Assembly: GCA_022843165.1 (NCBI GenBank)
Contig: JALHOD010000024.1
Span: 1 to 41,360, forward strand
DNA from: Pseudorhodoplanes sp.
Lineage (GTDB): Bacteria; Pseudomonadota; Alphaproteobacteria; Rhizobiales; Xanthobacteraceae
Direction of reading: 5' to 3'
Length of the DNA stretch: 41,360 nt
Positions 1-41,360 of the stretch are shown here, one piece after another. Under the pieces are notes generated by a model. That model did no database searches. It was not told the DNA's origin and saw only the letters and a list, made by a program, of their open reading frames with translations. Made by a program: the position numbers and the translations under genes. Within the stretch, counting starts at the first letter, position 1. The number at the start of each line of letters is the position of its first letter.

Positions 1-16
1 ACCCCGGACCGCATAA

Positions 17-31
17 GAACATATTGCGAAC
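17..31 (+). promoter_or_regulatory. LexA (SOS) box of recA
   Basis: The sequence reads GAAC, seven bases, GAAC. This direct repeat is the known alphaproteobacterial LexA operator (GTTC-N7-GTTC on the other strand), unlike the palindromic box of Gammaproteobacteria. It lies 116 nt upstream of the recA start and overlaps the putative -35 element, so LexA binding would block RNA polymerase. A further GAAC follows at 35-38. Confidence 0.85.
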
Positions 32-52
32 AGAGAACAAATAGTGTACATT
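24..52 (+). promoter_or_regulatory. putative sigma-70 promoter of recA
   Basis: TTGCGA at 24-29 and TACATT at 47-52 are separated by 17 bases, an acceptable -35/-10 pair. The -35 overlaps the LexA box, which is the geometry expected for SOS repression. This is by eye only; no transcription start is known. Confidence 0.4.
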
Positions 53-146
53 GTTTTTAGAGGCCGGAATCACCGGCCGGGGCTGTGCAGCGCCGAAGAG
101 GCGTGTTGTCCGCCCTCCGAATCTGAGGTCTTAAAGGAGCGCGATT

Positions 147-1247
147 ATGGCCCAAGCTGCTGCCCGGCAAGCCGCCCTGCGTGTGGTTGAAAGTACGTCC
201 ATGGACAAGTCCAAAGCTCTTGATGCCGCGCTCTCCCAGATCGAGCGCAATTTCGGCAAGGGCTCGATCATGAAGCTGGGCAAGTCCGACAAGTCGATGG
301 ATGTCGACACGGTCTCCACCGGCTCGCTCGGCCTCGATATCGCGCTCGGCATCGGCGGCCTGCCGCGCGGCCGGGTGGTGGAAATTTATGGGCCGGAATC
401 CTCCGGCAAGACCACGCTCGCTTTGCATACGGTGGCGGAGGCCCAGAAGAAGGGCGGCATCTGCGCCTTTGTCGACGCCGAACACGCGCTCGACCCGATC
501 TATGCCCGCAAGCTCGGGGTCAATGTCGACGAACTTCTGATCTCGCAGCCCGATGCCGGCGAACAGGCGCTGGAAATCGCCGATACGCTGGTGCGCTCGG
601 GCGCGGTCGATATCGTGGTGATCGATTCGGTGGCGGCGCTGGTGCCGCGCGCCGAACTGGAAGGCGAGATGGGCGACAGCCTGCCCGGCCTTCAGGCGCG
701 GCTGATGAGCCAGGCGTTGCGCAAGCTCACCGCCTCGATCAACAAGTCCAAGACCATGGTGATCTTCATCAACCAGATCCGCATGAAGATCGGGGTGATG
801 TATGGCTCGCCGGAAACCACGACCGGCGGCAACGCGCTGAAATTCTACGCCTCGGTGCGCCTCGATATCCGCCGCATCGGCGCCATCAAGGACCGCGACG
901 AGGTGGTCGGCAACCAGACCCGCGTCAAGGTGGTCAAGAACAAGCTGGCGCCGCCGTTCAAGCAGGTCGAGTTCGACATCATGTATGGCGAGGGCGTCTC
1001 CAAGCTCGGCGAACTGATCGACCTCGGCGTCAAGGCCGGGGTGGTGGAGAAATCCGGCGCCTGGTTCTCCTATGACAGCCAGCGCATCGGGCAGGGCCGC
1101 GAGAATGCAAAAGCCTTTCTGAAGGCCAATCCCGACATGGCGGCGCAGATCGAGGCCGCGGTGCGGCAGAATTCCGGCATCCTGGCCGAAAAAATTCTGG
1201 AAGGTGAACCTGAAGCCGATGCCGACAGCGAGGCCGCGGAGGATTGA
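147..1247 (+). CDS. recA: recombinase RecA
   Basis: RecA binds single-stranded DNA in ATP-dependent filaments, drives strand exchange and triggers LexA self-cleavage in the SOS response. The 366-residue product has the family length. Walker A is GPESSGKT at about residue 82, followed by the core ATPase, the DNA-binding loop region ([11 protein letters not shown], then [15 protein letters not shown]) and an acidic C-terminal tail rich in Glu/Asp/Ala, as in other RecA proteins. The ATG at 147 is preceded by AGGAG with good spacing. An internal Met before DKSKAL is a possible alternative start, but the upstream one has the better ribosome site. The gene has its own LexA box and an intrinsic terminator at 1278-1301, so it is probably monocistronic. 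Confidence 0.98.
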
Positions 1248-1277
1248 GCGCCTCCTGTGCCGATGAAACCGCGCAAC

Positions 1278-1301
1278 CCCCGGCCCGAAAGCCGGGGTTT
1301 T
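1278..1301 (+). terminator. intrinsic terminator of recA
   Basis: A 7-bp stem CCCCGGC/GCCGGGG with loop CCGAAA is followed by TTTT, 31 nt after the recA stop. Confidence 0.8.
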
Positions 1302-1545
1302 GCGTTGGGGCGTTCGCCCATGGGGCGGATGCCGTTTGCGCGCCGGCCGGCCCCCGCCGCCCGGCGGCCCGGGACGGACAGGCCGGTCCGGGGCCGATTG
1401 TCGCCATTTCTGGACACGTCCCGACCCCCTCGCTACATATCCCTGACATCCTGAAAGGGCCGGGGCGTGATGCTTGGCCATTGCACAGGCTAAGGGGCCG
1501 GCGCTGACAGCAGCGCCGCGAGCGACAGAAACGGCATTTTCGTCC
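1302..1545 (+). other. recA-alaS intergenic / alaS leader
   Basis: About 240 nt of GC-rich non-coding DNA. Short frames here do not resemble proteins. A possible alaS promoter is CTGGAC near 1411 with TACATA near 1435, but this is weak. No T-box-like structure was recognised. Confidence 0.4.
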
Positions 1546-4206
<2,661 letters not shown>

Positions 4207-4312
4207 TCCGCCGCTTCAAGCCAAAAAGTTTCATCGGGGCGGGTGACGAATCCGTCCATTCCCCTGATAAGAGGGCGCGAGGACGAGCGTTGTCGACGCG
4301 GGAGAAAGCGCA

Positions 4313-6061
4313 TTGCTGCACGCCGAGGGGCTGAAAAGCATCCTGATTTTCCTGGTCGCGGCCGGCATCATCGTGCCGCTGCTGCACCGGCTGCGGCTCG
4401 GCACTGTGCTCGGCTTTCTGATCATCGGCCTGGCGCTCGGTCCTTTCGGGCTGGGGCTGCTGGTCGACCAGTTTCCCTGGATCCAGTACATCACCCTTGA
4501 CGATCCGGCGCGCGCCGAGCCGCTCGCCGAACTCGGCATCGTCTTCCTTTTGTTTCTGCTTGGCATGGAACTGTCCATGCAGCGGCTGTGGCAATTGCGC
4601 CGCTATGTGCTGGGCGTCGGCGCGATTCAGGTGGTGGTGTCCATCCTGGCAATCGGCACGCTCATCCGCTGGAGCGGATTGCCGCCGCCGACCGGCCTTA
4701 TTCTCGGGATGTGTTTTGCGCTGTCATCCACGGCGATCGTGATGCAGCTCCTGATCGACCAGCACCGCTCGGCGGCGCCGGTCGGGCGCATTTCGCTGTC
4801 GATCCTTCTGTTTCAGGACCTGATGGTGGTGCCGGTGCTGTTCACCATCGGCATTCTGGAGGCGCGCAGCGCCGGCGGACATTCCTTCATCGACCTTGTC
4901 AAGCCGTTCGGCCAGGCGCTGGCTGCGGTGGTGCTGATCATGGTGATCGGAAAATATGTCATCACCCCGCTGATGCGGTCGGCGGCGCGCACCGGCAGCC
5001 GCGAACTGATCATGGCGATCTCGCTGGTCATCGTGGTCGGCATTTCGGCGGCCACCGGCGCGTCGGGCCTGTCGGTCGCGCTTGGCGCTTTCCTCGCCGG
5101 ACTTCTGCTCAGCGACAGCGAATACCGCCATCAGATCGAGGTCGATCTCGATCCGTTCAAGGGATTGCTGCTCGGCATTTTCTTCGTCACCGTCGGCATG
5201 CTGATCGATCTGAAGGTGGTGTGGCAGCATGTCGGCTGGGTGCTGCTGGCGCTCGTTGCCCTGATTGCAGTCAAGGCATTGATCCTGTATGGCGCGGCGC
5301 GGCTGTTCGGAGTGTCGCGGCCGCAGGCGGCGGAAGTCGCGCTGCTGCTCGCTCAAGGCGGCGAATTCGCCTTCATCGTGATCGGACTGGCACGCGGCAA
5401 GGGCCTGCTGCAGCCCGATATCGCAACCTCGGCGATCGCGGTGGCAGGCCTGAGCATGATGCTCACGCCGGTGCTTGCAATCGCGGCGCGCCGGCTCGGC
5501 GAATATCTCGAGCCGCTGGATCACGATCACCAGACGCCGGAAGCGGAGGTTGCCGAGTTGCGCGATCACGTCATCATCGGCGGGTTCGGCCGGGTGGGAC
5601 AGACGGTGGCGCGGGTGCTGGATTCGGAAAATGTGCCCTGGGTCGCGCTCGATACCCATGGTGCCGTCGTCTCCGAGCATCGCGAGAAAGGCCGCATGGT
5701 CTATTTCGGGGATTCCAGCCGCCGTGAATTGCTGGAACGGGCCGGCGCCAAGCGGGCCCGCGCCTTCGTCGTGACATTGAGTAGCGCCGAGCACACCGAA
5801 CGCATGGTCGCCGAAATTCTCAAGCTGCGGCCCAAGGCCAGCGTGCTGGCCCGCGCCCGCGACGCCGAGCATGCCGCCCGCCTGATGCGGCTGGGCTGCC
5901 ATGGCGCCATTCCGGAGACAGTGGAGGCCAGTCTGCAGCTTGCCGGCCGTCTGCTGGAGGCGCTGGACTTCCCCGAAGACGTCGCGGACCGCCGCATCAC
6001 CGAGATCCGCATGACGGAGGTCGAGGGGCTGCGCAAGGTCAGCAAGAAGCGGAAAAAATAA
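4313..6061 (+). CDS. KefB/CPA2-type cation:proton antiporter with TrkA-N domain
   Basis: Predicted inner-membrane monovalent cation/H+ antiporter (CPA2 family, KefB/KefC-like), used for K+ or Na+ efflux and pH homeostasis. Residues about 5-400 form roughly a dozen membrane helices with the family blocks ALSSTAIVMQLL and LLFQDLMVVPVL. A Rossmann TrkA-N (RCK) domain starts at about residue 418 with IIGGFGRVGQ (GxGxxG), so nucleotide or glutathione-adduct gating is plausible. The protein ends in a basic KKRKK tail. At 582 residues it has the usual length. The start is a TTG at 4313 preceded by GGGAG; no ATG fits better. No KefF/KefG ancillary gene is adjacent, so the exact ion and regulation are inference. 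Confidence 0.88.
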   Translation: MLHAEGLKSILIFLVAAGIIVPLLHRLRLGTVLGFLIIGLALGPFGLGLLVDQFPWIQYITLDDPARAEPLAELGIVFLLFLLGMELSMQRLWQLRRYVLGVGAIQVVVSILAIGTLIRWSGLPPPTGLILGMCFALSSTAIVMQLLIDQHRSAAPVGRISLSILLFQDLMVVPVLFTIGILEARSAGGHSFIDLVKPFGQALAAVVLIMVIGKYVITPLMRSAARTGSRELIMAISLVIVVGISAATGASGLSVALGAFLAGLLLSDSEYRHQIEVDLDPFKGLLLGIFFVTVGMLIDLKVVWQHVGWVLLALVALIAVKALILYGAARLFGVSRPQAAEVALLLAQGGEFAFIVIGLARGKGLLQPDIATSAIAVAGLSMMLTPVLAIAARRLGEYLEPLDHDHQTPEAEVAELRDHVIIGGFGRVGQTVARVLDSENVPWVALDTHGAVVSEHREKGRMVYFGDSSRRELLERAGAKRARAFVVTLSSAEHTERMVAEILKLRPKASVLARARDAEHAARLMRLGCHGAIPETVEASLQLAGRLLEALDFPEDVADRRITEIRMTEVEGLRKVSKKRKK

Positions 6062-6092
6062 GGGCGCGGCCAAAGCTGCGCCCTTTGTTCTT
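6061..6092 (+). terminator. intrinsic terminator after the antiporter gene
   Basis: Stem AGGGCGC/GCGCCCT (6061-6067, 6078-6084) followed by TTGTTCTT, directly after the stop codon. Confidence 0.7.
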
Positions 6093-6144
6093 CTGAACGC
6101 ATCTCCGCCCTCACGATGAGGCCGATAGGGGCGACGCTAGCGCA

Positions 6145-7359
6145 TTATGCCGCCACCGCCTTTTTCAGGTTCTCGTCGATCTTGTCGAGGAAACCGGTGG
6201 TCGAGAGCCACTTCTGCTCGGGGCCGACGAGGAGGGCGAGGTCCTTGGTCATGTAGCCGGCTTCGACGGTGTCGACGCAGACCTTTTCCAGCGTGGTCGA
6301 GAATTTTGCCAGCGCCGCATTGTCGTCGAGCTTGGCACGATGGCTAAGGCCGCGCGTCCAGGCGAAGATCGAGGCGATCGAGTTGGTCGAGGTCTCGTTG
6401 CCCTTCTGGTGCTCGCGGTAGTGGCGGGTGACGGTGCCGTGCGCGGCTTCCGATTCTACCACCTTGCCGTCGGGCGTCATCAGCACCGAGGTCATCAGGC
6501 CGAGCGAGCCGAAGCCCTGCGCCACCACGTCCGACTGCACGTCGCCGTCGTAGTTCTTGCAGGCCCAGACATAGCCGCCGGACCATTTCATCGCCGCCGC
6601 CACCATGTCGTCGATCAGGCGGTGCTGGTAGGTGATCTTCTTCTCGGCAAATTTGTCTTTGAATTCCTTGTCGAACAATTCTTGGAACAGTTCCATGAAG
6701 CGGCCGTCATACTGCTTCAGAATGGTGTTTTTGGTCGACAGATACAGCGGATAGCCGCGATTCAGCGCATAATTCATCGAGGCACGCGCGAAATCGCGGA
6801 TCGAGGAGTCGAGGTTGTACATCGCCATGGTGACGCCGCTCTCAGGCGCCTTGAAGACTTCCTTCTCGATCACTTTGCCGTCCTCGCCGGTGAACTTGAT
6901 CGAGATCGTGCCCGCCGTCGGAAACTTGAAATCGGTGGCGCGATACTGGTCGCCGTAGGCGTGGCGGCCGATGACGATCGGCTGCGTCCAGCCCGGCACC
7001 AAGCGCGGCACGTTCTTGCAGATGATCGGCTCGCGAAAGATGGTGCCGCCGAGGATGTTGCGGATTGTGCCGTTGGGCGAGCGCCACATTTCCTTCAGGC
7101 CGAATTCCTTCACGCGGCCTTCGTCGGGGGTGATGGTGGCGCATTTCACCGCGACGCCGACCTTCTTGGTCATTTCGGCGGAATCGATGGTGATCTGGTC
7201 GTTTGTTTCGTCGCGCTTCTGGACGCTCAGATCGTAATAGAGCAGGTCGATATCGAGATAGGGATGGATCAGCTTGTCCTTGATGAGCTGCCAGATGATG
7301 CGGGTCATTTCGTCGCCGTCCATTTCGACGACGGGATTCTTAACCTTGATCTTCGCCAT
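6145..7359 (-). CDS. icd: NADP-dependent isocitrate dehydrogenase, homodimeric type
   Basis: Oxidative decarboxylation of isocitrate to 2-oxoglutarate with NADPH production in the TCA cycle. The 404-residue product has the length of the eukaryote-like dimeric class. Visible motifs are [14 protein letters not shown] at the N-terminus, the substrate loop SPNGTIRN near residue 95, [20 protein letters not shown] with metal-binding Asp residues, and the NADP-binding [18 protein letters not shown]. The start was set at [11 protein letters not shown], the normal N-terminus; the open frame extends 32 codons further up without family similarity. A promoter-like element lies about 105 nt upstream. The next gene upstream encodes the unrelated monomeric isozyme. 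Confidence 0.97.
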
Positions 7360-7463
7360 TTTCAGGAGCCACCTTGTCAGAGCCGGCATCGGCGACGGTC
7401 GTCGGAATGACGGAAAATTTGGCGCGCACTCATCGAAGACGCCGCCCGCAGCCACGGCGGGCT

Positions 7464-7493
7464 CTATAGCATTGACCTATTTGCCGTAAAAGC
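7464..7493 (-). promoter_or_regulatory. putative promoter of dimeric icd
   Basis: On the minus strand: GCTTTTAC, 13 bases, ATGCTATAG. Read as TTTTAC (-35), 16-nt spacer, CTATAG (-10). Nearly the same element occurs upstream of the monomeric icd gene at 9991-10021. It lies about 105 nt from the ATG. Confidence 0.45.
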
Positions 7494-7544
7494 GGCTTGG
7501 CTTGTGGACTTTAGCCGCATCCAGACCGCTACGCCCGGACTGAA

Positions 7545-7577
7545 GACCCGCTCGATGAAGTCGTCATCGAGCGGGTC
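7545..7577 (-). terminator. hairpin downstream of monomeric icd
   Basis: Perfect 14-bp inverted repeat (7545-7558 with 7564-7577) with a 5-nt loop, 37 nt past the stop of the monomeric icd gene. No clear T-run follows on the minus strand, so it may stabilise the 3' end or act as a weak terminator. Confidence 0.5.
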
Positions 7578-7613
7578 ACGGTCTCGGGAGATGCCGGCCG
7601 TCCGGCTTCGGCG

Positions 7614-10224
<2,611 letters not shown>

Positions 10225-11439
10225 ATGCCCGGCGCCGGAACCGACCATACCAAGGACTGGACCGAGACCGCCGCACCCGTGGTGATTCTGGTCGAGCCCC
10301 AGCTCGGCGAGAATATCGGGGCGACGGCGCGCGCCATGGGCAATTTCGGATTGTCGCGGCTGCGGCTGGTCAAGCCGGTGCAGGGATGGCCGAACGAGCG
10401 CGCGCGCGTGATGGCGTCGGGCGCCGACCGCATCCTGGAGCAGGCGGAATTGTTCGACAGCGCGGCCGCCGCCGTCGCCGACTGCCACCATGTCTTCGCC
10501 ATGACGGCGCGGGCGCACGACCAGGCCAAGCCGGTGGCCGGCGCCGAGGAGGCCGTGCGCCTGATGGCGCCGCGGATCGCGGGCGGCGAGACGATCGGAT
10601 TGATGTTCGGGCGCGAGCGCAACGGACTCGAGAACGACGAAGTCGGGCTGGCGGATTGCATCGTGACGCTGCCGGTCAATCCCGCCTTCGCCTCGCTCAA
10701 TCTGGCGCAGGCGGTGGTGATCCTCGGCTATGAATGGTTCAAGCTGGCGAGCGCGGGCGGGCTGCCGTTCGGCATGCCGGCCAAATCGCCGCCCGCGCCC
10801 AAGGAGCAGCTGTTCGCCTTTTTCAGGGATCTGGAGCGCGAACTGGAGGCGGTCGAATATTTCCGCCCCGCCGAGAAGCGCGGGACCATGATCGTCAACA
10901 TGCGCAACATCTTCACGCGCATGCAGCCGAGCCAGCAGGACATCCGCACTTTGCACGGCGTGATCACGGCTCTGGTGCAGGGACGCAAGGGCCCGGCCAA
11001 GGGCGGCGTGCTCGACGGCCCGCAGGCGGAATTGCTGCGCACGCTGTTGAGCGGCCAGGCCGCCGCCGAAGGTGCGCCGACGCGCGGTCCGATGCGCGGG
11101 CTGGCGCGGCTGCTGCGGCGAAACCCGACCGACGCCGAACGCATTTTCTGGACGGCGCTGACCAACGACCGGCGCTTCGCGACGTCGGGCTTCAAGCGGC
11201 AGACGCCGGTCGGACCGCATGTGGTGGATTTCGTTTCTTTTCCGCTGCGGATGGTGATTGATCTGGTGCCGGATGGGGAAGCCAACGAGGCGGCGGGTGC
11301 GCGGGTCGAGAGGCGGCAATGGCTCGAGGAGCGCGACTATCGCATCGTCGCGGTGAGCGCGGGCGAGGTGGAGGCCGATGTCGCGCAGGTGCTCGATCGC
11401 CTCGCCGCCAGGATCGCCGCGCTGCCATCCGGCGGCTAG
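10225..11439 (+). CDS. TrmJ-type tRNA 2'-O-methyltransferase fused to a DUF559 domain
   Basis: Residues about 15-250 are a SPOUT/TrmH-superfamily methyltransferase of the TrmJ group, which methylates the ribose at tRNA position 32. Motifs: VEPQLGENIGATARAMGNFG, FGRERNGLENDEV and LPVNPAFASLNLAQAVV (the knot that binds S-adenosylmethionine). Residues about 290-400 are an added DUF559 (Vsr/restriction-endonuclease-like) domain: LARLLRRNPTDAERIFW, KRQTPVGPHVVDFVSF, then VIDLVPDGEAN where the family usually has a VELDGGQH-like block. The Asp of VDF remains, but the QH is absent, so nuclease activity is doubtful. ATG at 10225 follows GAGGAG. The stop overlaps the convergent ZIP stop inside GCTAGC. 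The methyltransferase role is confident; the role of the fusion is unknown. Confidence 0.88.
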   Translation: MPGAGTDHTKDWTETAAPVVILVEPQLGENIGATARAMGNFGLSRLRLVKPVQGWPNERARVMASGADRILEQAELFDSAAAAVADCHHVFAMTARAHDQAKPVAGAEEAVRLMAPRIAGGETIGLMFGRERNGLENDEVGLADCIVTLPVNPAFASLNLAQAVVILGYEWFKLASAGGLPFGMPAKSPPAPKEQLFAFFRDLERELEAVEYFRPAEKRGTMIVNMRNIFTRMQPSQQDIRTLHGVITALVQGRKGPAKGGVLDGPQAELLRTLLSGQAAAEGAPTRGPMRGLARLLRRNPTDAERIFWTALTNDRRFATSGFKRQTPVGPHVVDFVSFPLRMVIDLVPDGEANEAAGARVERRQWLEERDYRIVAVSAGEVEADVAQVLDRLAARIAALPSGG

Positions 11440-12215
11440 CCGAGCGTGACGTCGAGCAGCATCATGACAATCAGCCCGATCATGAGACCGAAGGTCGCCA
11501 GATTTTCGTGTCCGGCCCGATGCGTTTCGGGAATGATTTCGTTGCTGACCACGAAAATCATCGCGCCGGCGGCGAAGCCCAGCCCCCATGGCAGGAGCGG
11601 CGTGAACACCGACACCGCGGTCACGCCCAGCAGGCCGCCGACGGGCTCGACGAGGCCGGTGGCGAGCGCGATCAGAATGGCCGTGCTGCGGGAATAGTTG
11701 AGCGACAGCAGCGAGGCCGCCACCGCCAGGCCTTCCGGCATGTTCTGCAACCCGATGCCGATCGCCAGGGTTGTGCCGCGGCTGACATCGCCGCTGCCAA
11801 AGCCGACGCCGACCGCCAGTCCTTCCGGAAAATTGTGCAGCGTGATGGCGATCACGAACAGCCAGATGCGGCGGATCGCCCGCACATCGGCGCCGCTGCG
11901 ACCGAGCACAAAATGTTCGTGTGGCGCGTAGCGATTGATCAGCGCGAGACTGGAGGCGCCGAGCATCACCGCGGCGGCAACGATGGTTGCGGCGATCGGT
12001 CGGCTGCCGGAATCAATTGCGGCATAGCGGAGCGCCGGGATGATGAGGGAGAAGAACGAGGCGGCCAGCATCACGCCGGCGGAAAATCCGAGAAAGGCGT
12101 TTTTCACGGTTTCGGACAGGGTGCGAACCAGCAGGATCGGCAGGGCGCCGATGCCGGTCGCGACGCCGGCCACGAGGCTTGCTGCGGTACCGATGCCGAT
12201 CAGGTTCCAGTCCAT
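11436..12215 (-). CDS. ZIP-family metal transporter, GufA-like
   Basis: Predicted inner-membrane importer of divalent metal (Zn2+, Fe2+ or Mn2+). The 259 residues form about eight membrane helices. The metal-site motifs are HNFPEGLAVGVGFG, then IGIGLQNMPEGLAVA and LVEPVGGL, the pattern of the GufA subfamily. A poorly conserved cytoplasmic loop between helices 3 and 4 contains HEH (APHEHFVLG). The start was set at MDWNLIGIG; the frame continues upstream only as an overlap with the aldolase gene. It lies 23 nt after the aldolase stop and is probably the last gene of a three-gene operon. The metal is not predictable from sequence alone. Confidence 0.9.
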   Translation of the reverse strand: MDWNLIGIGTAASLVAGVATGIGALPILLVRTLSETVKNAFLGFSAGVMLAASFFSLIIPALRYAAIDSGSRPIAATIVAAAVMLGASSLALINRYAPHEHFVLGRSGADVRAIRRIWLFVIAITLHNFPEGLAVGVGFGSGDVSRGTTLAIGIGLQNMPEGLAVAASLLSLNYSRSTAILIALATGLVEPVGGLLGVTAVSVFTPLLPWGLGFAAGAMIFVVSNEIIPETHRAGHENLATFGLMIGLIVMMLLDVTLG

Positions 12216-12238
12216 GACCGCACCGTGGCGAAGACCCT

Positions 12239-13021
12239 CTAGCGCGCTTGCAGGATTTTCAACTGCTCTGCGGCTCCCGCGCGCAGGAAGGCAAGATCGC
12301 TGCCGACCGTCAGGAATTTGAATCCGCGCTTGGCGGTGGCGGCCGCGCGCTCGGCGTCGATGCAGTAGAGGCCGGGAATTTTTCCGGCCTTCTTGCATGC
12401 GGCCAGAATCTGGTCGAGCGCGGCTTCGACCTCGGGCGAATGCGCGTCCAGCGTCTTGCCTTCGCTCAGCGCCATCGACAGATCGGACGGCCCGATGAAC
12501 AGAACGTCGATGCCGGGCGTCGCCGCGATCGCGTCGAGATGGGCGAGCGACGCGCGCGTCTCGATCATCGCGAAGGTGAGGGTGCTGGCATTGGCTTCCT
12601 TGAGATAGGGTCGCTGGTCGGGAAATCCGCCGAGCGCGGCGGCGCGATGGGCGCCCACGCTGCGTTCGCCGAGCGGCGGATATTTGGTCGCCGCCACGAA
12701 CGCGCGTGCGTCGGCCGCGCTGTTGATCATCGGCGCGATCACGCCTTCGGCGCCGAAATCCAGCATGCGCGCAGCGCCGGCGAAATCGTTCAGCGGCACG
12801 CGCACCAGCGGGGCAGCGCCGGCCTGATGAATGCCGGCGATCGCCTGCAGGGTTGTCGCGGTGTCCCAGAGTCCGTGCTGCTGGTCGATGACCGCGGCGG
12901 AAAATCCGGCGCGCGCGACATTCTCCGCCACCAGCGGCGAGGGCAATCCGCACCAGGCTGAAAAGACGGTCTCCCCGGATCGCAAGCGGCGGGCGAGCGA
13001 AAATCCCGGTGTCGAGGACAT
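12239..13021 (-). CDS. HpcH/HpaI family aldolase
   Basis: Class II pyruvate-type aldolase of the HpcH/HpaI (2-oxo-3-deoxy acid / 4-hydroxy-2-oxoheptanedioate) family, which cleaves 2-keto-3-deoxy acids into pyruvate and an aldehyde. The 260-residue product has family length. Visible active-site elements are the catalytic His in DQQHGLWD (about residue 50), RVPLND, GVIAPMINS, the metal-binding Glu in AMIETR and the Asp in IGPSDLSMAL. The start MSSTPGFSLA is preceded by a purine-rich AAAGGGCGGG. It lies between the zeta-inhibitor gene (24 nt upstream) and the ZIP gene (23 nt downstream). The divalent-metal requirement of the family offers a loose link to the ZIP transporter, by inference. The substrate is unknown. 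Confidence 0.9.
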   Translation of the reverse strand: MSSTPGFSLARRLRSGETVFSAWCGLPSPLVAENVARAGFSAAVIDQQHGLWDTATTLQAIAGIHQAGAAPLVRVPLNDFAGAARMLDFGAEGVIAPMINSAADARAFVAATKYPPLGERSVGAHRAAALGGFPDQRPYLKEANASTLTFAMIETRASLAHLDAIAATPGIDVLFIGPSDLSMALSEGKTLDAHSPEVEAALDQILAACKKAGKIPGLYCIDAERAAATAKRGFKFLTVGSDLAFLRAGAAEQLKILQAR

Positions 13022-13045
13022 GTGCGCCCGCCCTTTATGACAGAA

Positions 13046-13360
13046 TTATTCGGATTGAATTTGTGCAACGGCGATGGCGAGCAATTCGTTCATCTTGGCG
13101 CGCACCTGCTGGTCGTTCACCCCTGTGGGGGCGAGATCCGCGATCACCTTGCGGGCCACGTCGTCCTCGCCGGCTTCCTCGAAATCCGCCATCACGACTT
13201 CCTTGGCATAGGCGTCGGCGTCCGGACCGGTCTTGCCGAGAAGTTCCGCCGCCCACAGCCCGAGCAGCTTGTTGCGGCGGGCATAGGCCTTGAATTTCAG
13301 TTCCTCGTCATGCGCGAACTTCTTCTCGAAGCCTTCCTCGCGCTTGTCGAATGTGGTCAT
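13046..13360 (-). CDS. F1-ATPase inhibitor subunit zeta (DUF1476)
   Basis: The 104-residue all-helical protein matches DUF1476, shown in Paracoccus denitrificans to be the zeta subunit that blocks ATP hydrolysis by F1FO-ATP synthase in Alphaproteobacteria. Diagnostic sequence: FDKREEGFEKKFAHDEEL at the N-terminus (the inhibitory segment), then FKAYARRNKLLGLWAAELLG. The start MTTFDKR has GAGGG upstream; a Met five codons earlier is less likely. It is the first gene of a minus-strand run with the aldolase and ZIP genes and is divergent from purC, a neighbourhood I recall from other Alphaproteobacteria. It acts in the cytoplasm at the membrane-bound ATP synthase. Confidence 0.92.
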   Translation of the reverse strand: MTTFDKREEGFEKKFAHDEELKFKAYARRNKLLGLWAAELLGKTGPDADAYAKEVVMADFEEAGEDDVARKVIADLAPTGVNDQQVRAKMNELLAIAVAQIQSE

Positions 13361-13653
13361 TCCGGGCCCTCGCAAATTTTAAGAAACATCGGGCGCATAC
13401 TGCGCATTCCGCCTTGCATATCGGGGGAAAGGCGTCAAGGCAACCATGGACGTCTGCAATTTAGACGTTATATGCGGTGGATGACAGGCCTTGCCCTGCA
13501 TTGTATCCCACCGGTCGATCGGTTAGGTTCGCCTGACCGGTCAGGCCGCTCGCGTTGCGTCTTTGAGTCGCGCCATGCCGTTCCCGCCGCGGGCAAAGCA
13601 CACGAAATGGAGCCACGGCATTCATGGATTTTCTCAAACCACGGTATATTCCG
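13361..13653. promoter_or_regulatory. divergent region zeta inhibitor / purC with two palindromes
   Basis: About 290 nt. Two dyads stand out. ACGTCT-N7-AGACGT lies at 13450-13468, followed at once by TTATAT (13468-13473, a possible -10 for purC). A 16-nt perfect palindrome GCCTGACCGGTCAGGC lies at 13531-13546. Either could be an operator; no known purine-repressor site was recognised. Confidence 0.4.
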
Positions 13654-14421
13654 ATGAGCCGCCGCCGCCGCATCTATGAAGGTAAGGCGAAGGTCCTCTA
13701 TGAGGGCCCCGAACCTGGAACGCTGATCCAGCATTTCAAGGATGACGCCACCGCCTTCAACGCCAAAAAGCACGAAGTGATCGAGGGCAAAGGCGTCCTG
13801 AACAACCGCATATCGGAATACATCTTCCAGCACCTGAATGACATCGGCGTGCCGACGCATTTCATCCGCCGGCTCAACATGCGCGAGCAGCTGATCCGCG
13901 AAGTCGAGATCATTCCGCTGGAAATCGTGGTGCGCAACGTCGCCGCCGGCTCCCTGGCGACTCGCCTCGGCATCGAGGAAGGCACGCAATTGCCGCGCTC
14001 GATCATCGAGTTCTATTACAAGAACGACAAGCTCGGCGATCCGATGGTATCGGAAGAGCACATCACGGCGTTCGGCTGGGCGACCCCGCAGGAGATCGAC
14101 GACATGATGGCGCTCGCCATCCGCGTCAACGATTTTCTCTCCGGTCTTTTCCTCGGCGTCGGCATCCGCCTTGTGGATTTCAAGATGGAGTGCGGACGGC
14201 TGTGGGAAAACGAGATGATGCGCATCGTCGTCGCCGACGAGATCTCGCCCGACTCGTGCCGGCTGTGGGACATCAAGTCGAACGAGAAGCTCGACAAGGA
14301 CCGTTTCCGCCGCGACCTCGGCGGGCTTGTGGAAGCCTATACCGAAGTCGCCAAGCGGCTCGGCATCATGAGCGAGGGCGAGCCGCCGCGCGGCACCGGC
14401 CCGGTGCTGGTGAAGGGCTAA
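13654..14421 (+). CDS. purC: phosphoribosylaminoimidazole-succinocarboxamide synthase (SAICAR synthetase)
   Basis: ATP-dependent ligation of aspartate to CAIR, a cytoplasmic step of de novo purine synthesis. From [18 protein letters not shown] the product is 255 residues, the usual length. Family motifs: [51 protein letters not shown], and [10 protein letters not shown] with [15 protein letters not shown] (substrate and Mg-ATP site). The frame extends ten codons up to an ATG at 13624, which has a better-placed GGAG; that start gives an extra [10 protein letters not shown] and cannot be excluded. A terminator follows at 14461. The purSQL genes lie downstream beyond one secreted-protein gene. 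Confidence 0.96.
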
Positions 14422-14460
14422 TCCGTTCGCATGGAACGTTCGCATGGAAAATGAGAGAGC

Positions 14461-14488
14461 GGGGGCCGGCTGGCCCCCGTTTTTGTTT
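14461..14488 (+). terminator. intrinsic terminator of purC
   Basis: Stem GGGGGCC/GGCCCCC (14461-14467, 14472-14478) with a 4-nt loop, followed by GTTTTTGTTT. A strong Rho-independent terminator. Confidence 0.85.
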
Positions 14489-14564
14489 CGGAGCGGTCCA
14501 GCGCTTGAACGCAAGGGCGGTTCGGACCGACCAAGCGAGACCGGGTCAGCACAGGGCTTTGCGA

Positions 14565-15179
14565 ATGTCGGTTGGGTCTTTCTCGCGCATGGGCGCGGTG
14601 GCGGTGCTGCTCGCGGTGTCGGTCTTGCCGGCGCGCGCGGCGGAATATCGGCATCCCAAGAACGTTTTCGCGGTGACTTATGACGAGCGCATCTGGTCGC
14701 CCGACATCGACGCCAGCGGAGATTTCGGAATTCAGTGCCGCGAGGACGCCTGCAAGGGCGCGCTGGCCGGCTGCTTTGTGAACACGCAGCGCGTCGTGTT
14801 CGGTTCGGTCGAGCGCATCATGCAAGGCTTCGACGGAGAGCGGATCGCGCGCGACCAGATGGCGGCCTTCGCCGAGCAGAAGGCGGCGCTGGAGCAGAAG
14901 GTCGCCGGCAGCGTGAGCTGGGACCGGACAGCCGACGTGCCGCCGCAGGTGGTGCTGGCCTATGCCCCGCGCCAGATCGCCGGCCATCCCGTCCTGCAGG
15001 CCGAGTTCCGCATGTCCATGGCCGGCCAGGTCGCCCGCTATGTGTCCTACATGACCGCGGGCGCCAGCCATTCCATCGCCATCGTCTGTCATGCCTCGGA
15101 AGAGTCGATCGCCGAGTGGCGGCCGCGTTTCGACGCGCTGATGGCCGCGTTCCGCACCCCGGCTCCGAAAACCCGCTGA
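14565..15179 (+). CDS. secreted protein of unknown function
   Basis: 204 residues. An N-terminal signal peptide with hydrophobic core AVAVLLAVSVL and likely cleavage after ARA (about residue 25) predicts export to the periplasm. The mature part is about 180 residues with four Cys residues (QCREDACKGALAGC, then VCHASE), suggesting disulfides. The rest is mixed alpha/beta with no motif I recognise. The start at 14565 gives a complete signal peptide; a second ATG at 14589 is a possible shorter start. The gene sits between the purC terminator and purS, facing the same way. I see no functional link to purine synthesis. Confidence 0.75.
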   Translation: MSVGSFSRMGAVAVLLAVSVLPARAAEYRHPKNVFAVTYDERIWSPDIDASGDFGIQCREDACKGALAGCFVNTQRVVFGSVERIMQGFDGERIARDQMAAFAEQKAALEQKVAGSVSWDRTADVPPQVVLAYAPRQIAGHPVLQAEFRMSMAGQVARYVSYMTAGASHSIAIVCHASEESIAEWRPRFDALMAAFRTPAPKTR

Positions 15180-15312
15180 AACCGCCTAAAAATAGACGGG
15201 GATAGCGCATTGAGAGCGCCCCCGAACGATGCTAGGCGGAAGCTCTCGGCCGCCGAATCCCTGCGCCGGCCCCTTGTCCCGCCCGGTTTCGCGCCGGGCC
15301 GGTGGTGAAAGC

Positions 15313-15558
15313 ATGAAAGCCCGCGTCACAGTCACTCTCAAATCCGGCATCCTCGACCCGCAAGGCAAGGCGATCGAGGGCGCGCTGAGATCGCTCGGGG
15401 TCGAGGGCGTCGCCTCAGTCCGCCAGGGCAAGGTGTTCGATATCGAGCTGGAAGGCACGACCGACCGCGCCAAGGCCGAAGCCGCGCTCAAGGCCGCCGC
15501 CGACAAGCTGCTGGCCAATACCGTGATCGAGAATTATCGCATCGAGGTGGTGGGATGA
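15313..15558 (+). CDS. purS: phosphoribosylformylglycinamidine synthase, PurS subunit
   Basis: An 81-residue protein that bridges PurQ and PurL in the three-part FGAM synthase of purine synthesis. It begins [21 protein letters not shown] and contains [23 protein letters not shown], the hallmark PurS fold; it ends with [12 protein letters not shown]. Start at 15313 follows GGTGGTGAAA; the longer frame to 15229 is not family-like. It is the first gene of the purS-purQ-purL operon (40 nt, then 4 nt gaps). Confidence 0.95.
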
Positions 15559-15598
15559 CGCGGTTGCGCGCATTCCGCCCCGCTTCCATATCCGGACC

Positions 15599-16300
15599 AT
15601 GAAATCCGCCGTCCTCGTCTTTCCTGGAATCAATCGCGAGCGCGACATGGCGCGCACGCTGAAACTCGTCTCCGGCGTCGAGCCGGCGATGGTCTGGCAC
15701 GCCGACACCGCGCTGCCGGCGGGCACCGATCTGGTGGTGGTGCCGGGCGGCTTTTCCTACGGCGATTATCTGCGCTGCGGCGCGATCGCGGCGCGCGCGC
15801 CGATCATGGATGCGGTGCGCGCTTTCGCCGCCAAGGGCGGACTGGTGCTCGGCGTCTGCAACGGTTTTCAGATCCTGTGCGAGTCCGGCCTGCTGCCCGG
15901 CGTCCTGATGCGCAACCAGCAGCTCAAGTTCATCTGCCGCGATGTCTATCTGCGCGTGGAGCGCTCCGACACGCCGTTCACGCGCGGCTACAATGCCGGC
16001 CAGGTGATCCGCGTGCCGGTGGCGCATGGCGAGGGCAATTACATCGCCGACGGCGAAACCATCGCGCGGCTGGAAGGCGAGGGACGGGTGCTGTTCCGCT
16101 ATTCGTCGCCGGACGGCCTCGTCGATCCGGACTGGAACCACAATGGCGCGATCAATGCGATCGCGGGCATCGTCAACGGCCAGGGCAATGTGCTCGGCAT
16201 GATGCCGCATCCGGAAAACCATGTCGAAGCGGTGATCGGCTGCACCGACGGACGCGGGCTGTTCGCGGGGCTCAGCGACCATTTCGACAAGGCAGCGTGA
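15599..16300 (+). CDS. purQ: phosphoribosylformylglycinamidine synthase, glutaminase subunit PurQ
   Basis: Class I glutamine amidotransferase that supplies ammonia to PurL for FGAR to FGAM conversion. 233 residues. It has an N-terminal [31 protein letters not shown], the nucleophile Cys in [12 protein letters not shown] (about residue 87-91), and the His/Glu of the triad in [12 protein letters not shown] near the C-terminus. All catalytic residues are present. Start ATG at 15599. The stop is 4 nt from the purL start, so translation is likely coupled. Confidence 0.97.
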
Positions 16301-16304
16301 CGCA

Positions 16305-18536
16305 ATGGCGATTGCGAAAGACACGCTGTTGCGCAACGAGCCGAGGATCACGCCGGAGCTGGTCGCCGAACACGGCCTCAAGCCCGACGAGTACCAGCGC
16401 ATTCTGGACCTGATCGGCCGCGAGCCGACGCTGACCGAACTCGGCATCTTCTCGGCGATGTGGAACGAGCATTGCTCCTACAAGTCCTCGAAGGTGCATC
16501 TGCGCGGCCTGCCGACCGAAGCGCCCTGGGTGATCCAGGGGCCGGGCGAAAATGCCGGAGTGATCGACATCGGCGACGGGCTCGCGGTGGTGTTCAAGAT
16601 GGAGAGCCACAACCATCCGAGCTTCATCGAGCCCTATCAGGGCGCGACCACCGGCGTCGGCGGCATCCTGCGCGACGTGTTCACCATGGGCGCGCGACCG
16701 ATCGCCTGCCTGAACGCAATTTCCTTCGGCGATCCGAAGCACCCCAAGACCCGGCATCTGGTGTCGGGCGTGGTCGCGGGCATCGGCGGCTACGGCAATT
16801 CCTTCGGGGTGCCGACGGTGGGCGGGCAGACGCGCTTCCACACCCGCTATGACGGCAACAATCTGGTGAATGCGATGGCGGTCGGGCTGGCGCGCACCGA
16901 CTCCATTTTCTACGCGGCGGCTTCCGGCGTCGGCATGCCGATCGTCTATCTCGGCTCGAAGACCGGCCGCGACGGCATCCACGGCGCCTCGATGGCCTCG
17001 GCCGAGTTCGGGGAGGATTCCGAGGAGAAGCGCCCGACCGTGCAGGTCGGCGACCCCTTCGCGGAGAAGCTGCTGCTCGAAGCCTGCCTCGAGATCATGC
17101 GGAAGGATTGCGTGATCGCGATCCAGGACATGGGCGCGGCGGGGCTCACCTGCTCGGCGGTCGAGATGGGCGCCAAAGGCGATCTCGGCGTGACGCTCGA
17201 TCTCGACAAGGTGCCGACGCGCGAGACCGGCATGAGCGCCTACGAGATGATGCTCTCGGAAAGCCAGGAGCGCATGCTCATGGTGCTGAGACCTGAGAAG
17301 GAACAAGAGGCGGAAGACATTTTCCGCAAATGGGGACTCGATTTCGCCATTGTGGGCGAAACGACTCCAACCAAGCGTTTCATCGTGCGCCATGGCGGCG
17401 ACGTGATGGCCGACTTGCCGATCAAGGAACTGGGCGACGAGGCGCCGGTCTATAACCGCCCCTTCGTCGAGAGCCCGAAACTGCCGGTCATTCATGCCGG
17501 CGACGTGACGCATCCCATGTCGATGGCCGATGCGCTGGAAAGGCTGATCGGCTCTCCCGATCTCTGCTCCAAGCGCTGGGTGTGGGAGCAATACGACCAC
17601 ATCATCGGCGGCAACACCGTGCAGCGTCCGGGAGGCGATGCCGGCGTGGTGCGGATCGAGGACGGGCCGAAGGGACTGGCGATGACCGCCGACGTGACGC
17701 CGCGCTATTGCGAAGCCGATCCGTTCGAGGGCGGCAAGCAGGCGGTGGCGGAAGCCTATCGCAATCTCTGCGCGGTCGGCGCCTTGCCGCTGGCCATCAC
17801 GGACAACCTGAATTTCGGGAATCCGGAAAAGCCGGAGATCATGGGGCAGTTCGTCGGCTGCGTGCGCGGCATTGCCGCCGCCTGCAAGGCGCTGGATTTT
17901 CCGGTCGTGTCGGGCAACGTCTCGCTCTACAACGAGACCAACGGCCGGGCGATCCTGCCGACCCCCACCATCGGCGGCGTCGGCCTGCTCAACGATTTCA
18001 TGAAGTCGATGAGTTCTGGATTCAAGGATTCAGGCGACACGATTCTATTGATTGGAGAAAATCCCGGCTGGCTCGGCCAATCGCTCTATCTGCGCGAGAT
18101 CTGCGGGCGGGAAGAGGGCGCGCCGCCGCCGGTTGATCTGGAACATGAGAAGCGCCATGGCGCGTTCGTGCGCCGTCTGATTCTCGACTCGCAAGTCACT
18201 GCCGTGCATGACATTTCCGACGGCGGCCTGCTGGTGGCGCTGGCCGAAATGGCGCTGGCGTCCGGTCTTGGCGCGACGCTCGACGCCGCGCCTGCGGCGG
18301 TGCCGGCGCAGGCCTTCTGGTTCGGCGAGGACCAGGCGCGTTATGTCGTGACGGCGAAAGCGGCCGATGCCGAGAAGGTTCTTGCGAAGGCGACAGCGGC
18401 CGGCATTCCGGCCCGGACGCTGGGCACCGTCGGCGGCAAGGCGATCGCCGTCAAAGGCGAGAAGGCGGTGCCGCTCGCAACACTGAATGCGGCCTTCGAA
18501 GGCTGGCTGCCCGCCTACATGGCCGGAAAGGCCTGA
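16305..18536 (+). CDS. purL: phosphoribosylformylglycinamidine synthase, PurL subunit
   Basis: ATP-dependent synthetase subunit that converts FGAR and PurQ-derived ammonia to FGAM. The 743-residue product is the small PurL type that needs PurS and PurQ, both encoded just upstream. Motifs: [20 protein letters not shown] (catalytic His), [23 protein letters not shown] (nucleotide/metal site), the second-half repeat [16 protein letters not shown], and [16 protein letters not shown]. The two tandem PurM-like halves are intact. It ends 6 nt before the convergent DUF427 stop. Confidence 0.97.
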
Positions 18537-18542
18537 GCGAAC

Positions 18543-18908
18543 TTACGCCGGCAGCTCTTCGATCGTGTCGATGCGGTTCGGATAAAAGGCGAGGTGGTCC
18601 TTGATCGCGGCCACCGCATCATAGGGGTGTTCGTAACGCCACACCGCATTGTTCGCCGCGCCTCCTTCCACCGACACGCTGAAATGGGCGGCATCGCCCT
18701 TGTGCGGGCAATGCGAGGCATGCGGGCTGCGCGTCAGCAGGGTCATGTCGGCATCGTCGCGCGGGATGTAATGCACCGGCGGGTAGGATGCTTCGCGCAA
18801 TGTTAGCGCGCGCCTCGTGTCGGCGATCACGCGGCCGCGATGCGTCACGCGCACGCGCTTCGGATTGGCTGCAATCGCGATCGGATGGTCGGGACCGGGG
18901 ATTTTCAC
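18543..18908 (-). CDS. DUF427 domain protein
   Basis: 121 residues covering one DUF427 domain, a small beta-rich family of unproven function. Typical blocks are RVRVTHRGRVIADTRRAL, PPVHYIPRDDADM, CPHKGDAAHFSV and NAVWRYEHPYDAVAAIKDHLAFYPNRID. The conserved Tyr/Pro, the CPxKG Cys and the final FYP block are all present. It has no signal peptide and is probably cytoplasmic. It runs convergent to purL with only 6 nt between stops and lies 90 nt downstream of the secreted Cys-module gene on the same strand. Confidence 0.88.
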   Translation of the reverse strand: MKIPGPDHPIAIAANPKRVRVTHRGRVIADTRRALTLREASYPPVHYIPRDDADMTLLTRSPHASHCPHKGDAAHFSVSVEGGAANNAVWRYEHPYDAVAAIKDHLAFYPNRIDTIEELPA

Positions 18909-18998
18909 GGGCTGTCACGTTAGCGCAGTTTGACCGGCCGGTGACGTGGTGATGGACAGGCGGAATGACCGCCCGCCCGTCGTCTGCCGGCAAGGCCG

Positions 18999-19679
18999 TC
19001 AGCGGCTCGCCTGCGCCATCGCCTGTTTGCAGCCGGGCGACAAGGCCGGCGCGTTCGCAGCCAGACATTGCAGCGCGCGGCCCTGGCCGAGCCGCACGCC
19101 CTGGCACAGCACCTTGAAGTCGGTGAAGCAGAACCGCTTGATCAGTTGCGCCTCGCGCGGGGAGTCGAGTTTCGGCGCCGGCATCGCGGCGGGCGGCGGC
19201 GGCGCGGCGACTGCAGCCGGGGGAGTAGCGGCGAGCGCGGGCTTGGGTGCGGCCGCCGGCTTCGGGGCGGCGGGTTTTGGCGCGACCGGCGCAAGGGTGG
19301 CGGTGGCAGGTTTTGGCGCGGCCGGGGGCGTCGCCGCCGGAGCAGGGGCCGGCGTCGCGGCTGCTGCTGCGGGCGGTGCCGGTTGCACGGGCTCCGCCGG
19401 CTTGGCTTGCTGGGCGGCCGTGCCGCCGCCGGCATTGCCGGCGATCGCGTTGACGGCGGTCTTGCAGGCCGCCGACAGGGTGGCCTCGTTCTTCTTGAGA
19501 CACTGGAACGCTTCCGGGCCGCCCGGCTTCACGCTCATGCATTTGGCCATGTAGTCGGAGCGGCAACTGGACTTGATGGCGTTGGTCTGGGCTTCCGTGG
19601 GCTGGGCCAGAGCGGGGACGGCAAAGCCGAAGGCCAGCAGGGTGCAGGCAGCGACTGTCAAAGGGCGGAGCGAATTCAT
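18999..19679 (-). CDS. secreted protein with two Cys modules joined by a Pro/Ala-rich linker
   Basis: 226 residues. It has a signal peptide (hydrophobic TVAACTLLAFGFAV, cut after ALA near residue 25). An N-terminal module has four Cys (SSCRSDYMAKCM, then FQCLKKNEATLSAACKTAV) and a C-terminal module has the same spacing (FCFTDFKVLCQG, then LQCLAANAPALSPGCKQAM). The pattern C-x7-C, x2-C, then C about 11 later resembles the eukaryotic-type Golgi cysteine-rich (GLG1) repeat seen in rhizobial exported proteins. Between them are about 100 residues rich in Ala, Pro and Lys (AAPKP-type repeats), a likely extended periplasmic spacer. Start at MNSLRPL follows AGGAGA. Function unknown. Confidence 0.8.
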   Translation of the reverse strand: MNSLRPLTVAACTLLAFGFAVPALAQPTEAQTNAIKSSCRSDYMAKCMSVKPGGPEAFQCLKKNEATLSAACKTAVNAIAGNAGGGTAAQQAKPAEPVQPAPPAAAAATPAPAPAATPPAAPKPATATLAPVAPKPAAPKPAAAPKPALAATPPAAVAAPPPPAAMPAPKLDSPREAQLIKRFCFTDFKVLCQGVRLGQGRALQCLAANAPALSPGCKQAMAQASR

Positions 19680-19869
19680 GGGGGGTCTCCTGTGCCGGGC
19701 GGGGGGCCAGCGTGCGGTCACGCCAAACGCTCCAAAAACCGGGGTGGCCGGAAAACCGGGAGCCTAGTGGCCGGGCCCGATTTGTCACCTGTAGAAAAAT
19801 GACCATATGTGCTGAGAATAGGGCTGCGCGGCATTGCGTTTGCAGGCTTTTCGGCGCTAGGAGGTCGGC
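19680..19869. promoter_or_regulatory. divergent region, Cys-module protein / bolA
   Basis: 190 nt between divergent starts. It holds a strong AGGAGGT ribosome site for the BolA gene at 19859-19865. No clear promoter pair was chosen. Confidence 0.4.
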
Positions 19870-20106
19870 ATGCCGATGAATGCCAACGATATCGAGCGGA
19901 TGATCCGGGAGGCCATCCCAGATGCCCAGGTCACCATCCGGGATCTGGCCGGGGACGGCGACCATTATGCCGCCACGGTCATTGCCGAAAGCTTCCGCGG
20001 CAAGTCGCGGGTGCAGCAGCACCAGCTTGTCTATCAGGCCCTGAAGGGCCAGATGGGAGGCGTCCTGCACGCCCTTGCATTGCAAACCGGCGTGCCGGAA
20101 GGCTAG
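19870..20106 (+). CDS. BolA family protein
   Basis: 78-residue BolA-type protein that pairs with CGFS glutaredoxins to bind or transfer [2Fe-2S] clusters and signal iron status. It shows the BolA core: an N-terminal helix ([19 protein letters not shown]), the [19 protein letters not shown] loop, [14 protein letters not shown] and the terminal VLHALAL with the conserved His. The start is fixed by a near-perfect AGGAGGT. The CGFS glutaredoxin gene begins 34 nt downstream, a classic neighbourhood that supports a physical pair. Confidence 0.95.
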
Positions 20107-20140
20107 AAAAGGGCGGCTGCGCCCGTCAGGATCGAGACCC

Positions 20141-20479
20141 ATGAGCATCAACCAGTTCATCGACAATGAAGTGAAGAGCAACGATGTCGTCCTCTTCATG
20201 AAGGGCACGCCGCAATTTCCGCAATGCGGGTTTTCCGGCCAGCTCGTGCAGATCCTGGATTATCTCGGCACCCCGTATAAGGGCATCAATGTGCTGGAAT
20301 CCGGCGAACTGCGCGAAGGCATCAAGGCTTATACGCAATGGCCGACGATCCCCCAGCTCTATGTGAAGGGCGAATTTGTCGGCGGCTGCGACATCGTGCG
20401 CGAGATGTTCCAGGCCGGGGAATTGCAGACCCTGCTCAAGGAAAAGGGCCTGACGGTTCAGGGCAACGCGGTCGCCTGA
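20141..20479 (+). CDS. grxD: monothiol CGFS glutaredoxin Grx4/GrxD type
   Basis: 112-residue class II glutaredoxin that carries a [2Fe-2S] cluster with glutathione and partners with BolA. Active site PQCGFSGQ with the single Cys at residue 29; [18 protein letters not shown] holds the cis-Pro and the GSH-binding GG. Length and architecture are normal. Start at [11 protein letters not shown]; a longer open frame to 20075 overlaps the bolA end and is not family-like. Probably co-transcribed with the BolA gene, and convergent with the small membrane-protein gene downstream. Confidence 0.97.
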
Positions 20480-20500
20480 TTGTCCGTGTCGCGCCGGCGG

Positions 20501-20737
20501 TTATCGCCAGCGCGGCGCGATGAGGTAGACGATGGTGACGATGATCGCGATGCCGATCAGGCCGGGCGCGGTGATCGCGGTCACGAATTTTGCGACATTG
20601 TCGGCGACCGAGGTGACGAAGCCACCCGAGCTTGGTCCCAGGATCAGATGGATCAGGATGATCGCGAGCAGCGCGAGGAATCCGATCTCGACGAACTCGC
20701 GCAGATAGCGCTTTGCGTTTTCCAGAAAATTCAACAT
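20501..20737 (-). CDS. small membrane protein, tandem paralogue 2
   Basis: 78 residues with two predicted membrane helices: IGFLALLAIILIHLILG (about residues 16-33) and TAPGLIGIAIIVTIVYLI (about 55-72). They are joined by a polar stretch SVADNVAKFVTAI. The start MLNFLENAKRYL has a purine-rich GAGGGCGGG upstream. The layout and several positions (EIG..LLALAI, VADNVAKFV / TANIVGFV, GLIGI / GLVGL) match the next gene upstream, so the two look like an ancient tandem duplication. No named family recognised; function unknown. Confidence 0.75.
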   Translation of the reverse strand: MLNFLENAKRYLREFVEIGFLALLAIILIHLILGPSSGGFVTSVADNVAKFVTAITAPGLIGIAIIVTIVYLIAPRWR

Positions 20738-20768
20738 CGCCCGCCCTCGTTGCCCCGGCATGATTGCA

Positions 20769-20797
20769 TTGGGTGGGGAACGGGGTCCCCCACCCAA
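20769..20797. repeat. inverted repeat between the two small membrane-protein genes
   Basis: Perfect 10-bp stem TTGGGTGGGG/CCCCACCCAA with a 9-nt loop. No T-run follows on the minus strand, so it could be an attenuator or RNA-stability element between the paralogues. Confidence 0.5.
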
Positions 20798-20828
20798 AGG
20801 TCTTGTTCGGTGTTGGACTGTCCGCCGG

Positions 20829-21062
20829 TCAGGACAATTGGCGCTTCGAGAACAGCCAGAGGATGAGGCCGAGCGCGATCAGGCCGACCAGGCCGTTCGA
20901 GCCGAGCTCTTTCACAAAGCCGACGATGTTGGCGGTCACCGTGCCGAAGAACGGCACATTGGCGCCGACCAGAAGGGCGCACACGATCGCGAGCGCGAGC
21001 AGCATGAGCCCGATTTCCGTCAACGCCCCGATCCACATTTTTGCCGTCTGTAACCCGTTCAT
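20829..21062 (-). CDS. small membrane protein, tandem paralogue 1
   Basis: 77 residues with two predicted membrane helices: IGLMLLALAIVCALLVG (about residues 16-33) and GLVGLIALGLILWLF (about 57-71). They are connected by NVPFFGTVTANIVGFVKELGSN. The start MNGLQTAKMWI has GGGGAGA upstream. It shares layout and scattered identities with the following gene. Location between grxD and rpsD suggests constitutive chromosomal context, but no function can be assigned. Confidence 0.75.
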   Translation of the reverse strand: MNGLQTAKMWIGALTEIGLMLLALAIVCALLVGANVPFFGTVTANIVGFVKELGSNGLVGLIALGLILWLFSKRQLS

Positions 21063-21185
21063 GAACGATTCTCCCCTTGCCATGATTTTTACGCGCTTTT
21101 TACCAACGCAATCAGAAGGCTACTTGACTTAGCCTTTAGTCGCAAGGTGGTGTCGCAGTTTCCTGTGCGCGGAAAACACAGCATT

Positions 21186-21227
21186 ATCAAAATGATAAGG
21201 CCGGCCTGCGGGTTTCGCAGGCCGGCC
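21186..21227 (-). terminator. intrinsic terminator of rpsD
   Basis: Perfect 12-bp stem (21199-21210 with 21216-21227, loop GGTTT). On the minus strand it is followed by TTATCATTTT. It lies 43 nt past the rpsD stop. Confidence 0.75.
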
Positions 21228-21269
21228 TGTGTCGCTTGCATAAAGCGGTTTTGAAATCGTGATTCGCGC

Positions 21270-21887
21270 TTAGCGCGAGTAGAACTCGACCACCAGATGC
21301 GGCTCCATCATGACCGGGTAGGGCACTTCGGCGGGCGCCGGAATGCGCACATACTTGGCGGTCATCTTGGAGTGATCGACTTCGATGTAGTCGGGCACGT
21401 CGCGCTCGGCGAGGGCGACGGCTTCGAGCACAAGGCCCATCTGCTTGGAGGCTTCCTTCACCTCGATCACGTCGCCGACCTTCACCTTGTAGCTCGCGAT
21501 GTTGACGCGGCGGCCGTTCACCTTGACGTGGCCGTGATTGACGAATTGGCGGGCGGCAAAGATCGTGGGGACGAACTTGGCGCGGTAGACCACCGCGTCC
21601 AGACGCCGCTCCAGCAGGCCGACCAGGTTGGCGCCGGAATCGCCCTTCAGGCGGATGGCCTCCTGATAGACGCCGCGGAATTGCTTCTCGGAAATGTCGC
21701 CGTAATAGCCCTTCAGCTTTTGCTTGGCGCGCAGCTGCACGCCGTAATCGGAGAGCTTGCCCTTGCGGCGCTGGCCGTGCTGGCCGGGGCCGTATTCGCG
21801 GCGGTTGACGGGGCTTTTCGGACGGCCCCAGATATTCTGGCCCATCCGGCGGTCGAGCTTGTATTTCGCAGTCGTGCGCTTTGTCAT
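21270..21887 (-). CDS. rpsD: 30S ribosomal protein S4
   Basis: 205-residue primary 16S rRNA-binding protein that starts small-subunit assembly. N-terminal [20 protein letters not shown], then [18 protein letters not shown] and the S4 RNA-binding fold [16 protein letters not shown]...[19 protein letters not shown]. The C-terminus LVVEFYSR is normal. This is the alphaproteobacterial form without the N-terminal zinc Cys set. The ATG at 21887 has GAGGACG upstream. It stands alone rather than in the alpha ribosomal operon and has its own terminator. Confidence 0.98.
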
Positions 21888-22008
21888 CGCGTCCTCGTTA
21901 AAAGTGACAATCGGGTGAGGAACCGCGCCCTCCTCTGTCCCGGGCTTCCGGCCCGGAACCGACAGGTTTTACGGCCTAAGCGTCGGCCAAAACCACGGGT
22001 CGCGAAAC

Positions 22009-22039
22009 GTCGCACGGGCCCCAAATGGGCCCGTGCGAC
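22009..22039 (-). repeat. 13-bp hairpin between murI and rpsD
   Basis: GTCGCACGGGCCC pairs perfectly with GGGCCCGTGCGAC around a 5-nt loop. It lies 32 nt past murI and 122 nt before the rpsD start, both on the minus strand. There is no T-run, so it is either a weak murI terminator or a leader element of rpsD. Confidence 0.55.
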
Positions 22040-22070
22040 CGGCGGGTTCTAGGGACAAAAGAGGGGGGTG

Positions 22071-22889
22071 TCAAACCCCGGCAGCCGGCCGGCGGGGGCG
22101 GTCGGAAATGCCGAACGAGGTTAAAACGGCCGTCAGGGCCTCGCCCGTGCGGCAGCCGGAGGTGAAATGGATGAGGGCCTCGGCGGGACCCGTGGCCGAG
22201 TCCGGCGCCGGCCCGATCAGGTCGACCACCCGACGCGCAATCGCCGGCGCCGGATCGACAAAATTCACCGGCCAGGGCGCAAGCGCGCGCAGGCGGTCGA
22301 GCAGCAAAGGATAGTGAGTGCAGGCGAGCACCACCGTATCGGTGCGCGCGCCCGGCTTGGCGACGAAGCAGGGGGCGATTTCCGCCGCAATAGCGGAATC
22401 GTCGACCATCTCGCCGCGCAGATGCGCTTCCGCCAGCACCGCGAGCGTCTTCGATCCCACCAGCGTCACGTCGCAGCCGCGTCCGAAGTCGCGGATCAGT
22501 GCGCGGGTATATTCACGTTGCACGGTGCCTTCGGTGCCGAGCACGGACACCAGCTTGCTTTGCGACGCCGCGCAGGCCGGCTTGATCGCCGGCACCGTGC
22601 CGATGAAGGAGATGGAGAAATTCCGCCGCAGCTCCGGCAGCACCAGAGTGGATGCGGTGTTGCAGGCGATCACGATCAGTTCGGGCTGATGCGCATTGAT
22701 CAGCCCGAACATCACCTTGCTTACGCGGTCAGACAGGTCGCGGTCGCTGAAGCGTCCATAGGGAAAGGCGGCGTCGTCTGCGACATAGAGATAATGTGCG
22801 TCGGGCCGCGCGGCCGCGACCTCGCGGAAGACGGTGAGTCCGCCCAGACCGGAATCGAACACCAGAATGGTTGGACCGCGATCCTGCAT
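22071..22889 (-). CDS. murI: glutamate racemase
   Basis: Converts L- to D-glutamate for peptidoglycan in the cytoplasm. 272 residues. Both catalytic Cys blocks are present: VIACNTASTLVLPEL (about residue 75) and VVLACTHYPLLLDRL (about residue 190), with FDSGLGGLTVFREV at the N-terminus and DDAAFPYG. The C-terminal tail is slightly longer than in E. coli-sized enzymes. The start MQDRGPTILVFD overlaps the stop of the upstream aspartate dehydrogenase gene by one base (TGATG), so translation is probably coupled. Confidence 0.96.
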   Translation of the reverse strand: MQDRGPTILVFDSGLGGLTVFREVAAARPDAHYLYVADDAAFPYGRFSDRDLSDRVSKVMFGLINAHQPELIVIACNTASTLVLPELRRNFSISFIGTVPAIKPACAASQSKLVSVLGTEGTVQREYTRALIRDFGRGCDVTLVGSKTLAVLAEAHLRGEMVDDSAIAAEIAPCFVAKPGARTDTVVLACTHYPLLLDRLRALAPWPVNFVDPAPAIARRVVDLIGPAPDSATGPAEALIHFTSGCRTGEALTAVLTSFGISDRPRRPAAGV

Positions 22890-23695
22890 CAGGTGCCGAC
22901 GCGCAAGGGTGCGTTGAGTTTCCGCAGGGCCGCCAGCACCGACAGCGCCACGATTTTCCCGGTCTTTGGATTCTCGGACGGCACGTTCTCGATCGCCATG
23001 CTGAAATTCGCGGAATCGGCGACCACGTCGATGGTGTGACAATTGCGCGTCACGGCGGGATCGGCCCAGATGTCGATCATCGTCCGGTCGGGGCCGATGC
23101 CGGCCAGCGACAGCGCCGCGACCACGTTCAGATTGGCGGGAAATCCTTCCGCCGCTTCGCGCGCGGTGCCGCTGAACACGCGCTTGGCTTCGGTCAGCCC
23201 GTCGACGGAAATGCCGTGACGCTCCAGATAGGGCGCGCCCTTCAATCCGACCGGCGGCTTGCGCGTGGTCATGCGTACGGATTCGATCCTGCCTTCGGCC
23301 GCGCCGGCGACGGCGTCGAGACCGATCAGCGCGCCGGTCGGCACAATGATGCGTCCGCCTTTTGCTCTGGCGAGGTCCGTCAGTTCGGGACGCGGAAGCA
23401 GCGCGCCGACGCTGAGCACCATGACGCTCTTGCCGGTCTCCAGCATGGGGCGGCAAATCTGCTCCAGCAAAGCGGCTGGGGCGCATTCCACAGCGATGTC
23501 GGCGTATTTCGGAAAGTCCGCGAGCGGCACCAGCGGACAGGCAATGCCTTCCGCCGTCAGCCATGCCTCGGCCTTGGCCCGGTTTCCGGCGGCCGCGCAG
23601 GCCAGTTCCAGTCCCGGAACCCCCTTGTTGAGCTCGCGTGCAAGCGTGCGGCCGATGGCGCCGAGACCGGCAATGGCGATGCGAAGAACTGCCAT
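22889..23695 (-). CDS. nadX: L-aspartate dehydrogenase
   Basis: NAD(P)-dependent oxidation of L-aspartate to iminoaspartate or oxaloacetate, which can feed NAD biosynthesis. 268 residues with an N-terminal Rossmann motif IAIAGLGAIGRTLA, the family block VLSVGALLP, IIVPTGALIGLDAV, TTRKPPVGLKGAPYL, FSGTAREAAEGFPANLNVVAALSLAG, and the catalytic His in RNCHTIDV. It is the first gene of an overlapping pair with murI. No nadA/nadC is adjacent, so a role in aspartate catabolism rather than NAD synthesis is also possible. Confidence 0.92.
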   Translation of the reverse strand: MAVLRIAIAGLGAIGRTLARELNKGVPGLELACAAAGNRAKAEAWLTAEGIACPLVPLADFPKYADIAVECAPAALLEQICRPMLETGKSVMVLSVGALLPRPELTDLARAKGGRIIVPTGALIGLDAVAGAAEGRIESVRMTTRKPPVGLKGAPYLERHGISVDGLTEAKRVFSGTAREAAEGFPANLNVVAALSLAGIGPDRTMIDIWADPAVTRNCHTIDVVADSANFSMAIENVPSENPKTGKIVALSVLAALRKLNAPLRVGT

Positions 23696-23837
23696 AATGA
23701 AGAACTCTCCCCTGAAGTGCCGGGGTTCTTAACGTGGAGCCTGTGGCCGTCACAAGCCTGTTCGGCTGGGACCAAGGGCCGTCTTGACCCCGCCGGTGCG
23801 GCGGGCAAGTCTGCGGCCAGTTCAAGGGAGACGTCCA
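23696..23837. promoter_or_regulatory. divergent region nadX / TctC-like gene
   Basis: 142 nt between divergent starts. It contains the AAGGGAGA ribosome site of the binding-protein gene and AGGGGAGAG for nadX. No operator was recognised. Confidence 0.4.
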
Positions 23838-24812
23838 ATGAAGAAAATGCTGTCTGGCGCGGTTTTGGCCGCGCTTCTTGCCGTGTCGGGTGCCGCCAAT
23901 GCGCAGAATTACCCGAACCGGCCGGTCACCATGGTTATTCCGTTCGCCGCCGGCGGACCGACCGACGTGCTGGGCCGCATCGTCGGCCAGCGCATGAGCG
24001 AAATCCTCGGCCAGCAGGTGGTGATCGAGAATGTCGGCGGCGCCGGCGGTCAGACCGGTTCCAAGCGGGTCGCCGATGCGCAGCCGGACGGCTACACCTT
24101 CGTGCTCGGCACCGTCGGCACGCATGCGCAGAGCCAGACCCTGTACAAGAAGCCGCTCTATAACGCTGCCGCCGATTTCACGCCGGTCGCGCTTCTGGCC
24201 GAGGTTCCGATCGCGATCACCGCGCGCAAGGACCTGCCGGTCAACGGCCTCAAGGAATTCGTCGCCTATGCCAAGGCCAACACGGACAAGATGACCTTCG
24301 GCTCCGCCGGTGCGGGCTCCGCGACCCATCTGGGCTGCGTGGTGGCCAACACCGCGATGGGCACCAACATCACGCACGTGCCTTATCGCGGCACCGGCCC
24401 CGCGATGCAGGACCTGCAGGGCGGACGCATCGACTTCCTGTGCGAGATCATTTCCACCGCCAAGCCGCATATCGACAGCGGCGCGGTCAAGGCGATCGCG
24501 ATCCTGACCAAGGAACGTTCGCCGGCCTTGCCGAATCTGGCCACCGCGGCCGAGCAGGGCACGCCGATGGAAGCCTATACCTGGAACGCGATCTTCCTGC
24601 CGAAGGGCGCGCCGGCCGATGTGGTGAAGAAACTGGCCGACGCCGCGTCGCAGGCAATCGATACGCCGGCGGTGAAGGACCGGCTCGCCGGTCTCGGCGC
24701 CACCGTGGTCACGCCCGACCGCCGTACGCCCGACTATCTCGGCAAATTCGTGAAGAGCGAAATCGAGAAATGGGCGGCGCCGATCAAGGCCAGCGGCGCC
24801 TCGGCGGATTGA
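23838..24812 (+). CDS. Bug/TctC family periplasmic solute-binding protein
   Basis: 324 residues. A signal peptide (MKKMLSGAVLAALLAVSG, cut after ANA) precedes a TctC/Bug two-lobed binding protein: YPNRPVTMVIPFAAGGPTDVLGRIV, QPDGYTFVLGTVGTHA, FGSAGAGSATHLG, HVPYRGTGPAMQDLQGGRIDF. The GGPTD and PYRG blocks form the carboxylate-binding site, so the likely ligand is an organic acid or amino acid. The membrane partners TctA/TctB are not in the window, making this an orphan receptor. ATG at 23838 follows AAGGGAGA. Confidence 0.93.
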   Translation: MKKMLSGAVLAALLAVSGAANAQNYPNRPVTMVIPFAAGGPTDVLGRIVGQRMSEILGQQVVIENVGGAGGQTGSKRVADAQPDGYTFVLGTVGTHAQSQTLYKKPLYNAAADFTPVALLAEVPIAITARKDLPVNGLKEFVAYAKANTDKMTFGSAGAGSATHLGCVVANTAMGTNITHVPYRGTGPAMQDLQGGRIDFLCEIISTAKPHIDSGAVKAIAILTKERSPALPNLATAAEQGTPMEAYTWNAIFLPKGAPADVVKKLADAASQAIDTPAVKDRLAGLGATVVTPDRRTPDYLGKFVKSEIEKWAAPIKASGASAD

Positions 24813-24819
24813 CGGTTCT

Positions 24820-24849
24820 GAAGCGGCGGGTGAAAAGACCCGCCGCTTC
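24820..24849 (+). terminator. hairpin after the TctC-like gene
   Basis: Perfect 12-bp stem GAAGCGGCGGGT/ACCCGCCGCTTC with a 6-nt loop, 7 nt past the stop. No T-run, so termination is likely but not certain. Confidence 0.6.
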
Positions 24850-24906
24850 ACACCAATGAAATTTCGCGACGGCCGCATGTTTCGCCGAAGAGAGCCGAGG
24901 GGAGTT

Positions 24907-25275
24907 GTGAGTCAAAAGCGTGTGCTGGTGGTCGAGGACGAGATGCTGATCCGCATGCTCGCCGTCGACATGCTGTTCGATCTCGATCTGGCGGCGGACG
25001 AGGCCGGCACCGCCCGTGAGGCGCTGGACCATCTGCACGCAGCCGATTCCGACTACGCGCTGGTGTTCATGGACATCGGATTGCCCGACCAGCGCGGCGA
25101 CGATCTGATCCGCGACATCCGCAAGACGCATCCCGCTCTGCCGCTGCTGGTCGCCAGCGGCGAGGAGCAGACCGAGCTGAAGTCACGACTGGATTCGTTC
25201 TCGCCGATTGCCTTTCTCGGCAAGCCCTATGACATGGATCAACTGGGCCATGCGTTGAAAGCGCTGAATATCTGA
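24907..25275 (+). CDS. single-domain response regulator (CheY-like receiver)
   Basis: A lone receiver domain of 122 residues when started at GTG 24907, with no output domain. It has the acidic pair in VLVVEDEMLIRML, the phospho-acceptor Asp in LVFMDIGLPDQRGDDL (about residue 55), the conserved Ser in PLLVASGEE and the Lys in FLGKPYDMDQLGHAL. The GTG is preceded by GAGGGGAG at good spacing; an in-frame ATG at 24856 would add 17 non-conserved residues. No kinase is adjacent. It lies 1.7 kb before the chemoreceptor island with an oppositely oriented gene between, so a link to chemotaxis is only possible. Confidence 0.88.
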   Translation: MSQKRVLVVEDEMLIRMLAVDMLFDLDLAADEAGTAREALDHLHAADSDYALVFMDIGLPDQRGDDLIRDIRKTHPALPLLVASGEEQTELKSRLDSFSPIAFLGKPYDMDQLGHALKALNI

Positions 25276-25294
25276 CCGGTCAGGCGGCGGCGGA

Positions 25295-25417
25295 TCAAAG
25301 GCGGGCGAGGGTCAGCACCACGATCAGGGTGGACATAATCAAACCGGACACGACAGTCAGCGTCAGGACGCTCCCGGAGACGGGATCGGCGCGGTTGTTG
25401 AGAGTCATCGGAATCAT
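25295..25417 (-). CDS. putative 40-residue single-helix membrane peptide
   Basis: Reads MIPMTLNNRADPVSGSV then a hydrophobic stretch (LTLTVVSGLIMSTLIVVLTLA) ending in RL: one membrane helix with a short polar N-terminus. The start has CGAGGTAGC upstream at suitable spacing. It is convergent with the response-regulator gene, 19 nt from its stop. It could be a genuine small membrane protein or chance; no family was recognised. Confidence 0.5.
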   Translation of the reverse strand: MIPMTLNNRADPVSGSVLTLTVVSGLIMSTLIVVLTLARL

Positions 25418-25536
25418 GTCGGCTACCTCGGATCGTGTTCGCGATCCGATATGGCGCGAGTCGGGCCGGCGGAGGCGAGTCATTTATTCGGCGCCGCTTG
25501 CTTGACTCCCGGCGCGCGACTCGACTCGGCAACCCT

Positions 25537-26751
25537 TCAGAACCGGGTATTTTCGGCCACGCTCCAGCCCATCGCCTTGAGCCGCTCCTTGGCGGTGGCG
25601 GTGGCCTGCCCGGTGATGCGGATTTCCGGCCGGCCCGGGAAGCCGCCGCGCTTGTGCGCCTCGTTGATGCGGCCCATCGCCTTGGCGGTGCCGTCGGTCC
25701 AGGACAGGGCGTCGACCGGCCAGACCGCAGTGATGGCGCCGGTGCGGGTCTGGTTGAACGGGAAATCGCCGAGCGAGACGAAGCTCGTGATCGCGCCGCC
25801 CTTGGCGTTGTAGTCGGCGATCAGTTCGGCGTAGCGGCGATTGAAATAGGCCGCCTCGCGCTTGTTCGCAGTGGCCGCGCGGCGCAGGAAATCGGCGCGG
25901 CCATCGGCCTTGATGGTCTCGAGCGAGGCGACCATCGAGGTCATGTCGAGCGGAGTATAGGCGCGGTTGGTCACCAGCTGCTCGATCACCGGCGGCTCGA
26001 CCCCCATCGCGCCGAGCTTCGTGCGATTGATGTCCATGAGCTGGGCGGCGGAATAGTCCTTCATCATCGTGGAGACCTTGTCGCCGGTGGCGACATTCGA
26101 CACCACGATGCCGACCGCGCCGGGAATCACCATCAGCGCGCCGGAGACCACGAGGCCGCCGGCCGCGGCGGCTTCCGACAGCTTCTGCAGGCGGTGGGCC
26201 AGAGGCTCGAAATCGGTATAGGGATCGACGGCCAGCCGGGCGGCGAGTTCGCGCCGCTTCTGGTCGGCACCGAAGCCGCCGAAGGCGGTATCCTGCGATT
26301 TGCCGGCATTGGACATGCCGGAACCGATCTGGCCCATGGCATTGCCAATTCCGCCCAGCGTGTTGCCGATGGTCTGGATCGGATTGATGATCAGGTTGCC
26401 CGCGAACTTGATCGGGGCGACGCCGGCCTCGACCAGCGCCCTGTTGAAGCTGTCGGAGGTCGTGATCTTGTCGAGTTCCAGAATGGCGGCGAGCTCGCGC
26501 TGGCGCGCCTGCATCATGGCGTCGCTGGTGACGCCGAAATCGCCATAGGGGCTTTTGACCCGGTACACGCGCAGGAAGCCGTCGCTGCGGACCGGGTTCA
26601 CGATGCTGTAGTTGGGGCCTGCGGCCTTGATGCCGGGAATCCGGCTGGGGTCGAAATTAGGGGCGGGTTCCGCCTGCGCGGCCGCAACCGACGCCAGCAG
26701 GACACCGCCGCAGGCCAGGCCAGACAGGCCACGAAAGGCTGAAACGCGCAT
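25537..26751 (-). CDS. secreted protein of unknown function
   Basis: 404 residues. The signal peptide [27 protein letters not shown] is cut after AQA. The mature part contains a Gly-rich segment ([27 protein letters not shown], about residues 110-135), then [20 protein letters not shown], a hydrophobic stretch [20 protein letters not shown] that may insert into a membrane, and a C-terminal half with [20 protein letters not shown]. The start follows GGGGGAG. A longer frame to 26961 has no plausible N-terminus. I recognise the layout as typical of conserved rhizobial exported proteins but cannot name a family. It is divergent from the first chemoreceptor gene. Confidence 0.78.
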
Positions 26752-26999
26752 CGCAACTCCCCCAAAACGCCGGAATAATGGTCCGGCGGCAGTTTTGCCC
26801 CTATCGCGGCGGCGGCGCAAGCGGAGCGCTTTGCGCCGTCGGACCGATCTCGGCGGCGGCCCGGGCTTTCCCTGGGCCGCATTTTTTTTGCATGGCTGCA
26901 CAACTTCAGGGCGAGTCATCACGCCCGCGTGAACGAAATTTTGAGGGTCTGACCACCACAATCCGCCGAATTCGATTCGGCTGGAAGTGGACCATTCTC
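26752..26999 (+). promoter_or_regulatory. divergent region upstream of the chemoreceptor island
   Basis: 248 nt between the secreted-protein start and the first MCP. It holds a GGAAGTGG ribosome site just before the MCP start. No convincing sigma-28 or sigma-54 motif was seen. Confidence 0.4.
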
Positions 27000-28970
27000 A
27001 TGAAATTTCTCGATAATCTCAAAATCTCCGTGAAGGTCGTTGCGCTGCTCGGTCTTCTGGCCGTTGCAACCAGCTTTCTCGTCATCGAGAGCAGCCGGAA
27101 AATGGGCGCGATGAGCGCAGCCTTCGACGAGATGGCGTTCAAGCTCGCGCCCGCCCGGCTGGAAGTGACCCGCGCCACGCGTCAGGCCACCAATATCGGG
27201 TTCGGGGCGTTCCGGACGATCGGTCTTGATATCGGCTCCGAGCAGGCCAAGAAGGGCGTCTTCGACGTCGATGACGGCTACAAGCGCGCCGTCACCTTCC
27301 TCGGCAACGCCGCCAAGGCGAATCCCGAGAACAAGCCGACCTACGACAAGTTTCTCGGCTATTTCAAAAGCCTGCACGAGACCGCGCGCAAGGTGATCGA
27401 TCTCAGCCAGAAGGACATCACCGAAGCCACAACGGTCATGCAGGAGGCCGAGAAGCAGATCGACAAGATTCTGAAGGAAATGATCGCCTTCACCGGCCAG
27501 CTCGAGAAACAGACCAATGAGATGGCCACAACGACATCGGCATCCACGCACTCCGCCATCGTGCTGAACATCCTGATGGGCTTCTCGGCCTTGCTGATCT
27601 GTCTCAGCCTCGGCATCTGGATCGCGACGTCCAAGGTTTCAAAGCCCCTGGTGCAGTTGGCCCAGCGCATGGGCGTGCTCGCGCATGGCGATCTGAGTGT
27701 CGACATCGACGGCCAGCAGCGCGGCGACGAGGTCGGCATCATGGCGCGGGCCGTGCAGGTGTTCAAAGACAATGCGGTGGCGCTCAAGACGGCCGAAGCG
27801 GAGGCCGCAGACCAGCGCCGCGCCGCCGAAGCCGAACGCGCCCGCAACGAGACGGCGCAACGCGAAGCCGCGCAGCAGGTGGCGCGCGTGGTGGAAGGTC
27901 TCGGCGCCGGCCTCGAGCGGCTGGCCCAGGGCGACCTGACCTATCGCGTCACCGACGAATTCGCCGACGAATACAGGAAGGTGCGCGACGATTTCAACGC
28001 CGCCATTGGCCAGTTGCAGCAGACCATCAAGAACATCGCGATGTCGAACAGCGAAGTGTCGAACGCGGCGTCGGAGATTTCCGCCAGCACCACGGATCTG
28101 TCGCAGCGCACCGAGGAGCAGGCCGCGAGCCTGGAGGAAACCTCGGCCTCGATGGAGCAGATTTCGGCCACGGTGAAGAAGAACGCCGAAAACGCCCAGC
28201 ACGCCAACCAGCTCACGCAGGGCACGCGCGACGTCGCCGATCGCGGCGGCGCGGTGGTGGCGCAGGCGGTCACCGCCATGGCGCGGATCGAGGAGTCCTC
28301 GCGCAAGATCGCGGACATCATCAGCGTGATCGACGAGATCGCACGCCAGACCAACCTGCTGGCGCTCAATGCTGCGGTGGAGGCGGCGCGCGCCGGCGAG
28401 GCCGGCCGTGGTTTCGCTGTGGTGGCCTCGGAAGTGCGCAGCCTAGCGCAACGCTCGTCGCAGGCGGCCAAGGATATTAAGGATTTGATTACGAATTCCT
28501 CCGGGCAGGTGAAGGAGGGCGTCGATCTCGTCAACAAGGCCGGCGCTTCACTCAACGAGATCGTGGAATCGATCAAGAGCGTTGCTACCATCGTGGCCGA
28601 CATCGCTTCAGCCTCAACCGAACAGGCCTCCGGCCTCGACCAGATCAACCGCGCGCTGAACCAGATGGATCAGGTGACGCAGCAGAACTCGGCTCTGGTC
28701 GAGGAAAATGCCGCCACCGCCAAGACCCTGGAAGACCAGCAATCGGCCATGAGCGAACAGGTCGGCTTCTTCCGCTTCGACGAAGGCGGCGAGGCGTCCA
28801 TCCCCGCTGCGGCGGCAAAGGCCACGGCTACCGCCCTGCGGAGCCCGGCGAAACCGAAAGCGGCTGCCCCGGCGCCGCCAGCGGACGGCGGCAATCGCGG
28901 CCCGGTCGGGCGTTTGCAGGCCAATCTGGCCACCGCGCTGAAGCAGGACGCGGATTGGCAGGAGTTCTGA
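27000..28970 (+). CDS. methyl-accepting chemotaxis protein 1, transmembrane
   Basis: Inner-membrane chemoreceptor of 656 residues. TM1 about 10-28; an all-helical periplasmic sensor about 29-182 (four-helix-bundle type, ligand unknown); TM2 about 183-208. A HAMP domain ([20 protein letters not shown]) follows, then a second HAMP-like unit ([13 protein letters not shown], about 300-350). The MA signalling hairpin has tip [20 protein letters not shown], which binds CheA/CheW. A flexible Ala/Pro linker leads to the terminal DWQEF, which fits the xWxxF tether for CheR/CheB. Start at [13 protein letters not shown]. An intrinsic terminator follows, so it is probably transcribed apart from the next gene. 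Confidence 0.95.
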
Positions 28971-29045
28971 TGCGACAGTGCATGGGACATAGCCACGCGG
29001 AACATTTGTATTTTAAGTAAATTCTAATTTTTGGCGTGAAATAGT

Positions 29046-29094
29046 GGGCCGCTCTCGCGCAGCTTTGACTGCGCCGGATGCGGCCCTTTTCGTT
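29046..29094 (+). terminator. intrinsic terminator after MCP 1
   Basis: Two-part stem GGGCCGC/GCGGCCC enclosing GCGCAG/CTGCGC, followed by TTTTCGTTT. It lies 75 nt past the MCP 1 stop. Confidence 0.75.
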
Positions 29095-29191
29095 TGCAGG
29101 GCGCGCGCGGGCCCGGCCCGACTGGAATCCAACTGGGAATGGAAATGGGAATTTTTCGCTAACTGGCCACTGCGCCGTGAGGACCATGCTG

Positions 29192-31147
29192 ATGATCAAG
29201 CTTCCGACCTTGTCGATTTCCACCAAGCTTTACGCCTTGTTCGCGCTGCTCGGGACCTTGACGATCATTCTGGCCGGATACGCGGTGTACAATTCCCGCC
29301 AGAGCGCGGTCCTTTCGCAAAATCTGGAATCCGCTTTTGCCGGCGCGCAGAATGTGGAGCGCGTGAACAGCCTGATCTACGCCGTTGTGATGGAGTCGCG
29401 CGGGGTCTACATGTCTCCCGACACCAAGACAGCCAAGAGATACGGCGACAATCTGCTGAAATTCAACGGCCAGATCGCGGATGTGGTCAAGGATTGGCAG
29501 CGCGTCGTGCAGGCTGACGATGCTGCCCAGTTCGAGACCTTCTCGAAACGAATCGCGCAGTTCCAGGAGTTTCGCCGTGAACTCGCCAGGCTTGGCAGCG
29601 AGGTCAGTCCGGCCGCAGGACGCGAATACGGTGACAACGAGGCCAACCGCAGCGTGCGGACGGCCCTCAACAAGGACATCGAGGCGCTGGCCCAGCTGTA
29701 CAAGCAGCGGGCGCAGCGGATCAACACAGAACTCGAAAATGCCATCAACCGGATGTCGATCGTGATGGGCGTCCTTGGCGTGATCTCCCTGCTGTGCGCG
29801 GTGTGTGGCGTGCTCATCACCTGGCGCAGCGTGATCCGCCCCTTGGCGCGGCTGGTTCATACCATGGGCGTTCTGGCACAGGGCAATCTGACGGAGGTGG
29901 TCGACGGGCAGCAGCGCAGCGACGAGGTCGGCAGCATGGCCAAGGCCGTGCAGGTGTTCAAGGACAACGCCCTGGCGCTGAAGGAGTCCGAGGCGCAGGC
30001 GGAAGCGCAGCGCCGCGTGACGGAAGAGGAGCGCGCCCGCAACGAGGCGGCCAAGGCCGCTGCCGCGCAGCAGGTGGCGCGCGTGGTGGAAGGTCTCGGC
30101 GCCGGCCTCGAGCGGCTGGCCACGGGCGATCTGACCTACCGCGTCACCGACGAATTCGCCGACGAATACAAGAAGGTGCAGGACGACTTCAACGCCGCTA
30201 TCGGCCAGTTGCAGGAAACCATCAAGAATATCGCCCAGTCGACGTCGGAAGTCTCCAACGCCGCGTCCGAAATCACCACCAGCACCACCGATCTGTCGCA
30301 GCGCACCGAGGAACAGGCCGCCAGCCTGGAGGAAACCTCCGCGTCGATGGAACAGATCTCGGCCACGGTGAAGAAGAACGCGGAGAATGCCCAGCATGCC
30401 AACAAGCTGGCGCAGGGCACGCAGGAGATCGCCGATCGCGGCGGCGCCGTGGTGGCGCAAGCGGTGACGGCCATGGCCCGGATCGAGGAATCCTCGGGCA
30501 AGATCGCCGACATCATCAGCGTGATCGACGAGATCGCACGCCAGACCAACCTGCTGGCGCTCAACGCGGCGGTGGAGGCGGCGCGTGCCGGCGAAGCCGG
30601 CCGCGGCTTCGCGGTGGTGGCCTCGGAAGTGCGCAGTCTTGCCCAGCGCTCGGCGCAGGCGGCCAAGGACATCAAGGATCTGATCACCAACTCGTCCGGT
30701 CAGGTGAAGGACGGCGTCGAGCTTGTGAACCGCGCCGGCGCCTCGCTGAACGAGATCGTGGAATCGATCAAGAGCGTCGCCACCATCGTGGCCGACATCG
30801 CTTCGGCCTCAACCGAGCAGGCCTCGGGGATCGACCAGATCAACAAGGCACTGAACCAGATGGACGAGGTGACGCAGCAGAACTCGGCTCTGGTCGAGGA
30901 AAATGCCGCCACCGCCAAGACCCTGGAAGACCAGCAGCTGGCCATGAGCGAGCAGGTCGGGTTTTTCCGCTTTGGCCAGCCCACCGGCGAAGCCTCTGAA
31001 ACCTCAGAGGTTGTGGCGATGCCGCGCCCGGCACCGGCAAAGGCCGCATCCCGGCCGGCGTCGAAGGCCGCCATTGTGCGGCGCGGAAGGGCGGGCGGCG
31101 GCGCCGCGGCGGCCTTGGCCGAGGACAAGGAATGGCAGGAATTTTAA
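29192..31147 (+). CDS. methyl-accepting chemotaxis protein 2, transmembrane
   Basis: Inner-membrane chemoreceptor of about 651 residues. TM1 about 9-33; a helical periplasmic sensor with [10 protein letters not shown], a block common in four-helix-bundle receptors of Alphaproteobacteria; TM2 about 188-211. HAMP ([20 protein letters not shown]), second HAMP-like unit ([14 protein letters not shown]) and an MA domain almost identical to that of MCP 1 follow. The Ala/Pro/Arg-rich tail ends in EWQEF. GAGG before ATGCTGATG suits the second ATG (29192); the first (29186) is the alternative. A CheW gene starts 92 nt downstream and is probably co-transcribed. Confidence 0.94.
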
Positions 31148-31239
31148 ACTATTTCCGCCGCATGATGCGGGGGACAACGAGCTGCAGCGGCGTGTGATTC
31201 GCGCCGCGTTTGTAAAAGTTGCAACGAGTGGATGGAAAC

Positions 31240-31734
31240 ATGACAGCGCAGGCGATCGCCACGTCCGGACAGTCCGCGGCGGGCTGGAATGCGTCGGAGC
31301 AATCGGCCGACGCTTCAATTGGCACCGAACTGATCAGCTTCGCGATCGACAACGACCAGTACGGTGTCGACATCATGGCGGTGCGCGAGATCAAGGGCTG
31401 GTCTGAGATTACCCATCTTCCGAAACAGCCCGATTATGTGCGCGGCGTGCTCAATCTGCGCGGCGTCATGGTTCCGATCATCGATCTGCGCTGCCGGTTC
31501 GGTCAGGGACTGACCGAGGCGACGCCGATGCATATCGTGATTATCGTGCAGGTCGAGGACATGCAGGTGGGCCTGCTGGCCGACCGCGTGCTCGACATCG
31601 TGTCGTTTGAAGCCTCGCAGGTGCAGCCGGTGCCGCGCGCCGCGCAAAGCTCCCGCATCGATTTCCTGTCCGGCCTGGTGACGATCGAAGGCGGCATGAT
31701 CGCGGTCATCGATCTGCATCACCTGCTGTCCTGA
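31240..31734 (+). CDS. cheW: chemotaxis adaptor CheW (copy 1)
   Basis: 164-residue scaffold that couples chemoreceptors to CheA kinase. After a 30-residue variable N-terminus comes the CheW fold: ELISFAIDNDQYGVDIMAV, REIKGWSEITHLP, VRGVLNLRGVMVPIIDLR (the NLRG loop contacts CheA/receptor), then VGLLADRVLDIVSF. Start at MTAQAIATS follows GGATGGAAAC; a GTG-like longer start (31219) is less likely. It is nearly identical over the core to copy 2 at 35223. It sits between the membrane and the globin-coupled receptor genes. Confidence 0.96.
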   Translation: MTAQAIATSGQSAAGWNASEQSADASIGTELISFAIDNDQYGVDIMAVREIKGWSEITHLPKQPDYVRGVLNLRGVMVPIIDLRCRFGQGLTEATPMHIVIIVQVEDMQVGLLADRVLDIVSFEASQVQPVPRAAQSSRIDFLSGLVTIEGGMIAVIDLHHLLS

Positions 31735-31792
31735 TCCCCGGCCAGTTCCGGCAGGCCAGGTTCCAGTAAGCGTTGCGTCAATCCGCGTGCGG

Positions 31793-31844
31793 CGCGCACC
31801 TTCCGGTGCGCGTATCCTCACATCCGGAGCGCTGGCGGCGCTCC
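31793..31844 (+). repeat. two successive hairpins between cheW copy 1 and MCP 3
   Basis: First hairpin: CGCGCACC/GGTGCGCG with loop TTCC (31793-31812). Second: GGAGCGC/GCGCTCC with a 5-nt loop (31826-31844). No T-run follows. They may adjust relative expression of the two genes through mRNA processing or stability. Confidence 0.5.
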
Positions 31845-31866
31845 AATAACAAAACAGGTACTGGAC

Positions 31867-33498
31867 ATGTCCGAAGACCGGGCGCTGGCGCAACGTCTTG
31901 AATTCATGAAAATCGATGCCTCGTCGAAAGAGGCGCTGAAATCCCTCAAGCCGCTGATCGACAAGGAACTGCCCCGCGCGCTCGATATCTTCTACGCCCA
32001 GGTCAGAAAATTCCCCGACGTCGCCCGCCATTTCACCGACGAGGGCCATATCGGCAGGGCGAAAGACGCCCAGATTCGCCACTGGAGCAATATCAGCGGC
32101 GGGAATTTCGGCGACGATTACGCCCAGAGCAGCCGCGCCATCGGCCAGACCCATGCACGGATCGGTCTCGATGCAAGATGGTATGTCGGCGGATATGCGC
32201 TGATCGCCGAGCAACTGATCACGGCGGCGGCCGGCGAGCTCTGGCCGAAAGGCGCGTTCGGCGGCAAGGCCAAGAAGGCGGAATCTGCTGCCAGCACCAT
32301 CGCTGCGCTGGTGAAGGCGGTGTTCCTCGATATGGAGCTGGGCATTTCCGCCTATATCGACAGTGCCGAGGCCGCCCGCCGCGAGATGGAAGCCGCCCGC
32401 ACCGTTGCGATCCAGAACAAGACCGCGGCGATCGAGGCGTTGACCGCGGCGGTGTCGGATCTGGCGCAGGGCAATCTGCAGGCCCGCCTGACCGGAGAAT
32501 TCTCCGAGGAATATCGCGCGCTGCAGAACAACTTCAACAGCATGGCGGCGGGGCTGGAGGACGTGATCCGGGCGATCGCCGCCTCGACCTCGGAACTCGC
32601 CTCGGCGGCGGCGGAGATTTCGTCCAGCACCACCGATCTCTCCCAGCGCACCGAGGAACAGGCGGCCAGCCTGGAGCAGACCTCGGCCTCGATGGAGGAG
32701 ATTTCGGTCACGGTGAAGAACAACGCGGAGAACGCCACCCGGGCCAACGACCTGACCCGCGCCACGCGCGATGTCGCCGATCGCGGCGGCAAGGTGGTGT
32801 CGGAGGCGGTCGCCGCGATGAGCCGCATCGAGGATTCCTCGCGCAAGATTTCCGACATCATCAGCGTGATCGACGAGATCGCGCGCCAGACCAATCTTCT
32901 CGCGCTCAACGCGGCGGTCGAAGCCGCACGCGCGGGCGAGGCGGGCCGCGGCTTCGCCGTGGTAGCCTCGGAAGTGCGCAGCCTGGCGCAGCGCTCCTCG
33001 CAGGCGGCCAAGGACATCAAGGACCTGATCACCAGCAGCGCCGGCCAGGTGAAGGACGGCGTCGATCTGGTGAACCGCGCTGGCGCCTCGCTGAGCGAGA
33101 TCGTCGAATCGATCAAGAGCGTCGCCACCATCGTGTCCGACATCGCCAATGCCAGCAGGGAACAGGCGTCCGGCATCGACCAGGTCAACAAGGCGCTCAA
33201 CCAGATGGACGAGGTCACGCAGCAGAACTCGGCTTTGGTCGAGGAGAACGCGGCGACCGCCAAGACACTGGAAGAGCAGCAGGCGGCGATGAGCGAACGG
33301 GTCGGTTTCTTCCGCTTCGGACACGCCCAGACCGCAGTGGCCAAGCCGCGCGCCGCGGCCGCCAGGCCCGCTGTCCCGGCTCCCAAGCCGGCTCCCAAGC
33401 CGGCCCCGCGCGGTGCCATCCTGCGGCGCGACCGGCCGGCTTTGCCCACGCGCGGCGCCAATGCGCTGGCGGTTGACAACGACTGGCAAGAATTCTGA
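31867..33498 (+). CDS. globin-coupled methyl-accepting chemotaxis protein (MCP 3, HemAT-like)
   Basis: Soluble 543-residue receptor with no membrane helix. Residues about 1-160 are a protoglobin/globin-coupled sensor domain: [16 protein letters not shown] places Tyr43 as the likely distal ligand-contacting residue, and [18 protein letters not shown] places His96 as the proximal haem ligand. A HAMP-like unit ([17 protein letters not shown], about 195-240) and an MA domain with tip [20 protein letters not shown] follow. The Ala/Pro/Lys tail ([10 protein letters not shown]) ends in DWQEF. By family knowledge (HemAT) it senses O2, or CO/NO, for aerotaxis. Start MSEDRALAQ follows CAGGTACTGGAC. A strong terminator lies downstream. 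Confidence 0.94.
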
Positions 33499-33569
33499 GC
33501 CGGTCGCAGGGTCTATGGTGAAGTAGCCTATTAATTACTTTGGCAATGATCCGGCGCGATGCGCTGGAC

Positions 33570-33605
33570 ATGCCCGGAGCTTCGCTCCGGGCATTTTCTT
33601 TTTAA
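33570..33605 (+). terminator. intrinsic terminator after MCP 3
   Basis: 11-bp stem ATGCCCGGAGC/GCTCCGGGCAT with a 3-nt loop, followed by TTTCTTTTT. Strong Rho-independent terminator 71 nt past the stop; it separates the two halves of the island. Confidence 0.88.
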
Positions 33606-33764
33606 GTCATTGGACAGGATATGTTTTTGGGTGGGCAGCCTGAGCGGCGCCGTGGGCAAGGTGGGCGGCAATGGCGAGGAAGTGAAGCCCCCGATCCAGA
33701 ATGGTGTTTCAACTTGGGCGGGTGCGGGGTAATTTCACGGCACTGATTTGGATAATGGAATCAC

Positions 33765-34793
33765 ATGCTCATCCTGTTCGACGGAGAACTGGGACCGCGC
33801 GACACGCTTCGCTTTGTGGAGGAAAAGATCGGCGTTGGCCTGTGGAGTCTCGACGTCGATTCCGGCGCGATGAGGTGGTCGCCCGGCCTTTACGCGCTGC
33901 TGGGCCTGGAGTTTGGCGCCGTCGAGCCGACGCTCACGCTGTTCCGAAGCATGATGCATCCCGACGACCGGCTCAGCCGCGGCGACGTTGACCGGATTCT
34001 GAGGGGCGGCGCGTCGATCGACCGCGAATTCCGCATCATCCGCCGCGACGGCCGCATCCGCTGGGTCGCCAATCGCGGCGAGCCGGTGCTCAACAGCACG
34101 GGACAGGCGGCGCGGGCGATCGGCGTCATCTATGACATCACCGGCAAGCAGAACGCCCAAAGCGAACTACGCGCCAACGAGAAGCGCTACCGTACGCTCA
34201 CCAGAGCGGTCGCCACCATTGTCTGGCGGTCGCCGCCCGACGGCGAGGTGATTGATTTTCCCGAATGGCAGGAAATCACCGGTCAGTCCCAGTCGGAGAT
34301 CCAGGGGAAGGGATGGCTGGATGCCGTGCATCCCGACGACCGCGCTTACGTGGCGAACGCACGCGCGCGCTCGATCGCGCTGCGCACAACGTACAATGTG
34401 AACTATCGCGTCCGTCTGAAGGACGGCAACTATCGCTGGTTCAACGCGCGTGCGGCGCCGGTCCGTGGCCCGAACGGCGAACTGGTGGAATGGATCGGAA
34501 TCCTGATCGAAAACTTCTCGGCGCCCGAGGATGTCCGCATGAATGCCGGCGAACTGACCGGCGCACAGGCGCGGGCGGCGCGGGCGATTTTGAGCTGGAC
34601 CGTGAAGGACGTGGCCGTTGCGGCCAAGGTGTCGATCTCGACGGTGCGGCGGCTTGAGGACACGGACGGCTCCTCGCAACTGCGGGATGATCTGCGCGAC
34701 GCCATCAAGGCGGCGCTTGAAAAGGCCGGGGTGGAATTTCTGTATCTGCCGTCCGGGCCGCCAGCGGTCAGGCCGCGCCGGACTGCGCTGTAA
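33765..34793 (+). CDS. PAS-PAS sensor with C-terminal helix-turn-helix domain
   Basis: 342 residues, soluble. PAS 1 about 15-130 (VGLWSLDVDSGAMRWSPGLYALLGLE, HPDDRLSRGDVDRIL, DREFRIIRRDGRIRWV). PAS 2 about 138-260 (RTLTRAVATIVWRSPPDGEVI, GWLDAVHPDDR, YRVRLKDGNYRWFNARAAPV). A C-terminal HTH of the XRE-like type with a short DNA-binding unit about 268-330: LTGAQARAARAILSWTVKDV, AKVSISTVRRLED, then AIKAALEKAGVEFLYLP, the ending typical of small phage-repressor-like regulators. It lacks a kinase, receiver or GGDEF domain, so it is likely a one-component regulator whose ligand or cofactor is unknown. It sits alone between the two chemoreceptor modules and may control them. Confidence 0.85.
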   Translation: MLILFDGELGPRDTLRFVEEKIGVGLWSLDVDSGAMRWSPGLYALLGLEFGAVEPTLTLFRSMMHPDDRLSRGDVDRILRGGASIDREFRIIRRDGRIRWVANRGEPVLNSTGQAARAIGVIYDITGKQNAQSELRANEKRYRTLTRAVATIVWRSPPDGEVIDFPEWQEITGQSQSEIQGKGWLDAVHPDDRAYVANARARSIALRTTYNVNYRVRLKDGNYRWFNARAAPVRGPNGELVEWIGILIENFSAPEDVRMNAGELTGAQARAARAILSWTVKDVAVAAKVSISTVRRLEDTDGSSQLRDDLRDAIKAALEKAGVEFLYLPSGPPAVRPRRTAL

Positions 34794-35222
34794 TTGAGCG
34801 ATATCCGCCGGCTTCAGCGACCAAAAGAACAGTTTTTGTTCAAATCAGACGAAGACCGGCACGATGTGAGTGATTATTGCTCACGGGCGGAACCTGTGCT
34901 GAGACAAAAAAATCAACAGCATGTCAATGGTAAATCGGCAAACTCCGGATAGCTGAAAACTGCATTGGAATGTTGGGGGCCATGCATATGCGCACATTCG
35001 CCGCAATTTAATGTCGGCCGACGATCTGCGCGCGACATTCGCGATCGCGCAGGTTCCATTTGCCGCGTCTTTCACAGCGCGCATCAAACGCTTTTTAACA
35101 CGTCGTTCGGGCCGTGCTCCGAAAGGCGCAGGCGAGTCTGCGTCCGATTTACCTTGCACCAATTCGCCGCCCGTTAGGTCCCCGCCGCATTCATGTCGCT
35201 TGCTCAAGGAATAGGAAAGCAG
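34794..35222 (+). promoter_or_regulatory. 429-nt intergenic region upstream of cheW copy 2, with palindromes
   Basis: No convincing gene; short frames at 35011-35214 lack protein-like composition. Two dyads occur: GAACAGTTTTTGTTC at 34827-34841 (35 nt past the PAS-HTH stop; possibly a weak terminator) and GTGAG-N9-CTCAC at 34866-34884. Both are candidate operators for the upstream PAS-HTH protein. The region is locally AT-richer than its surroundings, which suits a promoter. Confidence 0.45.
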
Positions 35223-35771
35223 ATGTCACAGATGTCCGGAACGTCCGCCGCCGTGGATCAAGACAATCCCGCACGCCATCAGACGGTGGTGGAATCCGGC
35301 GACGCCGAATCGACCGAACTGATCAGCTTCGCCATCGGCGACGACCAGTATGGCGTCGATATCATGGCGGTGCGCGAGATCAAGGGCTGGTCGGAAATCA
35401 CGCACCTTCCCAAGCAGCCGGAATATGTGCGCGGCGTGCTCAACCTGCGCGGCGTCATGGTCCCGATCATCGACCTGCGCTGCCGGTTCGGCCAGGGCCT
35501 GACGGAGGCCACCGCGCTTCACATCGTCATCATCGTGCAGGTCGAGGACCGGCAGGTCGGCCTGCTGGCCGATCGCGTGCTCGACATCGTGTCGTTCGAG
35601 AATTCGCAGGTGCAGCCGGTTCCGCGCGTCGCCAGGAACGGCCGCATCGATTTCCTCGGGGGTCTGGTGACGGTCGAGAACGGCATGATCGCCCTGATCG
35701 ACCTGCCAAACCTGCTTTCGATTTCGGACGTTGCCGGGCTGGACGGTCCGACGCCCGGTAACGGCGACTAG
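35223..35771 (+). CDS. cheW: chemotaxis adaptor CheW (copy 2)
   Basis: 182-residue CheW with the same core as copy 1: ELISFAIGDDQYGVDIMAV, VRGVLNLRGVMVPIIDLR, EDRQVGLLADRVLDIVSF. It differs mainly in its N-terminal about 38 residues and a C-terminal extension of about 14 residues (DVAGLDGPTPGNGD). The ATG at 35223 is preceded by AGGAAAGCAG; in-frame ATGs at 35193 and 35232 are weaker. It is the first gene of a likely operon with the PAS receptor (60 nt gap), MCP 5 and the HD-GYP gene. Two CheW copies imply either dosage or a distinct pairing for each module. Confidence 0.96.
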   Translation: MSQMSGTSAAVDQDNPARHQTVVESGDAESTELISFAIGDDQYGVDIMAVREIKGWSEITHLPKQPEYVRGVLNLRGVMVPIIDLRCRFGQGLTEATALHIVIIVQVEDRQVGLLADRVLDIVSFENSQVQPVPRVARNGRIDFLGGLVTVENGMIALIDLPNLLSISDVAGLDGPTPGNGD

Positions 35772-35831
35772 CCGGACGGACGTTGGGCATCATTCGATTT
35801 TCTAACAAGAACACTGGATCCGGAGTTGAAC

Positions 35832-37691
35832 ATGTCTTGGCTCAACCGTTCGAAGGCGCAAGGCGACACTGCGGGCGGCCGCAAGGGAAGCTACAATCTC
35901 GACTATCTCAAGGGTCGGATTCCGGAAAACATCACCACGGCGGTGATGATGGTCGATCGCGATTTCATCGTGACCTATGTGAACCAGCCCACGACAGAGT
36001 TGCTCACGGCCAACGTCGATGCCTTCCGGAAGGCCTGGCCGACCTTCGACCCGAGCAAGATCGTCGGAACCTGCATCGACATGTTCCACAAGAATCCGGC
36101 TCACCAGCGCAAGATGCTGGCCGATCCGTCCCGCCTGCCGTTCAAGACCGAAATCACCATCGGAGACCTGAAGATCTCCCTGCTGGTGAACGCCAGCTTC
36201 GACAAGAAGGGCAATTACGTCGGCAACATCCTGGAATGGAAGGATGTGACCGAGGCCCGGCTGAACGAGGGCATGCTGGCTGCGATCAACAGGACGCAGG
36301 CGATGATCGAGTTCACGCTGGACGGCAAAATCGTCCATGCCAACGAGAATTTCCTGAACACGCTGGGCTATTCGCTCGACGAGATCAAGGGCCGCCACCA
36401 CAGCATGTTCGTGGAGCCGGGCTATGCCCAGAGTCCCGAATACAAGTTGTTCTGGGAGAAGCTCGGCCGCGGCGAGTTCGACGCCGCGCAGTACAAGCGC
36501 ATCGGCAAGGGCGGCAAGGAGGTCTGGATCCAGGCCAGCTACAATCCGATCCTCGATTCAAGCGGCCGCGTGTTCAAGGTCGTGAAATTCGCGACCGACA
36601 TCACGCCGATGCGGACGGCGGTGGAGCAGACCCAGGACGTGGTCACCGCCGCCAAGGGCAAGGATCTGACCCGGCGGATTCCGATGGCCGGCAAGACCGG
36701 CGAACTCGAAATGCTCTGCGGCGGCGTGAACGATCTGCTCGACACCATTTCGGCCGTGATGATCGAGATCAAGGATGCCTCGCGCGAAGTCTCCAATGCC
36801 GCGGCGGAAATCTCCACCAGCACCACCGACCTCTCCCAGCGCACCGAGGAACAGGCCGCCAGCCTGGAACAGACCTCGGCCTCGATGGAACAGATTTCCT
36901 CGACCGTGAAGAACAATGCCGAGAACGCCAACCGTGCCAACACCCTGACCCGCGGCACGCAGGACGTGGCGGATCGCGGCGGCCAGGTGGTGTCGGAAGC
37001 CGTCTCCGCCATGAGCCGGATCGAGGATTCCTCGCGCAAGATTTCCGACATCATCAGCGTGATCGACGAGATCGCGCGCCAGACCAACCTGCTGGCGCTG
37101 AACGCGGCGGTGGAAGCCGCCCGCGCCGGCGAGGCCGGCCGCGGCTTCGCGGTGGTGGCCTCGGAAGTGCGCAGCCTGGCGCAGCGCTCCTCGCAGGCGG
37201 CCAAGGACATCAAGGACCTGATCACCAGCTCGTCGAGTCAGGTTCAGGACGGCGTGCAGCTCGTCAACCGCGCCGGCACCTCGCTGAAGGAGATTCTGGA
37301 CTCGATCAAGGAAGTGGCCGTCATCGTCGCCGACATCACCAATGCCAGCGCCGAGCAGGCCTCCGGAATTGAGGAGGTCAACAAGGCACTGACGCAGATG
37401 GACGAGGTGACGCAGCAGAACTCGGCTCTGGTCGAGGAGAACGCGGCGACCGCCAAGACACTGGAGCAGCAATCCGCCGCCATGGACGCCCGCGTCGGCG
37501 CGTTCCGGCTCAGTGCCGGCGGAACGGGTTCGGCGCGTGCAGCGACGGTCACGCCGATAGCGCCGCGTGCGGCGCCGGTTGCCAAGAAACTTCCGGCGAA
37601 AACCGCGGCTGCGCCGGTGCGCGGCACGGCGCGCCAGATGCAGACGGCGCTTGCCGCCGCCGTCACGCAGGACGAATGGCAGGAATTCTGA
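35832..37691 (+). CDS. soluble double-PAS methyl-accepting chemotaxis protein (MCP 4)
   Basis: 619 residues, no membrane helix. PAS 1 about 30-140 ([38 protein letters not shown]) and PAS 2 about 148-255 ([57 protein letters not shown]) precede a HAMP-like unit ([20 protein letters not shown]) and the MA signalling domain. The tail ends in EWQEF. This is the layout of cytoplasmic redox or energy receptors such as AerC or BdlA; the PAS cofactor (FAD, haem or none) cannot be read from sequence. The ATG at 35832 has GGAG six bases upstream. MCP 5 follows after 35 nt. Confidence 0.94.
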
Positions 37692-37726
37692 GGATCACAC
37701 CGCTTCCCTCAATACTGGAGAATGTT

Positions 37727-39736
37727 ATGTCGATACTGAAAAAGTTCGCTTCGGATGTGCGCATATCCACCAAGATTGCCATTTCATCCGTATTTGGAAT
37801 CGTGCTCGTTCTGGCGATTGTCGGGATGCAGCTCTACGGCGATGGCAAGATCCAGGCAGCCAAAGTCAATGCCGACCGCGAACAGACCATCGTTGCGGAC
37901 GCCATCTATGCCACCTCGGCGTCACGCGGCATGCAGATCGCGGTGCGTGACCTGCGTCTCGCCGCGACGCCGGACGATATCCGTGGTGCGACGGAAAGGC
38001 TGGAGGCGCAGCGCAAGACGGCGGACGGCTATGCTTCGGAAGCGATCACGCTTATCAAGGCCTCCGGCCGGCCCGGCGAGAATGCCGCGAAACTGCAAGC
38101 CCAGATTGAGCAATATGCGGCCGGCGCCAAAGAGGTGGCGGCGTTGCGGCTCGAATACCTGACCTTGCTGGCCAAGGGCGAGTCGAGCGAGAAGATCGCC
38201 GATCTGCAAACCCGGGCCGCGTCGATTGTCCGCGAGCGCACCCTGCCGGCTGCGGTGGAAATGGACGTCGCCGCTGCCAAGATGATCGAGATGGCGCGCG
38301 GACAGGTGGCGGCGGAAAACGAAGCCTTCACCAGCACCCTGGCGACTGTCGAACTCATCAATGAATCATTGGCCGGTGTGGTGATCTTCGTTCTGATCGG
38401 CACCGCCGTGTTCATGTTCTTCACCGTCATCCGGCCGATCCGCGCCCTGACCGGCGGCATGCGGGAGCTTGCCGAAGGCAATTTCGACGTCGTGTTGCCC
38501 GGCGTCGGCCGCAAGGACGAGATCGGCGGCATTGCCGGGGCGGTCGATACCTTCAAGATCAAGCTCGAGGAGAAAATGCGCCTCGATGCCGAGAAGGAGC
38601 AGGAGATTGCGCGGCGCGAACAGGCGGAACGCGACGAGCGCGCCCGCAAGGACGCCGAGAATGCCCGGATGGTGGCGCAGGTCGTGACCGCGCTCGGGGA
38701 GGGACTGGCAAATCTCGCCAAGGGCGATCTGACCTACCGCGTCACCGACGAATTCGCGGCCGAGTACAAGAAAGTGCAGGACGACTTCAACGCCGCCATC
38801 GGCCAGTTGCAGGAGACGGTGAAGAATATCGCGATGTCGTCGTCGGAAATTTCCAACGCGGCGGCCGAAATCTCCACCAGCACGACCGATCTCTCCCAGC
38901 GCACCGAGGAACAGGCCGCCAGCCTGGAAGAAACCTCGGCCTCGATGGAGCAGATCGCGGCGACGGTGAAGAAGAACGCCGAGAACGCCCAGCACGCCAA
39001 CAAGCTGACCCAGGGGACGCAGGAGGTCGCCGATCGCGGCGGCGCCGTGGTGTCGCAGGCGGTCACCGCCATGGCGCGCATCGAGGATTCCTCGCGCAAG
39101 ATCTCCGACATCATCAGCGTGATCGACGAGATCGCGCGCCAGACCAACCTGCTGGCGCTCAACGCGGCGGTGGAGGCGGCGCGTGCCGGCGAAGCCGGAC
39201 GCGGATTTGCGGTGGTGGCCTCGGAAGTGCGCAGCCTGGCGCAGCGTTCTTCGCAGGCGGCCAAGGACATCAAGGACCTGATCACCGGCAGCGCCGGCCA
39301 GGTGCAGGAAGGCGTCGAACTGGTCAATCGCGCGGGTGCCTCGCTCGCCGAGATTGTCGAATCGATCAAGAGCGTCGCGGCCATCGTGGCAGATATCGCT
39401 TCCGCCAGCGCCGAACAGGCCTCCGGCATCGACCAGATCAACAAGGCGCTCAACCAGATGGACGAGGTCACGCAGCAGAACTCGGCCCTGGTCGAGGAGA
39501 ATGCCGCCACCGCCAAGACCCTGGAAGACCAGCAATCGGCGATGAGCGAGCAGGTCGGGTTCTTCCGCTTTGGCGGCAATGACGGTGCAGGGGCAAGTGC
39601 GGATCATGCACCGGCCAGGCGCACAGCTCCCGCATCCACCCCGGCGGCCAAGCCGGCTGCGCAGCGCACCCGGCCCGCGCTCCGCACCGCCGGCGCCACC
39701 GCGCTTGCGGCCAATCCGGACTGGCAGGAATTCTGA
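37727..39736 (+). CDS. methyl-accepting chemotaxis protein 5, transmembrane
   Basis: Inner-membrane chemoreceptor of 669 residues. TM1 about 15-36; an all-helical periplasmic sensor of about 175 residues, unlike those of MCP 1 and 2 in sequence and rich in Ala; TM2 about 214-234. HAMP ([20 protein letters not shown]) is followed by a charged coiled coil ([20 protein letters not shown]), a second HAMP-like unit ([17 protein letters not shown]) and the MA domain. The Ala/Pro/Thr tail ends in DWQEF. GGAGAATGTT precedes the ATG. It lies 35 nt after the PAS receptor gene and is presumably co-transcribed. Confidence 0.95.
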
Positions 39737-39745
39737 TTGCAACGA

Positions 39746-39774
39746 CCGGCGCGGCGGGTGATCCGCCGCGCCGG
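39746..39774 (+). repeat. 12-bp hairpin between MCP 5 and the HD-GYP gene
   Basis: CCGGCGCGGCGG pairs perfectly with CCGCCGCGCCGG around GTGAT, 10 nt past the MCP 5 stop. No T-run, so it may only attenuate transcription into the HD-GYP gene. Confidence 0.5.
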
Positions 39775-39821
39775 ACCGGAGGTGGGAGAACAATCGACGA
39801 TTGGGAAACCGGGGGCGACCG

Positions 39822-40934
39822 ATGCGCAATGTGCTTTTGCTGGCGGACCGCCACGCCGACGGCGCCTGGCTTCAGTACAAGATCAGCAAGGTCCGGCCTT
39901 GCCGGTTTGTGTCCATCCATGACGTGACGACGGACATTCCCGACATCGGCCTCATTGTCGCTGACGTGGCGCTGGACAATGAAGTCCTGGTGAAATTCCT
40001 GCGGCTGGCGCTGGAGCGGCACCGGGCCGCGAATACGCCGCTCCTGTGCCTGGTGAAAAACAAGACACATCAGACCCGGACGCAGGCCTATGCCATCGGC
40101 GCGACGGATGTTCTGCTTGCGGATTCGCCGACGCCTGTCCTGATCAGAGCCATCACGAAACTGATGGATCCGAATGACCGTTCCGCTGACACCGTGCCGG
40201 ACGACAGCGACGAGGCTTTCATGCTGCGCTCCGTACACGAAGCCGGCGCAGCTCTCACCGACATCATGGATGCGGCCGGACGCGATGCGGCGATTGCACC
40301 CGATGTCGTTGCGGCGGGCGCCGCGTCCGTCCTGGAGGCGTGCCGGAGATTCGACATCCGCGCCTGGCTCGACATCGTGTGGAACTACGACGACGTCACC
40401 TATCAGCATTGCCTTCTGGTCACCGGACTTGCGGCGGCCTTCGCCATCAAGCTCGGGTTCAATGCCGCCGATTGCCAGCGGCTCACATCGGCGGCGCTGC
40501 TGCACGATATCGGCAAGGCGAAGATTCCGGTCAACATCCTGAACAAGCCGGGCCGCCTGACCGACGACGAAATGAAGATCATACGGACGCATGCCGAGAT
40601 CGGCGCGAACCTGCTCGCGGAGCAGGGCGGGTTCGAAGACGACATCGTGTCGGTGGTGCGCCATCATCACGAACATCTCGACGGGGCCGGATATCCGGAC
40701 GGCCTGCATGCGGCGGACATCCCCGATATCGTCCGGCTCACGACCATCTGCGATATCTATGCGGCGCTGATCGAACGGCGTTCCTACAAGGAGCCGATGA
40801 GTCCGGACAGCGCGTTCGCGATTTTGCAGGACATGAAAGGCAAGCTCGATCCCGACCTGACGGCCTTTTTCCATAACGTGATGCTTGATTGCCGTGGCGG
40901 AGAATCGACACCCCCCCTGGCCCAGTACGCCTGA
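39822..40934 (+). CDS. HD-GYP domain protein with degenerate receiver
   Basis: 370 residues. Residues 1-115 look like a receiver domain: IGLIVADVALDN keeps an Asp at the phospho-acceptor place, but the acidic pair is reduced (LLADRHADG) and the Lys of the usual TKP block is replaced (GATDVLLADSP), so normal phosphorylation is doubtful. Residues about 185-350 are an HD-GYP phosphodiesterase: YQHCLLVTGL, LLHDIGKAKIPVNILNKPG (HD metal ligands), HHHEHLDGAGYPDGL (GYP block) and ICDIYAAL. All metal-site and GYP residues seem intact, so hydrolysis of cyclic di-GMP is likely. ATG at 39822 follows GGGGGCGACC. It ends the receptor operon and could link it to motility or biofilm control. Confidence 0.9.
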   Translation: MRNVLLLADRHADGAWLQYKISKVRPCRFVSIHDVTTDIPDIGLIVADVALDNEVLVKFLRLALERHRAANTPLLCLVKNKTHQTRTQAYAIGATDVLLADSPTPVLIRAITKLMDPNDRSADTVPDDSDEAFMLRSVHEAGAALTDIMDAAGRDAAIAPDVVAAGAASVLEACRRFDIRAWLDIVWNYDDVTYQHCLLVTGLAAAFAIKLGFNAADCQRLTSAALLHDIGKAKIPVNILNKPGRLTDDEMKIIRTHAEIGANLLAEQGGFEDDIVSVVRHHHEHLDGAGYPDGLHAADIPDIVRLTTICDIYAALIERRSYKEPMSPDSAFAILQDMKGKLDPDLTAFFHNVMLDCRGGESTPPLAQYA

Positions 40935-41360
40935 CCTCGGCCGCCTGCGGCGGGAACTGGACGCATTGCCCGGGCCCGGGCGATGTGCGCTGGCGCGCGT
41001 GCCGCGCCGCAATAATCACAGGACCGATGCCGGAATTAGGCGGTCAGTAATTCTTTCACCCTAGATTCCGTCAAGGCTGACGGTCTGCCGGCAAAAACGA
41101 ATCGCCGGCATCGGCGTCACCGAGTATTCAGGCGACCCGTTCTTCTCCCGCAACGCAGCGACGGAGAACGGTGAAGCCCTGTCAGGACTACGAAGGCCGG
41201 GTGGCTTGCGGGATTTTCGCGGCCAGCAAGCGGATCGTCCGGTCTTTAGGAAATCTGGCGCAGTGTTGCCAAGGCGGCCGGGCCCGGCCGCATTCACAGC
41301 CTCGCCATATCAGTGCCTGCAGGCCCGGTCGGCCCAGCATGATTCAATTTGACGCGGCGG
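40935..41360. other. 426 nt at the right edge with no supported gene
   Basis: Contains a 14-nt perfect palindrome GCCCGGGCCCGGGC at 40968-40981, possibly part of a transcript end for the HD-GYP gene. Short frames on either strand do not look like proteins. No tRNA was recognised. Confidence 0.4.

Follow-up and report, generated by a model that had tools for sequence, protein, structure and literature searches.

The chemoreceptor genes in this stretch of Pseudorhodoplanes DNA stand without a kinase gene, which raises the question of which CheA they signal through. The window is the whole 41,360-nucleotide stretch of contig C24 that was analyzed. A preliminary description recognized nine plus-strand genes at 27000-40934 encoding five MCPs, two CheW proteins, a PAS-PAS-HTH protein and an HD-GYP protein, with no cheA, cheY, cheB, cheR or cheD. 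Open reading frames and Pfam matches returned this content (five MCPsignal, two CheW, one protoglobin and one HD protein, with PAS domains in two of the proteins; gene starts are approximate), and a search of the block confirmed the absence of the kinase and adaptation genes. The island extends past the window and encodes seven MCPs in full, five of them inside the window. MCP7 is followed by two opposite-strand genes, which we take to be nitrilase- and amidohydrolase-like, and contig C24 ends at 50609. The preliminary description had named a che operon immediately beyond 41360 as a finding that would refute it; none is present in the remaining 9 kb, up to the end of the contig.

Table 1. Coordinates of the island genes and of the che loci discussed in the text. 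Plain positions are those of the window; 36H is the length class assigned from sequence.
Feature	Position	Strand	Description
MCP1	27000..28970	+	membrane receptor, 36H domain; MCPsignal and HAMP; tail DWQEF; G007 ortholog
MCP2	29186..31147	+	membrane receptor, 36H; tail EWQEF; G007 ortholog
CheW1	31240..31734	+	coupling protein; CheW domain; G007 ortholog, 94%
MCP3	31867..33498	+	soluble protoglobin receptor, 36H; Protoglobin and MCPsignal; tail DWQEF
PAS-PAS-HTH protein	33765..34793	+	possible regulator; PAS_3 twice, HTH match below cut-off
CheW2	35223..35771	+	coupling protein; CheW domain
MCP4	35832..37691	+	soluble PAS-PAS receptor, first PAS Aer2-like, 36H; tail EWQEF
MCP5	37727..39736	+	membrane receptor, 36H; tail DWQEF; 188-bp identical tract with MCP7
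HD-GYP protein	39822..40934	+	HD_5 match; N-terminal half without Pfam match
Periplasmic binding protein	C24:41564-42736		beyond window end
MCP6	C24:42826-45687		beyond window end
MCP7	C24:45752-47686		beyond window end
F7-like operon	C6:154.9-161.8 kb		CheW-CheR-CheD-CheB-STAS/REC-CheA-CheY
F7-like CheA	C6:159213-161390		Hpt, dimer, ATPase, one CheW domain
Other CheA	C6:11175-13781		two CheW-domain stretches and C-terminal REC; preceded by ChpT-like gene

MCP3 and MCP4 lack membrane-like segments and the other five MCPs have two each; the MCP2 sensor has a weak four-helix-bundle match in Pfam. Both CheW genes directly precede a soluble receptor, CheW1 before MCP3 and CheW2 before MCP4. Short gaps separate MCP2 from CheW1 (92 bp), CheW1 from MCP3 (132 bp), the successive genes from CheW2 through MCP4 and MCP5 to the HD-GYP gene (60, 35 and 85 bp), and the binding protein, MCP6 and MCP7 (89 and 64 bp), and the PAS-HTH gene is flanked by gaps of 266 and 429 bp. 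These gap sizes suggest several transcription units: MCP1; MCP2-CheW1-MCP3; PAS-HTH; CheW2-MCP4-MCP5-HD-GYP; and binding protein-MCP6-MCP7. Foreign origin of the island is not supported, with a GC content of 63.4% compared to 64.6% for the part of the window ahead of it and flank genes that are common to a congener, G007.

The assembly (G000; 3.87 Mb, 37 contigs, 96% complete) contains 16 MCP genes above the Pfam cut-off: the seven island genes, a further one of this kind on contig C9, and eight others. The eight island-type matches span 155-158 residues on the 172-position Pfam model, a deletion of about 14. Seven of the eight others lack that deletion, being 0-3 residues short, and the eighth exceeds the model stretch in length. 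Scored with a model built on the island-type domain, all eight reach 46.7-75.4 bits, and the W[QE]EF tail is absent from their reading frames. The signalling domain of MCP3 gives ungapped alignments with 8c5v (242 residues) and 1qu7 (224 residues), both MCP I and presumably E. coli Tsr, and is 28 residues shorter than 2ch7, which we take to be a 44H receptor. All seven island signalling domains are mutually ungapped. By these alignments, the island receptors are of the 36H class. The classes predicted in the available text of PMC6759762 are 36H for F7 systems and 38H for F5 systems.

The whole-genome search proposed in the preliminary description found two che operons, both on contig C6 and thus off the island contig. 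The CheA at C6:159 kb scores 471 bits against 6s1k and the CheA at C6:11 kb scores 322 bits. The first operon encodes CheA, CheW, CheR, CheB and CheY together with CheD, and is paired with 36H receptors through the co-occurrence and gene order described below. The C6:159 kb system resembles F7 and the C6:11 kb system resembles F5 as far as these are described in the available parts of PMC8429497 and PMC6759762. The MA domains of the island match the receptor class that one of these two kinases would be expected to use, a comparison that the preliminary description had called for. Downstream of the C6:11 kb operon lie a ctrA-like gene and then flagellar genes for a FliI-like ATPase, FHIPEP, FliG, FliF and FlgD; the names ChpT and CtrA are labels that we put on Pfam matches. 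The flagellar genes found adjoin this operon, and their position speaks against assigning the island to the other one.

The coupling proteins distinguish the two systems. CheW1 is 68% identical to the CheW of the C6:154.9 kb operon, and CheW2 80% over 139 residues. Identity to the CheW of the other operon is 25% for CheW1 and 25-27% for the island CheWs, and a CheW tree splits the two kinds with 100/100 support. The same tree gave no origin for the island CheWs.

Co-occurrence was scored in 119 family genomes. The F7-like CheA ortholog is present in 17 and 36H receptors in 22, with both in 16 and neither in 96. Receptors of the 36H class therefore occur in 16 of 17 genomes with the F7-like CheA versus 6 of 102 without it (Fisher p = 4e-14, a value that ignores phylogeny). 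CheA orthologs were called at a best E below 1e-180, with the next genome at 1e-128, and 36H receptors at E of at most 1e-50; the scans scored 19 and 9 candidates per genome. Presence or absence of the two agrees among the sampled members of g1, g3, g9, g35 and g43, and g12 and g45 are mixed. The exceptions are G036, with the CheA and no 36H receptors, and six genomes with the receptors and no F7-like CheA (G018, G039, G066, G099, G115 and G121). A CheA dimer-domain model detects no CheA in G039 and a single one in each of the other five, and G099 has at least one further match in the co-occurrence scan. The link between receptor and CheA is not strict, unless assembly gaps explain the six exceptions.

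Gene order in the orthologous operons shows where such receptors can reside. Among the 17 genomes with the ortholog, 15 operons are readable at this position and 10 have a 36H receptor adjoining CheR (G110, G089, G009, G079, G051, G087, G080, G012, G062 and G015, whose contig begins inside that receptor); those of G085 and G036 are cut by a contig start. CheW lies on the far side of the receptor in 9 of the 10. The receptor that fills the slot in G110 has the PAS-PAS-36H build of MCP4 and is preceded by a CheW 75% identical to CheW2. The CheW-CheR interval is free of receptors in G000, its congeners G007 and G005, or G061 and G033, which are outside the genus; CheW-CheR spacing is 192-332 bp in G000, G007 and G005. 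The first five relatives for gene order were picked for a receptor match near CheA, and the other nine of the 17, added later, contributed the empty slots of G061 and G033. That the slot is empty beyond this genus as well weighs against the assignment. The most economical account has receptor genes departing from the operon, or being lost, on more than one occasion and, in this genus, residing in separate blocks.

Such blocks are present in both congeners. At C1:4344.9-4365.8 kb, G007 carries an island built in the same way, with flank genes in common on one side. The synteny comparison called for earlier returned seven island genes there (MCP1, MCP2, CheW1, MCP3, PAS-HTH, binding protein and MCP6) along with further receptors and a CheW, but not the HD-GYP gene; CheW2, MCP4 and MCP7 likewise have no counterpart in place in the G007 island. 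G005 has a smaller kinase-less block consisting of a PAS-PAS receptor, a globin receptor, a CheW and an MCP6-like receptor. The gene differences between the islands indicate that the block turns over gene by gene and that HD-GYP is not a constant part of it. A comparison through the 404-residue flanking gene in G001, G017, G018 and G002 gave no clean empty site: its homologues in the first three have no receptor in the stretch examined, and the G002 copy is at a contig end. The homologues in G001, G017 and G018 adjoin genes that are presumably gatCAB-like.

A stretch of 188 bases is identical between MCP5 and MCP7 (window 39096-39283; C24:47046-47233), and the two also have a run of 46 agreeing silent variable codons, a length reached in 0 of 2000 shuffles. 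This tract looks like gene conversion of the signalling tip. Only MCP5-MCP7 is a clear outlier in the pair test; MCP4-MCP6 is borderline (global p = 0.031), and none of the G007 pairs passes. General homogenization of the signalling domains was rejected as a reading: fourfold-site identity is 0.66 within the island versus 0.56 between genomes, but the genomes differ in base composition at those sites.

The preliminary description proposed oxygen sensing from the globin and PAS receptors, and the domain matches favor that part of it. The globin of MCP3 aligns to HemAT 1or4 (E = 9e-9) with Tyr43 and His96 at the haem-pocket positions, so that the distal Tyr and proximal His are kept. These two residues have haem-pocket roles in HemAT according to the available text of PMC13401364, and MCP3 has the HemAT combination of a protoglobin with both residues and an MCP output. 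The first PAS domain of MCP4 matches 6ceq (E = 9e-24), 3vol (4e-21) and 4hi4 (8e-18) and retains FHKNPAHQR and a Trp near its end, the features of a haem PAS of the Aer2 kind; 6CEQ and 3VOL are Aer2 haem-b PAS structures as given in the available part of PMC8694187. Filing MCP4 as Aer2 itself was rejected, with 463 bits against an NCBIfam aer2 equivalog cut-off of 1200. MCP3 and MCP4 are predicted haem-type O2 sensors, their ligands assigned by homology. Globin receptors were surveyed in 30 of 68 matching genomes, at the best locus of each. Three loci are full 36H (this genome, G007 and G005), all three with a CheW of the operon kind within 1.5 kb; one is intermediate (G188, without CheW); and 26 are of another MA class, none with such a CheW nearby. 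The corresponding survey of Aer2-type PAS loci in 30 of 61 matching genomes gave six full 36H loci, three with CheW nearby, one locus cut by a contig end (G181, with CheW), and 23 of other class, none with CheW. Both surveys show that CheW linkage follows the 36H class rather than the sensor.

The two remaining block proteins had been proposed as the island's own output and regulator. The HD-GYP protein has HDIGK at residue 228 and HHHEHLDGAGYP at 281, the HD and GYP catalytic motifs, and matches 4mcw (aligned) and 5z7c. Its N-terminal half has no Pfam match to a receiver or coupling domain, and its link to the receptors is one of position. The proposed cyclic di-GMP output is unsupported because the HD-GYP gene is missing from the sister island. 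The PAS-PAS-HTH protein has a weak LacI-family HTH match (22.5 bits versus a cut-off of 27), but this C-terminal stretch is conserved in relatives and the G007 island copy is 62% identical. It is possibly the island's own transcription regulator.

The preliminary idea that the island is an accessory input array serving a CheA from another part of the genome is supported by receptor length class, CheW kind, co-occurrence and gene order. Because these four agree on the C6:154.9 kb operon, the block is likely the receptor half of an F7-type system of which that operon is the kinase and adaptation half. The five membrane receptors (MCP1, MCP2, MCP5, MCP6 and MCP7) and the soluble haem-type O2 receptors MCP3 and MCP4 would join the F7-like CheA, coupled through CheW1, CheW2 and the operon CheW. 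Operon CheR, CheB and CheD would adapt them. The tether motif x-[HFYW]-x2-[HFYW] is present in the tails of all seven island receptors and not in the C9 receptor or the eight others; the beta-loop of the operon CheR is two residues longer than that of 1af7, and the arginines of the tether-binding stretch are not at the aligned positions. CheY would pass on the resulting oxygen/energy and solute signal, most likely to the flagellar motor. Receptor (and CheW) genes uncoupled from the operon probably built up the island through tandem duplication, with at least one signalling tip copied between receptors. A more specific proposal, that in this genus an F7 receptor-CheW module moved to a growing island with its own CheW before each haem receptor, and that these could form a dedicated cytoplasmic oxygen array sharing one CheA with the membrane array, is speculative and somewhat doubtful.

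The island receptors could instead sit in mixed base plates and use both the F7-like CheA and the F5-like CheA at C6:11 kb. This is how the available text of PMC6759762 and PMC8561660 describes Azospirillum brasilense, where 36H and 38H arrays alike require CheA1 as well as CheA4 and two-hybrid results show a 36H receptor binding to both kinases, and some relatives here have 36H receptors with only the other CheA. Mixed plates are unlikely in this genome given that the two CheW kinds are only 25-27% identical and that 96 of the 102 genomes without the F7-like CheA also lack a 36H receptor. The position of the flagellar genes beside the other che operon fits a further reading in which the F7-like CheA and the island control a non-flagellar process, as in the gammaproteobacterial Aer2/Che2 F7 system; in the available text of PMC7184735, F7 clusters that have an Aer2-like 36H receptor come before flagellar control. 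The operon nevertheless has CheY and a STAS/REC protein, the island membrane receptors resemble ordinary periplasmic sensors, and the F7 system Che4 of A. brasilense governs reversals during swimming as far as PMC8561660 describes it, so that a separate output also appears improbable.

Absence of the kinase and the difference in gene content between G000 and G007 might suggest that the island is a functionless, decaying remnant. Its reading frames, however, are intact, tips and tails are kept, G007 retains the island with shared flank genes and seven orthologs, and the partner operon is complete, all of which make decay very hard to credit. The assignment to the F7-like operon turns a kinase-less block into a testable wiring in which seven receptors, two with O2-sensor builds, belong to one of two kinases. 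If the CheWs beside the haem receptors prove specific, the island would offer a natural example of one kinase serving subsets of receptors by way of different CheWs, a possibility raised for Agrobacterium in the available text of PMC12654446.

In the titles and abstract openings that literature searches returned, no kinase-less island of such make-up appears. Among the closest known systems is A. brasilense Che4, an alphaproteobacterial F7 system with CheD in the operon, 36H receptors and a REC domain on the CheA of the second system. The Che4 operon is described, in the text available, with receptor genes, whereas here the slot is empty and the receptors are on another contig. In Agrobacterium fabrum, too, CheW genes occur away from the che cluster, one of them immediately preceding the gene for a cytosolic receptor, and the receptors are scattered; the available text of PMC12654446 describes one CheA and no large receptor block, unlike the two CheAs, the CheW kept in the operon and the seven receptors in one block found here. 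MCP4 shares a haem-type PAS, the 36H class and a tether tail with the gammaproteobacterial F7 Aer2 of PMC7184735, as far as its available text goes, but has two PAS domains and no poly-HAMP array by Pfam. MCP3 is like HemAT in the fusion of a protoglobin to an MCP domain and in the retained haem-pocket His and Tyr, and differs in its 36H domain, tether tail and adjacent CheW; 26 of the 30 surveyed family globin receptors are of another MA class. The island is a variant of a known arrangement and not a new system; its features of note are the empty operon slot and the pairing of a CheW with each haem receptor.

The island receptors belong to the 36H signalling-domain length class, and seven of the eight receptors of this class in the genome are placed within the island. 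The exception is a single receptor on contig C9, which lacks the C-terminal tether tail. Within their signalling domains, MCP5 and MCP7 have in common a tract of 188 identical bases, which is likely the product of gene conversion. Searches of the relatives G099 and G115 gave 16 and 14 36H-domain matches, respectively, and the CheA dimer-domain model detected one CheA in each, of the other (F5-like) kind. The presence of many 36H receptors with only this CheA stems either from a gap in the assembly or from a genuine switch of kinase.

Two small proteins adjoining the CheA operon are conserved in most relatives read, and Pfam and NCBIfam searches returned no match for either. The 12312-12821 protein may, as a guess, be CheZ-like.

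The island PAS-PAS-HTH protein has a paralog on contig C7 (48% identical) whose neighbors are presumably gatCAB-like genes. In some relatives, this gatCAB-side position is occupied by a homologue of the 404-residue gene flanking the island.

No transporter genes adjoining the branched-chain-type binding protein were found among the gene calls. The pairing of this protein with MCP6 is conserved in the same-genus relative G007, and the binding protein may feed MCP6.

Coordinates of the features
Feature	Coordinates	Location
Small protein	L024:12312-12821	adjoins CheA operon
Small protein	L024:11843-12286	adjoins CheA operon
Periplasmic binding protein, branched-chain type	L022:1565-2737 (C24:41564-42736)	immediately upstream of MCP6
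36H-type receptor	L025:6586-8445	C9
PAS-PAS-HTH paralog	L134:4882-5907	C7
Identical tract, MCP5	window 39096-39283	
Identical tract, MCP7	C24:47046-47233 (L022)
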